Made by a program: the position numbers and the translations under genes
Notes under the pieces: generated by a model
What the model was told of the DNA's origin: nothing
Databases searched by the model: none
What the model saw: the letters and a program-made list of their open reading frames with translations, nothing else
In this document: positions 1 to 64,000 of the stretch, one piece after another
Numbering within the stretch: the first letter of the stretch is position 1
Layout of the letters: every line of letters begins with the position of its first letter
Assembly: GCA_002050435.1 (NCBI GenBank)
Contig: MWYV01000033.1
Coordinates: 1-64,000 of the forward strand
Direction: 5' to 3'
Source of the DNA: Chitinophagales bacterium 33-2
GTDB taxonomy: Bacteria; Bacteroidota; Bacteroidia; Chitinophagales; Chitinophagaceae
Length of the DNA stretch: 64,000 nt

Positions 1-123
1 CAAAGAAACTCCATTAGGTTAATGCAACTGCAAAATCTAAGGCCCGGTTTAAGTAATCATCAACAACGCCAGAACCATTGCGCGTTTCATCGAAATCAAA
101 TAAATTTCCCCGGACAACAGTGA
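1..123 (-). repeat. Partial copy of dispersed core repeat (M2 family), ending in CCGGACAACAGTGA
   Basis: Reverse complement matches 34025-34140 and 49758-49880; truncated by the window edge. Confidence 0.8.
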
Positions 124-596
124 TTGATCAATGATCATTATAATTAAAATTGATAACCATTTTGCATGGGAAGATGGTTTTTTTAAAAAAATTTGAATGC
201 TACATATTCGGTTTTAAGATTTAGAAATCAGAATATTACGCAGGAAATTACCGGATGAATAAAAAAAACTTTTTAAAGAAGCTTGCATTTTAAAAATTCA
301 GCTATTAAGTTTGCTCCACCAATCCTTCGAAAACAACCTCAATAATCAAATCAATCTGTACCGGATCTAAAATTGCAACTTTCTGCAAACCTTCCCCTTG
401 TACTTATTGATTGATGACGCTGAACGCTTAGTTCATTATCCTCCGAATGACCAGCAATAAAATTTGCAATCAATCCTCCGTGAACCACACCTATCCATTT
501 TTCTATTAATGCCAGCCAATCCTTAGTAAAGATCATTTTTCATTGATCCAAACCTTCCTGTGGGCCACTATTTTTTAAAAAAATAAACGTACCCCC

Positions 597-1703
597 ATGA
601 AAAGAATTTTAATGTCTTCTGCATTCGCCTGTGCCTTATTATCAGGGTCTATGGCTAAATCTCAATCTTGCTCAATCGTAAACAATTCGGTATGCGATGT
701 CATTACTGAAAGCTTTGAATCCAATCCCACACCACGTGGTTTTTCTTACAGTGGTTTTGAATTTGCAGGCCCTCAAACTTCCGGCCGGTCCCTAAGAGTG
801 GGAAGTGCCACTTCCACCACAGATTATCTTGTAACTTCTCCAGCATACTATTTTCAGAATGGTGGGAGCACCCGAATAGGATTTACAATCGCAACGGGCC
901 CCATTGGAGGAAGTAACAATTATTTCGAACAGGGAGGATTGAATTTCACGCTTCAAATACTTTCAGCTTCCGATGTAGTTATTACTTCCTGCACCTATTA
1001 TATACCTGCAGCCGGCACTTATTGCATGCAGATTGTTGATGCTGCAATTATGAGCGGCACCAACTACAAATACAGGTTTATTTTTGTAACAACAGAAAAT
1101 ATTACTGGCAGCAGGTGGATCAGCTTTGATAACCTTTCATTATCCTCCAGTCAGCAGGCCGTGCTACCTGTAACTTTTGTTTCCATCACTGGCAAAAACA
1201 CCACTTCAGGAAACATGATCAACTGGACCGTTGCAGGTGAGGTGAATGTAGCGAAATATGAAATCGAAAAAAGCAGTAATGGAAAATCCTTCTCCAAAAA
1301 TGGTGAAGTAATAGCAGGCGGAGTTACAGGTTATACATATACTGATGTAAATCCAGGCACTGCTACCAATTATTACAGGATTAAATCTGTGGATGTTGAT
1401 GGAAAAACCAAATTAAGTCCAACAATCGCCATCAAAACTGCAAGAGGTGGTAAAGGAAAAATCGCACTAGCTGCATTTCCTTCTCCTGCCATTAGCGAAG
1501 TAACCATTCAGCACGACGCCATAACCTCCACTGGTGTTCTCAGTATCACAGCTGGTGACGGAAGGTTAGTAAAAAATATAATCCCTGCCAGGGGAAGTAT
1601 GCAGACCATCATCAGTATGGCAGGTTTTACACCTGGACTTTACATTATAAGGTTTCAGAATGAGGAAGGAGAAACAGAAACGATAAAGATCGTTAAGCAG
1701 TAA
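597..1703 (+). CDS. Secreted protein with T9SS type A C-terminal sorting domain
   Basis: Signal peptide; LPVTFVSITGK...EIEKSSNGKSF linker; C-terminal domain ending PGLYIIRFQNEEGETETIKIVKQ. Confidence 0.85.
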   Translation: MKRILMSSAFACALLSGSMAKSQSCSIVNNSVCDVITESFESNPTPRGFSYSGFEFAGPQTSGRSLRVGSATSTTDYLVTSPAYYFQNGGSTRIGFTIATGPIGGSNNYFEQGGLNFTLQILSASDVVITSCTYYIPAAGTYCMQIVDAAIMSGTNYKYRFIFVTTENITGSRWISFDNLSLSSSQQAVLPVTFVSITGKNTTSGNMINWTVAGEVNVAKYEIEKSSNGKSFSKNGEVIAGGVTGYTYTDVNPGTATNYYRIKSVDVDGKTKLSPTIAIKTARGGKGKIALAAFPSPAISEVTIQHDAITSTGVLSITAGDGRLVKNIIPARGSMQTIISMAGFTPGLYIIRFQNEEGETETIKIVKQ

Positions 1704-1734
1704 TCTTCCCACTACAAATCAAAGTTTAAAACAG

Positions 1735-1766
1735 GGCGGAGCCATTCATGCTCCCGCCCCTGTATT
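1735..1766 (+). terminator. Possible terminator hairpin
   Basis: GCGG-AGC cattcat GCTCCCGC imperfect stem after the 597-1703 CDS. Confidence 0.4.
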
Positions 1767-1827
1767 AAACCAAAAAGAAAATCATCCTGTCCGATACCTG
1801 TGATCAAACCATCTTAAATCTTCGGCC

Positions 1828-3474
1828 ATGAAAAGAAATTTTACTCTAGCCATAATAATCCTGCTGGTAATCAAAGCCAATGCCCAGGTTATGTTGAATG
1901 AAGTGTATCCGATTCCGGGAGCTGGTCGTCATGAGTTTTTTGAATTATTCAACAATGGCACCGGATCAGCCCCTGTTTCCATGGACCACTATACCCTTAT
2001 TACCTATTTTGAAGAAGCAGGAAATCAAACAGGATTTTACGTTCTCGATCTTCCTGACATGCCTGTTCCCTCTCAATCTTATTTTGTTGGAGCATCAGCA
2101 ACACCATTTAATTACCAGGGGATCAACAATAGCAATTCCGCTCAATTCAGCTGGAATGATAGCGCATTCCTCAATGTAAATAATGGCTACTTAAAAAAGT
2201 GGTATGCGAGTAGTAATATTCCCGCAGCAATCGACGGAAATGATTATTATGATCTTGCAGCTACTCCGGCAAATTTGAACAACTTCTTTTACAAAGTTGG
2301 AGGCGGAAATGCCAGCTATGGAGTTTTTCTATACAGAGGTGGCACCCTCGTAAATTGCTTTTTAGGAGGAGTTGGGGGCAGTAATAATATGCCCTCTTAT
2401 ATTCTTTCTATGCCGCTACTGCATATTAATATGATGGGAAGCGCACCAGATTTTGACATTGTATTTTCTGGTTACACAAATACGCCTTTTGAATCAGTGA
2501 CGCAGGAAGTAGGAACAGATAATGGATATATCAGGTTAAGAGATGGATTTTGCGGATCATGGAACAAATCAAGTGCAACGGTTAACCATACACCTGGCTT
2601 CACAAATGGCGGTTCAGGTTTTGAAGCAGCAACCATTAGTGTGGCGGCAGTAGTGGTGCCTGGAAATGCTACAACAGGTTCAAATGCGAATTATGATGTT
2701 GTAGGTGCGCCAGTTACCAGTTTCCCTATAACCATGCAAATTATTACCGATGTGGGCACATCTCCTTCATTATTAGATGCAGGTGATACTTTGGCCGGAC
2801 AAAACACAGAAAACATCATTACTGATGGTCCATTTACTACAAACTTCTTTCCCCATAAAGCCCATATCCTTATCGTGGTATACACAAATGCGGGTTGCAT
2901 TGACAGGATCATGGCGATACCAAACATTGGCGTATTGCCCATAAAACTGACTTCCTTTAAAGGGAAAAGATCGGGAGAAAACGTTCATCTTGAATGGGTA
3001 GTTGAATCAAATGAAGAAGCACAATCATTTACAATACAGTCAAGTGAAGACGGCAAAAATTTCAAACCTGTAAAAATCATTTCCAGTACGAACAAAACTG
3101 GCCAGGAAAATTATTCCTTTAGTAATCAATTACCCAAAGAAAATTACTACAGGATCCAGATAAAAGATGCATCAAATAAAATATCGTACTCCAATATTGT
3201 CTATTTAGAGGGTGGGCAGCAGGAGAGCAAACTTGTGGTTATTTCAGATCCTGGAGAAAGTACCATCAGGTTCAGGTATAAATCTACAGAACAAACAATG
3301 GCTACTGTAACCATTTACAATGCATCCGGATCAAAAATCCATGAAAGAATGTTACAGTTAACCAAAGGAGAACAAAACATAATACTTCCAACAGATCATA
3401 AAACTGCCGGAGTTTACATATTGGAAGTTAGTACGTTAAAGAACCGGCAGGTATGCAGGTTTGTAAAACAATAG
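1828..3474 (+). CDS. Lamin-tail-like secreted protein with T9SS sorting domain
   Basis: N-terminal VMLNEVYP...HEFFELFNNG typical of lamin tail domains; LPIKLTSFKGK linker; C-terminal AGVYILEVSTLKNRQVCRFVKQ. Confidence 0.85.
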   Translation: MKRNFTLAIIILLVIKANAQVMLNEVYPIPGAGRHEFFELFNNGTGSAPVSMDHYTLITYFEEAGNQTGFYVLDLPDMPVPSQSYFVGASATPFNYQGINNSNSAQFSWNDSAFLNVNNGYLKKWYASSNIPAAIDGNDYYDLAATPANLNNFFYKVGGGNASYGVFLYRGGTLVNCFLGGVGGSNNMPSYILSMPLLHINMMGSAPDFDIVFSGYTNTPFESVTQEVGTDNGYIRLRDGFCGSWNKSSATVNHTPGFTNGGSGFEAATISVAAVVVPGNATTGSNANYDVVGAPVTSFPITMQIITDVGTSPSLLDAGDTLAGQNTENIITDGPFTTNFFPHKAHILIVVYTNAGCIDRIMAIPNIGVLPIKLTSFKGKRSGENVHLEWVVESNEEAQSFTIQSSEDGKNFKPVKIISSTNKTGQENYSFSNQLPKENYYRIQIKDASNKISYSNIVYLEGGQQESKLVVISDPGESTIRFRYKSTEQTMATVTIYNASGSKIHERMLQLTKGEQNIILPTDHKTAGVYILEVSTLKNRQVCRFVKQ

Positions 3475-3504
3475 ACGATTTTTTTAGGTACGGATTATTG
3501 ATCG

Positions 3505-3530
3505 AAGGCTCCTTTATAGGAGCCTTCCTT
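3505..3530 (+). terminator. Rho-independent-like terminator
   Basis: GGCTCCtttataGGAGCC followed by a T-rich tract. Confidence 0.6.
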
Positions 3531-3741
3531 ATATTATACTTAGTAGAAATACGGAAAAAAATAGAAAAAAATAAGTAGAAACACTTGCAATCATTAAAAA
3601 CCCCTATTACATTTGCACCAGGTTGGTAGGTAATTATACCTAGCAGCTTTGAAAACTACCAGAACAGTATCCACCATTTCGACCACAAGTACTGTTCTTA
3701 TCCAATTCTTAGCAAAGCCACATAATCAAACTGTACCCCAA

Positions 3742-5154
3742 ATGAAACGTAAAGCTTCACTGCTCGTGCTGGCTGCTGCCATGCTAATGAATCTTGATGC
3801 AACTGCTCAGATCAACGAAAATTTTGAACCAATAGGTTTACTTTCCCCGATTTCTTCTCTTGTAGGAGCCGGATGGCAATTTTCCGATGTCAACTGGAGT
3901 AATTCCAGCGTGATCACAAATACCGGAAGTGTTTACATCCTTCCTGCTACAAACGGCACTGTATATGGCTCAATAAATTCGCCTTTCCAACTGTTTTCCG
4001 GCAACCATACCCTGTCCTTTAAATACAAACTGGATAAAAAGCTGAGTACGAATGCTTCCAGGGGGATCAGCTTTGGTATTATGAATGCATTAGGACAGTT
4101 CACAGAAATATCAGTTGTTTCCTTGTCAAGTGCCGCTCCAGTAACCGTTCAAACTTTTACTTCAAACTTTACGGTTACACCTGGCATTTATCGTGCAGCC
4201 TTTAAAATGATGGGTTCGCAGGATGGCAATACTTATCTCTACATGGATGATATAAGTATTACCAATGTCATTACAAGTTATGCTTCCGGTGTAAATGGTA
4301 TTCCGGTTGCCGTTAATGATCAGTATGCGTCATTTGGTTCCATGCCCATTACCGGTAATGTGATCACAAATCCGCTGGGTCTTGACAGTGATCCTGACGG
4401 AGAAAAGATAACCGCCCTTGTGGTTACCCAGCCAGCGACAGGAACTTTAACGCTGTCTCCTGATGGATCTTTTACCTATACGCCACCGGTGGCCGGATTT
4501 GCTGGTGGATTGATCACTTTCACTTACAGTATTACAGATGATTCATTTACCCCTGCAACTTCAAATGTGGCTACAGTAACGTTAAGCTACCCCGCACAAA
4601 TCATATTACCTGTAAAACTGGTAAGCTTCACCGGGAGCCTTGAAAAAAATAATGTAAACCTCAGATGGACTGTAGAAGGAAATGAAACAGCATATGTTTT
4701 TGAAATAGAAAAAAGCATTGACGGGAGAAATTATACCAGGATCGCTACTGTAAATGCCACCTCAAAAGAAGGAAAAGAAAGTTATGCAACGCAATTGATG
4801 CAGGCGGATGGTAATGGCTATTACAGGATCAGGATCATTGAAACAGATAACACCATCAGCTATTCAAAATTCATCAGGTTTGCTGCAACAGGTAAAGACG
4901 CTGTGAGCTTGCAGTTACTCAATAACCCAGTAAAAAATGACCTGCGACTGAATTATGTTTCTGGACTTCAGGGCCAGGTACAGTTGCGTGTTTATACAGC
5001 TGGCGGGCAAATCGTAATTTCAGAAAAAGTTGCGTTTCATAAAGGTCAGAACGCATATACATTAAATGCTACAGCACAATTAGCTCCGGGCATGTACATC
5101 ATTGAACTGCTTAACGGAACAGAAAGAACCGCACAGAAATTTATTAAAGAATAA
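3742..5154 (+). CDS. Secreted protein with cadherin/Ig-like tandem domain and T9SS sorting domain
   Basis: DSDPDGEKITALVVTQPATGTLTLSPDGSFTYTPPVAGFAG motif; LPVKLVSFTGS linker; C-terminal GMYIIELLNGTERTAQKFIKE. Internal Met at 3742 starts a better signal peptide than the ORF start at 3649. Confidence 0.85.
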   Translation: MKRKASLLVLAAAMLMNLDATAQINENFEPIGLLSPISSLVGAGWQFSDVNWSNSSVITNTGSVYILPATNGTVYGSINSPFQLFSGNHTLSFKYKLDKKLSTNASRGISFGIMNALGQFTEISVVSLSSAAPVTVQTFTSNFTVTPGIYRAAFKMMGSQDGNTYLYMDDISITNVITSYASGVNGIPVAVNDQYASFGSMPITGNVITNPLGLDSDPDGEKITALVVTQPATGTLTLSPDGSFTYTPPVAGFAGGLITFTYSITDDSFTPATSNVATVTLSYPAQIILPVKLVSFTGSLEKNNVNLRWTVEGNETAYVFEIEKSIDGRNYTRIATVNATSKEGKESYATQLMQADGNGYYRIRIIETDNTISYSKFIRFAATGKDAVSLQLLNNPVKNDLRLNYVSGLQGQVQLRVYTAGGQIVISEKVAFHKGQNAYTLNATAQLAPGMYIIELLNGTERTAQKFIKE

Positions 5155-5174
5155 TGGTTGGATTTGCCTCAAAT

Positions 5175-5203
5175 AAAAAAGCTCCCCAAACGGAGCTTTT
5201 TTT
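5175..5203 (+). terminator. Rho-independent terminator
   Basis: AAAAAAGCTCCccaaacGGAGCTTTTTTT. Confidence 0.85.
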
Positions 5204-5224
5204 ATGCCTTGAAGATTATTTATT

Positions 5225-5394
5225 TCACTGTTGCCCGGTAAAAAATCAAACAAAATCAATTGAGCGATAGTGATTGAATCTCCTTCCAAACCAAATAAGG
5301 GGCTTCAAGTTTTTAAAAACACAACATCCTTCAAACCCACATTGAATTTCAGCGACTGGTTGGAGGAAATAAAACCTTTACCGGACAACAGTGA
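5225..5394. mobile_element. MITE-like element (M1) with terminal inverted repeats and 9-bp flanking duplication
   Basis: TIRs TCACTGTTGCCCGGTAAA (5225-5242) and TTTACCGGACAACAGTGA (5377-5394), 17/18 matching; flanks TTATTTATT at 5216-5224 and 5395-5403. Confidence 0.75.
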
Positions 5395-5679
5395 TTATTT
5401 ATTGATGTATTCCTGCAGTGATTTCACATAAACTTCAAATGCCTTGATACCCGGCTTTGTGATCCTGCAAATGGTTTGCGGGTAATTGTCCTTGAATTGT
5501 TTGATCACTTCAATATAACCTGCATCCTTAAGCTTTTGCACCTGCACGCTTAAGTTTCCTGCGGTAGCACCAGTCTTTTCTTTAATAAAAGTAAACTCTG
5601 CTTCCTTAACGCTGATCAGCAGGGAAACGATCGCAAGCCTTAGTTGTGAATGTAATATAGGGTCCAGGTCTTTAAACAC
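5395..5679 (-). CDS. Winged-helix transcriptional regulator
   Basis: LRLAIVSLLISVKEAEFTFIKEKTGATAGNLSVQVQKLKDAGYIEV winged-helix pattern. Confidence 0.8.
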   Translation of the reverse strand: MFKDLDPILHSQLRLAIVSLLISVKEAEFTFIKEKTGATAGNLSVQVQKLKDAGYIEVIKQFKDNYPQTICRITKPGIKAFEVYVKSLQEYINK

Positions 5680-6303
5680 TTATTTCATGGGTTGTAGGTT
5701 ATGGAATTCCCTGTTTGCTAAATGACCGGGAATGATATACCCGCACAATACTGCGGCAGCATGCAGCAACATGGTAAATTCAAATTCTTTTACAAATAAT
5801 GAAGCGAATGCAAAACCCCAGGTAATAAATGCTCCTATCACCGAAGGTTTGAATTCAAGAATGGCACCATAGATCAGGATCCAAAAACCGTAAAGTCCTA
5901 ACAGCAATGCAAACCCTTGTACAGGATGTACGCCACCTGTATTCATTGAAATGATGATCAGCATCAGGGAAATGAAAAAGCCAACATTCAGTTTTTCAAA
6001 AACAGCCATAGTATAGGTTTTTACGCGGGCTGACTTTTTTAATAAAAAACTCCGCACCGATTCATATACCAGCAGAACTAAAGAGAGCAATCCAAAAATA
6101 TTCCAAAAGAAAAAAGTGTTGAACCAATTGAATTTTAAATTCAGATAGGTAACCATTGAAGCGCAAAACAACAACCACCCCCAAACGATCCAGCCTTTTC
6201 CATCATCCCTTTGCTCCTTTTTTGCTTTCTGGATCATTTGCTGAATGACCAGGAAACTTTCCTGGCCGCTCATTTCCTTTTCTTCCATATTAAATGATTT
6301 CAT
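5680..6303 (-). CDS. Multi-pass membrane protein, paralogous to the adjacent gene
   Basis: Several hydrophobic helices; shares IIPGHL and VIG...W motifs with 6290-6871. Confidence 0.7.
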   Translation of the reverse strand: MKSFNMEEKEMSGQESFLVIQQMIQKAKKEQRDDGKGWIVWGWLLFCASMVTYLNLKFNWFNTFFFWNIFGLLSLVLLVYESVRSFLLKKSARVKTYTMAVFEKLNVGFFISLMLIIISMNTGGVHPVQGFALLLGLYGFWILIYGAILEFKPSVIGAFITWGFAFASLFVKEFEFTMLLHAAAVLCGYIIPGHLANREFHNLQPMK

Positions 6304-6871
6304 TTTTTAATAAATGTCCCGGAATAATGTAGCTGGTAAGTATAGCGATTGCAGAAAGCAACAACTGGTAATCAAATGGAACAAAAACACAGGCGATGGC
6401 CAGGATCCAGTTAAATACCCCTCCAATTACAAGGGGTCTGAATTCAAGGATCTTTCCTGAAATAAATGTCCCCAATCCATAAAACAGGATATAAAACGGG
6501 TACCCGTTCAACCAGCCACCGGGAAGCCTGGAAATGATTACACTCAAAACAAAAAAACTGATCCCAAGGCCCATCCATAAATAACCCATACTGGTTCCTG
6601 CATAAGTTTTTACTGTTTCTCTTCTGCTTTGCTTTGCAGAATATACAATGGTAATTATGGCGGTGGGCACTGTAAGTATCCATACAATATAATGATGCCT
6701 GTATTCCATTACCACTTTCAAAAAAAACTGCATCAAAATCGCAAAGAACGCCACCCAGCCCCACAAGAGAAAATAAAACCGGTTCTCTCCAAGATTGGAT
6801 CTTGTTTTTGTGATCATGGACTGTATCAGCCTGAGGCTTTGTTGCGGACTTAACTGATCATCTTCTTGCAT
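6290..6871 (-). CDS. Multi-pass membrane protein, paralogous to the adjacent gene
   Basis: SLRLIQSMITK...LLWGW; FRPLVIGGVFNW; TSYIIPGHLLKNE. Confidence 0.7.
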   Translation of the reverse strand: MQEDDQLSPQQSLRLIQSMITKTRSNLGENRFYFLLWGWVAFFAILMQFFLKVVMEYRHHYIVWILTVPTAIITIVYSAKQSRRETVKTYAGTSMGYLWMGLGISFFVLSVIISRLPGGWLNGYPFYILFYGLGTFISGKILEFRPLVIGGVFNWILAIACVFVPFDYQLLLSAIAILTSYIIPGHLLKNEII

Positions 6872-6883
6872 ACGAAACTTGAT

Positions 6884-7543
6884 TTATTTTGTTTGCGAAA
6901 GAAAATATTGAGTAGTAGTTCTGCCCCATGCAGGATCTAAAGAATGTTTAGGATTGAATGCATCAAATTTCTGCAGCGCGTATTCAAATAATTTTTTTGC
7001 TTCTGATTTACTGCCACCAAATTGTTCTGGTGTATAAAATTTATCCTGACCAAGTAACAAATAAATTCGGGGGTTTTCAGAGTTCAGCCTTTTTGCAGTT
7101 TCAAGCGCTTCTGCTGCAACCGGACCATATTGCATGTACCTGCTCATAGGGTCGGCCATCATTCTTAAACTGGCAATCATTTTCTTTACAATAAAGATCT
7201 CGGAATTGTCTTTTGATAAAGCCTCGCTCTTATTTAACAGCTGTTCTGCCTTGTCGGCAATTGGATCGAGTGTGGAAGCAAGTCCGCCATTCATGCCACC
7301 ATCCATCATTAAATACCCTGTAAGCACTTTTGTATAGGCTGCATAATAATAAGGATGCCACTGGTTCTTTTCTGCATCAGCAATTCTTTCAAATGCTGCA
7401 GCGAGTTCATTCAATCCACTCACTGAATTTGTTGTATCCACAGCGGCCACCCTGTCTTTCATCGTGCTACTGTATTTTTCCGACTGGCTGAATGCACTGA
7501 AAGTGATAAGAAAGAGGACAAGGGAAAAGAGAATTGTTTTCAT
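6884..7543 (-). CDS. Exported TPR-like hypothetical protein
   Basis: Signal peptide; helical repeat character. Confidence 0.6.
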   Translation of the reverse strand: MKTILFSLVLFLITFSAFSQSEKYSSTMKDRVAAVDTTNSVSGLNELAAAFERIADAEKNQWHPYYYAAYTKVLTGYLMMDGGMNGGLASTLDPIADKAEQLLNKSEALSKDNSEIFIVKKMIASLRMMADPMSRYMQYGPVAAEALETAKRLNSENPRIYLLLGQDKFYTPEQFGGSKSEAKKLFEYALQKFDAFNPKHSLDPAWGRTTTQYFLSQTK

Positions 7544-7546
7544 GAT

Positions 7547-7840
7547 CTATGGTTTTTGATTTTTTAATTTTTGATATTCGCTTTCAATTGTATTTCCGGT
7601 ATTCACATAAGCACCAAGGTAATGGAACACTAAACCAATTCCCCAGCCGGCTGTGGACCATACAGGCCATGGAAAATCAGAATTGAAACTCCTTGATCCT
7701 GAGAAATACCATATCATCCACAACATGGCATTCACTAGCAGATAGGTTACAAGGTGTGATTTAAATGAAGCACGCCTGTGTGCAATTTGCCAGAGATGCG
7801 GGTCTCTGTCTGCAGGTGGCTGTTGAAAATCGCTTGACAT
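7547..7840 (-). CDS. 2TM domain-containing protein
   Basis: ARRRASFKSHLVTYLLVNAMLWMIWYFSG-type 2TM motif. Confidence 0.7.
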   Translation of the reverse strand: MSSDFQQPPADRDPHLWQIAHRRASFKSHLVTYLLVNAMLWMIWYFSGSRSFNSDFPWPVWSTAGWGIGLVFHYLGAYVNTGNTIESEYQKLKNQKP

Positions 7841-7883
7841 AATAAAGAAGGATTTAAGGTTGAAGAATTTTTTATTTTAAAGA

Positions 7884-10130
7884 TTACAAATTACTGTTGA
7901 TCACATCCTGTGTTCTGTCTACGCCAAAGCTGAAAAAAGCACCCAGGTAAATGAAGGTCCTACTGGGAGGAACAATGGCTTCTTTTCTCGCACCATTAAT
8001 GGAATAGTTGTATCCGTATACCTGCCTGCTTCCAAGAACATTCGTAATGGAAAAAACAAATACAGTGAATTTATTTGCTCCCTGTTTAAAAACATTAGGA
8101 AGGTAATTGACACTGAAACTTAAACTGTTGAAATCAATGGTCCTTCCCTGGTCAACAATTTGATATTTACTAGCTGCCTGATCAAACCTGATATTATAAT
8201 AGGGCCTTCCGGTTGCATAAGTATAGTTGGCATTGAATTGTGTTTTCAGTGCAGTTACGAACTTCTTCAGCACAAGATTCGCTGTATGTTTTGATGCAAA
8301 TGAGGGTTCGATCTCCGTGGGGTAATTCAGAAAATCCCTTTTTGTATCGAGGTAGGAATAAGAGATCCAGTAGTCAAAGTTTTTAAATGATTTTTTATCG
8401 CGCCAGAATAATTCAAATCCTTTTGCATAACCCGATCCATTATTGGTAGCGGCAGCTTCCGTATTATTCTGTATTTGTGTTTTTATAAGGTTATCGTAAA
8501 CTTTATAAAATGCTTCAGCCCTGAAAGTTACCAGCTGACTTACTTTCTGGTACTGCGCTATATAATGCGTAGCTTTTTGAAAATCCAAAGGATTGATGGA
8601 AGGCAGGTACCTTCTTTCCGGATTTTGGTAGAAAGTTCCATAAGCAAGAGAAGCCTGGCTTTGTTTACCCAGCTTATATGCAAGTGAAAGACGCGGAGCA
8701 AAATTGTATTGATCGAGCAGCCTTGAACGCTCCATTCTTCCCCCAATTTTTGCAGCGAGATCATTGGTAACATACACATCAGCTTCTGCAAATCCCGAAA
8801 CAATGTTTTCTTTTACATGCTGCTGAAATTGCTGTCCGTCGTATAAAGTAAAATTCAGTTTGTCATTGCTGTAATTCATTTCAGAACCAAAACGCAGGGC
8901 ACTGAGTCCGCGCAGTCTTCTTTCAAAAACTATTTTGGAGTTTACATAATGTCCTCTTGAAACAAGATCAAAATTTTTAAATTCAAGTCCGCTTAAATTG
9001 ACTTCCCTGTTGAACTGGTCCTGCAAACTTCCATCAATGTTGTCTTTATTGTTTGAATACGAAGCGCCAAGCTGCAACTTCCATAAGTTCCCCAGGTTTT
9101 CCCTGTAGGAAAGGTTATGATAGATGTTGAAATTCTCCAGTCGGAACGCATCCTTGTAACCCAATGTATCGATGCTTGGATTTCTAACGCCTACTTTATT
9201 CTGGCTGAAATAACCATAATATTTCAACATGCCTGAAGTTGAAGTACGCATACGGAAGTTGGCATCTCCCGTATGAAATGCGGGCATGACAAAATAATCC
9301 GGCAGCTGCTTAATTATTTTAAATGTCAGTCCCAGGTGCGTGTAACCATAATTAAAACCCCATGAAGCATTTTTGTTTTTGGAAAGCGACTGGTATCCAC
9401 CGCTGATACCTAAAGGAGAAACACCAAGGCTTGCAGAACTTCGCTCAGGAAGATCAATGGATTCCAATATCAGGGCAGATGACAATGCCTGTCCATACAA
9501 AGCAGAGTATCCGCCGGCACTGAAAATGGTTCCTTTAAATATGAAAGGTGAAAACCTTCCGCGTTGTGCAATGTTGGGAACAGAGCTGTAGAAAAAATTA
9601 TTTACCAGCGTTCCGTCAATAAATGTTTTTGTTTCTGCGGCTGTTCCACCACGTACAAAAAGCCCCTCACTTTCGCCCACCTGTTGTGCGCCGGGAAGTG
9701 TTTTGATGGCACCGGTAATATCTGCATTAGCACTGGCCGTGGTTACAATATCTATGGAACTGAGTACGGTAGTTCTTTTTTTATCGCTTGCCTCAAAGGC
9801 ACCCGCGGTGATCACTACAGCAGTCATTTCATTAAAATCTTCCTTCAGCGCAATGGTAAAATTCAAAGGCTGTCCCGAAAGCAAAACCTTCTGCTCCCAT
9901 TCTTTAAAACCGACTGCCGAAACCAGCAGCATTTGTTCACCTTTTTCAAATGTGGTGAAGGAAAATTTTCCCAATGAATCTGTTGTTCCCCCATCATAAG
10001 CATCTTTAATGGTGAGGTTAGCACCCGGCAGTGGATTGTTTTTATGATCCCTGACCACTCCTTCCAATTTGGTCTGGGCAATGAGTTGCTGTGTAAAAAA
10101 TAAAATAAGTAGCAGGATCATCTTTCTCAT
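7884..10130 (-). CDS. TonB-dependent outer membrane receptor with carboxypeptidase-like N-terminal domain
   Basis: Signal peptide; TKLEGVVRDHKNNPLPGANLTIKDAYDGGTTDSLGKFSF; plug and beta-barrel. Confidence 0.9.
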   Translation of the reverse strand: MRKMILLLILFFTQQLIAQTKLEGVVRDHKNNPLPGANLTIKDAYDGGTTDSLGKFSFTTFEKGEQMLLVSAVGFKEWEQKVLLSGQPLNFTIALKEDFNEMTAVVITAGAFEASDKKRTTVLSSIDIVTTASANADITGAIKTLPGAQQVGESEGLFVRGGTAAETKTFIDGTLVNNFFYSSVPNIAQRGRFSPFIFKGTIFSAGGYSALYGQALSSALILESIDLPERSSASLGVSPLGISGGYQSLSKNKNASWGFNYGYTHLGLTFKIIKQLPDYFVMPAFHTGDANFRMRTSTSGMLKYYGYFSQNKVGVRNPSIDTLGYKDAFRLENFNIYHNLSYRENLGNLWKLQLGASYSNNKDNIDGSLQDQFNREVNLSGLEFKNFDLVSRGHYVNSKIVFERRLRGLSALRFGSEMNYSNDKLNFTLYDGQQFQQHVKENIVSGFAEADVYVTNDLAAKIGGRMERSRLLDQYNFAPRLSLAYKLGKQSQASLAYGTFYQNPERRYLPSINPLDFQKATHYIAQYQKVSQLVTFRAEAFYKVYDNLIKTQIQNNTEAAATNNGSGYAKGFELFWRDKKSFKNFDYWISYSYLDTKRDFLNYPTEIEPSFASKHTANLVLKKFVTALKTQFNANYTYATGRPYYNIRFDQAASKYQIVDQGRTIDFNSLSFSVNYLPNVFKQGANKFTVFVFSITNVLGSRQVYGYNYSINGARKEAIVPPSRTFIYLGAFFSFGVDRTQDVINSNL

Positions 10131-10217
10131 AAACGCGATTTCAACACAAACGTAAACTAGTTTATTTTATAAACCAAATTATTTTTTCTGCATCCCCATT
10201 TTCTCGGAATTCAATTT

Positions 10218-10691
10218 TTAACTGATACTGTACAAGATCGCTAATCCAAAAAGAATAGAAAGAGGAGCTATTAGCCTGAAGTAGTTAGGCTTCAAAATGT
10301 TGGCGCTCCTCACAGAAAAATTATGATGAACCTGGCGAGGAATAAAATAGAGAATAATGGAAGTTGCCAGCATAAACCAGCCAAGCATTTTTAACTGAAC
10401 CGGGTATTTTGATAGATCAGCATACAGGATCAGCGCAATGGCAGGCACCATCCTGATGGTGATCTCAGCATAATTAATAAAGTTGGTACTGCCTGCTTTT
10501 CTTAATATCCTTCCTGCACGCGCAGGCGAAAACAGCATCATGCCTCCTGCGCAGAGCAGGAAGATGCCAAAACAAAAGATGATCCATTTCGAAACAAACA
10601 GCATGAAAATTTCATTTACAAATTCGCATAAATCTACGTCGTGAAACGTAATACACTCTTTTTTTATGTAACTATAGAAATCCGCATCCAT
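10218..10691 (-). CDS. Small membrane protein
   Basis: Four hydrophobic segments; open frame of 157 codons. Confidence 0.55.
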   Translation of the reverse strand: MDADFYSYIKKECITFHDVDLCEFVNEIFMLFVSKWIIFCFGIFLLCAGGMMLFSPARAGRILRKAGSTNFINYAEITIRMVPAIALILYADLSKYPVQLKMLGWFMLATSIILYFIPRQVHHNFSVRSANILKPNYFRLIAPLSILFGLAILYSIS

Positions 10692-10746
10692 ATTAAGGCT
10701 ATGATATAACCATCGATCGATTTCATTTTCAGTGTCTATAAAAACA

Positions 10747-10768
10747 AAAGCGGCCCGAAAGCCGCTTT
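10747..10768. terminator. Hairpin terminator
   Basis: AAAGCGGCccgaaaGCCGCTTT. Confidence 0.75.
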
Positions 10769-10773
10769 AATCA

Positions 10774-13700
10774 TTATTGAAGAATGATCTTAAATTCCTC
10801 CCGTCCTTCCCTGGTATGAACGCGTACCAAATACTGTCCCTTGGGAAGAGAGGCAAGGTTTAGAATTTCAAAATTATTCGGGCCTGATTCGGCATTGAAC
10901 CTGTAATTCCTTACTACCTGGCCGTGCATACTCAGAATTTCAATTTTCAATTCCTGAACTAGCGCTGAATGAATAGCCAGGTTGATCTTTTCGTGTGCAG
11001 GATTTGGTGCTATTTTAATCGCAGTAGTAATTGATGATTTTACCGGCATCACACCACTCAATTTATAACTTCCGTCAAAGTCAACCTGCCTGATCCGGTA
11101 ACAAATAGTTGATGGGAAAGACTTTTTATCAAGGAATGAATAGGAATTTTCTGAAAGACCATTTGCTGAAAAAGCAATTTTCCCTATGGGCTCGTAAACA
11201 GAGCAATTAGCACTTCTTTCAATAATGTATTCCTTCACATTAACTTCATTTGAAACCTTCCATTTTACCAATACTCCTTCAATCTGCCTGTTGGCTAAAA
11301 CCGAAATGAATTGTGCCGGCAATACAGATGTAACGATAACCGAGGCTGTTGCAGAACTAACAGGACATCCAGAAAGATTGTCTGCAATCACTATTACGGT
11401 ATAATTCCCCTGCGTTGTAAATGGTCTTGTTGTAAATGAAAGCGGATTTGTATTGGGTGCAAGCTGTGAGACACTATAACTTGAGCTGCTGGCATTTCTC
11501 AGAGAATACCAATAACCTGAAATCACATTTCCAATGGAATAATTTACTGATTGATTCAGGGTAATTGTTGCCGATACTGGACTAATGGTTGGCGTGGCCG
11601 GCGCTCCACATGTAACCGTAATTTCAGCACAATCAGTTTTCTCTAATCCTGTTGAACCCGACTGAAAACTTGCTCTTAATTTTCCTCCATTATACAATGG
11701 CTCCGTTAAGGTAAACGACCAGTTCTGATTTCCCGTTGTGTTGATCGTTTGAGAACCTATCAATGATCCATCGAGATATAAACGAACAATGCTTCCTGTA
11801 ACTGAAACATTCACGGTTCCTGATATGGTTGTTATATTATCTGTATAGGAACTGCTGTTAAAAACCGGACATACCGTAGTAGTAGTGGCAACTGTTGCTG
11901 TTGGAGATGCCACACTTGCCGTAGTACAACCGCTGGCAGAAGTAACTGAAGCCGTGTAAGTATCATTTGCTACCAGCGCAGGAACTGTTACACTCCATGC
12001 GCCACTTCCGTTGGCTGTAGTGGTATAGGAAGCAATCGTTGCATTTGTTTTATTTACAGTAACTGCGGCATTTGGTGCGGAAGTTCCAGAGATAGTTGTG
12101 GCTCCTGCAACAAGTCTTGAATTAGGACCTGTAGTAATAATCGGAGGCTGGTTATAACAAACTACTGAACTGCTGTTGTATGTTGCACATCCACTGGTTG
12201 TAGCATATACAGCAACAGCATCACCTACATTTAACTGAAGGTTATTGAAGCTGTACGAAGTTGTATTGGCAGGCACAATAATGGTTTCTTTTAGCATTCC
12301 ATTGATCAACAGCATTACAGCCTGGGGTGAAGCAAAAGCCGGAACCGCACCTGAAACAGAAGTATGATAAGGATATAAAGTATTAATGGTGATGGCTGTA
12401 TTAACGCCTAAAGGTGCCACAGCGGATGACCCGGTGGTGATGCAGGTAAAAGTGGCCGGTGAAGTACAACCACCTCCAGTTAGAACAACCATATAAGCGC
12501 CATTCGATATATTACCCGTACCGCCGGAGCAGGCAAAATAGATAAATGTATTTGTAGTATACGTAGTGTTGGCGTCGTTGGCATTTACGAGGGTCAATCC
12601 ACTGGCACTCATGTGATAGATCAATGCTTTGGTAGCACCGCTTGTTAAACTTCCACAAATTCCTTTTGAACTTGAAGCGGTAAGCGTGGAGGCGTTTAAA
12701 CTTGCGCTACAGGTGGCAAAAACATTGGTTGACTGAAGACATTCAGATTCATTTGTTCCGATCGCTTTTGCAAAAAATACATCGCCGGCTTCAACTCCAA
12801 TATTATTCACAGACCAGGGATTACCTGTATTTACAGGTGAGGTTGTACTTCCCAATAAACTCGTTATTCCCCCTCTAATCCTATATACTCTGATGGTAGC
12901 CGTTGATGAACGTGGATCAACTGCATCAACTGTTCTGGACCATGATCCGCTGATGGTAACACTGTTTCCAATATTTATCGGGCCGTTGATGGTTGGCGCT
13001 GCCGTACAATATCCTGTTGCATTGGTTCCGTTTCCTCCTAAAGTTGTGAGGGTTACCGGAGGTGTATTATTTAAAACAGCCATCCATCCATCAGGCGTAC
13101 TTGGATATAAAACATCATTCACACCAAAAATATCAGAACGGTTACCACTTAAGGCAGATGTAGGTGAATTAACCGTAGTGGCTACCATCCTGAACTGCGA
13201 ACTTGTAAGAATCGCGTGTAGTCCTGAGAACTGTGATACAGGAAGATAAAAATCAAAGAAATAATCCGGGTTATTACTATGTGCTGAAAACGCCTGAGAC
13301 ACCTGGAAGTTATTGTCCACCACCTGGTAAGCCTGCACAATATTAGGACCTGTTTTACCATCCACTTCATAAAGTGTAACCCTGGTTGTATTACCAGTTG
13401 TCAGCAACACTTCCCATTCAAAGCCAATGTTACCATTGCCGTTTGAAGTGGGAGCAATATAATTGGGATCGGCCTGGGGTCCTGAATTACCTGCTTTGTT
13501 ATCAGCATCAATTAATACACTATATCCTTTTGCACCCGAGCTAATACTTCCGGCTCTTAATCTAAAAACAAGGTTGGTCCCATCATAATAGCACATAAAA
13601 CCACTCTTGTCAAGGGGAGAGGTTACCAGATCGGTAAAACTTCCCGAAGCACCTGTGGCAAGATCACCTACCGGTTCTGCAAAAGGCAAAGTGATCACTT

Positions 13701-13896
13701 TAAAAGGCAAACGGCTTTCGGCAACATCATTGGATACAAATCCTGAAGTACTATTGGATGTATAGCCAGTGGAGGGAAGTGGGTCGAGTACTGTATTAAC
13801 GGAAACTCTTTTTACAATTTGTCCCGGGCTTTGGGCGTGGGAAATAGCAGGCAATGCAAATAGCAATAATACCAGGGAGGCGGTAATGATTCTCAT
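10774..13896 (-). CDS. Large secreted protein with Ig-like repeats and T9SS sorting domain
   Basis: Signal peptide; Ig-like modules; LPAQFISVLANRQIEGVLVKWKVSNEVNVKEYIIERS linker; C-terminal LPKGQYLVRVHTREGREEFKIILQ. Confidence 0.85.
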   Translation of the reverse strand: MRIITASLVLLLFALPAISHAQSPGQIVKRVSVNTVLDPLPSTGYTSNSTSGFVSNDVAESRLPFKVITLPFAEPVGDLATGASGSFTDLVTSPLDKSGFMCYYDGTNLVFRLRAGSISSGAKGYSVLIDADNKAGNSGPQADPNYIAPTSNGNGNIGFEWEVLLTTGNTTRVTLYEVDGKTGPNIVQAYQVVDNNFQVSQAFSAHSNNPDYFFDFYLPVSQFSGLHAILTSSQFRMVATTVNSPTSALSGNRSDIFGVNDVLYPSTPDGWMAVLNNTPPVTLTTLGGNGTNATGYCTAAPTINGPINIGNSVTISGSWSRTVDAVDPRSSTATIRVYRIRGGITSLLGSTTSPVNTGNPWSVNNIGVEAGDVFFAKAIGTNESECLQSTNVFATCSASLNASTLTASSSKGICGSLTSGATKALIYHMSASGLTLVNANDANTTYTTNTFIYFACSGGTGNISNGAYMVVLTGGGCTSPATFTCITTGSSAVAPLGVNTAITINTLYPYHTSVSGAVPAFASPQAVMLLINGMLKETIIVPANTTSYSFNNLQLNVGDAVAVYATTSGCATYNSSSVVCYNQPPIITTGPNSRLVAGATTISGTSAPNAAVTVNKTNATIASYTTTANGSGAWSVTVPALVANDTYTASVTSASGCTTASVASPTATVATTTTVCPVFNSSSYTDNITTISGTVNVSVTGSIVRLYLDGSLIGSQTINTTGNQNWSFTLTEPLYNGGKLRASFQSGSTGLEKTDCAEITVTCGAPATPTISPVSATITLNQSVNYSIGNVISGYWYSLRNASSSSYSVSQLAPNTNPLSFTTRPFTTQGNYTVIVIADNLSGCPVSSATASVIVTSVLPAQFISVLANRQIEGVLVKWKVSNEVNVKEYIIERSANCSVYEPIGKIAFSANGLSENSYSFLDKKSFPSTICYRIRQVDFDGSYKLSGVMPVKSSITTAIKIAPNPAHEKINLAIHSALVQELKIEILSMHGQVVRNYRFNAESGPNNFEILNLASLPKGQYLVRVHTREGREEFKIILQ

Positions 13897-13961
13897 AGAG
13901 GGAGTATTGGAATAATCGCAAAACTAATCCAGTAATTTTACAGTCCAATACTAAATAAAAA

Positions 13962-13983
13962 AAAGCGGCCCAAAGACCGCTTT
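13962..13983. terminator. Hairpin terminator downstream of atpA
   Basis: AAAGCGGcccaaagaCCGCTTT. Confidence 0.75.
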
Positions 13984-14001
13984 ACCATTATAAAAAACTA
14001 G

Positions 14002-15579
14002 TTATTTATACTGAGGGATCAGCCTGTTGGCCAGTTCTACCATTTTACTAATGCCGTCTTCAGGAAGATTTCCTGTCTTGAATGCAGACAATACTTCAGG
14101 CAATGTGTTTTCCATTTCCATCAGGAACTGCTCTTCAAACGCCTTTACTTTACTCACAGCAACTTCACGAATCAATCCCTGTGTTCCCAGGTAAATGATT
14201 GCTACCTGCTTTTCAACCGGCATCGGAGAATATTGTGGCTGCTTCAGGATCTCCACGTTACGGGCACCCTTGTCAATAACCACCTTCGTTGCAGGATCAA
14301 GGTCACCACCAAATTTGGAAAAGGCTTCCATCTCTCTGTAAAGCGCCTGGTCGAGTTTTAATGTTCCTGCTACCTTTTTCATTGATTTGATCTGCGCATT
14401 ACCACCTACACGACTAACGGAGATACCTACGTTAATGGCCGGACGAATACCTGCATTGAACAAATTCGACTCAAGGAAGATCTGTCCATCAGTGATCGAG
14501 ATCACGTTCGTTGGAATATAGGCTGATACGTCTCCTGCCTGTGTTTCAATAATTGGAAGCGCGGTTAGTGATCCTCCACCTTTTACGAGGTGACGGATGG
14601 ATTCCGGAAGATCATTCATCTGGCTGGCCACTGCATCGTTCTGAATAATTTTTGCTGCACGCTCCAGTAAACGGGAGTGAAGATAAAATACATCACCAGG
14701 ATAAGCTTCACGCCCCGGAGGTCTGCGTAACAAAAGTGAAACCTCACGGTAAGCCACAGCCTGTTTTGAAAGATCATCATAAATGATCAGTGCCGGGCGA
14801 CCGGTGTCGCGGAAAAATTCACCAATGGCAGCTCCTGCAAACGGTGCATAGAATTGCAGTGGTGCAGGGTCGGAAGCAGATGCAGCCACAATGGTAGTAT
14901 ATGCCATGGCACCGGCATCCTGCAGGTTTTTCATTACACCTGCAATGGTAGAAGCCTTTTGCCCGATGGCCACATAAATACAATATACCGGCTTTCCGGA
15001 TTCGTAAAATTCTTTCTGGTTGATGATGGTATCAATACAGATGGCAGTTTTACCGGTCTGGCGGTCACCGATCACCAGCTCACGCTGTCCGCGACCTACC
15101 GGGATCATCGCATCGATCGCTTTGATACCTGTCTGAAGCGGTTCCTTTACCGGCTCACGGTAAATTACACCTGGCGCTTTACGCTCCAGTGGCATTTCGT
15201 AACGCTCACCTTCAATTGGTCCCTTTCCATCTATAGGATGTCCAAGGGTATTTACCACGCGGCCTACCATACCTTCACCTACTTTAATAGAGGCGATCTG
15301 GCCGGTACGTTTCACTTTGGACCCTTCGTTCAGTGCGCCCATCTCTCCCATCAATACCACACCCACATTATCTTCTTCAAGATTCAGGGCAATTCCGCGC
15401 ACACCGCTTTCAAACTCCACCAGCTCACCTGCACGTACATTACCTAATCCATAAACACGGGCAATTCCATCGCCCATTTGTAAAACGGTTCCAACTTCTT
15501 CAAGGTCGGCACCGGCATTGAACCCGCCCAACTGCTGCCGAAGTATGGCACTTATTTCATCTGGTTTTATTTCTGGCAT
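14002..15579 (-). CDS. atpA: F-type ATP synthase subunit alpha
   Basis: [19 protein letters not shown] Walker [33 protein letters not shown]. Confidence 0.98.
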
Positions 15580-15617
15580 ATATTGTTTAATTAAAAATTA
15601 AAAAGTTGAATTAGGAT

Positions 15618-15682
15618 GGTCAATAGTCAATGGTCAATGGTCAATGTTTCTTTAATTCACTATTCACTATTCACTATTCACA
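15618..15682. repeat. Heptamer arrays between atpA and atpH
   Basis: ggtcaatagtcaatggtcaatggtcaatg, then about four copies of TATTCAC. Confidence 0.9.
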
Positions 15683-15686
15683 TAAA

Positions 15687-16250
15687 TCATCTCAGTTTAT
15701 AAATAAAATCATTGCTCTCAAATTGTTTGGCCACTTCCTTAAGATCATAGTAGATACTGGCATCAACCAGCTTATCTCCGGCCTGCAAAACAAAACCGCC
15801 GATCAGTTTGGGATCAACAATGGTTTCCAGTTCGATCTGCTGCATTTCACTTGTATTCTTTACCTGCTCAATGATCCTTTGTTTAACAGCTTCCGACACC
15901 GGTGTGGCGGTGGTAAGTTTTACAGAGTGAATACCCTTGATCTGTTTGTACTGGCTGATAAAAGATTTTACGATCTCCGGAAGAAAACGTTCACGGCCTT
16001 TTACCACCAGGAGGTTCATAAAGGCAGCAGTCATTGGGGTCACACGGCCTTCGGTTAAAGCTTTCAGAACATTTTGCTTTTTATCTGCCGTCACTATCGG
16101 ACTTTTCAATAAAACAAGCAATTCTTTGCTCTGTGAAGTTAATTGCTGCACATAATTCATGTCATGAAATACTGATTCCAGTTCGTTTCTTTCAACGGCC
16201 AGATCAATTATTGATTTCGCGTATCGTGATGCTAGACGAGGATTGGTCAT
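15687..16250 (-). CDS. atpH: F-type ATP synthase subunit delta
   Basis: LASRYAKSIIDLAVERNELE; LIGGFVLQAGDKLVDASIYYDLKEV. Confidence 0.95.
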   Translation of the reverse strand: MTNPRLASRYAKSIIDLAVERNELESVFHDMNYVQQLTSQSKELLVLLKSPIVTADKKQNVLKALTEGRVTPMTAAFMNLLVVKGRERFLPEIVKSFISQYKQIKGIHSVKLTTATPVSEAVKQRIIEQVKNTSEMQQIELETIVDPKLIGGFVLQAGDKLVDASIYYDLKEVAKQFESNDFIYKLR

Positions 16251-16278
16251 TTTTCGCTTTTTTCTAAGGAAGCTTCTT

Positions 16279-16773
16279 TTAATTCAACTTAACTTCTTCA
16301 ACAAGACTCCTGATGTGTTCTTCCTGGGCTGCAGGATTACTTAATTCACGACGTAGTACTTTTTCTGTTACTTCTATTACCATCATACCCACCTGGTTTT
16401 TCACTTCGGTGATCGCAGCCATCTTTTGTGCATTGATCTGTTGCTGTGCCTCAAGAATAATCTTATTGGCTTCCAGTTTTGCCTGGTCTTTTGCTTCATT
16501 GATCATGCGCTCCTTGATCTCGCGTGCTTCTTTTAACATAGCTCCGCGCTCTTCTCGTGCAACGGCCATCAGTTCCTCGTTCTCGTTCTTCATCTGCGTC
16601 ATTTCCTTTCTTACCCTGTCGGCAGTTTCCAAAGAATCGGCGATGCCTCTTTCGCGCTGGTCAAGCGAGTTGAGGATGGGGCGCCATGCATACTTTTTCA
16701 GTACAAAAAAAACGATCAGAAATGCGATCAGTGTCCAGAATAATAATCCCAATTCAGGAGTTAATAATCTCAT
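16279..16773 (-). CDS. atpF: F-type ATP synthase subunit b
   Basis: N-terminal TM helix then long charged coiled coil; position in operon. Confidence 0.95.
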   Translation of the reverse strand: MRLLTPELGLLFWTLIAFLIVFFVLKKYAWRPILNSLDQRERGIADSLETADRVRKEMTQMKNENEELMAVAREERGAMLKEAREIKERMINEAKDQAKLEANKIILEAQQQINAQKMAAITEVKNQVGMMVIEVTEKVLRRELSNPAAQEEHIRSLVEEVKLN

Positions 16774-16789
16774 AGTTTATTTTTCAAAA

Positions 16790-16817
16790 GTCAATAGTCA
16801 ATGGTGAATGGTCAATG
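16790..16817. repeat. Heptamer array between atpF and atpE
   Basis: gtcaatagtcaatggtgaatggtcaatg. Confidence 0.85.
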
Positions 16818-16840
16818 CCAGTATCGCAGATCGGGTTAAA

Positions 16841-16877
16841 TAACCGCATCCTTTGCCCTGTGCATCGGATGCAGTTA
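16841..16877 (-). promoter_or_regulatory. Intercistronic hairpin downstream of atpE
   Basis: TAACCGCATCC (16841-16851) and GGATGCAGTTA (16867-16877), inverted 10/11. Confidence 0.55.
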
Positions 16878-16906
16878 AAAATGCGAATGTCTTCGCTGCA
16901 AAGTGC

Positions 16907-17182
<276 letters not shown>

Positions 17183-17193
17183 TCACTTGTTCA

Positions 17194-18417
17194 TTACCCG
17201 ATGATCACCGGGCGATCGGGCGCTTCGTTATCCTCGTGGTGTACATCATGGCCTTCTTCCGCCGCCTGCCCGATAAATACTGCCGTCAGGTTGGTGAAGA
17301 TAAAAGCCTGGATAAAAGCTACCAGCACTTCGATCAAATAAATAAAAACAGCAAAGGCAATGGATATGGGTGAAAACCCAATTCCGACGCCGGTGCTCAA
17401 ATTCCCAAAAATAAAGATCAGAGAAATCAAACAGATGATGATGATGTGACCTGCAAGCATGTTTGCAAACAAACGTATGATCAGTGCAAAAGGCTTGGTG
17501 AAGATGGATAAGATCTCCACCGGGACCATAATGAACTTAATCCCGAAAGGAACTGGAGGATTTAATATGTGCCCCCAGTAATGTTTGCTTCCACTAAAAG
17601 TGATCACCAGAAAAGCCACAACACCCAGAACAGCCGTAAAGGCAATATTTCCGGTGACGTTGGCCGCGCCTGGAACCAATCCAAAAATATTATTGATCAG
17701 GATAAAAAAGAAAATGGTCAGCAATAACGGCATGTACTTCCTGTAACCAGGACCCAGATTAGGTTTAGCCACTTCATCTCTTAAAAAAGTGATCACAGGT
17801 TCCACCGCTCCCTGCCATCCTTTAGGAGCTGAAGTTACGCCCTGGCCTGTCCTGTATTTATTGGCTATGGAGATCATCAGGAAAACAAGTAGTCCGAGCG
17901 CCAGCATCATCTGAACCACATTCCTTGTAAATGAAAAATCATAAACCTTGCGATTGTTATCAGGGCTGCCTGCTGCATCAACAGCAATAATGGATTCATC
18001 AGTGTAAAGATTGATCTGGTCATCAGCCATCCCACCTTTCTTAAGGTTTTCCTTATAGTTTTTGGTTACCAGCTGGTAGCCCTTATGCACTTCTTCACCA
18101 TGATGAAATTTGGAGGAACTGAAAAAAGAAAGCCCCTGACCAGGTTCAAATAATATAATAGGTAATGGAATCGTAGCGTGGTGCTGTTTTCCATCAGAAC
18201 CTTCCCAGGAAAAGAAGTGGAATTCATGGCCGTCCATCACGTGACCAAAGATCACCGTATTGGCATCAAATTTTCCTGACCCACCCTTTTCGTCTTCTGC
18301 TTCGTATTGATTATCATTATTTGTAGGTTCTTTCTGCGCCTCAGCCGTATGTGAAAAAGAAAGGGCTAAAACACTGAAAGCCGCTACCAATAAGGATTTG
18401 ACACGTCCAACAACCAT
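17194..18417 (-). CDS. atpB: F-type ATP synthase subunit a
   Basis: C-terminal RLFANMLAGHIIIICLISLIFIFG; long exported N-terminal extension. Confidence 0.95.
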   Translation of the reverse strand: MVVGRVKSLLVAAFSVLALSFSHTAEAQKEPTNNDNQYEAEDEKGGSGKFDANTVIFGHVMDGHEFHFFSWEGSDGKQHHATIPLPIILFEPGQGLSFFSSSKFHHGEEVHKGYQLVTKNYKENLKKGGMADDQINLYTDESIIAVDAAGSPDNNRKVYDFSFTRNVVQMMLALGLLVFLMISIANKYRTGQGVTSAPKGWQGAVEPVITFLRDEVAKPNLGPGYRKYMPLLLTIFFFILINNIFGLVPGAANVTGNIAFTAVLGVVAFLVITFSGSKHYWGHILNPPVPFGIKFIMVPVEILSIFTKPFALIIRLFANMLAGHIIIICLISLIFIFGNLSTGVGIGFSPISIAFAVFIYLIEVLVAFIQAFIFTNLTAVFIGQAAEEGHDVHHEDNEAPDRPVIIG

Positions 18418-18487
18418 AATGTTCCTGAAATTTGGCGCAAAGATAAGGCTTAGAACATTATTAGCAGACCTTGGAAGAATCTTAAAG

Positions 18488-18508
18488 AAAAAATCCGCCT
18501 GAGCGGAT
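18488..18508. terminator. Short hairpin
   Basis: AATCCGCctgaGCGGATT. Confidence 0.5.
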
Positions 18509-18522
18509 TCGTAAGAATAATT

Positions 18523-19524
18523 TTAATTTACCTGGTAAAACCGGATGTTTTCTGAATCCGTACCATCCGTGAACTTTACAAGTCCAATGCCTTTTGCATA
18601 AAATAACTCCGAAGGTGTTGCCATGTCAGAGAAAACGCCTGCAGTACCCAACTGTGGTGTCATCTGAATCCTGTACACATTGGTGTAATTCTTACCATTC
18701 ACAGTTATGGAGGCATTGTTGTTCAGCACATTGAATTTAAACCGCAGCGTAACCGGGAAACCGCCCGCTGTTCCGTTATGGTCGGAATTCCAGGTGGCGT
18801 TACTGGCCAGGTTTTCTTTCATGAAAAGAATATCCAGGAAAGGCTGACTAAAAGTGATCTGCAAACCCGAAACCGCACTTGCATCAATGTATTGATAATA
18901 ACTGTTATTTGAAGCGTTGTACCGGTAAAATGAAGTATCGGAATTGCCAAATTCATCCGCGGTAATAAAATTCCTGTAAGTATTGGAAGCCAGCGTTTTC
19001 GTTCCGCCTACCGAAACTTTGATGGTATCGGTTCCTCCCTGGTCATAGCTCCACCAGCTATTGGCGGTCATTGGGAAATACACCTGTGAGCCCGTTGGTG
19101 GCGGCGTAGATCCTGCAGGCAATACGGTTACAGAAACACTACAAAAACTGGAATCAAAGATCACAAAGAAATCATTTACGCCTGCGCTTAAAGGAGTTCC
19201 CGCTGCATTCAGCTTCACTGTAGCCACACCTGCATTGGCGAAGGACCCCTGTCCACGGAAATAATAACCATTTACAGTATCCGTGGAAATATTATAAGTA
19301 CCGGGAACAGTTACATCAATGGTAACCTCAAGAAAATTACTATCCGTAAGGGCGGTACCGGCAATAAAATTACCCGCAACATTTTTCGGATTACATTCCC
19401 CTGCACTGTTCTGGAGGCTGCCACTGGCAGGTGTTCCTACTTCAAAACTCAATTCCTTCTGGCAGGATACCATGATCAAGGTGGCACTTAGGGCTAGCAA
19501 TAAACGGTTCATAAACAAGAACAT
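18523..19524 (-). CDS. Lipoprotein of unknown function
   Basis: Lipobox LIMVSCQKEL. Confidence 0.75.
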   Translation of the reverse strand: MFLFMNRLLLALSATLIMVSCQKELSFEVGTPASGSLQNSAGECNPKNVAGNFIAGTALTDSNFLEVTIDVTVPGTYNISTDTVNGYYFRGQGSFANAGVATVKLNAAGTPLSAGVNDFFVIFDSSFCSVSVTVLPAGSTPPPTGSQVYFPMTANSWWSYDQGGTDTIKVSVGGTKTLASNTYRNFITADEFGNSDTSFYRYNASNNSYYQYIDASAVSGLQITFSQPFLDILFMKENLASNATWNSDHNGTAGGFPVTLRFKFNVLNNNASITVNGKNYTNVYRIQMTPQLGTAGVFSDMATPSELFYAKGIGLVKFTDGTDSENIRFYQVN

Positions 19525-19569
19525 AAATTTGCGCTAATCTACAATTATATTTTTGACCGCAGTTCCCGT

Positions 19570-21339
19570 TCAGCCCAATTCCACCGCTTTTTTTTCAAAC
19601 TGCATCTCGTATAACTTGCTGTAATGGCCGCCTGTATTCAATAACTCCCTGTGCGTACCCATCTCCCTGATCTCCCCCTTGTCCAGCACAATAATGGCAT
19701 CCGCTCTTTGAATGGTTGACAACCTGTGGGCAATCACTATAGATGTTCGTCCTTTTATAAGTGCCTGAATTGCCTGTTCAATCAGGTGTTCGCTTTCCGT
19801 ATCCACCGAAGAAGTGGCCTCATCGAGAATAAGAATAGAAGGGTTATAGAGCAGTGCCCTGATAAAGGAAAGCAACTGCCGCTGCCCCACCGACAGTGTT
19901 GCGCCCCTTTCCATTACGCTGTATTCATACTGCCCGGGCAGGCGCATGATAAAATCGTGCATCCCGATCATTTTTGCTGCTTCGATCACTTTTTCCCGTG
20001 GAATGTTGGGATTCAGCAAGGTTAGGTTATCCATCACTGTTCCTGAAAAAAGAAAAACATCCTGTAATACCACTCCGGTGCATGTTCTTAGTGCATCCAG
20101 CTGAAAGTCTTCCACGGGCACATCATCAATTTTTATACTTCCTTTTTTTACCTCGTATAACCTGTTCAATAAACTGATGATGGTGGTTTTCCCACTTCCT
20201 GTATGTCCAACAATGGCCAGGGTTTGCCCGGGTTCTACCGTGAAACTCAGATTTTTTAATACCTCCGCTGCTTCCGTATAACCAAAAGAAACATTTTCAA
20301 ATGCTACTTTTCCTTTAACCGACAGGGGTGCATAGCTGCCTTCATTTTTAATGAAATCTTCATTATCCAGTACATTAAAAACACGCTCGCTGGCAATCAT
20401 GCCCATTTGCAGCACATTGAATTTATCAGCGATCATTCTCAAAGGCCGGAAGATGAGATTGAGATAAAGAATAAACGACATGATCACACCCGGGCTGATG
20501 GATTCCCCGGCTCCAAACCAAACAATCAGTCCAATGGAGGCTGCCAGCACAATTTCAACTACAGGAAAAAAAACGGAATAAGCAAATATGGCTTTTACGT
20601 TGGCATTTCTATGTTCTTTGTTGATCGCCATGAATTTGGCAGATTCTCTTTCTTCCGCTGCAAAGGCCTGCACAATATGAACCCCTGTAATATGTTCCTG
20701 CACAAATGCATTCAGCTGCGCTACTGCATTTCTCACTTTCTGAAAAGACCTGTTCACGCTTTCTTTGAAATAATACGTGGCGATAATGAGCACAGGAAAA
20801 GGGATGAGGCATACAAGAGTGAGGCGCCAGTCGGTCCATAACATGATGCCCAGTACGCATAGAATAGACAGCAGGTCGGCGATGATCGGAATCAGTCCAT
20901 CAGCAAAAATTTCATTTACCCTTTCGATGTCATCTACCGTTCTCGTGGTAAGTGTTCCAATAGGTGTTCTGTCGAATTGCCGAAGATTGAGATGGATCAC
21001 TTTTTTAAAAACCTTTACCCTGATATCTTTTACAACGCTTTGTCCGAGCCAGCTGGTGATATAGGAAAAATAAAAACGGATGGCGGTTTCAATCAGCAAA
21101 AAACCTACCTGGATGAGGGTTATATAAATGATCCAGTCGTACACCCTTCCTCTTATGAAATGATCAACCGTATACTGTATGAGAAAGGGCCGCACGGGCG
21201 TGAATGCTGCCAGCAATATCGCAAGCCCAATACTCCAGAAAAAAATTTTCCGGTAGGGCCTGGTGAATTCTAATACGCGTTTTAAAAGATGAAAATCAAA
21301 GCTCTTTTTTTCCTTACTCAAAGCCGGGTCTTTAAACAA
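19570..21339 (-). CDS. ABC transporter, fused TM and ATPase domains (multidrug/lipid exporter type)
   Basis: GHTGSGKTTIISLLNRLY Walker A; LSVGQRQLLSFIRALLYNPSILILDEATSSVD. Confidence 0.95.
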   Translation of the reverse strand: MFKDPALSKEKKSFDFHLLKRVLEFTRPYRKIFFWSIGLAILLAAFTPVRPFLIQYTVDHFIRGRVYDWIIYITLIQVGFLLIETAIRFYFSYITSWLGQSVVKDIRVKVFKKVIHLNLRQFDRTPIGTLTTRTVDDIERVNEIFADGLIPIIADLLSILCVLGIMLWTDWRLTLVCLIPFPVLIIATYYFKESVNRSFQKVRNAVAQLNAFVQEHITGVHIVQAFAAEERESAKFMAINKEHRNANVKAIFAYSVFFPVVEIVLAASIGLIVWFGAGESISPGVIMSFILYLNLIFRPLRMIADKFNVLQMGMIASERVFNVLDNEDFIKNEGSYAPLSVKGKVAFENVSFGYTEAAEVLKNLSFTVEPGQTLAIVGHTGSGKTTIISLLNRLYEVKKGSIKIDDVPVEDFQLDALRTCTGVVLQDVFLFSGTVMDNLTLLNPNIPREKVIEAAKMIGMHDFIMRLPGQYEYSVMERGATLSVGQRQLLSFIRALLYNPSILILDEATSSVDTESEHLIEQAIQALIKGRTSIVIAHRLSTIQRADAIIVLDKGEIREMGTHRELLNTGGHYSKLYEMQFEKKAVELG

Positions 21340-21354
21340 ATTTAGATGCTATCT

Positions 21355-23574
21355 TCAGAATTCTCCAGATTCTTCACCCATAGCGCTTTTATAAGCCTTA
21401 ATAAAGATGGCGCCCAGGTTTTTATGCGGTGGGATGTAGTCATCAAACCCGTCCACTCTTCCGACGTTTGATTTGAATTCACTCCAGAAAGACATCCATT
21501 CAATTCCCTGGCCTGCGCTCATTTTTTTGTTCACCAGTTCAATGAAGGGACGGTTAATGATCTCTTTACCGATCTGCTTCGAAGCAATGATATGCGCATC
21601 AGGTGCATGACGCAGTACATCGTGGATCAGGTGATAGCCACCACAGGAACCCAGGAAAACAATTTTTGCCGCGGGTTGTATCTGGCTGATGGTATAAGGC
21701 GCATAATAGCTGTGACCCCTGTGTATCACAATGGTAGGCTGAATGTTCTTACCAGCAAGATAAGCATTCAGCGCTTCCTGGGCCTTGTCAAGATCACCGT
21801 TTTCTTCGTCCAGCGGTTTATTGGCATAGATCAACAAAGGCTTACCTTTTGTGTTGGAAAAAGCGATCCAGTTCTTATTGTCCTCGATCTTTTTCCAACT
21901 GGAAGCCGGGAATTGAGGAAGAAATTTTGCATAGTTGCCCCTGCCATCTTCATCACCATAAAAGAATACCTGCATCACCACTCTATTGGAAGAATCAGCG
22001 GAAGCAAGGGTTTCATAACTCAGACTGTAAACAGGAGGAATGCCAAATTCCTTTGAAAGATTAATGGAACTGTCGGTAGCCGACTGAAATAATTTATAAA
22101 GCAGATTATAAATCACCATGCCTCTTTTATTACCCTCGGCTGCACTTCTGTCGAAATTTAACTTGGTATTATTGAGCATGTCAATGGCGATGGTTTTGTT
22201 GGTTTCCACGATGCTTGCATACGAATCTGCCACATCCACACCATCTTCAAGACCATCAGATTTTTCAAGATTGTTTACAAAGGCCGTCATCAGGATCTGC
22301 GCTTGCTTTCCATCAGGGAAAGTGCCCAGGAAATTACCAAGCGTATTGTATCCGGCTGCGATCCTTATAAACTTTTTAAACCTGTCAAATCCAACACTCA
22401 TTAGAAGAGAGTCGCCACGGTTGCCCACTTTAGACATCATTAGCGGATAAATACCTTTTACATAGCTTGATGTGTACATATCTCTTTCACCCGCGATTAC
22501 CAGGTAGTACAATTCATTTGCATTGAGTTGCTGAAGGATACGAAAACGTGCAGCATCCGGCAGTTCATGCAGGTCGTTGATCTTTTTGATAAAGATCTCC
22601 TGTCCTTTTCTTTCCAGCATTTTTGTAAGCGATTCCATTTCCAGGATCTTCTCTCCATTCAGTGAACGATTTACATAATCCATCCTGGTTTTTACCAGCA
22701 GCTTATAATATTTTTCGCCATCATCTTTTAAAGCAATGATCTCTTCAGGCTTCTGGTGTCCTTTTAAAATATTGTCAAGGAAAGGAAAGAGTATCTGACC
22801 GCTTCCACCGCTGGTAGCCATCTTTGCGATCGTGCGGATGAATTCATCATCTACATTGCGAATCGCATAACCCAATTTATTATTTGCTGCTGCAAAATCA
22901 TACAGAAGCCTTGGATATTTATACCCGGCCAATTTGATCAGGCTGTCACGGAAAGGCACATCCGGGTTGTCTTTCAGCATCGAAAATGTTTTTTCCGGGT
23001 GCAGCTGGCAATATTTTCTTACCAAAGCATTTTTTGCGGTCTTAAATCCCGGGTTGCGATCAAAGGCGTCGCTGGATAACATTACTCTTGCCACATCGTA
23101 TGACGACTGATCCACGAGGGTTTCAATTGTCAAACCCCTTTTATCTTTTTCAATGGCCGCTTCGTAAGTTTCTACAAGTGTGGGAAGCCTGGAAGCCGTG
23201 AACTGTCGGTTACGGAAACTCTGGCTGAAATTCTTGAGGATCTTTTCCAATCCCAGCAGGTACCCTTTTTTCTTCTGATCACCAGTCAGCGAATCGCTTT
23301 CAATGCGGCATTGAAGCAGGTCGATCTTGCTGGTAAGCGCCTGGGTAACAAAATAATTGATGTCCTCATTATTACCAGCGAAAAACAAATTGTCGGGGCG
23401 GCCATCGGCCTTTAAAGCATTTTTCTGTTCCCTGTCGATCCGGTCGTGCCACAGCGCCCTTCCGATTGGCGGTTTGCAACCTTTATCGGGGTTTGCCTGT
23501 GATATGGAAACCATACCAATCATAAGTGAAAGGGTGGAAATTGTTAATCGTAAGATTGGAGCCATTCGCCTCAT
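21355..23574 (-). CDS. Exported large protein with C-terminal caspase/CHAT-like region
   Basis: Signal peptide; TIVIHRGHSYYAPYTISQIQPAAKIVFLGSCGGYHLI His/Cys arrangement. Confidence 0.6.
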   Translation of the reverse strand: MRRMAPILRLTISTLSLMIGMVSISQANPDKGCKPPIGRALWHDRIDREQKNALKADGRPDNLFFAGNNEDINYFVTQALTSKIDLLQCRIESDSLTGDQKKKGYLLGLEKILKNFSQSFRNRQFTASRLPTLVETYEAAIEKDKRGLTIETLVDQSSYDVARVMLSSDAFDRNPGFKTAKNALVRKYCQLHPEKTFSMLKDNPDVPFRDSLIKLAGYKYPRLLYDFAAANNKLGYAIRNVDDEFIRTIAKMATSGGSGQILFPFLDNILKGHQKPEEIIALKDDGEKYYKLLVKTRMDYVNRSLNGEKILEMESLTKMLERKGQEIFIKKINDLHELPDAARFRILQQLNANELYYLVIAGERDMYTSSYVKGIYPLMMSKVGNRGDSLLMSVGFDRFKKFIRIAAGYNTLGNFLGTFPDGKQAQILMTAFVNNLEKSDGLEDGVDVADSYASIVETNKTIAIDMLNNTKLNFDRSAAEGNKRGMVIYNLLYKLFQSATDSSINLSKEFGIPPVYSLSYETLASADSSNRVVMQVFFYGDEDGRGNYAKFLPQFPASSWKKIEDNKNWIAFSNTKGKPLLIYANKPLDEENGDLDKAQEALNAYLAGKNIQPTIVIHRGHSYYAPYTISQIQPAAKIVFLGSCGGYHLIHDVLRHAPDAHIIASKQIGKEIINRPFIELVNKKMSAGQGIEWMSFWSEFKSNVGRVDGFDDYIPPHKNLGAIFIKAYKSAMGEESGEF

Positions 23575-23791
23575 AATACAAATTTAATACCCGAAGATGT
23601 AAACCCAAGTTAAGGGTTGGGAGCATAATGACCTGGATAAGAGGGAAATCGTAGCAATTGAGCCTGAAACAGGTGGTTTAATTCAGACTTTTTTTTGATA
23701 CCTGCATTAAATTTATATTAACTCTATCTTATCAACTCAGGCTCCTCCCGCCCGTTTGCCCTTTTAACTTAGGTTTGCGGAAACGAACTGC

Positions 23792-24469
23792 ATGGACGCC
23801 AGAGCAAGAAAGGTACTGATAGCAGATGACGAGCCTGACATCATTGAAATCCTGAAATACAATCTCGAAAAAGAAGGATTTGCAGTAATTACTGCGAAAG
23901 ACGGCGACGAGGCACTTGAAAAAGCAAGGATCCACCAGCCCGACCTGATCGTTCTGGATATGATGATGCCAAGAAAAAACGGGATGGAAGTTTGCGAAAT
24001 CCTCAGAACCCAGGCCGCTTTTAAAGATACCCTCATCATGTTCCTGACTGCCCTGAGCGATGAGGCAACCCAATTAAAAGGTTTCAGCACAGGCGCCGAC
24101 GATTATATCAGCAAACCCGTGAGCCCTGGGGTTTTTGTAAGTAAAGTAAAAGCGTTGATTCGCAGGTTAAAACCAAATGACACACGCATACTGGTTATTG
24201 ATAACCTGATCGTGGATCCGGAAAAATTCCTGGTAGAATACGAAGGAAAAGAGCTCATTCTCGCAAAAAAAGAATTTGAACTGCTCTATTTGCTTGCAAC
24301 AAAACCAGGAAGGGTTTTTCTCAGGAACGAAATACTAAGCCAGGTATGGGGCAATGAAGTAATCGTGGGCGACAGAACCATTGATGTACATATAAGAAAG
24401 ATCCGCCAGAAGCTGGGAATTGATTGTATTACTACAGTTAAAGGAGTAGGTTATAAATTTGAATTATAA
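23792..24469 (+). CDS. Response regulator, OmpR/PhoB family
   Basis: KVLIADDEPDIIEILKYNLEKEGF receiver; winged helix ...VGDRTIDVHIRKIRQKLG...TVKGVGYKFEL. Confidence 0.95.
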   Translation: MDARARKVLIADDEPDIIEILKYNLEKEGFAVITAKDGDEALEKARIHQPDLIVLDMMMPRKNGMEVCEILRTQAAFKDTLIMFLTALSDEATQLKGFSTGADDYISKPVSPGVFVSKVKALIRRLKPNDTRILVIDNLIVDPEKFLVEYEGKELILAKKEFELLYLLATKPGRVFLRNEILSQVWGNEVIVGDRTIDVHIRKIRQKLGIDCITTVKGVGYKFEL

Positions 24470-24478
24470 TCTCGAAAA

Positions 24479-24949
24479 ATGATGGCACCTATTTTAAGAT
24501 CATTCCTGCTATGCAGCCTGATCTTTTTTTCGCTTCAAGCAGTTGCTCAAAAAGAAAATGCTGCGTATGATAAAGCCCTTGCAGATTCTTTAGGCGCAGA
24601 TGATTATGGGATGAAACCTTATGTGCTGGTTATCCTGAAAACAGGCAGCAATCAAACAGAAAATAAAATGCTGCGCGACAGTCTTTTTCGTGGCCACATG
24701 CAAAACATCAACCGCCTGGCCTCAAATGGCAAACTGGTTGTTGCCGGTCCACTTCAGAAAAATAATAAAGACTACCGGGGTATTTTTATTTTTAATGTAG
24801 CCACCATTCAGGAAGCTGAAACACTTGTTATGGAAGATCCTGCCGTTAGGGAAAAGATTTTTGATGTGGAATTTTACCAATGGTATGGCTCCGCAGCGCT
24901 TGCCCAATACCTGAAATACCACGACAGGATAGAAAAGAAAAAACACTGA
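24479..24949 (+). CDS. Exported YciI-like protein
   Basis: Signal peptide; RGHMQNINRLASNGKLVVAGPLQ and EAETLVMEDPAV YciI-like motifs. Confidence 0.75.
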   Translation: MMAPILRSFLLCSLIFFSLQAVAQKENAAYDKALADSLGADDYGMKPYVLVILKTGSNQTENKMLRDSLFRGHMQNINRLASNGKLVVAGPLQKNNKDYRGIFIFNVATIQEAETLVMEDPAVREKIFDVEFYQWYGSAALAQYLKYHDRIEKKKH

Positions 24950-24986
24950 CCCGTCGTTAACCACCCAGGGATTATTTTTATAGCAG

Positions 24987-26036
24987 ATGTTTCAGAAAAA
25001 CAACCTTTCTCCCCGCCAGCTTTCAGCCCTGACAGCCCTCATACTTTCCCTTCCCATAAGTGGTGGCATCTGGTTCATAGAAAACTGGAAATACGGCATC
25101 ACCGCCTTCCTGATGATCTTCACCGGGAGTTATATCCTGATCCTTTATATTTTTCAGAATTTCATTTACCGAAAAATCAAATTGATCTATAAATTCATTC
25201 ACCAGACTAAAGCCACCAAAAGAGAAGAAACCTATTATAAATACATCCTTCCACAGAAAAGCATTGATGAAGTGAGAGAAGATGTTGAAAAATGGGGCGA
25301 ACAAAGGAGCCGCGAAATTGAAATGCTTCAGCAAAACGAGATCTTCAGAAAAGAGTTTCTTCAAAATCTTTCGCATGAATTTAAAACACCTGTTTTTTCC
25401 ATTCAGGGTTATGTAGACACATTGTTACAGGGAGCAATGGAAGACCCGGAGATCAACAGGCGCTTCCTTCAGAAAACAGCAAATAATGTGGAGCGGCTGG
25501 TAAACCTGATCAAAGACCTGGATGCGATTTCCAAACTGGAAAGAGGAGAATTAAAATTGAATAAACAGCATTTTGTGATCCAGGAACTGGTAAGGGAAGT
25601 ATTTGACAATCTTTCCTGGAAAGCAGAAGCCAGGCAAATTAGTTTCAGCATTAAAAAAGGATGTGAAACGCCCTTACTGGTTTTTGGTGATAAGGAAAAA
25701 CTCCGCCAGGTGCTGATCAACCTCGTTGATAATGCGGTGAAGTATGGAAAACAAGATGGCGAAGTGGTTGCAAGCATGTATAATACCGACGATACCCATA
25801 TCCTAACAGAGATCAGTGATGATGGAATGGGTATTCCGGAACAGCACCTTGACAGGATCTTTGAAAGATTCTACCGCACCAATGAAGGCAGAAGCCGGGA
25901 TGTTACAGGCAGCGGACTGGGATTGGCCATTTCCAAACATATCATTGAAGCCCACGCACAAAACATTCACGTGAGAAGCAAGGAAAATGTGGGTACCAGT
26001 ATCGGGTTTACCCTAAGTACCCGAAGAGAAAGATAG
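24987..26036 (+). CDS. Sensor histidine kinase, PhoR-like
   Basis: H-box EFLQNLSHEFKTPVFSIQGYVDTL; N box NLVDNAVKYG; GSGLGLAISKHI. Confidence 0.95.
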   Translation: MFQKNNLSPRQLSALTALILSLPISGGIWFIENWKYGITAFLMIFTGSYILILYIFQNFIYRKIKLIYKFIHQTKATKREETYYKYILPQKSIDEVREDVEKWGEQRSREIEMLQQNEIFRKEFLQNLSHEFKTPVFSIQGYVDTLLQGAMEDPEINRRFLQKTANNVERLVNLIKDLDAISKLERGELKLNKQHFVIQELVREVFDNLSWKAEARQISFSIKKGCETPLLVFGDKEKLRQVLINLVDNAVKYGKQDGEVVASMYNTDDTHILTEISDDGMGIPEQHLDRIFERFYRTNEGRSRDVTGSGLGLAISKHIIEAHAQNIHVRSKENVGTSIGFTLSTRRER

Positions 26037-26124
26037 GGCTGCAATTATTAATATAAGCGGTTGAATCTTCACATGAGCCAATGACCAAAAGCCTTATCTT
26101 TAGCCCTCTCAAAAAAACAACAAT

Positions 26125-26643
26125 ATGAAAAAATTTTTGGCGCTGGCATTAATGACAGCCATCATCACAACCAACACGGCAGATGCTCAAACTACTGCTA
26201 AAAAAAGTCCTGCAGTAACCGTTAGCCAGACCATCAAATCAGGTGCTACAATAACTATAGCTTATGGTCAGCCTTCTTTAAATGGTAGAACCATAGGAAC
26301 CGATGTTGAACCTAAAATTGATAAAGTTTGGCGTATGGGTGCAAACGAAGCCACCACTTTTGAAACAAACAAAGAAATTACACTTGACGGACATAAACTT
26401 CCGGCAGGAAAATATTCGGTTTTCGGAATTGCACATGATAACACTTTCACTTTGATCTTTAATAAAGAATGGAAGATGTGGGGAACACAATATACGCAGC
26501 ACAGAGATAAGGATGCTTTAAGTTTTGTTGTGAAAAAGCAAGTACCGGAAACAGCAAGCGAAAAGTTAACCTATGCCATTGATAAAGATGGAAAGATCAG
26601 CATGGTTTGGGGTGATATGGCGATTGCCTTTTTTGCGAATTGA
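26125..26643 (+). CDS. DUF2911-like exported protein
   Basis: ITIAYGQPSLNGRTIG...VWRMGANEATTFETNKEITLDGHKLPAGKYSVF. Confidence 0.85.
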   Translation: MKKFLALALMTAIITTNTADAQTTAKKSPAVTVSQTIKSGATITIAYGQPSLNGRTIGTDVEPKIDKVWRMGANEATTFETNKEITLDGHKLPAGKYSVFGIAHDNTFTLIFNKEWKMWGTQYTQHRDKDALSFVVKKQVPETASEKLTYAIDKDGKISMVWGDMAIAFFAN

Positions 26644-26665
26644 TTTTCGTTAAATATTATTATCA

Positions 26666-26690
26666 GATCCCGCTTCGAGCGGGATCTTTT
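26666..26690 (+). terminator. Rho-independent terminator
   Basis: GATCCCGCttcgaGCGGGATCtttt. Confidence 0.9.
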
Positions 26691-26719
26691 ATTCCCGGAG
26701 GTTTTATTAATATTATCGG

Positions 26720-28888
26720 ATGGATCGTCAAAAAATGATAAAAAGAATTTTCCCGAATTTTCTTATCCTGGTTTTCTTCCTGTTTTCAAATGCTGTAAAT
26801 GCACAGTACCAGTTAAAGATCAGGGTGGTGAATGATGAAAAAAAAATTCTTACCGGCGTAACTGCTTTAATCGAGAAAATAAACAAAACGGTAATTGCAG
26901 ATAAAAACGGTGAGGTCATATTTGAAGATCTTGCTGCAGGAAATTGCTCCATCCTGTTTACGCATGTTGGTTATAAAGAAAAACGGATCGATGTACAGAT
27001 CCCTGCAGAAAGCAGCATTGAAGTCTTGCTTGAAGAAGCACATGAACACGAGGAAGAAGTGATTATAATGGCTACCAGAACCAGTCGTACCATATATGAC
27101 CTTCCAACAAGGGTTGAAGTGATCTCCGGAGAAGAGCTGGAAGAAAAATCAAACATGAAACCCGGTGAGATCAGGATGTTATTGAATGAAAGTACTGGGA
27201 TCCAGATACAGCAAACTTCCGCCACTTCTTACAATTCCAGTATCAGGATTCAGGGACTGGATGGGCGGTACACGCAATTATTAAGAGATGGCTATCCTGT
27301 GTATGGCGGTTTTTCCGGTGGATTGAGTTTGTTACAGGTATCACCCCTGGATCTGAAACAGGTTGAAGTGATCAAAGGTTCTGTTTCTACTTTGTATGGA
27401 GGTGGCGCCATTGCCGGACTGGTGAACCTGGTTTCCAAAACTCCGGGAGAAAAACAGGAACTGAATTTTTTAACCAATTTTACCTCGGCGGGTGGCTCGG
27501 ATCTGAGTGGGTTTTACAGTCAGCGGTTTACTAAAACCGGTGTCACCGTATTTGCATCCAGAAATACCGGCAAGGAATTCGACCCTGCGGGAATCGGGTT
27601 TTCCGCCATACCAAAATTTACCCGATACAGTATTCATCCACGTGTTTTCTTTTATGGGGAACGTTTGAATGTGGACGTTGGAGTTAATTTTATTACGGAG
27701 GACAGGCTTGGAGGAAGTATTGACTTCATCAGGAAAAGAGAAACAGGGTATTTTGAAAATAACCAGACTAAAAGATTTACAACTCAATTAGGAATACAAT
27801 ATGTTTTGAACAAAGAAAACCGGCTGGGATTTAAATCTTCATTTTCTTACCTCGAACGGCTCCTGGAGGCACAGGCTTATGTTTTCGGAGGTGAACAGAA
27901 AACCCTGTTTTCAGAACTGACCTTAACCACTGAAAAAGAAAATTCCATTTTAATTACCGGGTTGAATTTTATAAATGAAAGATTTGATGAAATCTATTCC
28001 GGAGCATCTGTAAGGGATTATGCCTTTGCAGTACCCGGAGCTTTTATGCAACACTCCTGGAAAACTTCAGATGCTGTTTCCATTGAATCGGGTTTACGCC
28101 TGGATCATGCAGCTGATTTCGGGTGGGAGCTGCTGCCGCGCATTTCTTTCCTGTATAAACCAGGTGCAAAAACAACGCTTAGGATAGGAGGTGGCAAGGG
28201 ATATAAAATGCCAGGATTGTTTTCTGAAGAATCGGAAAGAATCCTTTTTAAAAACCTGCTTCCACTGGATATAAATAATTTGCAAAGCGAACGATCAACA
28301 GGTGCGAATGTAGATGTGAATTACAGGACAGGACTTGGCGCTTTGGGAATTAGTTTCAACCACCTGTTTTTTTATACCCGGTTAAACAGGCCGCTGATGC
28401 TGACGCAGGTGACAGGCGGATACAGATTTGAAAATTCAGATGGGTTTATAGATACAAAGGGAATGGAAACCAATATTAAACTTACTTACGAAGCTCTGAA
28501 ATTATTCATAGGATACAGTTTTACTGATGCGCAAAGAAAATTAAATGGAACAGAAACCAGGTTAGCTATGACATCGAAGCACCGTTTGAATAACGTTTTA
28601 ATGTTTGAAAAAGAAGGTAAATTCAGATCTGGATTTGAAGCTTATTATTTTAGTCCGCAGTTCCTGAATGATGGCACTACCGGAAAATCGTACTGGATCT
28701 TTGGACTGATGGGAGAAGTAATCTTTGGAAAAATTGCTGTTTTTGTAAACTTTGAAAATTTTACAGATACCAGGCAAACCAGGATGGGGTCCATTTATTC
28801 AGGTTCTGTTTTAGATCCTCAATTCAAAGATATCTATGCTCCACTTGACGGATTTGTAATGAACGGCGGTTTGAGGATCAAATTATAA
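26720..28888 (+). CDS. TonB-dependent receptor
   Basis: Carboxypeptidase-like domain; plug IRIQGLDGRYTQLLRDGYPVYGGFSGGLSLLQVSPLDLKQVEVIKG. Confidence 0.9.
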   Translation: MDRQKMIKRIFPNFLILVFFLFSNAVNAQYQLKIRVVNDEKKILTGVTALIEKINKTVIADKNGEVIFEDLAAGNCSILFTHVGYKEKRIDVQIPAESSIEVLLEEAHEHEEEVIIMATRTSRTIYDLPTRVEVISGEELEEKSNMKPGEIRMLLNESTGIQIQQTSATSYNSSIRIQGLDGRYTQLLRDGYPVYGGFSGGLSLLQVSPLDLKQVEVIKGSVSTLYGGGAIAGLVNLVSKTPGEKQELNFLTNFTSAGGSDLSGFYSQRFTKTGVTVFASRNTGKEFDPAGIGFSAIPKFTRYSIHPRVFFYGERLNVDVGVNFITEDRLGGSIDFIRKRETGYFENNQTKRFTTQLGIQYVLNKENRLGFKSSFSYLERLLEAQAYVFGGEQKTLFSELTLTTEKENSILITGLNFINERFDEIYSGASVRDYAFAVPGAFMQHSWKTSDAVSIESGLRLDHAADFGWELLPRISFLYKPGAKTTLRIGGGKGYKMPGLFSEESERILFKNLLPLDINNLQSERSTGANVDVNYRTGLGALGISFNHLFFYTRLNRPLMLTQVTGGYRFENSDGFIDTKGMETNIKLTYEALKLFIGYSFTDAQRKLNGTETRLAMTSKHRLNNVLMFEKEGKFRSGFEAYYFSPQFLNDGTTGKSYWIFGLMGEVIFGKIAVFVNFENFTDTRQTRMGSIYSGSVLDPQFKDIYAPLDGFVMNGGLRIKL

Positions 28889-28892
28889 AAAA

Positions 28893-28913
28893 GGTCCCCC
28901 TTTTTGGAGGACC
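28893..28913. terminator. Hairpin terminator
   Basis: GGTCC...GGACC directly after the CDS. Confidence 0.5.
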
Positions 28914-29236
28914 CACTTCCAACGGCGTTGTTGAATTTTTTACTGGTCGGACGCCTTTGGCTTGTTCTTAGGATTGGACCGGGTTGGTTTTTCATAATGC
29001 GAATTTCCCGGCTTTCCAAAGGATAATGAACTTCAAATAAAGCGGGTAAACCACTTAACTGCAAGAATTTCCGCTTTAATTATCCTTATTTAAAAGTCAA
29101 ATATTAAATTTGGATAAGTACTTTCCCTTATCCGGCAATCCACCTGCTTAATCTTGAAACTAACCCAGAATTATACATGCACTTTAATTTGAATCCCTGA
29201 TAGCTTTGATTATCTTAACAGGCCAAATAAGCTTGT

Positions 29237-29545
29237 ATGGAACATTTGACACAGGAATTATTAGTAGAAACACCAGCCATAAAGAAAGCTGCATTGGTGT
29301 TCAGATCTATAAACCATCCGCTACGCAGGCAGGTACTTCAGTTTCTTCACCAGGAAGCAAGGATGACTGTAACCCAGCTCTACATTAAATTAAGACTTGA
29401 ACAATCCGTGGTTTCACAACATCTTGCTATTTTAAGAAAATCAGGAGTGGTATTAACCGAGCGGCAGGGAAAATTTATTTTTTACTCAATTAATTATAGC
29501 CGACTCAAACAAATACATCAGATCGCCGCTGAACTGATCAGATAA
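29237..29545 (+). CDS. ArsR-family transcriptional regulator
   Basis: LVFRSINHPLRRQVLQFLHQEARMTVTQLYIKLRLEQSVVSQHLAILRKSGVV. Confidence 0.9.
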   Translation: MEHLTQELLVETPAIKKAALVFRSINHPLRRQVLQFLHQEARMTVTQLYIKLRLEQSVVSQHLAILRKSGVVLTERQGKFIFYSINYSRLKQIHQIAAELIR

Positions 29546-29697
29546 ATTTTTGTAAACATCCTGCTGCTGCTGATTCAAAAAGTCTACACAAAACACTGCT
29601 GAGGGTTTTCTCAAGCTTAAAACATTATGGAACAAACCTTGTATTAATAATACATCAGCAATGCTGAATGTGTTGTGTGGATTTTGGGGCAGAAGTA

Positions 29698-29720
29698 TAA
29701 AGACCGTTAACTGGTCTTTA
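29698..29720. terminator. Hairpin
   Basis: TAAAGACCgttaactGGTCTTTA. Confidence 0.5.
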
Positions 29721-29784
29721 TGCTTTTATAGCAACGGTAATCATTAAGCCCAATAATGGTTTTGCAAAACTTTTATTCTGACAG

Positions 29785-30217
29785 TTACACAGAAAATTCT
29801 CCCTTAATGTTTCTATTGTGAGTTAAACCTGAGCGATTCGTGAAACTGGAATGAAACTGTCCGCTGATAGCAAATTTTAAAAAATGATCAATGCGCAAAA
29901 AAGCGTTCTTTGTTTCTACAGGAAAAAATGAGGGATCATCGGAAAAATACATATGCGCTATGCTGATGTCAGTATACATTCCTGTGTCAATGATATTCGG
30001 CAGGCGCATCCTGAAAATTTCCCTCACCCTCAATAACCAATACACCATTGTTAAATTCATATATGCATTCCAATGATTCCCATCCGATCTCTTCTGCTCT
30101 TTCCTGGTACTGCACCTTAAGCGTGATCATTTTATATGACTCTGGTTTTTTACAGGAAGCAAAAACAAATGGACAAAAAAATATAGCCAGCCACTTCACT
30201 GCCAGGAATTTCTGCAA
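29785..30217 (-). pseudogene. Frameshifted small lipoprotein gene
   Basis: Lipoprotein start (FCPFVFASCKKPES) in one frame; plausible continuation ending ISGQFHSSFTNRSGLTHNRNIKGEFSV in an overlapping -1/+1 frame. Confidence 0.55.
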
Positions 30218-30275
30218 ATCTTAAAGGCTAAGGAAACTAAATGTTAGGAAACCATTACCTTTTTGTTACCATCCA

Positions 30276-31385
30276 CTATAACCACCATAATAAATATCCC
30301 AATGCTGCTCCACCGAATACAATGAAGGCTGAATTGATCTTTCTAAACCTGAAAGCAAAAATAAAACTGAGGGCAGCAATCAAAATGGTCCGCCAGTCAT
30401 AAATCGATTCCACACCCAGTTCAAACATCAATACAAAAATGATCACCACAGCTACAATATTTACTGCATCAAGAAATGCCGACATGTAAACTGATTTTCT
30501 TAACATAGGAATTAGAGGATTCAGCAAAGCCACAAATAGGAATGAAGGCAGAAAGATCCCTATTGTGGAAGCGATGGCACCTCCAATACCACCCAGTTGC
30601 CAGCCAATGAAAGTGGCAGAAGAAAAAACAGGTCCGGGTGTAAACTGTCCAACAGCAATGGCATCAACTAAAACCGTTTTGTCCAGTAAACCATTTTGCA
30701 CGAATGCAGCATCCAGGAATGAAAATAGCACATACCCGGATCCATAAAGCACGGCCCCTATTTTCAAAAAAATCCAGAAAAGTTTTGTTGCAGGAAGGGA
30801 GTGAAATTCGATTGCCTGCAGGAAGAAAAAAGGAAGCAATCCATTCATCCTGTTTTTGTATTGCAGTAGCATAGCAAAAAACCCGCTTCCGAATAAAACA
30901 ATGATCTCATGCACTCCTAGTAAAACAAGTACCATTGCCGTTAATCCCAGGAGAATTAATTTTTTCGATTTAGCGGATTTCCTGGCTAAAGGAAAAATGG
31001 CGGCAACTACAATTGAAAGAATAGCAGGTTTGATGCCATAAATATATTTTTCAACAGCAGGCAGTTGCCCATACAACTGGTAAGCCCAGCTAAAAAATCC
31101 TGTGATGATCACAGCTGGTAAAATAAAACAGCAGCCTGCAACGATCAGTCCCTTCCACCCCGCACGCTCTCTTCCAATGTGCATGGTCATTTCTGTGGAA
31201 TTCGGACCAGGAATCAGATTGGTAGCACCAACAAGGTCAAGAAATTGCTGTTGATCCAGCCACTTTCTTTTGCGCACCACTTCTTCCTCCATCATGGCAA
31301 TATGTACTGCCGGTCCGCCAAAACCAATGATGCCCAGTTTCAGGAATAATAATGCAAGCTCTTTTAATGAAGTGGATGATGTCAA
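30276..31385 (-). CDS. chrA: Chromate transporter
   Basis: FLKLGIIGFGGPAVHIAMMEEEVVRKRKWLDQQQFLDLVGATNLIPGPNSTEMTMHIG. Confidence 0.93.
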   Translation of the reverse strand: MTSSTSLKELALLFLKLGIIGFGGPAVHIAMMEEEVVRKRKWLDQQQFLDLVGATNLIPGPNSTEMTMHIGRERAGWKGLIVAGCCFILPAVIITGFFSWAYQLYGQLPAVEKYIYGIKPAILSIVVAAIFPLARKSAKSKKLILLGLTAMVLVLLGVHEIIVLFGSGFFAMLLQYKNRMNGLLPFFFLQAIEFHSLPATKLFWIFLKIGAVLYGSGYVLFSFLDAAFVQNGLLDKTVLVDAIAVGQFTPGPVFSSATFIGWQLGGIGGAIASTIGIFLPSFLFVALLNPLIPMLRKSVYMSAFLDAVNIVAVVIIFVLMFELGVESIYDWRTILIAALSFIFAFRFRKINSAFIVFGGAALGYLLWWL

Positions 31386-31807
31386 CTATTTAAAAGTTTA
31401 TAATCAACCGACCATTTGCCTCCGCCTTTGATCAAAAGAAAAATGCTTCCAAGCAACATGGCCCAATCAGTTCTGCTTCCATGCATCATTTCCCAGAATC
31501 CTTCATTCTGAAATACTACAGATTTAGTTGCAGCAATGGCCACAAGCATTATAATAATCAATGGAACGGCAGCAAGCCGCGTAAATATACCTGCAAGGAT
31601 GCACAACCCACAAACGATCTCCATGCTTCCTACAAAAGGGCCAAAGAATTCCGGTGCCGGCAAACCAATTTTTGTAAATCTTCCTGTACCTAATTTCAGA
31701 GGAAATAAAAATTTTTGAATGCCTTCAGAAAGAAAAACCAGACCCACCATGAACCGGATGAGTATAACCGAAGCCTGAGGTTTGGTATGAATGATTCTTT
31801 TATACAA
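31382..31807 (-). CDS. DoxX family membrane protein
   Basis: RFMVGLVFLSEGIQKFLFP; IVCGLCILAGIFTRLAAVPLI. Confidence 0.9.
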   Translation of the reverse strand: MYKRIIHTKPQASVILIRFMVGLVFLSEGIQKFLFPLKLGTGRFTKIGLPAPEFFGPFVGSMEIVCGLCILAGIFTRLAAVPLIIIMLVAIAATKSVVFQNEGFWEMMHGSRTDWAMLLGSIFLLIKGGGKWSVDYKLLNS

Positions 31808-31824
31808 AAATCTTTTATTGCAAA

Positions 31825-32637
31825 TTAAGCACCCTTTCGCAACATCGCAGCATACGCATCTGGCAAAATACTTCCTTCAATTGCTTTCGCAGCCTTTTCT
31901 ACGTCATAATCAAAACGGATGAACTCCACCTGTACAGATTCCGCAGAAAGAATGGATGAAAATTCATTGATTGTGAGTAAAACATAACAGCCCTGGGGAT
32001 TTCCATCTTTTGGCTTGCCGACAGATCCGAGGTTGATGGCATGAAGATATTTGGATGCCCCTTCTTCCTCTGCCTGCAATTTTCTGTGATAAGGTTTATG
32101 GGTATGGCCGAAACACATGATATCTGCATCAGCATCCTGCATAATGCGCAACAAACTTTTTTCATCCCGGTCTACAAACAAATATTCATTGATCTTCCTT
32201 GGACTTCCATGAACAAGCAAAAGATGGAGTTTGTCATCATTTAACTGAAATTCGATACGGATATGCGCGGGAAGTGTTCGAAGGAATTTCCTTTCCTCTT
32301 CTTCCATAATTGAATTCGTAAAGCCGATGGAAACTTTTCCCATTTCCTTTTCTTCGTCTGTTTTATAGGCACAGCCGCATTCATCTATCTTTCTCCCGAT
32401 TCCAAAATCATAATTTCCCGCTATTGTGGGAATTTTTCTTTTCCTGATTTCACGCACCACTTCATTTGGCCAGATATTATACCCCACCAGATCGCCTAAA
32501 CAATAAACAGAATCAGGTTGCTGCTGATCGATGGATGCAAGACAGGCCTCAAGTGCGGGCAGGTTGGCATGTATGTCGGAAAAAAGAGCAAGACGCATAA
32601 TGAATTGAGGGTTTAGTAAATTCTGGCACACTGACAA
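31825..32637 (-). CDS. Metallophosphoesterase (YfcE/MPE type)
   Basis: LFSDIHANLPALEACL; GDLVGYNIWPNEV; AGNYDFG; HGSPRKINEYLF; GHTHKPY. Confidence 0.9.
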   Translation of the reverse strand: MSVCQNLLNPQFIMRLALFSDIHANLPALEACLASIDQQQPDSVYCLGDLVGYNIWPNEVVREIRKRKIPTIAGNYDFGIGRKIDECGCAYKTDEEKEMGKVSIGFTNSIMEEEERKFLRTLPAHIRIEFQLNDDKLHLLLVHGSPRKINEYLFVDRDEKSLLRIMQDADADIMCFGHTHKPYHRKLQAEEEGASKYLHAINLGSVGKPKDGNPQGCYVLLTINEFSSILSAESVQVEFIRFDYDVEKAAKAIEGSILPDAYAAMLRKGA

Positions 32638-32655
32638 TTTCAGCTAACTTCTGTT

Positions 32656-33486
32656 TTAACAACAGCCCTTCGCTGGATCACAACATGGTTTTTCTGCGTA
32701 AACGGTTATGCTGTAAATGCCCGTGCCTGATTGTTTGAACTGTACAATTTCATCAGCAGTTAAATAATTAGCCAGTATATCATCAGGAATCAGGATTTTC
32801 TTTTCCTTTTGCAGGGTGATGTTGGCAAATCCATTCATTTTGATCAGCTCCATATATACTTCTTTCTGAATAGCACCAGATACACAACCCGCATACATTT
32901 CCGCAGTGTTTTGGATGTTTTCAGGAAGCTCTCCATCCAATACAATGTCGGAGATACTGAAATGCCCGCCGGTTTTTAATACCCTGAAAATTTCTTTGAA
33001 AACACCATCCTTATTTGGCACCAGGTTCAACACACAATTGCTCACAATCACATCCGCAGTTTCAGCGGTAACCGGCATCTTTTCTATATCACCCTGCCTG
33101 AATTCAACGTTATGCAATCCGCGCACATCTGCATTACGCCTGGCTTTTTCAATCATGGCAGGCGTGAAATCAATCCCGATCACTTTTCCGGTTTCACCTG
33201 TTTCATGGCGCGCAATAAAAGCATCATTACCGGCACCACTGCCCAGATCAATCACCACATCTCCTATTTCTATTTTGGCAAACTGTGTGGGCAATCCGCA
33301 TCCCAGTCCAAGATCGGCATCAGGATTATATCCTTCCAGCTGATCATAATCATCAGCCATAATATTGTAAACTTCGGTACTGCAACCACCGACACCACAA
33401 CAGGATGCCGCATTGGTTTCCTTATCCTGAAGAGCGATCTCTGAATATTTTTGTCTGACCAGGTCTTTTACATGATTCTGTTCCAT
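32656..33486 (-). CDS. arsM: Arsenite S-adenosylmethionine methyltransferase
   Basis: YNIMADDYDQLEGYNPDADLGLGCGLPTQFAKIEIGDVVIDLGSGAGNDAFIAR; probable start MEQNHVKDL at 33486 rather than 33654. Confidence 0.93.
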   Translation of the reverse strand: MEQNHVKDLVRQKYSEIALQDKETNAASCCGVGGCSTEVYNIMADDYDQLEGYNPDADLGLGCGLPTQFAKIEIGDVVIDLGSGAGNDAFIARHETGETGKVIGIDFTPAMIEKARRNADVRGLHNVEFRQGDIEKMPVTAETADVIVSNCVLNLVPNKDGVFKEIFRVLKTGGHFSISDIVLDGELPENIQNTAEMYAGCVSGAIQKEVYMELIKMNGFANITLQKEKKILIPDDILANYLTADEIVQFKQSGTGIYSITVYAEKPCCDPAKGCC

Positions 33487-33502
33487 AATTATAGTTTTAA
33501 AG

Positions 33503-33521
33503 TTATCGTAATATAACGATA
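33503..33521. promoter_or_regulatory. Putative ArsR operator upstream of arsM
   Basis: TTATCGTAATATAACGATA imperfect palindrome. Confidence 0.6.
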
Positions 33522-33538
33522 GGTATAAATAAAAAAAA

Positions 33539-33868
33539 TCAACAGCAGTGGTTGTTGCCTTTATATGTTTCAAACAATTGGTTGATCCAGGCCTGGGCCA
33601 GTTTCCACTCTTTTGCATTAATGCAATAGCAAACTTTTGCACCGTCAATCTCACCCATGATCAAACCAGCTTCCTTAAGTTCTTTCAAATGCTGGGAAAC
33701 AGTACTCTGAGAAAGCGGCAGTTCGTCAACGATATCTCCGCAAACACAGGTAGCGCGGCTTGCCAGCATTTTCAGTATCGCGATCCTGGCAGGATGCGCA
33801 AGCGCTTTAGCATATTTTGCCAGCCTGTTCTCTTTTACACTGAACTCATATGATTTTGTTGCGCCCAT
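33539..33868 (-). CDS. ArsR-family arsenic-type repressor
   Basis: [57 protein letters not shown] metal-site-like motif. Confidence 0.93.
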
Positions 33869-33871
33869 TCA

Positions 33872-33889
33872 ATCGCAATATTACGATAA
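33872..33889. promoter_or_regulatory. Putative ArsR operator upstream of arsR
   Basis: ATCGCAATATTACGATAA; reverse complement shares AAAGTTATCGTAATAT with the 33503 site. Confidence 0.6.
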
Positions 33890-33910
33890 CTTTTCCAGGA
33901 TTACTATTTT

Positions 33911-33994
33911 TTTTTAAAACACAACATTTTTCAAGCCCACATTGACTTTCAGCGATTGATTGGAAGCTATAAAACTTTCTCCAGAAAACAGTGA
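33911..33994. repeat. Right half of the M1 MITE-like element
   Basis: TTTTTAAAACACAACATTTTTCAAGCCCACATTGACTTTCAGCGATTGATTGGAAG...CCAGAAAACAGTGA, parallels 5310-5394. Confidence 0.7.
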
Positions 33995-34024
33995 AAAGGT
34001 CAATGGTGAATGGTCAATAGTCAA
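33995..34024. repeat. Heptamer array between two inverted TCACTG ends
   Basis: aaaggtcaatggtgaatggtcaatagtcaa. Confidence 0.8.
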
Positions 34025-34474
34025 TCACTGTTGTCCAGGGAAATTTATTTGATTTCGATGAAACGCGAAATGGTTCTGGCGTTGTTGATGATTACTTCTA
34101 CCGGGCCTTAGATTTTGCAGTTGCAATAACCTAATGGAGTTTCTTTGTCGGAGAGCAGCGCTATGATAAATGCGGCTTCCACCTTTTTTCTTGAAAAAAA
34201 AGGTGGCCCCTCCTGCGCTTCGCTTCGGTGGGCAGGCAAAAATTCAAGCGCAATCAATGCGGAGCAGTCTGTTTTTACCAGATACTCTTCGGATGATTGC
34301 GCAAGGGAGCGCACCGAAAAATGAAAACAGGTGCAACTCCATGCGATCTGATTGTGCAAGCGTTCTTCGCGCTGTATTGCTCCACCTTAGGTATAAAGAT
34401 TTCTTAGGAAAAATCAGGAGCAATAAGGCGCACACAACCACCCAAATGTTATAAGATGATGTGCCTGGAATTTC
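34025..34474 (+). repeat. Composite dispersed repeat: M2 core, hairpin and stem-rich insert
   Basis: Starts TCACTGTTGTCC; 34069-34474 matches the reverse complement of 58550-58951. Confidence 0.85.
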
Positions 34475-34861
34475 GTATGGACCTGAGATACTGAAGTAAT
34501 TCTTTGGCATGGCATCCTAGGTGCCAAAGTGGGTATCGGAAATAACTACAATGGCTGCTTTATAATATATGCCCATGCTATTATAAAATCTATTATGCAA
34601 ACGAAAGCTTTTCCGGAATTCCCACACCCCACCACTATTACAGTAAAACCAACTTTCCGCAATTCATGGTGGTATCTGAAAGTGATACATGGAAAGTAAA
34701 AGGCTTACTGGATGAAAGAATGATCAGCCAGATTCTGGATGAGTTATCCTTATACATGAAAAAAAATCATAGCCAATAAAGCTTTCTGGCCCTTGCAATA
34801 TTAAATTTTGCTATTACTGCCTCCTCCCTATATTAATCTTAGGTTAAGTTTTGTAGCTTTA

Positions 34862-36076
34862 ATGAAGTCCGTCATGAAACTCAGACTAACCATATTAATC
34901 TTTATTTGCCTGCTGCAGCTACTAACAGGTAAATCGTACGCACAAAACGAGCGGCAACATCATGTTGAGTTTTATGGTGATACCGTAATGATTCCATTAG
35001 GTACTTCAGCATTTGTTGATTTCAATAAACCGCTCTCCGATAGCTCCGTTCGTGAGTTTTATAAATCTATGGAAAGCGCCGGTTACTTGCCAGTGATCGA
35101 AGCCCTTACTTCTTACAGGGAAAATAAAAAACCTGATGACTGGCTGTTCTACCAACTAATCCGGAAAACCGCACAAATGATCAGCCCAAAAACTGAAAAC
35201 TATCAGCGCTATACTTTATACAAATGGTATTTCCTTTTGCAAACTGGTTATGATGCGATCCTCACTATAAATGGCAACAAGATGCTGATGTATGCACAAA
35301 GTAATGATGCCATTTATGAAATTCCTTTCCGAACCATCAACCATAAACAGTATGTATGTCTGAATTACCATGATTATGGACAAATAGATTTCGACAAAAA
35401 TGTATTCACACAGGTGGCAGCTGTTCAACTTCAACCCAAACGAATCTTTTCATACAGTATTACCAGGCTTCCTGCATTTACCAAATCAAAATACAGGGAA
35501 AAAGATATCAGCTTTATTTACAATGAAAGCCGGTATGCATTTAAAATCAGGATCAACCAGGAGGTGAAAGATATTTTTGCAAATTATCCTGTGGTTGACT
35601 ATGAAAAATATTTTAATATCCCGCTTAGTGAAGAAACCTACAGCTCCCTGGTCCCTAGTCTTAAAAAGGTATTAAGAAAAATGAGCCAGAAGGAGGGAGT
35701 GGCCTATCTCATGTACTTCACCAGGCATTCATTTGTTTATAAAACAGACACAGAGGTCTTTGGAAAGGAAAAAAGACTCTCCCCCGAACAAACGCTTTTA
35801 TATGAATACAGTGATTGTGAGGATCGCGCAGCGCTCTTTTTCTTTCTCGTAAAAGAAATTTATAATCTCCCTATGATCGCGCTTGCCTTTCCAAAACATG
35901 TAACCGTTGCGGTGAAATTCGACAAACCAATCGGCGAAACGATCTTGTACAAAGGAGAACATTATTCCATTTGTGAACCTACGCCCCAGGCTTTTAACCT
36001 GAGCATCGGACAGACACCAAAAGACCTGATGAAAACTGCTTTCGAAGTGGTATATGCCTATCATCCAGTGAAATGA
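34862..36076 (+). CDS. Exported transglutaminase-like protein
   Basis: SDCEDRAALFFFLVKEIYNLPMIALAFPKHVTVAV Cys/His arrangement; signal peptide after Met at 34862. Confidence 0.65.
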   Translation: MKSVMKLRLTILIFICLLQLLTGKSYAQNERQHHVEFYGDTVMIPLGTSAFVDFNKPLSDSSVREFYKSMESAGYLPVIEALTSYRENKKPDDWLFYQLIRKTAQMISPKTENYQRYTLYKWYFLLQTGYDAILTINGNKMLMYAQSNDAIYEIPFRTINHKQYVCLNYHDYGQIDFDKNVFTQVAAVQLQPKRIFSYSITRLPAFTKSKYREKDISFIYNESRYAFKIRINQEVKDIFANYPVVDYEKYFNIPLSEETYSSLVPSLKKVLRKMSQKEGVAYLMYFTRHSFVYKTDTEVFGKEKRLSPEQTLLYEYSDCEDRAALFFFLVKEIYNLPMIALAFPKHVTVAVKFDKPIGETILYKGEHYSICEPTPQAFNLSIGQTPKDLMKTAFEVVYAYHPVK

Positions 36077-36607
36077 TCATTTGCGCGCCAGCTCTTTGCT
36101 CTTAGCAATTAATCTCCGCAAATTTTCATCAAATCCCATGTAATAAAAATTCCCGTCTTTAATAAAGTAAACAACACAGCATGCCGGACAATTTCCAGAA
36201 AAATACAATGTCTTCACTGGCTGTTCATCCTTAAACAAAAAAATTTTACCCTGCGAACGGCAGGTATCCACGTTACTTCTCTGTTGGTACACCAGGTGTG
36301 TCTGTTGCTTTAATGCATTTACAAGAACTGTATCAGATGTATTGTAGAAACTAAAGAACCGCGTATACTTTAATGAATCGCCATAAGGATTATCAAAATA
36401 CAGGATCTGCAAACTGTCGATGTTTTCAAAGGATGGTTCAATATCCCATCCCGTACGCGTGGCATAAGCCGGGCTTTCAGGTTCGGGCACCTGCGTTTCG
36501 TTGTTGCACGCAAAAAACAAAATCATTAATAACACCGATATGCTAAAAAGCCCATTCATTTCACCAAATATAAAAAAACAAAAGATGGGCTGATCTTTCA
36601 ATCGCAA
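36077..36607 (-). CDS. Lipoprotein of unknown function
   Basis: LLMILFFACNNETQ lipobox. Confidence 0.65.
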   Translation of the reverse strand: MRLKDQPIFCFFIFGEMNGLFSISVLLMILFFACNNETQVPEPESPAYATRTGWDIEPSFENIDSLQILYFDNPYGDSLKYTRFFSFYNTSDTVLVNALKQQTHLVYQQRSNVDTCRSQGKIFLFKDEQPVKTLYFSGNCPACCVVYFIKDGNFYYMGFDENLRRLIAKSKELARK

Positions 36608-36655
36608 CCCATCCCTTGCATTATGTTCAACTAAAATCCTTTACTCATTTCCTCA

Positions 36656-38026
36656 TTAATAAACATTTGTTTGCGGAGTAAAGCTCGTCCAGGTATTCAA
36701 CCAGTTTGTTGTACCCAGAGCGCCCCTGAAAGTAACCGTTGTAAAAAATGGATCCATTCCGGCAAAACTTGCACCTGATAATGCTGGTGAACCTGCCTTC
36801 GGAAGATAATTAGGTGCATCCCAGTTAAATGGTGCTTCAAGCATGATTTCAGAAGCAGTTGCATACGTGATGTTCCCTTCCGTTTCAGCCTTTGTTCTTA
36901 ACTGAGCGGCTGTTAATACAGCTTCAGCACCAGAGGCCGTGTTGTAAGGATTATTCAATGCATGCACAAGGTTGTTTTTAAACATCGACACACCACTCAT
37001 ATAGGAATTTGCTGTAGCAGCAGATTCAAGAACCAATCCACCTTTTGGAAAACCCATCATGATAGAATTATGCACTTGAAAATTCACAGCTCTTCTCCAC
37101 CTGTTTGCAAAATTGATCTGTGAATTCGTGTTTGGATCACCGTTAGGTCCGATCCATGTAATATTTGAGAGAGTGGGTTTGGTATTCGGAGTGGCACTGC
37201 TGCCGGTACCATCATTGTCTGCTTCCACACCATTTCCAGCATCACCCGCATCGGCAATTTCAGGCCTGCGGTGCACTACTGCATATTGTATTTTTCCTGT
37301 ATAACCAAAATCAAAATCAAGATCATCATCTGAAGCTGCATAACTCACGAGGTATTTTGCATTTACATTTCCACCAAAGAATTCAAAAGCATCATCATTA
37401 CCATAGGAAACCTGAATATATTCCAGGGTGGTGCCTGAACCAACTCCACCCATGGTAAGGCCGTTGATCTCAGAACCTGGTTCTGCAGCAATACCGGCCC
37501 ACTCAATACGAACATACCGCATGGTCCCTGAATTATCGTTTGCAACAGTTCCGCCATACCTGCGGTCTACTCCGCCCTCAATCAATGGTGCTGGCGACAG
37601 CGGACGATTTGTTGGTGCATTCCCTAATAAAATAATACCGCCCCAGTCGCCACGTGTACGCTGACCGACAGGTTTTCCTGAAGTGAAAATTATAGGTTGA
37701 GCTGCAGTTCCTAGAGCTTCAATCCTTGCACCTCTCTCAATGATCACAGCGCCTTTTTGAGAAACATCACTTTTAAGGATGGTACCTGCAGGAATGGAAA
37801 GTTTAGTACCCGGTGCAAAATAAACATATCCTTTAATCGTGTACACACCACCTGTGAGGGCAATGTCCCTTTCATAAGAACCTACCAATACCCGGCTTTG
37901 ATTGGGATCATCAGGATTGGTGGTACTGCCTCCACCACCCAGTTCATCGTTGAAGTTCACCTTAATACATGACACAGTAAGTAAGGAAGTAGCAGCAACG
38001 ATGCAGAATTCTCTGAGCTTGTTCAT
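36656..38026 (-). CDS. Lipoprotein with beta-helix-like repeats, beside the phosphate TonB receptor
   Basis: LLTVSCIKVNF lipobox; GYVYFAPGTKLSIPAGTILKSD...GDWGGIILLGNAP. Confidence 0.75.
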   Translation of the reverse strand: MNKLREFCIVAATSLLTVSCIKVNFNDELGGGGSTTNPDDPNQSRVLVGSYERDIALTGGVYTIKGYVYFAPGTKLSIPAGTILKSDVSQKGAVIIERGARIEALGTAAQPIIFTSGKPVGQRTRGDWGGIILLGNAPTNRPLSPAPLIEGGVDRRYGGTVANDNSGTMRYVRIEWAGIAAEPGSEINGLTMGGVGSGTTLEYIQVSYGNDDAFEFFGGNVNAKYLVSYAASDDDLDFDFGYTGKIQYAVVHRRPEIADAGDAGNGVEADNDGTGSSATPNTKPTLSNITWIGPNGDPNTNSQINFANRWRRAVNFQVHNSIMMGFPKGGLVLESAATANSYMSGVSMFKNNLVHALNNPYNTASGAEAVLTAAQLRTKAETEGNITYATASEIMLEAPFNWDAPNYLPKAGSPALSGASFAGMDPFFTTVTFRGALGTTNWLNTWTSFTPQTNVY

Positions 38027-38053
38027 TTGTTTTTGCTTTTAAATATTTTATAG

Positions 38054-40843
38054 TTACTTTCTTTTTAAATCAAAATCATAGGTAAAACCAACGGTAATGG
38101 TGGTACCCGGACTATAAGCATAATTGATCCTGTCGCCTTGTGCGAAATTATAACCGGGGCTTTGGGAAAAATTATCATAGAATGCATAACGGTTATTTAA
38201 TAGATCTGATACTGTAAGTTTCCATTCTCCTTTATCATTAAATACCTTTCTTGAAACCTGCAGATCCAACACATTCCTTGGCTTTTCGTAAATATCATAG
38301 AAGCCTGCTCCTTTAGGATCTCCAACGAGCGCCAGCCTTGGACCAATCCTGTTATACAACGCTGTTGCGTTCCAGCCATTATTATTGAACTGCAATCCAC
38401 CGTTGATCAGATATGGCGACATTCCAAAAAGGGGCCTGTCTTGTTCTATTACTTGTCCGGTTGATTGTTCTGTTAAAAGCTTTACTTCAGATTCCAGGTA
38501 GGTAAGGTTTCCGATAACAGTTAAATTTTTCAGACGCTCACTGATAAAAGAAAGGTCTTTCCTGATCTCCATTTCTACGCCATATAAAAATGCTTTGTCG
38601 ACATTAGCATAAGTGAATAGCCAGCGGTCACTGTTACTTCCGCCATCCATTCTGAGTTCAATTGGATCGTTAAAGGATTTAGCGAGCAGGCCAAGTGAAA
38701 TTACTTCGCCCGCTTTTGGATAAAATTCATAACGCAGGTCCGCATTGAGTATGGATGTTCTTTTTAATTCTGTATTACCGGCAACTCCCCAAATCTGTTC
38801 GTAATCGAAGAACTGGAATGGCGCAATCTCGCGGAACTCTGGTCGGGCAACAGTTTGAGAAACCGAAGCGCGTAACTGGTTCTTTGTATTAACTGCATAA
38901 GTAAGGTTTAACGATGGAAGGAAATCCCACTTCTCTGTATTCACTACTATTCTTTTTAGAGATAGATCACGGGAAGTCAGGAACTGTTCAAAGAATTCCG
39001 CGCGCAAACCCCAGATCACCCTCAGCTTATCGCCAAACTTATTATCAAACATCATGTAGGCATTGTTCAGGGCTGACGCACCTATATACCGATCTGTGTT
39101 CTGTGTTTGCTCTTCAAGAAACAATCCATCGGATTTAATATTGGAGGAAACAAAAGCCTGGTTATAAGGAAGATGAATATCTGCAAATGCCGATGCGGGT
39201 TTATATCTGAATACACGTGCACTGAAATCCCTGTACCGTAACATGGTACCCCCTCCAAACTTGAAGGTCTGGCGGTTACCGGCAAAACTGAAAGGAATAG
39301 ACAAAGAGGCATGCCCTCCGTATGTGAAATCTTTCAGGTCTGAAAAAAACCTGCGCGTGTCATCATCATCCAGTTCAAAAGAAGCACCTGGATCGGATAA
39401 AGGCTTTCCGAATTGTGCTGTCCTGAAATCCGGTTGTGTTTTATGGTTATAAGAAAAGTTTCCATTCCACTTAAACTTTACTCCCGAAGCAGTAACCATA
39501 TGATCGCCTTCAAGCTGGCCACTGTAAAGTGAGCGCTGGTTTAAAAAAGAAGAACGAAGAGATATGGTTTGAATACGGCTGTTGTTTTGAAGGGTACGAT
39601 TGATATAATTATCTTCGAATAACTGGTTGAAAAGATTTTTGAAAGATATTTTGTGTCTTCCTTTTACATAGGTGAAGTTGGCCAGGCCACCGGCATTTAC
39701 CGAGTAGCGGTTCTGGATCTCATTACCTGAAAATATCGCTGCACGGTCCTGCTCAAATCTTCCTCTTTCCACATCATCGTAAATGATCATTGCATGCCTG
39801 TGATATAAAGCAATCATGGATCCAAAGCTGCCATTGTTCTTATACTTTTTTACATTGGCCCAGGAAAGATTGAGTGTAGTAATGGGCAAGGCTTTACTTT
39901 TCACTTCACTGTACACATCACCCTGGAAAGTTTTTGTAGCTTCCATTTTTTGAGCATCTGTAAGACTTCTGTACCCGGAAATGGATGGTATAGTTGAAGG
40001 AAGCGAGCGGGTTCCGTCATCAAACCCCAGCCAGTCATTTGAATTTCTTTTATTAGAAGTAAAATCGCGAAAGGTTGACTGGGAATTATATCCTACAGAA
40101 ATTCCAACTGAAATAAAATTCCTGGTAGGAATATCCTTTGTGTTTATTTGTACAAGACCTCCGGCAAATTCTCCCGGAAGATCCGGTGTAGCTGTTTTGT
40201 TTATGATGATATTATCAATCATTATTGAAGGAATGATATCGAAAGAAAAAGCTTTTTTATCAGGTTCTGAAGAGGGCATCTGGGCATCGTTGATCAGGGC
40301 CTGGTTGTACCGGTCGCTCAAACCACGGATGATCACATATTTATTGTCCTGGATAGAAGCACCACTCACTCTTTTTAAAACTTCCCCTGTATTACGATCT
40401 GGTGTTCTCCGGATGAAATCTGCTGCGAGACCGCTGGAAAGTGCGGTGTTATTCCGCTGAAACTGGATCAGTGCATTGGTGCTTTCCTGCCTGCGCGTTA
40501 CGGTTCTGATCACAACTTCCTCCTGCTGGTTTACAGAATATTCCAGCACCAGGTTCAGATCTTCATTTAATCCTGTTCCCACTTCAACATCTGAAATAGA
40601 TTTAGTGGTATACCCTACAGCGGAAACTACAATGGTGTATTTTACACCTGCATCGAGGATCAGAGTAAAGCGGCCTTCCACATTTGAAGACACACCAGTG
40701 GATTTTCCCTGGATGGTTACCGAAGCACCGGATACCGGCTCCTGCTTTTCGTTGAGGATCCTTCCATTGAGCCTGAATTGCTGGGCAGATAAAATACCGA
40801 AAACAGATAAACTGATAAAAAGTAAAAAGATTCGCAACATCAT
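38054..40843 (-). CDS. TonB-dependent receptor, divergent from pstS
   Basis: RLNGRILNEKQEPVSGASVTIQGKSTGVSSNVEGRF; YVIIRGLSDRYNQALINDAQMPSSEPDKKAFSFDIIPSIMID. Confidence 0.92.
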   Translation of the reverse strand: MMLRIFLLFISLSVFGILSAQQFRLNGRILNEKQEPVSGASVTIQGKSTGVSSNVEGRFTLILDAGVKYTIVVSAVGYTTKSISDVEVGTGLNEDLNLVLEYSVNQQEEVVIRTVTRRQESTNALIQFQRNNTALSSGLAADFIRRTPDRNTGEVLKRVSGASIQDNKYVIIRGLSDRYNQALINDAQMPSSEPDKKAFSFDIIPSIMIDNIIINKTATPDLPGEFAGGLVQINTKDIPTRNFISVGISVGYNSQSTFRDFTSNKRNSNDWLGFDDGTRSLPSTIPSISGYRSLTDAQKMEATKTFQGDVYSEVKSKALPITTLNLSWANVKKYKNNGSFGSMIALYHRHAMIIYDDVERGRFEQDRAAIFSGNEIQNRYSVNAGGLANFTYVKGRHKISFKNLFNQLFEDNYINRTLQNNSRIQTISLRSSFLNQRSLYSGQLEGDHMVTASGVKFKWNGNFSYNHKTQPDFRTAQFGKPLSDPGASFELDDDDTRRFFSDLKDFTYGGHASLSIPFSFAGNRQTFKFGGGTMLRYRDFSARVFRYKPASAFADIHLPYNQAFVSSNIKSDGLFLEEQTQNTDRYIGASALNNAYMMFDNKFGDKLRVIWGLRAEFFEQFLTSRDLSLKRIVVNTEKWDFLPSLNLTYAVNTKNQLRASVSQTVARPEFREIAPFQFFDYEQIWGVAGNTELKRTSILNADLRYEFYPKAGEVISLGLLAKSFNDPIELRMDGGSNSDRWLFTYANVDKAFLYGVEMEIRKDLSFISERLKNLTVIGNLTYLESEVKLLTEQSTGQVIEQDRPLFGMSPYLINGGLQFNNNGWNATALYNRIGPRLALVGDPKGAGFYDIYEKPRNVLDLQVSRKVFNDKGEWKLTVSDLLNNRYAFYDNFSQSPGYNFAQGDRINYAYSPGTTITVGFTYDFDLKRK

Positions 40844-40879
40844 GCCTTCTGAATTTGACGCAAAGGAATCATTATGATG

Positions 40880-40923
40880 TTAACGATGTATTACTCCATT
40901 GTTACCAAATTGTAAATGGTTTT
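40880..40923. promoter_or_regulatory. Putative Pho box with 11-bp direct repeats
   Basis: TTAACGATGTA TTACTCCATTG TTACCAAATTG TAAATGGTTTT. Confidence 0.5.
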
Positions 40924-40960
40924 TAGTATGTTATCGCCAAAATACCCTGGGCAACCAAGC

Positions 40961-40983
40961 TTAATGATTTGGTAACATTGGAG
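40961..40983. promoter_or_regulatory. Putative Pho box upstream of pstS
   Basis: ATTTGGTAACATTGGAG (40967-40983) is the inverted counterpart of CTCCATTGTTACCAAAT (40894-40910), 16/17. Confidence 0.5.
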
Positions 40984-41021
40984 GTTTAGATTTAAGGCCT
41001 GATTTTTATATCAATTAAACT

Positions 41022-42008
41022 ATGAAACACCTTGTCCTGGTTTTTTTCATTTTCCTGTTTTGTATTTCCTGCTTTAAAAATTATAGTGGCCGTATTGATA
41101 TAGACGGCTCCAGTTCCGTATATCCCATTACGGAAGCCGTAGCCGAAGAATTCAGGATCATGAATGGCGATGTTAGGGTAACGGTGGGTGTTTCCGGAAC
41201 CGGCGGAGGCTTCAAAAAGTTTGCCCGTGGTGAAATCGATATTGCCAATGCATCACGTCCTATAAAAGACCAGGAAGCAGAAGCGGCCCTGAAAGCGGGT
41301 ATCAATTTTATTGAGATCCCTGTGGCTTATGACGGGCTTGCTGTGGTAGTCAGTCCTCAGAACGATTTTGTAGACTACCTGACCGTTGCAGAACTAAAAA
41401 AAATATGGGAACCTGCCGCACAGGGAAAAATTAAATCCTGGGCCCAGGTGCGCCAGGGTTTTCCTGACATTCCTTTACGGTTATACGGCGCCGGTACCTC
41501 CTCAGGAACTTATGATTATTTTACTGAAGCAATTACCGGAAAATCCAAATCGTCACGGGGAGATTATACAGCGAGTGAAGATGATAATGTATTGGTACAG
41601 GGCGTTTCTTCTGACCGCGGAGCACTGGGGTATTTCGGACTGGCCTACTTCACTGAAAACAAAAATAAATTAAAGCTGGTGGGTATCGACAATGGCAAGG
41701 GCATTGTTTTTCCTAACGACGAAACAGTTACTTCCGGAGTATATAGTCCGCTATCCCGTCCGGAATTCATTTACATTAATTCAAAGTCGGTAAACAAGCC
41801 TGAAATACAGCAATTTGTAAAATTCTATATGGAGCAGGCACCGGCACTTGTAAAGGAAGTTGGATATGTTCCATTACCGGATGAAGTATATGCCATTGCT
41901 TATCAGCGTTTCTTATCCGGCCGTTACGGTTCATTGTTTGCAAAAAGTTCTACTGTAGGTGCAGACCTGGTGGCATTATTAAAAGCGGATTCTTTAAGCA
42001 CACGATAA
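41022..42008 (+). CDS. pstS: Phosphate-binding protein
   Basis: [58 protein letters not shown]. Confidence 0.97.
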
Positions 42009-42009
42009 T

Positions 42010-42885
42010 ATGAGATATAAAGAGAAACTGATAGAATTTCTGATGATGGCCTGCAGCTTCATTTCAGTTTTGACAACCCTGGCCATTATTATTATTCTTG
42101 CGGTGGACAGTTTCCAATTCTTTGAAGAGGTTTCTATAAAGGAATTTTTAACGAGCAAACAATGGACACCGCTTTTTTCTGAAAAACATTTTGGTATTCT
42201 CCCATTGCTTATGGGAACCCTGCTTACTACAACTATAGCCATTGCAGTGGCCGTACCATTAGGATTAACCATTGCCATATATTTAAATGAATATGCCTCT
42301 CCCCGTTTCACCGCTTATGTAAAACCCATTCTCGAAACACTGGCCGCCATTCCCACGGTAGTGTATGGATTTTTTGCCTTGCAGTTTGTTACGCCCTTGT
42401 TACAGCAATTCATTCCAGGCCTTGGTGGTTTTAACGCACTTTCTCCCGGCTTGGTTATGGGCATCATGATCATTCCGTATATTACTTCGCTCAGCGAAGA
42501 TGCACTGAGAGCCGTACCTTCTTCACTAAGAGAAGCCTCCTATGGAATGGGTGCAACAAAATTTCAGACAGCTTTCAGGGTTATGGTTCCTGCAGCATCT
42601 TCGGGAATCATTGTCTCTATCATCCTGGCCATATCAAGAGCTTTAGGTGAAACCATGATCGTGGCTATTGCAGCAGGCCAGGAACCAAAATTTACTTTTA
42701 ATCCAAAAGAATCGGTGGAAACCATTACTACATATATCGTGCAGGTAAGTATGGGCGATGTGCCGCAGGACTCATTGGAATACAGAACCATCTTTGCGGC
42801 CGGCATGACCTTATTCCTGTTTACTTTTTTATTGAATAACATCAGCTTCTGGATGAGAAAAAGATTTACAATCAGGTACCAATGA
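42010..42885 (+). CDS. pstC: Phosphate ABC transporter permease
   Basis: [23 protein letters not shown]; position after pstS. Confidence 0.97.
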   Translation: MRYKEKLIEFLMMACSFISVLTTLAIIIILAVDSFQFFEEVSIKEFLTSKQWTPLFSEKHFGILPLLMGTLLTTTIAIAVAVPLGLTIAIYLNEYASPRFTAYVKPILETLAAIPTVVYGFFALQFVTPLLQQFIPGLGGFNALSPGLVMGIMIIPYITSLSEDALRAVPSSLREASYGMGATKFQTAFRVMVPAASSGIIVSIILAISRALGETMIVAIAAGQEPKFTFNPKESVETITTYIVQVSMGDVPQDSLEYRTIFAAGMTLFLFTFLLNNISFWMRKRFTIRYQ

Positions 42886-43742
42886 AAAATCTGATCAGAA
42901 AAATAAAATTCATTGATAAAACATTCCAGTACCTGGCAATGGCCGCCACATTTTTTGTGCTGATCGTGCTTTGTGTATTGATATGGAATATTTTTTCAAA
43001 TGGATTGTTGCGCATCAACGGAAGCTTTTTTACTAATCTTCCCTCACGTCATGCAGAAAGAGCAGGCATCATGACGGCACTTGCAGGAATGGGATCCCTG
43101 CTGGTCATCACCATTGTAATTGCACTTCCTATTGGTGTACTCTCAGGTGTGTATCTTGAAGAATATGGAAAGAAAAATAAATTCGCCAGCTTTATTGAGA
43201 TCAACATTGCCAACCTGGCCGGTGTACCCTCAGTGATCTATGGAATTTTAGGCTTGCAGTTATTTGTTCGCATGGCAAAAATGGGAAACAGCCTGCTCGC
43301 AGGTGCGCTTACATTATCACTGCTGATCATGCCCATCATTATTGTAGCAACCAGAGAAGCTATTAAAGCTGTTCCCGATTCCTTAAGAGAAGCTTCTTAT
43401 GGAATGGGCGCCACCAAATGGCAAACCACCAGCCGTATCACCATTCCATCAGCGCTTGGTGGCATACTTACAGGGATTATTCTTGCTGTTTCCAGAGCGA
43501 TCGGAGAAACAGCACCTCTACTAGTAATTGGTGCACTTGTATATGTACCTTTCGTTCCGGAAGGACCGAATGATCAGTTCACCACACTTCCGATACAGAT
43601 CTTTAACTGGACCACAAGGCCCCAGGAGGCATTTATTATTAATGCAGCCGCCGGTATTGTTGTTTTGTTGCTGATCACTTTTTTATTGAACGGCATTGCC
43701 ATTTATATCAGGAACAAGTGGTATAAAAAAATGAGATATTGA
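42882..43742 (+). CDS. pstA: Phosphate ABC transporter permease
   Basis: [55 protein letters not shown]. Confidence 0.97.
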
Positions 43743-44494
43743 TTATGTATAAGCTGGAAGCAAAAAATGCAAATTTATTTTACGGCGATAAACAGGCGCT
43801 GAAAAATATTAATATTGGCATTAAACCCAATTCGGTCACTGCATTTATAGGGCCCTCAGGTTGTGGAAAGTCAACGCTCCTGCGCTGTTTCAACAGGATG
43901 AATGACCTGATTGAAAATGCAAGAGTGGAAGGCGATTTTTTAATGGATGAAATCAACATTTACAAAGACATCAATACTTATGAATTAAGAAAGCGCATCG
44001 GCATGGTGTTCCAGAAACCAAATCCTTTTCCGAAAACCATTTTTGAAAATGTTTCCTATGGTTTGCGCATCAATGGAATGAAAGATAAAAAAATGATTGA
44101 AGAAAGAGTGGTGGAATCATTAAAACAATCCGCACTCTGGAACGAAGTGGAAGGATCGCTTCATAAATCAGCCTTATCACTTTCCGGTGGACAACAACAA
44201 AGAATTTGTATCGCGCGTGCCCTTGCAACAGAACCTACCGTTCTTTTAATGGACGAACCAGCATCAGCTCTTGACCCCATCTCCACCGCCAAAATTGAAG
44301 ACCTGATCTATACCCTTAAGAATAAATTCACCATTGTAATTGTAACGCATAATATGCAGCAGGCTGCAAGAATCAGTGATAAAACTGCTTTTTTTTATCT
44401 TGGTGAATTGATTGAATTTGAAAAAACAAAAAAAATGTTCACCAACCCCGAAGAGGAAAAAACACAGAATTATATCACCGGCCGTTTCGGTTAA
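43739..44494 (+). CDS. pstB: Phosphate ABC transporter ATPase
   Basis: [53 protein letters not shown]. Confidence 0.98.
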
Positions 44495-44506
44495 AATATT
44501 TTTTTT

Positions 44507-45184
44507 ATGACGCATTTGCAGGAAGAACTGAAATTTTTAAGAGAGAGCTTATCCGACATGGCTAAAATGGTTACCAGCCAGCTAAAGAAAAGCTATTGCG
44601 CACTTGCAGATAAAGATATTGACCTGGCCAATGAAGTGATCTTTAATGAAAAACGGGTAAATGCTATAGAACTGAAGATCGATAAAGACTGTGAACACAT
44701 TTTTGCATTATTAAATCCTGTGGCGCATGATATGCGGTTTGTATTTGCAACATTAAAGATCAATGCCGACCTTGAAAGAATTGGCGATTATGCTGAAGGC
44801 ATTGCCAAATTATCCATTCAGGGTGAACTTAATTTTGATCAGCAACTTATAGAAAAACTGGAGCTGAAAAAAATGCACGATACCGCGCTTGACATGATGC
44901 GTGATGTAACCAGTGCTTATACAGATGATGATACCAAACTTGCCCGCTCGGTATTTACAAAAGATACGGTGCTGAACGATATCAATTTTTATTCAACCAA
45001 CATCGTTGCCGACTACTGCAAACTAAATCCCGACAGGATCCACCAGGCGCTGTTTCTTCTTTCCATCATCCGTAAAATGGAAAGGGTAGGCGACCACATC
45101 ACCAATATTGCTGAAGAAGTAATCTTCTACAAAGAAGCAAGGGTGTTGAAACATGGAAAGAAGAAAGAGGATAATGAAATTTAG
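44507..45184 (+). CDS. phoU: Phosphate transport regulator
   Basis: INADLERIGDYAEGIAKL; RKMERVGDHITNIAEEVIF. Confidence 0.96.
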   Translation: MTHLQEELKFLRESLSDMAKMVTSQLKKSYCALADKDIDLANEVIFNEKRVNAIELKIDKDCEHIFALLNPVAHDMRFVFATLKINADLERIGDYAEGIAKLSIQGELNFDQQLIEKLELKKMHDTALDMMRDVTSAYTDDDTKLARSVFTKDTVLNDINFYSTNIVADYCKLNPDRIHQALFLLSIIRKMERVGDHITNIAEEVIFYKEARVLKHGKKKEDNEI

Positions 45185-45282
45185 GTGCGAATGTTCAAGG
45201 TTCAGGGAAAAAAACAATAACTAAACTTAAATTCATAAAGACTTGGGAAGCATCAATACATTTGCAGCCATATTAAGTTTTT

Positions 45283-46488
45283 ATGAAATTATTGTTAACC
45301 CTTTTCCTCCTGTTGTCCATTTCCGCCAACGCGCAGCCGGATACGAGTGGAAAAACCGGAACACCCAGCCCAAAAAAATGGTACGAAAAAATTTCTTTGC
45401 GTGGTTATATGCAGTTGAGGTATAACCGGTTGCTGGAAACCAACGATCAACTTAAATGCGAACAGTGCGATCGCTCCTGGGGGGAAAATGGCGGTTTTTT
45501 TCTCCGCCGTATGCGGATTATTTTTTTTGGACAAATACATGAAAGAGTATATTTCTATATTCAACCCGACTTTGCCAGTGCCCCTACCTCTTCCGGAGCC
45601 CAACATTTTGTCCAGATAAGAGATGCTTACGTGGATCTGGGGCTGGATAGAAAAAATGAATTCAGGATCAGGCTTGGCCAAAGTAAAATCCCCTTTGGTT
45701 TTGAAAATTTGCAATCCAGCCAGAACCGCCTACCGCTCGACCGCAATGATGGACTCAACAGTGCTGTTGCCAATGAACGTGATCTGGGCGGATTTTTTTA
45801 CTGGGCCCCGGAGAAAACCCGCAAACTTTTTTCCTCCCTGGTGAGTGAAGGCTGGAAAGGTTCCGGCGATTATGGCGTTTTTGGTTTTGGAATCTATAAC
45901 GGCCAAACCGCCAACAGGCCTGAACAAAACAATAACCTGCATATGGTTACCCGTTTCAGTTTCCCTTTTGCTTTGGGCAATCAGATCATTGAGCCATCGC
46001 TCCAGGCTTATAAAGGAAAATATGTGGTAACGAATGACCTGCGCACACCGGGCGTAAAGGTAAAGCCGGGCAATAATTATACTGATGAAAGAGTGGCGGC
46101 AACCCTTGTCCTCTATCCAAAACCATTTGGCATACAGGCTGAGTATAATATAGGAAGAGGACCTGAGTACAATAAGATCACAGATTCAATCGAAACACGG
46201 AGCCTGAAAGGGGGTTATGCCACATTTAATTATCTATTAAAACTGAAGAATCAACTTATTTATCCCTTTGTAAGGATCCAGCAATACAACGGCGGAAAGA
46301 AGCATGAACTGGACGCCCGCAGTTATGATGTGAAAGAACTGGAGATCGGTGTGGAATGGCAGCCTATAAAAAATTTCGAACTCGTTGCCCAATACACCAT
46401 TTCGGACAGGCGGTTCGAGGATTTCCGTAACCAGGACAACCGGCAAACCGGCAGATTACTCAGGCTGCAGGCCCAGTTAAACTTTTAA
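45283..46488 (+). CDS. OprP/OprO-like phosphate-selective porin
   Basis: LRRMRIIFFGQIHERVYFYIQPDFA; RIRLGQSKIPFGFENLQSSQNRLPLDRND. Confidence 0.85.
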   Translation: MKLLLTLFLLLSISANAQPDTSGKTGTPSPKKWYEKISLRGYMQLRYNRLLETNDQLKCEQCDRSWGENGGFFLRRMRIIFFGQIHERVYFYIQPDFASAPTSSGAQHFVQIRDAYVDLGLDRKNEFRIRLGQSKIPFGFENLQSSQNRLPLDRNDGLNSAVANERDLGGFFYWAPEKTRKLFSSLVSEGWKGSGDYGVFGFGIYNGQTANRPEQNNNLHMVTRFSFPFALGNQIIEPSLQAYKGKYVVTNDLRTPGVKVKPGNNYTDERVAATLVLYPKPFGIQAEYNIGRGPEYNKITDSIETRSLKGGYATFNYLLKLKNQLIYPFVRIQQYNGGKKHELDARSYDVKELEIGVEWQPIKNFELVAQYTISDRRFEDFRNQDNRQTGRLLRLQAQLNF

Positions 46489-46494
46489 ACCACC

Positions 46495-46620
46495 CGCCGC
46501 CACTGGCAGGCCATCAACCACAATTCAACCACCCCCCCTACGGCGGGAGCGCCATCAACCACTATTCAACAACTATTCAACCACTTTCAACCACCCACCG
46601 CCGCGGACCACATTCATCAT
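46495..46620. repeat. Low-complexity CAACCAC-type tandem repeat
   Basis: atcaaccactattcaacaactattcaaccactttcaaccaccc and flanking CGGCGGG-type blocks. Confidence 0.7.
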
Positions 46621-46631
46621 CCCTTCCCAAT

Positions 46632-46664
46632 ATTAATAAATCATTAATTCCATGTTACCAGATT
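46632..46664. promoter_or_regulatory. Putative Pho box upstream of the DUF47-Pit operon
   Basis: TTAATAAATCA TTAATTCCATG TTACCAGATTT, three 11-bp direct repeats. Confidence 0.5.
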
Positions 46665-46712
46665 TGACCCCGGCAATTGAAACTAACTTCGCCCAACTTT
46701 AATAATGCTCCC

Positions 46713-47354
46713 ATGAATATTTTCGCAAAACTGCTGGCTCCCAAAAACCGGGTATTTTATGAATTGTTTGAAAAAAGTGCAGACAATGTAAAGCAAATGG
46801 GTGTGCTGCTTACCCAGGTGGTGAGAGAATCGGATTTTGATAAACGCCAGACACTTATTGGACAAATGGAAGATGTAGAGCATAACAACGACGAGCTCAC
46901 ACATACACTTTTTACCGAATTAGGCAGAAATTTCATCACCCCTTTCGACAGGGAAGACATTCACTACCTGGCCACATCACTGGATGATATCGCAGATTTT
47001 ATTTATGCTTCGGCTAAGAAAATAAATTTTTATCGCGTCAACCCAAATGAAATTGGCATCCATAAACTATCAGATATCATTTTACAAAGCACCGAACAGG
47101 TACGCAAGGCTGTGGTCGAATTAAGGAACATGAAAAACATGCGCCTGATCACAGAATCACTGGTAAAAATCAACAGTCTTGAAAATGAAGCTGATGACAT
47201 TTTCGATATGAGCATTGAAAGATTATTTGCCACCGAAGAAGATGCAAAAGAAGTGATCAAAAAAAGAGAGATCTACCAGGCCATGGAAACCGCAACAGAT
47301 AAATGCGAAGACGCGGCGAATGTTATTGAATCCATTATAATAAAATATGCCTAG
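46713..47354 (+). CDS. DUF47/PhoU-like Pit accessory protein
   Basis: TSLDDIADFIYASAKKINFYRV; ATDKCEDAANVIESIIIKYA; start MNIFAKLLAP. Confidence 0.93.
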   Translation: MNIFAKLLAPKNRVFYELFEKSADNVKQMGVLLTQVVRESDFDKRQTLIGQMEDVEHNNDELTHTLFTELGRNFITPFDREDIHYLATSLDDIADFIYASAKKINFYRVNPNEIGIHKLSDIILQSTEQVRKAVVELRNMKNMRLITESLVKINSLENEADDIFDMSIERLFATEEDAKEVIKKREIYQAMETATDKCEDAANVIESIIIKYA

Positions 47355-47402
47355 TAAGAAAACAGGTGTTCATCTTGTTTTCTTCTCAACCAAAACCTGC
47401 AT

Positions 47403-48611
47403 ATGACCTTTGTAATTATTGTAATTGCCCTGGCCCTGATATTCGATTATATCAACGGCTTTCATGATGCCGCCAATTCAATTGCAACTATTGTTTCAAC
47501 AAAAGTGCTTACACCATTTCAGGCCGTGCTCTGGGCTGCTGTTTTTAATTTTGCAGCGTTTTTTATTTTTAAAGATCACGGGGTGGCCGATACGGTGGCA
47601 AAAACGGTGAACCCTGACAGCCTTCAGCGTTCGAGCATGCTCCTCGTTGTTTTTGCGGGACTGATTGCTGCCATCGCATGGAACCTGTTAACCTGGTGGT
47701 TTGGAATTCCCTCATCATCTTCACACACCCTTATCGGCGGATTTGCCGGAGCTGGAATTGCCTCCGGAGGCTTCAGTGCCATCAACTCCAGTGTTATTTT
47801 AAAAACCGCCAGCTTTATTATTCTTGCCCCATTGATTGGAATGATCATGGCCTTTATTATGTCGCTTTGGTTCCTGGTCTCCTTCCGCAAAGACATGCTC
47901 CCAAAAATCGTTTCCATTGTAATGCTGCTGCTCGTAGGATGGTTTCTTTCAGCTAACCTGGAATTTGACCCCGTCAAATTGAAATCACACTATGAATCCT
48001 ATTTTCTAAAAGTGTTTTTTTACAGCAAAAATTTTAAATGGATCCTGCTGGCCTTCATCCTTGTGGTTATGGCTGTTTTTACCTTCTGGCTCAACACCCT
48101 CAATGCTTACAGGTCAAATGTCTGGTTCAAACGTTTGCAACTGGTTTCTTCTGCCGCTTTTAGTATCGGACATGGTGGAAATGATGCTCAAAAGGTAATG
48201 GGTATTATCATGGCTGCTCTTGTAGCTTATGACCCGTTAATGTATTCCCTCGGAACCATGCCAATATGGGTTCCTCTTTCATGCTATACAGCCATAGCAC
48301 TTGGCACGATGAGCGGAGGTTGGAAGATTGTGAAAACCATGGGAACCCGTATCACAAAAGTGACTCCTTTTGAAGGCGTTGCTGCGGAAACCGCAGGTGC
48401 CATCACTCTTTTTGTTACAGAAGCCATGAGGATTCCTGTGAGTACCACGCATACCATTACCGGTGCCATTATTGGTGTAGGAGCAACAAAAAGACTTTCC
48501 GCAGTAAGGTGGGGCGTTACCATCAACCTGTTGTGGGCCTGGATACTTACCATTCCAATCAGCGCTTTACTTGCAGCAGGAATTTTCCACCTGGTGCGGC
48601 TGTTCCTATAA
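47403..48611 (+). CDS. Inorganic phosphate transporter, PiT family
   Basis: FDYINGFHDAANSIATIVSTKVLTPFQAVLWAAVFNF; GHGGNDAQKVMGII; VSTTHTITGAIIGVGA. Confidence 0.96.
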   Translation: MTFVIIVIALALIFDYINGFHDAANSIATIVSTKVLTPFQAVLWAAVFNFAAFFIFKDHGVADTVAKTVNPDSLQRSSMLLVVFAGLIAAIAWNLLTWWFGIPSSSSHTLIGGFAGAGIASGGFSAINSSVILKTASFIILAPLIGMIMAFIMSLWFLVSFRKDMLPKIVSIVMLLLVGWFLSANLEFDPVKLKSHYESYFLKVFFYSKNFKWILLAFILVVMAVFTFWLNTLNAYRSNVWFKRLQLVSSAAFSIGHGGNDAQKVMGIIMAALVAYDPLMYSLGTMPIWVPLSCYTAIALGTMSGGWKIVKTMGTRITKVTPFEGVAAETAGAITLFVTEAMRIPVSTTHTITGAIIGVGATKRLSAVRWGVTINLLWAWILTIPISALLAAGIFHLVRLFL

Positions 48612-48644
48612 AGGAATTAACGAAGTTTGCGTATAACTCAGAAC

Positions 48645-49700
48645 ATGGCAAAAATACTAGTGACCGGTGGATGCGGCTACATTGGCTCCCATACAATTGT
48701 AGATCTTATTGAAAATGGATTTGAAGTAGTGTGTGTAGATAACAACTCCCGCTCCAACCCTATCGTAATGGAAAACATCCAGCAAATCACAGGAAAAACG
48801 ATAAAGAATTACAAGGTTGACCTTTGCAACTTCGATGAAACCTTTGCCATTTTCCAGGAAAATCCCGACATCCAGGGCATCATTCATTTTGCGGCCTATA
48901 AAGCAGTGGGCGAATCTGTTGAAAAACCCCTGATGTATTTTGAAAACAATCTTTACTCGCTGATCAACCTGTTAAAATGTGTACAGGAGTTTTCTGTACC
49001 ATGGTTTGTTTTTTCTTCTTCCTGTACCGTTTATGGTAACCCCGATGAAATGATGGTAACAGAAGAAACGCCATTAAAACCGGCCGCTTCTCCTTATGGT
49101 TACACAAAGCAAATGGGTGAAGATATCCTGGGCGAGTTCCGTAAAGTGACCAATACTCAAACCATTCTGCTTCGTTATTTCAATCCCGTTGGTGCCCATC
49201 CCTCTATTAAGATCGGCGAACTGCCTGTAGGAAAACCACAAAACCTGGTGCCTGCCATCACCCAAACCGCAATTGGTAAATTACCTATGATGAAGGTTTT
49301 TGGCGATGATTATCCAACCAGAGATGGCAGTTGCCTCCGCGACTATATTCATGTGAGTGACATTGCTCATGCCCATACGCTGGCCATTCAATATCTTAAA
49401 GAAGCCAGGAATGAATCGAGCTGTGAGGTTTTTAACCTGGGCACCGGCAATGGGGTGACTGTACTGGAAGCGATCCAAGCTTTTGAAAAAATAAGTGGCG
49501 TAAAATTGAATTATGAAATCGGCCCGCGCCGCCCGGGTGATGTAGTGGCGATTTATGCCAATAACGACAAGGCCCGCCAAAGACTGGGATGGAATCCGAA
49601 AACCACCATCGAAGAAATGATGGAAACCGCCTGGAAGTGGGAGTTAAAATTAAAAGAAGATGCTTCCCTGCACGAGAACCCCAATTTCCAGATGAACTGA
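48645..49700 (+). CDS. galE: UDP-glucose 4-epimerase
   Basis: MAKILVTGGCGYIGSHTIVDLIENGFEVVCVDN; SSSCTVYG; YGYTKQMGEDIL; LRYFNPVGAHPS. Confidence 0.96.
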   Translation: MAKILVTGGCGYIGSHTIVDLIENGFEVVCVDNNSRSNPIVMENIQQITGKTIKNYKVDLCNFDETFAIFQENPDIQGIIHFAAYKAVGESVEKPLMYFENNLYSLINLLKCVQEFSVPWFVFSSSCTVYGNPDEMMVTEETPLKPAASPYGYTKQMGEDILGEFRKVTNTQTILLRYFNPVGAHPSIKIGELPVGKPQNLVPAITQTAIGKLPMMKVFGDDYPTRDGSCLRDYIHVSDIAHAHTLAIQYLKEARNESSCEVFNLGTGNGVTVLEAIQAFEKISGVKLNYEIGPRRPGDVVAIYANNDKARQRLGWNPKTTIEEMMETAWKWELKLKEDASLHENPNFQMN

Positions 49701-49710
49701 TTACTTATTA

Positions 49711-49757
49711 ATGAATGGTCAAAGGTCAATAGTCAATAGTCAATAGTCAATGGTCAA
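49711..49757. repeat. Heptamer array upstream of an M2 core copy
   Basis: gaatggtcaaaggtcaatagtcaatagtcaatagtcaatggtcaa. Confidence 0.9.
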
Positions 49758-49942
49758 TCACAGCTGTCCGGGGAAAGTTATTTGATTTCGATGAAACGCG
49801 CACTGGTTCTGGCGTTGTTGATGATTACTTAAACCAGGCCTTAGATTTTGAAGTTGCAATAACCTAATGGAGTTTCTTGCCGGACACCAGCGCTATGATA
49901 AATGCCTCTTCCACCTTTTTTCTTGAAAAAAAGTGGAAGAGG
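49758..49942 (+). repeat. M2 core copy ending in a hairpin, without the stem-rich insert
   Basis: TCACAGCTGTCCGG start; CCTCTTCCAC (49905-49914) and GTGGAAGAGG (49933-49942). Confidence 0.85.
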
Positions 49943-49991
49943 TTTTCCCTTAACAAATTCAAGGCGTTAAAGCCGAAATATACATTTGACA

Positions 49992-50016
49992 AATTGTACA
50001 GAACCTGAATTGTACA
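49992..50016. promoter_or_regulatory. Direct repeat AATTGTACA, operator-like
   Basis: AATTGTACA at 49992-50000 and 50008-50016 upstream of the transketolase CDS. Confidence 0.4.
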
Positions 50017-50047
50017 TTTACCTCATACTCCCTTACTTTGCAGCCAA

Positions 50048-51016
50048 ATGGAAAAAATGCTAAAAGACATTCAGTCTACCGGTAAAAAAGATACCCGTAG
50101 TGGATTTGGTGATGGAATTGTAGAAGCTGCAAGAAAAAACCCTAACGTCGTGGCCCTTACCGCGGATCTCGCTGGTTCCCTTAAGCTTCAGCAATTTATG
50201 AAGGAATTCCCTGAAAGATTCATCCAGGTAGGCATCGCTGAAGCCAATATGATGGGCATTGCAGCCGGACTTACCATCGGAGGCAAAATTCCTTTTACCA
50301 CCACTTTTGCAAATTTTTCCACTGGCCGTGTTTACGACCAGATCCGCCAGAGCATTGCTTATAGTGATAAAAATGTAAAGATCTGTGCTTCACATGCGGG
50401 TGTAACGCTGGGTGAAGACGGTGCCACCCACCAGATCCTGGAAGACATAGGCCTGATGAAAATGCTTCCCGGCATGACCGTGATTGTTCCATGTGATTAC
50501 CAGCAAACAAAAGCTGCTACACTGGCCATTGCAGCATTTGAAGGTCCTGTTTACCTGCGTTTTGGCCGCCCCGCATGGCCCATGTTCACCAACGCAGAGG
50601 AACCATTTGTAATTGGTAAAGCGCAACAGTTTTCTGAAGGCACCGACGTCTCCATTTTCGCCTGCGGTCACATGGTTTGGAATGCGATTCAGGCAGGTGC
50701 AGCACTGCAGGAAAAAGGGATCAGCGTGGAAGTGATCAACATCCACACCATTAAACCGATTGATGAAGAAGCCGTTTTGAGATCCATTAAGAAAACGCGC
50801 TGCGTGGTTACCGCAGAAGAACATAATATTATTGGAGGTTTGGGAGATGCGATTGCCCAGGTAGCGGCAAAAAACTTCCCTGTACCCATTGAATACGTGG
50901 GAACGAAAGACAGTTTTGGTGAAAGCGGCACACCAGATCAGCTCTTAAAGAAATATGGGCTGGATATTCCGGATATTATTGCGGCAGCCGAAAAAGTGAT
51001 GGAGAGGAAAAAATAA
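50048..51016 (+). CDS. Transketolase C-terminal subunit
   Basis: VVALTADLAGSLKLQQFMKEFPERFIQVGIAEANMMGIAAGL; HAGVTLGEDGATHQILEDIGLMKMLPGMTVIVP. Confidence 0.93.
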   Translation: MEKMLKDIQSTGKKDTRSGFGDGIVEAARKNPNVVALTADLAGSLKLQQFMKEFPERFIQVGIAEANMMGIAAGLTIGGKIPFTTTFANFSTGRVYDQIRQSIAYSDKNVKICASHAGVTLGEDGATHQILEDIGLMKMLPGMTVIVPCDYQQTKAATLAIAAFEGPVYLRFGRPAWPMFTNAEEPFVIGKAQQFSEGTDVSIFACGHMVWNAIQAGAALQEKGISVEVINIHTIKPIDEEAVLRSIKKTRCVVTAEEHNIIGGLGDAIAQVAAKNFPVPIEYVGTKDSFGESGTPDQLLKKYGLDIPDIIAAAEKVMERKK

Positions 51017-51097
51017 TATCTGCTGTTCGGTCCTTTGCCCTGCTGCCTGCTAATATGCATTAGGCTTTATCTTTACCTCAAAGGTTAAACATCATCA

Positions 51098-51652
51098 ATG
51101 GCTTTAACAGACAGATCAGATGCTGAATTATTGGTTCAATTCCGCGACCCTGCTACAAAAGATAAAGCTTACACGGCTTTAATTAAAAAATACCAGGAAA
51201 GATTGTACTGGCATATCCGGCGCATGGTAGTAACCCATGATGATGCTAATGATGTGCTTCAGAATGTTTTTATCCGCGTTTGGAATGGACTGGAAAATTT
51301 TAGGGAAGATGCCCAGGTCTTCACCTGGCTCTACCGCATTGCTACCAATGAATGCCTGACCTGGCTTGAAAACCAGAAAAAAAGAGCTTCGGTCAGCTTT
51401 AGTGATGTTGAAACCGGCCTAAGCAATAAAATTCAGGCTGATAAATATTTTGATCCACAGAAACTAGAATGGAAATTACAGGTAGCCATCCAGCAACTTC
51501 CTGAAAAACAGCGTGTTGTATTTGTCCTTCGGTATTACGATGAACTGCCTTATGCTGAAATGAGCCAGATCCTGGGCACCAGTGAAGGGGCTCTGAAAGC
51601 CAGTTATCACCACGCGGTGAAAAAAATTGAAGATTATATAAAGAATCATTAA
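51098..51652 (+). CDS. ECF-type RNA polymerase sigma factor
   Basis: DANDVLQNVFIRVWNGLENFREDAQVFTWLYRIATNECL; LPEKQRVVFVLRYYDELPYAEMSQILGTSEGALKASYHHAVKKI. Confidence 0.95.
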   Translation: MALTDRSDAELLVQFRDPATKDKAYTALIKKYQERLYWHIRRMVVTHDDANDVLQNVFIRVWNGLENFREDAQVFTWLYRIATNECLTWLENQKKRASVSFSDVETGLSNKIQADKYFDPQKLEWKLQVAIQQLPEKQRVVFVLRYYDELPYAEMSQILGTSEGALKASYHHAVKKIEDYIKNH

Positions 51653-51685
51653 ACCACCAAGGACTGTGCTTGTCCTAAGGCGCGT

Positions 51686-52393
51686 ATGAAAAACAGGGAA
51701 CCAATTATTAATGAATTAAATGAGCTGAACAGTACGCTTCGGACTATTCCGGAAGCTCCTTATACGCTCCCTGAAAATTATTTCGAACATTTTCCAGCCC
51801 AGATGCTTTCACTTGTTAAAGAATTGGAAATTTCCGCTAAAGAAGAAATTCAGCACCTTTCTCCCCTGCTTGCAGGATTAGATAAAAAATCACTTTATTC
51901 CGTACCCGATGATTATTTCAGTGAGAATCTTGAAGCACTTCCCTACATGGTTGGTGAAGATCAGCCTTCAGCCATCCTTAAACTGGTAGAACAGGTTACT
52001 CCGTATGAAGTGCCGGTTCAGTATTTTGAAGAACTGCCTGGCGTCATAAAAAATAAAATTGAAAAAAAATCGCCTGTTGTTCGTATGCGGAACAACTGGA
52101 TGAAAATTGCGGTTGCTGCTGTAGTTGCAGGAATCATTATGGTTTCCGGACTGATATTCCTTAACGACCGCAATAGCCGTGAACTGACAGTTGCCCATCA
52201 ATTGAAAACGATTCCAACCCAGGAAATCGATGAATTTTTTAGAAATACCAATGTGGTAACCCGAACAGAAACTGCCATCCAAAACGGGCCTGCCTCCGAT
52301 GTCAAATCGCTGTTGACAGATGTCGATGACAAGGAACTTGAAGCCTTTTTAAAAGATGTTCCACTTGAGGAAGATCTGTTTTCCTATAATTAA
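51686..52393 (+). CDS. Membrane-anchored protein with triplicated YxxPxxYF motif, probable sigma partner
   Basis: YTLPENYFEHFP, YSVPDDYFSENL, YEVPVQYFEELP; single TM helix MKIAVAAVVAGIIMVSGLIFL. Confidence 0.75.
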   Translation: MKNREPIINELNELNSTLRTIPEAPYTLPENYFEHFPAQMLSLVKELEISAKEEIQHLSPLLAGLDKKSLYSVPDDYFSENLEALPYMVGEDQPSAILKLVEQVTPYEVPVQYFEELPGVIKNKIEKKSPVVRMRNNWMKIAVAAVVAGIIMVSGLIFLNDRNSRELTVAHQLKTIPTQEIDEFFRNTNVVTRTETAIQNGPASDVKSLLTDVDDKELEAFLKDVPLEEDLFSYN

Positions 52394-52399
52394 AAGATT

Positions 52400-52795
52400 A
52401 TGAAAAAAATATTTTACCTGTTAAGTTTTATCAGCCTTATCAGCTTTGCTTCTTTTGCCCAGGATGATGAGGGTGGAAGAATGCCGGAAAAAATGGCTGA
52501 ATATATTGCCTCTAAACTTGAACTCAGTAAATCAGAAAATGAAAAATTCAAACCTACATTTCTTGAATACCTTAAAGAGTTAAGAAAAACCACTGTGACC
52601 AATCGTGGCGACAGGCTTGTATTGCAGCAACAGATCGTTGAATTGCGTCTTCGTTACCGTGATATATTCAAGTCGCAGATCGGTGAGAAAAAAAGCAACG
52701 AAGTCTTTTTTCATGAAAGAGAATTTATCAGGGAAGTGCAGGAATTAAGGAGGGAAAGAAGAGGCAATCAAAAAAGAAATTTGGACCAGTTGTAA
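52400..52795 (+). CDS. Exported small helical Spy/CpxP-like protein
   Basis: Signal peptide; charged helical body ...EKMAEYIASKLELSKSENEKFKPTFLEY. Confidence 0.65.
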   Translation: MKKIFYLLSFISLISFASFAQDDEGGRMPEKMAEYIASKLELSKSENEKFKPTFLEYLKELRKTTVTNRGDRLVLQQQIVELRLRYRDIFKSQIGEKKSNEVFFHEREFIREVQELRRERRGNQKRNLDQL

Positions 52796-52848
52796 AAATG
52801 TACAACTTAAACTATATTTGAACTTGGTGTTTTTCATAGGTTAGCAAC

Positions 52849-52880
52849 GGCCGGCTCTTTTTAGAGCAGGCCTTTTTTTT
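52849..52880. terminator. Terminator, possibly bidirectional, between convergent genes
   Basis: GGCCgGCTCtttttaGAGCaGGCCTTTTTTTT. Confidence 0.85.
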
Positions 52881-52914
52881 GTGCAGCTAACAACAATGTT
52901 TAAACGTACAATAA

Positions 52915-55740
52915 CTACTTACTTAAATACATACTTCTGTCCTTATACAATTGCCTGAAATATGGATCCCTCAGGTCCTTTATAAAACGGATGGCCTCTC
53001 CTGTGCTTTTCATCTCCGGGCCAAGCTCCTTGTTTACTCCAGGGAATTTATTAAAAGAAAAAACCGGCTCTTTAATGGCAAACCCTGTAAGATTTTTTTC
53101 AAAACGGAAATCTTTCAACTTCGCTTCCCCCAGCATAATTTTCGTGGCAATATTGAGGTAAGGAATACCATAGGCTTTGGCAATAAAAGGTGTCGTACGT
53201 GAAGCCCGCGGATTGGCTTCAATAACATAAACATTATTATCTTTTATCGCAAACTGAATATTAATCAAACCTTTTATATTCAGTGCTCTTGCAATTTTTT
53301 CCGCATGCAATTCCATTGTAGTTACCAGTAATGGAGCAAGATTGAATGCAGGAAGCACCGCATTACTGTCGCCACTGTGAATACCTGCTGGTTCAATGTG
53401 TTCCATCACGCCCATCACATGAAAATCTTCGCCGTCAAAAATGGCATCGATTTCGGCTTCCTGGCAGCGATCCAGGAAATGGTCGATCAGGATCTTGTTA
53501 TCAGGCAGGTGCTTCAATAAGCTGATCACCGCCTTTTCCAGTTCATCATCATTAATCACAATCCGCATTCTTTGTCCACCCAGCACATAACTCGGACGCA
53601 CAAGTACAGGATAACCTACTTTATGCGCCACTTCAATCGCCTGGTCAACGTCGAAGGCCGTTCCATAATTCGGATAAGGAATTTCAAGTTCTTTCAGCAT
53701 ATCACTGAACCGTCCCCTGTCTTCAGCAATATCCATATTATCATAAGAAGTGCCCATGATGGGAATACCTTTCTCATGTAAACGTTCCGCAAGTTTGAGT
53801 GCCGTTTGTCCGCCCAACTGCACAATTACCCCGGCCGGTTTTTCCAGTTCAATGATCTCCCAAAGATGTTCCCAAAAAACCGGCTCGAAATACAATTTAT
53901 CCGCCATGTCAAAATCCGTACTCACTGTTTCAGGATTACAGTTGATCATGATCGATTCATATCCACATTCCTTTATTGCCAGTAATCCGTGAACACAACA
54001 ATAATCGAATTCTATTCCTTGTCCGATCCTGTTCGGGCCACTGCCCAGGACAATGATCTTCTTTTTATCAGAGACCTTACTTTCATTCCCGTTGCCTTTT
54101 TCAAAAGTGGAATAGAAATAAGGTGTTTTGGCTTCAAATTCCGCACTGCAGGTATCTACCATTTTATAGGTCCGTGTGATTCCTGCAGCTTTTCTTTTCT
54201 CATAGATCTCATCTTCCGAACCGTCTTTAATAATTCTTGACATCTGCTCATCACTGAAGCCATGCACCTTGGCTTTCAGCATGAGTTCATCAGAAATATC
54301 ATCCAGTTTGAAATTGGTAAGCTCTTTTTCTATGTTGCAGATCTTCTGTATTTCGTGTATGAACCAACGGTCAATCCCAGTGGCTTTTGCAATCGTGTTA
54401 ACGGTAATACCCAGCATCAGGGCGTCTTTAATCCTGAAGATTCTGTCCCATTTCGGAATTTTTATATACTCCAGGAGTTCTTCTGATTTCATGGCACTCT
54501 TTCCATAGTATCCAAGTCCCACTGCATTGTTCTCCAGGCTCTGACAGGCCTTCTGCACTGCTTCAGTAAAACTTCTTCCAATTGCCATTACTTCACCGAC
54601 ACTTTTCATCTGTAGTCCTAAAGTATCATTCGCGCCTTTGAACTTGTCAAAATTCCACCTCGGAATTTTGACGATCACATAATCAAGTGCCGGTTCAAAA
54701 TAAGCTGAAGTGGTTTTAATAATTGGATTGGTAAGTTCATCCAGTGTAAAACCAATTGCCAGTTTAGCGGCGATCTTAGCGATAGGATATCCTGTAGCTT
54801 TTGATGCCAATGCGGAAGAACGACTTACACGAGGGTTGATCTCCACGGCAATGATCTCTTCTGTATCCGGATTAATGGCAAATTGCACGTTGCAGCCTCC
54901 TGCAAAATTTCCCAGGTCACGCATCATCATGATCGCAGTGTTGCGCATCAACTGGTATGCGGTATCACTTAGCGTCATGGCAGGTGCTACCGTAATGGAA
55001 TCACCCGTATGCACGCCCATTGGGTCAAAATTTTCGACCGTACAAATGATGCAAACATTATCTGCCCTATCACGTAACAGTTCCAGTTCAAATTCTTTCC
55101 ATCCCAGCACAGCCTTTTCCACCAGCACTTCGTGAATGGGGGATGCTTCCAGTCCTCTTTGTAAGGCTTCATCAAGTTCTTCAGGTCCATGAACTAATCC
55201 GCCACCTGAACCTCCAAGCGTAAATGATGGGCGGATCACCAGAGGAAAACCTATATCCTGGGCAAATTCCTTTCCTTCAAGGAAAGAATTGGCCGTTCTT
55301 GCCGTAGCCACAGGCACATTCAGTCCTATCATCCACTGCCTGAACTTTTCCCTGTCCTCTGCCTTATCAATTGCTTTTATATCTACACCTATGAGGCGGA
55401 TATTATATTTTTCCCAAACGCCCAGGTCCTCTGCTTCTTTAGCCAGGTTCAATGCAGTTTGTCCGCCCATTGTTGGCAAAACGGCATCAATGTCCGGATG
55501 ATCTTCAAGGATCTGCTCAATGCTTTCCACTGTTAATGGCAGCAGGTAAACCTTGTCTGCCATCATGGGATCGGTCATGATGGTGGCAGGATTGGAGTTG
55601 ATTAACGTAACCCGGATCCCCTCTTCTCTTAAACTTCTGGCAGCCTGTGTGCCTGCGTAATCAAATTCAGCAGCCTGGCCAATGATAATCGGACCGGAAC
55701 CAATGATCAGCACAGATTTTATTGAAAGGTCTTTTGGCAT
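52915..55740 (-). CDS. carB: Carbamoyl-phosphate synthase large subunit
   Basis: MPKDLSIKSVLIIGSGPIIIGQAAEFDYAGTQAARSLREEG; two ATP-grasp halves. Confidence 0.97.
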   Translation of the reverse strand: MPKDLSIKSVLIIGSGPIIIGQAAEFDYAGTQAARSLREEGIRVTLINSNPATIMTDPMMADKVYLLPLTVESIEQILEDHPDIDAVLPTMGGQTALNLAKEAEDLGVWEKYNIRLIGVDIKAIDKAEDREKFRQWMIGLNVPVATARTANSFLEGKEFAQDIGFPLVIRPSFTLGGSGGGLVHGPEELDEALQRGLEASPIHEVLVEKAVLGWKEFELELLRDRADNVCIICTVENFDPMGVHTGDSITVAPAMTLSDTAYQLMRNTAIMMMRDLGNFAGGCNVQFAINPDTEEIIAVEINPRVSRSSALASKATGYPIAKIAAKLAIGFTLDELTNPIIKTTSAYFEPALDYVIVKIPRWNFDKFKGANDTLGLQMKSVGEVMAIGRSFTEAVQKACQSLENNAVGLGYYGKSAMKSEELLEYIKIPKWDRIFRIKDALMLGITVNTIAKATGIDRWFIHEIQKICNIEKELTNFKLDDISDELMLKAKVHGFSDEQMSRIIKDGSEDEIYEKRKAAGITRTYKMVDTCSAEFEAKTPYFYSTFEKGNGNESKVSDKKKIIVLGSGPNRIGQGIEFDYCCVHGLLAIKECGYESIMINCNPETVSTDFDMADKLYFEPVFWEHLWEIIELEKPAGVIVQLGGQTALKLAERLHEKGIPIMGTSYDNMDIAEDRGRFSDMLKELEIPYPNYGTAFDVDQAIEVAHKVGYPVLVRPSYVLGGQRMRIVINDDELEKAVISLLKHLPDNKILIDHFLDRCQEAEIDAIFDGEDFHVMGVMEHIEPAGIHSGDSNAVLPAFNLAPLLVTTMELHAEKIARALNIKGLINIQFAIKDNNVYVIEANPRASRTTPFIAKAYGIPYLNIATKIMLGEAKLKDFRFEKNLTGFAIKEPVFSFNKFPGVNKELGPEMKSTGEAIRFIKDLRDPYFRQLYKDRSMYLSK

Positions 55741-55790
55741 ATAGTGTTGTTGATTGATCGGAACTGTGCCCGGTTCTGGTCATAAAAAAA

Positions 55791-55806
55791 CCGGGCAATT
55801 GCCCGG
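55791..55806. terminator. Hairpin terminator
   Basis: CCGGGCaattGCCCGG. Confidence 0.6.
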
Positions 55807-55863
55807 GGTGCAAATCTAAGGTAATGATGCTTACCGTAGAAATGATTTGTTGAAAACTGATCC

Positions 55864-56064
55864 TTACATCGTGCTGTTGCTGTGTGCAGGAACGCCGTTT
55901 TTCTTGTCAAAGGCTTTAGTCAAACCCCCTAAATTTTCATTTACGAGTTTTTTGCCTTTATCCAATAACTGCTTTTTCTGAATCTCCGACATTTGAGCAT
56001 ATTTGTAAGCACCATAGGCCGCTGCGCCTAACAATAACAATGAGCCAATACCTGGTTTTGCCAT
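55864..56064 (-). CDS. YtxH-like small protein
   Basis: LLLLGAAAYGAYKYAQMSEIQKKQLLDKGKKLVNE. Confidence 0.65.
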   Translation of the reverse strand: MAKPGIGSLLLLGAAAYGAYKYAQMSEIQKKQLLDKGKKLVNENLGGLTKAFDKKNGVPAHSNSTM

Positions 56065-56137
56065 AACTTATTTTTTAAATTATTTAATTCTTACTGCTAC
56101 CTAATAAAATATCGTACCGTTTCTGCTGAAGCAGCAA

Positions 56138-56461
56138 TTACACCTGCGAAGCAGGGGGAATGTCTGTGCCTGTAGAATTTGTGGTCTTAGTTCCACCTTT
56201 AAACAAACCTTCAATAAATTCTTCCACTTTTGGCATGTATTCCTTCATTACATCAGCACCTTTGGTTTTTAATTCGCCGAAATAGTCCATGGCTTTGTCT
56301 TCAGCATCCAGGGCTGATTGCTTTAAATTGTTTGCCTTCTCTTTCAGGTCATTGGCCAGTTTTTCTTTTTCCTCTTCGGTCATGTTTGCATACTTATATG
56401 CACCAAAGGCAGCAGCTGCTCCTAATAAGAAAGTTGCTAGATGTTTGTTATTTACATTCAT
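56138..56461 (-). CDS. YtxH-like small protein
   Basis: FLLGAAAAFGAYKYANMTEEEKEKLANDLKEKANNL; paralog of the neighbour. Confidence 0.75.
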   Translation of the reverse strand: MNVNNKHLATFLLGAAAAFGAYKYANMTEEEKEKLANDLKEKANNLKQSALDAEDKAMDYFGELKTKGADVMKEYMPKVEEFIEGLFKGGTKTTNSTGTDIPPASQV

Positions 56462-56565
56462 GGCGGTTGTTTTAGATTATTTTTTTAATACAGTATTATG
56501 TTACCAATTTTGTGCCCGGATGAGTATGGAATAAAGATTGAATTAAATGGGAACAAATTGCTGTA

Positions 56566-58254
56566 ATGATCAAACGCTACCTATCTTTCTTATTATTAAT
56601 TGTTTCTACTGTTGCTGCCGCTCAATCCTATCCTCAAAATTATTTCAGAAATCCTATGTCCATACCCATGGAACTGGTAGCGAATTTTGGGGAAATCAGG
56701 ACCAACCACTGGCACATGGGACTGGATATACGCACCCAACAACGCGAAAACCTTCCCGTACATGCTGCAGCTGAAGGTTATATCGCCAGGGTTTTGGTGG
56801 AACCTGGTGGTTTCGGACAGGCGATTTATATTCATCATCCCAACGGGCTCACAACATTGTATGCGCACATGAATGGCTTTTTTCCTGCCCTTGCCCAATA
56901 TGTAAAGCTACAACAATACGACCGGGAGTCATGGGCAGTGAATCTCTTTTTGCCCCCTGGAATGTTTGCTGTAAAAAAAGGTGATTTTATCGGCCGGAGC
57001 GGAAACACCGGTGGATCGGCGGGGCCCCATGTGCATTTTGAAATCCGCGATACCAAAACAGATAAGGTTTTAAATCCCCTGCTTTTTAATTTTCCTATAG
57101 CGGATGCCGTACCTCCCACTATTACAAGACTCGCCATGTACGACAGAAGCAGGTCAACCTATCACCAGGCACCCCAATTGCTCACCCTGAAAAGATCGGG
57201 GGGTGTACATACACTGGCAGCGGCATCCACTATTAAGGTAGGAACAAACCGAGTAAGTTTTGCGGTTGGAGCCACAGACAGGTTTTCAAAATCAACAAAT
57301 CCCAATGGCATTTATAGTGCACGAATCTCGCTTGATGGATCACCTGTTTCAGAATTTATTCTTGACAGCATCGATTATTTCGAAACACGTTATATGAATG
57401 CGCAGATTGATTATCCCTGGCGCGCAAGAGGAGGCTCTTTTGTGCAGCATGTAAGTGCACTTCCGGGTGCAGCACATATTGCCTACCAGTCTTTTAGTGA
57501 GGATGGAATTATTGTACTTCATGATGAAAAACTACATGCTGTGGTGATCGATGTAAAAGATGCAAAAAAGAATAATTCAAGAATTCAATTCAACATACAA
57601 TATGATCCATCGCTGGCCAGACCATACAATTTTCCTGCAGGTCAGCAATTTTTGCCTCATAATGTAAATGTTTTTGAAACCTCCGATTTTGAATTGTTTA
57701 CTTCTGAGAGAACGATGTATGACACCACTTATGTTACCTATACCAATAAACCCGGCACCGGAACCAATGTAGTTTCCCCTTTGCACCAGTTTTTAAGTGC
57801 AGCCATCCCTGTTCATGATTCTGTTGTTGTAAGAATAAAACCCGATCGCCAGCTCAGTGCAGAACAAATGGACAGGGTAATAGTAAAGCACGTTTCCGGC
57901 ACCAGAACAAATATTCAGAAAGCTCGCTGGCAAAACGGATGGATCAAAACCAGCTTTCGGCAGTTTGGTACCTACCAGGCAATTATAGATAATGAACCAC
58001 CCGTGATCAATGCACCACCCACCAATCTTTCTGCTGCACGTTCGATCATTTTTACTCCAACAGACAACCATAACGTGATCAAACGTTTCCGGGCGGAACT
58101 GAATGGAAAATGGCTGATGTTTACGAATGACAAAGGCAGGAGGTGGATCTATACTTTCGACGAACATTTTCCAAGAGGGAACCATGAACTGAAGGTGACC
58201 GTTGAGGACGAAGCGGGAAATCTAACAACACGCACATGGAATGTAAAAAGGTGA
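56566..58254 (+). CDS. M23 family metallopeptidase
   Basis: GEIRTNHWHMGLDIRTQ; GGFGQAIYIHHPNGLTTLYAHMNGF; GPHVHFEIRD. Confidence 0.93.
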   Translation: MIKRYLSFLLLIVSTVAAAQSYPQNYFRNPMSIPMELVANFGEIRTNHWHMGLDIRTQQRENLPVHAAAEGYIARVLVEPGGFGQAIYIHHPNGLTTLYAHMNGFFPALAQYVKLQQYDRESWAVNLFLPPGMFAVKKGDFIGRSGNTGGSAGPHVHFEIRDTKTDKVLNPLLFNFPIADAVPPTITRLAMYDRSRSTYHQAPQLLTLKRSGGVHTLAAASTIKVGTNRVSFAVGATDRFSKSTNPNGIYSARISLDGSPVSEFILDSIDYFETRYMNAQIDYPWRARGGSFVQHVSALPGAAHIAYQSFSEDGIIVLHDEKLHAVVIDVKDAKKNNSRIQFNIQYDPSLARPYNFPAGQQFLPHNVNVFETSDFELFTSERTMYDTTYVTYTNKPGTGTNVVSPLHQFLSAAIPVHDSVVVRIKPDRQLSAEQMDRVIVKHVSGTRTNIQKARWQNGWIKTSFRQFGTYQAIIDNEPPVINAPPTNLSAARSIIFTPTDNHNVIKRFRAELNGKWLMFTNDKGRRWIYTFDEHFPRGNHELKVTVEDEAGNLTTRTWNVKR

Positions 58255-58289
58255 TCTAGTGGTATGTTAAGAATAAAATGACGGTTTGA

Positions 58290-58332
58290 AGGGTGAATGG
58301 TCAATGGTCAATAGTCAATAGTCAATAGTCAA
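58290..58332. repeat. Heptamer array
   Basis: gggtgaatggtcaatggtcaatagtcaatagtcaatagtcaa. Confidence 0.9.
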
Positions 58333-58358
58333 TCACTGCTGTCCGGTAAAAATCAAAC
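58333..58358 (+). repeat. Left end of an M1-type element
   Basis: TCACTGCTGTCCGGTAAAAATCAAAC; compare 5225-5251. Confidence 0.7.
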
Positions 58359-58401
58359 ATCGCTTTTAGTTAAGCTAATTTGCCTCAGGCCGGCGGGCCT
58401 C

Positions 58402-58516
58402 GTACCTGCCCCGCTGCTGAATTCCAACAAAAAGGCCTCCCGCAGATTACGCAGATTTTCGCTGATTGGTTTTCTGCGTTCATCAGCGTAACCTGTGGGC
58501 AACAAGAGGCAGGTAC
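58402..58516. repeat. Cassette bounded by GTACCTGCC/GGCAGGTAC with CGCAGATT-type repeats
   Basis: GTACCTGCC 58402-58410, GGCAGGTAC 58508-58516; internal cgcagattacgcagattttcgctgattgg. Confidence 0.65.
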
Positions 58517-58549
58517 TGGTTCAAATAGATCCAGGTTTCCTCATAAAAT

Positions 58550-58951
58550 GAAATTCCAGGCCTAATCTTATAACATTTGGGTGGTTGTGTGCGCCTTATT
58601 GCTCCTGATTTTTCCTAAGAAATCTTTATACCTAAGGTGGAGCAATACAGCGCGAAGAACGCTTGCACAATCAGATCGCATGGAGTTGCACCTGTTTTCA
58701 TTTTTCGGTGCGCTCCCTTGCGCAATCATCCGAAGGTATCTGGTAAAAACAGACTGTTGCGCATTGATTGCGCTTGAATTTTTGCTTGCCCACCGAAGCG
58801 AAGCGCAGGGGGGGCCACCTTTTTTTTCAAGAAAAAAGGTGGAAGAGGCATTTATCATAGCGTTGCTGTCCGGCAAGAAACTCCATTAGGTTATTGCAAC
58901 TGCAAAATCTAAGGCCCGGTTTAAGTAATCATCAACAACGCCAGAACCATT
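58550..58951 (-). repeat. Inverted copy of the 34-kb composite repeat
   Basis: Near-identical reverse complement of 34069-34474. Confidence 0.88.
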
Positions 58952-59030
58952 CACCATTCACCATTGATTATTGACTATTGACTTTGACTATTGACCATTG
59001 ACCATTGACTTTGACCATTCACCCTTAACT
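58951..59030. repeat. Heptamer array (reverse orientation)
   Basis: caccattcaccattgattattgactattgactttgactattgaccattgaccattgactttgaccattcaccc. Confidence 0.9.
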
Positions 59031-59057
59031 TAACACTAGAATTGAATTTAAATCTCA

Positions 59058-59519
59058 ATGGCAACATTTTTAAAACAAGGTGACAAAGCACCTGCTTTCA
59101 CAGGGAAGGACCAGCATGGAAATAAGATTGCTTTATCAGATTATAAAGGCAGGAAACTGGTACTGTATTTCTATCCGGCCGACGACACTCCGGGTTGTAC
59201 TACCCAGGCCTGTAACCTAAGAGATCATTATGCGCTGTTACAGCAACACCAACTGGAGATTATTGGAGTGAGCCCTGATTCAAAAGAAATGCACCAGCAC
59301 TTTATTAAAAAATACAATCTTCCTTTTCCATTGATCGAAGATCCTAAACTCAGTATCATCAATAAATATGGGGTTTGGGGAGAAAAGAATTTATATGGGC
59401 ATAAATTCACCGGAGTACACCGCACAACTTTTCTTATTAATGAATCTGGAAGGATTGAAAAGATTTTTCTTCGGCCAAAAAATAAAGCCCATTCGGAAGA
59501 AATTATCAAGACGCTTTGA
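59058..59519 (+). CDS. bcp: Thiol peroxidase, peroxiredoxin Q/BCP type
   Basis: GDKAPAFTGKDQHGNKIALSDYKGRKLVLYFYPADDTPGCTTQACNLRD. Confidence 0.96.
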   Translation: MATFLKQGDKAPAFTGKDQHGNKIALSDYKGRKLVLYFYPADDTPGCTTQACNLRDHYALLQQHQLEIIGVSPDSKEMHQHFIKKYNLPFPLIEDPKLSIINKYGVWGEKNLYGHKFTGVHRTTFLINESGRIEKIFLRPKNKAHSEEIIKTL

Positions 59520-59529
59520 CTGATCGATT

Positions 59530-60279
59530 CTAAAGTACCCACGCTACTTCTCCCACTGAAAATTTTTCTTCAACCGCGTGCTGCACCACCAGTTCACCAA
59601 AATCGGTGACAGAAACCACCCGGGCTTCAAAAACCTGAGATTGCTTTTTAAATCTGATCATCTCCCCTTTTTTGTATAATAAGGCATCATAAGCAGAAGT
59701 AACCTCCTCCGGCTGCTGCACCAGCAATTGAAAATAAAACATCAGGTCTTCATGCAACTGGCGGGCAAGTACTTCAGGGTCTTCTTTTTTGCCTGATATA
59801 TTATATAGAGAAATGGCTTTTGTGGCCAACTCTCCAAACGCGTCCTGGTTGATGTTTAATCCCACTCCGGCAATGGAAAACTTCCAGGCATTCCCTTTTA
59901 ATATGTTTTCAATTAAAATTCCACCTGCCTTTCTGTCACGGAGATAAATATCATTTGGCCACTTTATAAAAGCGGTTTCTGTTGTGTACCTGTTAAAGAA
60001 GCGTGCAGCAGCCAGGGCCATAGCCTTGCTTAAAAGGAACATCCTGGAAGCGGAAAACTGGTCATTTATTTCCAATATCACGCTAAGCGCGATATTCATT
60101 CCTGTTTCAGAAATCCAGTGCCGGTTACGCTGGCCGCGACCCTTTGTTTGTTCCCTGGAAAACACCGCTGCGCCATGCTGTGCCATACCTTCATGCACCA
60201 TTCCCATGGCATAGTTGTTGGTGCTATCCACCGTGTGCAGTAAAATGAAGGGAAAACCCTTCTGATTTGGCAATGACAA
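59530..60279 (-). CDS. birA: Biotin-[acetyl-CoA-carboxylase] ligase
   Basis: VDSTNNYAMGMVHEGMAQHGAAVFSREQTKGRGQRNRHWISETGMNIALSVIL; KWPNDIYLRDRKAGGILIE. Confidence 0.95.
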   Translation of the reverse strand: MSLPNQKGFPFILLHTVDSTNNYAMGMVHEGMAQHGAAVFSREQTKGRGQRNRHWISETGMNIALSVILEINDQFSASRMFLLSKAMALAAARFFNRYTTETAFIKWPNDIYLRDRKAGGILIENILKGNAWKFSIAGVGLNINQDAFGELATKAISLYNISGKKEDPEVLARQLHEDLMFYFQLLVQQPEEVTSAYDALLYKKGEMIRFKKQSQVFEARVVSVTDFGELVVQHAVEEKFSVGEVAWVL

Positions 60280-60366
60280 TTAACTACTATTTTTGGGCAA
60301 ATAAAAATAACTTTAATTGTCTACGATCATCTCTGCGCAATTTTATCACTTAAACCTTAAAAATAT

Positions 60367-60768
60367 TTGGAACCATTAGAAGTTTTGGCGAAAAGAAAGA
60401 AAAGTGCAGCCCGGTTGAATAAGAATTCAAAAATCTATAAAACAATTATCAAGGCTATACAGGAAAAAAAGGGTGAAAATATTATTTCACTTGACCTTCG
60501 AAAAATACCTGAAGCAATTGCTGATTTTTTTGTAATCTGTGAAGCAACCAACCAGCCCCAGATCAGAGCCATTTCGGATTATATAGAAGATCAGGTGAAA
60601 AAGGTTTGTAGCGAAAATCCTTACCGTCATGAAGGCAAACAGAACCTCCAGTGGGTTTTGATCGATTATGTCAACATAGTTGTTCATGTTATGCTTCATG
60701 AACAAAGAAAATTTTACAAATTAGAGGAAATGTGGAGTGATGCTGCTGCTGAAGATCATACTCAGTAG
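60367..60768 (+). CDS. rsfS: Ribosome silencing factor
   Basis: AIADFFVICEATNQPQIRAISDYIED; WVLIDYVNIVVHVMLHEQRKFYKLEEMWSDA; start codon may not be ATG. Confidence 0.9.
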   Translation: MEPLEVLAKRKKSAARLNKNSKIYKTIIKAIQEKKGENIISLDLRKIPEAIADFFVICEATNQPQIRAISDYIEDQVKKVCSENPYRHEGKQNLQWVLIDYVNIVVHVMLHEQRKFYKLEEMWSDAAAEDHTQ

Positions 60769-60821
60769 TACCATCCTTAGATGAATTATAATAACAGCAC
60801 CATTTAATTAAGATTAGAAAG

Positions 60822-62897
60822 ATGTCACAAGACCCATATAAAAACGAGAGCAAATCCAGGATTCCAAAATTTACAAAAGGCCCCGGAGCCCCACAAGGCG
60901 AAGGCGAAAATCCCAAAAAGGGCCCCAGGTTCAGTATCTACTGGGTCTATGCCATTATTTTCGCGATTTTAATTGGTTTTCAGTTTTTTGGACCTTTTAC
61001 CCCTAATACAGCAGAGATCAACCAGAGCAAGTTTGAGCAAATGCTTAAGGCCGGTGACGTTGAGAAATATACCATTATATCAAACCGCAACCTTGTGCGG
61101 GTGAAGTTAAAAGAAGGTGCACTTCCCAGGTATGAAGGGAACATTGGAAAAAACCTGCGTCCTACAGATGAATTTCACGCACGGTTCACCATTGCATCTG
61201 TAGAATCTTTTTCAGATGATATGAGGGATTTTTACAAAATCAATTCCGAATTACCCAATGTAGGTACGGCATCAAATGATACCAATTGGTTTAGTCCCTT
61301 GTTACAGACCTTACTTCCGGTGCTCATATTTATTGGACTCTGGATCCTGTTAATGAGAAAAATGGGTGGTGGCGCCGGTGGCGGCGGTGGCCCTGGTGGC
61401 ATTTTCAATATTGGCAAATCAAAAGCAACGCTTTTTGATAAAGGAACAAGAGTCAACATCACTTTCGCAGATGTTGCCGGTCTGGATGAAGCAAAAGTGG
61501 AAGTAATGGAGATCGTTGACTTTCTAAAAAATCCTAAAAAATATACTTCTCTTGGTGGTAAAATTCCAAAAGGAGCTTTGCTGGTAGGTCCTCCGGGAAC
61601 CGGTAAAACCCTTCTGGCAAAAGCCATGGCAGGTGAAGCACAGGTTCCATTCTTTAGTCTGAGTGGTTCTGATTTCGTTGAAATGTTTGTGGGTGTGGGT
61701 GCCAGCCGTGTGCGCGATTTGTTTAAACAGGCCAGGGAAAAAGCACCCTGTGTAATCTTTATCGATGAAATTGACGCGATCGGTCGTGCCCGTGGCAAGA
61801 ATATGATGATGAGCAATGATGAAAGAGAATCAACCCTGAACCAGCTCCTTGTAGAAATGGATGGCTTTGGTACCGATACGGGAATCATTGTGCTTGCAGC
61901 TACCAACAGGCCCGATGTTTTGGATACTGCTCTTTTACGTCCCGGAAGGTTCGACAGGCAGATCACCATTGATAAACCGGATGTAAAAGGTCGTGAAGCT
62001 ATTTTTAAAGTTCACCTGAAACCGATCAAGGTTTCTGAAAAAGTGGATATTTTAAAACTCGCTGAGCAAACACCGGGTTTTGCCGGTGCAGATATTGCCA
62101 ATGTTTGTAATGAAGCTGCGCTGATCGCGGCACGTAAAGGAAAAACAGCGGTGGATATGAGCGATTTCCAGGATGCAGTAGACAGGGTGATCGGTGGGCT
62201 GGAAAAGAAGAACAAAATCATTTCTCCCGAAGAGAAAAAGATCATTGCCTATCACGAAGCCGGACATGCCATTTGCGGCTGGTATCTTGAACACGCTTAT
62301 CCACTGCTTAAGGTTTCCATTGTTCCAAGAGGTACTGCTGCTCTGGGATATGCCCAATACACTCCAAAAGAACAATACCTCTATAATACCGACCAGTTGA
62401 ATGACCAGATTTGTATGACACTGGGAGGAAGAGCAAGTGAAGACATCTTCTTCGGTAAAATATCTACCGGAGCTCAAAACGACCTTCAGCAGATCACCAG
62501 GATCGGTTATGCTATGGTAACCGTATATGGAATGAATAACAAAATTGGAAATATCAGTTTTTATGATCCTACACAGGAAAACCAGTTTACAAAACCATAT
62601 TCTGAAGAAACAGCAAAACTGATTGATGAAGAAGTTAGGAAACTGATTGATGTTGCTTACCTAAGAACAAAAAGCTTGTTGCAGGATAAAAAAGGTGAAG
62701 TGGAATTACTGGCTGAAGCCCTTTTGGAAAAAGAAGTGCTGTTCCAGAGTGATGTAGAAGCTTTGATCGGCCCACGCCCTTATGAAGATAAAAAACCTTT
62801 AGGCGTAGAAGACGACAAACATCATGAAGGTGGTATCAGCGAAGGCGTTCCTCCTTATGATCCGAATGTAACTCACCAGGCACCAGCTACTAAATGA
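60822..62897 (+). CDS. ftsH: ATP-dependent zinc metalloprotease
   Basis: GPPGTGKTLLAKAMAGEAQVPFFSLSGSDFVEMFVGVGASRVRDLF; HEAGH. Confidence 0.98.
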   Translation: MSQDPYKNESKSRIPKFTKGPGAPQGEGENPKKGPRFSIYWVYAIIFAILIGFQFFGPFTPNTAEINQSKFEQMLKAGDVEKYTIISNRNLVRVKLKEGALPRYEGNIGKNLRPTDEFHARFTIASVESFSDDMRDFYKINSELPNVGTASNDTNWFSPLLQTLLPVLIFIGLWILLMRKMGGGAGGGGGPGGIFNIGKSKATLFDKGTRVNITFADVAGLDEAKVEVMEIVDFLKNPKKYTSLGGKIPKGALLVGPPGTGKTLLAKAMAGEAQVPFFSLSGSDFVEMFVGVGASRVRDLFKQAREKAPCVIFIDEIDAIGRARGKNMMMSNDERESTLNQLLVEMDGFGTDTGIIVLAATNRPDVLDTALLRPGRFDRQITIDKPDVKGREAIFKVHLKPIKVSEKVDILKLAEQTPGFAGADIANVCNEAALIAARKGKTAVDMSDFQDAVDRVIGGLEKKNKIISPEEKKIIAYHEAGHAICGWYLEHAYPLLKVSIVPRGTAALGYAQYTPKEQYLYNTDQLNDQICMTLGGRASEDIFFGKISTGAQNDLQQITRIGYAMVTVYGMNNKIGNISFYDPTQENQFTKPYSEETAKLIDEEVRKLIDVAYLRTKSLLQDKKGEVELLAEALLEKEVLFQSDVEALIGPRPYEDKKPLGVEDDKHHEGGISEGVPPYDPNVTHQAPATK

Positions 62898-63523
62898 GTC
62901 ATTCTCCTTCAAAAAATAATATTTTAAAAAAGATCCGCATGGCGTTGGCAAATCCAACGCCATTGCCATTTCCGAAAAGTGAAGGCAATGAACCCATGTT
63001 CCAGCCACAAGGGCAGGACCTTGTTTTGGAATTTGCAGAACAGTTTTCCTTATTGCAGGGAAAATTTGTGTTTTGTCTTAACAATGCCGAACTCGCCGAT
63101 CTTTTTTTAAAACTGTGCTACCAGAACCAATGGACAAAATTGTATTGTGATGAAGAAAACCTGAAACAGCTGATTCCTGCTCCATTGTTGTTTGATGATA
63201 TTGCAGGTTGCGAAGCAGCTGTTACAAGTTGCGAATTCCTTGTAGCACGTACAGGCAGCATGGTGTTAAGTTCTGTGCACCAGGGAAGGATACCGGCTGT
63301 ATATGCACCCATTCATGTTTGTATTGCGCATACCTCCCAGCTGGTGTACGATATAAAAGATGGTTTACAGGCCATGAAAACAAAATACCGTGATTACCTT
63401 CCTTCCATGATCACCTTTGCCACAGGTCCGAGCCGCACGGCTGATATTGAAAAGACACTGGTTGTGGGTGTACACGGACCAAAAGAGGTCTATTGTTTTG
63501 TAGTGGACGATGGTAAGAATTAA
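62894..63523 (+). CDS. LUD domain (LutC/YkgG-like) protein
   Basis: ACEAAVTSCEFLVARTGSMVLSS-type region; ITFATGPSRTADIEKTLVVGVHGPKEVYCFVVD. Confidence 0.88.
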   Translation: MSHSPSKNNILKKIRMALANPTPLPFPKSEGNEPMFQPQGQDLVLEFAEQFSLLQGKFVFCLNNAELADLFLKLCYQNQWTKLYCDEENLKQLIPAPLLFDDIAGCEAAVTSCEFLVARTGSMVLSSVHQGRIPAVYAPIHVCIAHTSQLVYDIKDGLQAMKTKYRDYLPSMITFATGPSRTADIEKTLVVGVHGPKEVYCFVVDDGKN

Positions 63524-63533
63524 CTTCACATCC

Positions 63534-64000
63534 ATGCAGCTCCCTCCCGGAAAAAAAATTTATTTTCTGTCCGACTTTCACCTGGGGGCGCCCAACAGGG
63601 AGCAAAGCCTTGCCAGGGAGAAAAGGATCGTTCTGTTTCTTGATTCTATAAAACACGATGCGCATACCGTATTTATTGCTGGCGATATGTTTGATTTTTG
63701 GTATGAATACCGCCAAGTTGTTCCCAGAGGATATGTAAGATTGCTGGGAAAACTTGCCGAGCTGACAGATGCCGGCATCCTAATGCATTTTTTTGTAGGC
63801 AACCATGATATGTGGATGCAGAACTACTTCCAGAATGAAATGAACATGGAAGTACATTTTGCCCCTGCCCGGTTTGAATTTGATGGTAAAAAATTCCTGG
63901 TTGGCCATGGAGATGGGCTGGGCCCGGGAGACAGCGGTTACAAAATCTTAAAAAAACTATTTCGCAATCCTGCGTGCCAGTGGCTCTTTGGAATCCTGCC
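63534..64000 (+). CDS. lpxH: UDP-2,3-diacylglucosamine hydrolase-like metallophosphoesterase, truncated by window
   Basis: Read from sequence, not in the ORF track: MQLPPGKKIYFLSDFHLGAPNREQ...FIAGDMFDFWYEY...FVGNHDMWM...VGHGDGLGPGD. Confidence 0.88.
   Translation, partial: MQLPPGKKIYFLSDFHLGAPNREQSLAREKRIVLFLDSIKHDAHTVFIAGDMFDFWYEYRQVVPRGYVRLLGKLAELTDAGILMHFFVGNHDMWMQNYFQNEMNMEVHFAPARFEFDGKKFLVGHGDGLGPGDSGYKILKKLFRNPACQWLFGIL

Follow-up and report, generated by a model that had tools for sequence, protein, structure and literature searches.

A 170-bp MITE-like element with IS4-type ends at the stop codon of a regulator gene in a Chitinophagales bacterium

Is the DNA that follows the stop codon of a small regulator gene a transposed element and, if so, what kind of enzyme moved it? 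The initial annotation had described a MITE-like element of 170 bp at this place and had proposed mobilisation in trans. We analysed the locus within the window, that is, the whole 64-kb stretch of DNA, and compared it with the source draft genome and with the genomes of relatives.

Inverted ends and an exact target duplication

The features of the locus are as follows.

5175..5203, no strand: bidirectional terminator-like hairpin AAAAAAGCTCCCCAAACGGAGCTTTTTTT (from the sequence; stem visible in the RNA fold)
5216..5224, no strand: left copy of the 9-bp target-site duplication TTATTTATT (exact match to 5395-5403)
5225..5242, plus strand: left 18-bp terminal inverted repeat TCACTGTTGCCCGGTAAA (direct reading; 64 related genome sites)
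5225..5252, plus strand: left 'beta'-type end TCACTGYTGTCCGGTAAAAATCAAAC, common to many sister copies (blast against the own genome, query bases 1-28; census of end types)
5241..5251, plus strand: AAAAATCAAAC, found in the beta end and at the gamma inner edge, the presumed deletion junction (overlap of blast match groups; direct reading)
5241..5394, plus strand: right 'gamma' module, about 20 copies at 82-96% identity (blast)
5377..5394, minus strand: right 18-bp terminal inverted repeat TTTACCGGACAACAGTGA (direct reading)
5395..5403, no strand: right copy of the duplication TTATTTATT, its first three bases being the regulator stop codon
5395..5679, minus strand: 94-aa winged-helix regulator (HTH_34), coding sequence intact (Pfam; orthologues in 16 congeneric genomes)

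Direct reading confirms what had been described for this locus. The element measures 170 bp (5225-5394), its terminal inverted repeats are complementary at 17 of 18 positions, the flanking 9-bp copies are identical, and the TTA that opens the right copy is the minus-strand TAA of the regulator. Likewise, no ORF of note falls within the element; a 69-aa overlap (ORF 5080-5289) was rejected as spurious.

We scanned the whole window for 18-bp inverted repeats with at most one mismatch and arms no more than about 600 bp apart. The single repeat returned is formed by the ends of the 170-bp element, and it is the only one in the window with an abutting direct repeat of 8-10 bp. Across 50 simulated Markov-1 windows with the same dinucleotide make-up, nine inverted repeats occurred, none of them with an abutting duplication.

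The ends belong to a modular repeat family

The genome-wide search for the 18-bp end suggested in the initial annotation proved productive: with no more than 3 mismatches allowed, TCACTGTTGTCCGGTAAA has 64 sites in the 3.0-Mb draft, whereas the reversed control has 2. The assembly (76 contigs, 90% complete) is broken within these repeats, and sister copies were read in stretches fetched around the end matches. Of the 73 end-like sequences around the fetched sites, 8 belong to none of the four subterminal types that we distinguish; the others are of the beta (27), alpha (21), gamma (11) and delta (6) types. The shortest element measures 62 bp and the longest about 660 bp, with the subterminal types mixed.

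C21:61992-62654: alpha/beta sister, 663 bp, exact 8-bp duplication
C28:28538-29144: alpha/gamma sister, 607 bp, duplication matching at 7 of 8 bases
C33:17759-18061: gamma/beta sister, 303 bp, exact 8-bp duplication
C21:16782: beta/delta sister, 591 bp
Window positions 1-123, ~33900-33994, 34025-34460, 49758-49945 and 58333-58951: other members or fragments

The 62-bp element at C22:17766-17827 consists of two recognisable TCACTG ends with almost nothing in between. C54:277 and C52:7829 are further copies next to a stop codon or at a TAA, which would fit an AT-rich target with AA at its end.

When the 663-bp sister was searched in 399 genomes of the bacterial family, the body of the element was found in the source genome only; matches in the other genomes are short inner stretches, chiefly the GCAGATTACGCAGATT repeat and a GGTGG hairpin. 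The 24-bp beta end has one match in 84,980 species genomes, a single end immediately past a stop codon in a Cyclobacteriaceae MAG (L180:1487-1512), with no partner end or transposase in its vicinity.

Target duplications at the other copies gave a divided answer. Exact abutting direct repeats of 8-10 bp flank 3 of 23 end pairs, namely the 170-bp element (9 bp) and the sisters at C21:61992 and C33:17759 (8 bp each). When the flanks were re-paired, a mean of 0.13 pairs had a duplication, and three were reached in 0 of 2000 shuffles. The initial annotation had named copies without duplications as evidence against transposition, and such copies do exist: the other 20 pairs have no exact 8-10 bp repeat. 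It also speaks against the reading that the duplication of the 170-bp element is 9 bp long and those of its sisters 8 bp. Many of the duplication-less copies are nested, truncated or within heptamer arrays. Elements with the same ends also occur in other genera, one of 479 bp with an exact 8-bp duplication (G052) and one of 144 bp with a 7-bp duplication (G029).

The element is absent at the orthologous site in congeners

The regulator scores 100.7 bits against Pfam HTH_34 and has orthologues of 77-86% identity in 16 congeneric genomes. Downstream of the stop codon, all 16 lack the element. For the empty-site comparison proposed at the outset, the intergenic DNA of these congeners is too diverged to be aligned at single-base level. 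A regulator-locus allele without the element would read ...GAAGATTATTTATTGATG....

Many sister copies lie between inverted heptamer arrays

Sister copies at 58252-59045 of the window and at C53:10145-10742, C17:2607-3300 and C19:24474-25170 are flanked by heptamer arrays (GGTCAAT / TTGACCA) that are inverted relative to each other, several with outer arms that resemble CTAGTGnTAnGTTAAGAATAAAATGACG and CTTAACTTAACACTAG. A simple insertion into a single pre-existing array cannot give rise to this inverted layout. L199 (C26:26231) and L205 (C61:4437) have these outer arms and inverted heptamers but no TCACTG core, suggesting a separate foldback repeat family able to host the MITE at its centre. 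At L200 (C49) and L201 (C71:60230), arrays hold an identical short remnant TCACTGTACTTGCCT where the MITE would be, which could be the product of an extreme deletion or the trace of an excision. More heptamer arrays without the MITE core lie at 15616-15681 and 16783-16817 of the window.

These arrangements allow for another reading, in which the TCACTG elements would be a modular family with four freely recombining end types, many copies sitting centrally in a heptamer foldback (arms CTAGTGnTAnGTTAAG...CTTAACTTAACACTAG), and the two together would make up one composite mobile or amplifying unit. We consider this unlikely; what the MITE account does not fully explain is why many sister copies occur with inverted heptamer arrays.

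IS4-family elements of relatives have similar ends

IS4-family elements with a DUF4372 transposase are found in relatives, with ends like those of the 170-bp element and duplications of 8-10 bp.

L142: ends CACTGTTGTCCGGGAAAA / CACTGCTGTCCGGTAAAA, similar, 8-10 bp duplication
L144 (congener G065): ends CACTATTGTCCGGTAAAAATCAA / CACTACTGTCCGGTAAAAATCAA (CACTRYTGTCCGGTAAAAATCAA), 9-bp duplication AGTCGGGAG
L145 and L160: ends CATTAGTGTCCGGTAAAA, similar, 8-10 bp duplications

L144 is a complete IS of about 1406 bp from the same genus, with the Pfam domains DDE_Tnp_1 and DUF4372; its transposase scores 217.5 bits against the NCBIfam IS4 family model and contains the YREK motif YYKKRWQIELLFKRIK. 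Its first 24 terminal bases are identical to the beta end at 23 positions. The exact GGTAAA form of the end is present in 2 of the 18 other species of the genus that were examined, in one of the two as a complete IS4-family element. Three contigs of congener G067 start with the same 100 bp, which finish in the family terminus, and these contig starts suggest a multicopy element with this terminus.

For the IS4Sa subgroup, De Palmenaer et al. (2008, PMC2266710) give ends of the form CA------T and 8-10 bp direct repeats. The 170-bp element fits such ends, reading CACTGTTGT from the second base of its repeat and having a 9-bp duplication; 5'-CA termini, a T at position 9 and duplications of 8-10 bp are common ground with the IS4Sa-like subgroup and L144. 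Whereas L144 is about 1.4 kb long and carries a transposase gene, the 170-bp element is gene-less and its interior is unrelated. The DDE transposase with the YREK motif is found in the putative parent, and the 170-bp element, having no gene, is not itself an IS.

In the source draft genome, no transposase with the ends of the 170-bp element (TCACTGYTGTCCGGTAAA) was found, so that the search for a matching IS succeeded among relatives only. Neither of its two IS4-like genes (C20, C3) has these ends. The C20 element (L044:1077-2383) has the ends CCACTAGCGTCCCGTTTA and a 9-bp duplication GTGATTGAC, its transposase is interrupted by one internal stop, and it has inserted next to a TCACTG-family member. 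Both the different ends (CCACTAGCGTCCC) and this position led us to reject its transposase as the mobiliser. The C3 copy is an open frame without the DUF4372 domain, and its ends were not found. The parent IS may have been lost, or may be absent from the draft assembly. The missing cognate would also suit a MITE of another transposase family whose ends resemble IS4 ends by chance, which we judge very improbable: the likeness to the congener's IS4 element reaches past the end itself, and the duplication lengths fit IS4.

The 170-bp element is very probably a MITE

We conclude that the 170-bp element is, with high probability, a non-autonomous MITE derived by deletion from an IS of the IS4 family (DUF4372-type) and inserted at the regulator stop by a transposase acting in trans. 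The matching ends, the 9-bp duplication, the 64 family sites and the absence after the regulator in 16 congeners together bear out the original MITE reading. By its ends, the mobilising enzyme would be IS4-like. Acting in trans, such a transposase would recognise TCACTGTTGTCCGG(T)AAA ends, and the element would insert into TTATTTATT at the regulator stop codon. Insertion copied the 9 bp, and the regulator coding sequence is therefore whole.

Bacterial MITEs in general are described as short, non-coding and multicopy, with terminal inverted repeats and a target duplication (review PMC10969869), and a P. gingivalis MITE with a minisatellite has also been described (PMC4596501). As in these descriptions, the 170-bp element is short, transposase-free and bounded by inverted ends and a duplication; its copies are multiple and dispersed, as the end matches and the roughly 20 gamma modules show, and its ends are common to autonomous elements by way of the IS4-family elements of relatives, one of them congeneric. 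Unlike in these descriptions, four interchangeable subterminal modules exist in one genome, and inverted heptamer arrays lie outside the ends of many copies, not inside. The kind is already known, an ordinary and well-documented bacterial MITE, and its parent family can now be named. It provides a clear case in a little-studied lineage, with the likely parent IS found in a congener, and shows how repeats can insert at the stop codons of a compact genome and leave its genes unbroken.

A deletion between short repeats may have produced the 170-bp form

When the element was compared by blast with its own genome, bases 1-28 matched beta ends and bases 15/17-170 matched the gamma module, the two groups overlapping in the 11-nt AAAAATCAAAC. 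Longer sisters (e.g. C33 and C28) have the same or near-identical words at both AAAAATCAAAC places, and the simplest origin is therefore a deletion of about 130 bp between short direct repeats. We infer that the 170-bp form would be a deletion derivative of a form of about 300 bp, joined within the two AAAAATCAAAC repeats. In this way gene-poor repeats may diversify, exchanging their ends and losing DNA between short repeats.

The element and the 3' RNA of the regulator

In congeners G065, G072 and G077, a terminator-like hairpin follows the regulator stop nearly immediately. The similar hairpin at 5175-5203, which is not among the calls of a simple terminator scan, now lies about 190 bp past the stop owing to the insertion; the comparison indicates that the element probably separated the regulator from its own terminator. 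The transcribed-strand RNA is predicted to fold into a 20-bp stem from the element ends, then the terminator (-73.9 kcal/mol), with a z of -4.8 against shuffles that applies to the whole stretch and is partly due to the terminator itself.

Both this fold and the location of the element, with the stop codon on one side and the terminator on the other, would be expected of an intergenic palindrome, REP/BIME-like or functional as RNA, that is retained for a role at mRNA 3' ends or in termination and is flanked by a coincidental repeat, but we give that explanation very little credence, as the predicted stem follows automatically from the terminal inverted repeats, copies of 62 to ~660 bp differ in their interiors, congeners do without the element at the regulator site, Rfam returns sub-threshold matches and no family at gathering score, and an exact 9-bp duplication, like those at sister copies, already disfavours it. 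Under the MITE reading, the 3' untranslated RNA of the regulator would now contain the predicted 20-bp stem, ahead of the original terminator.
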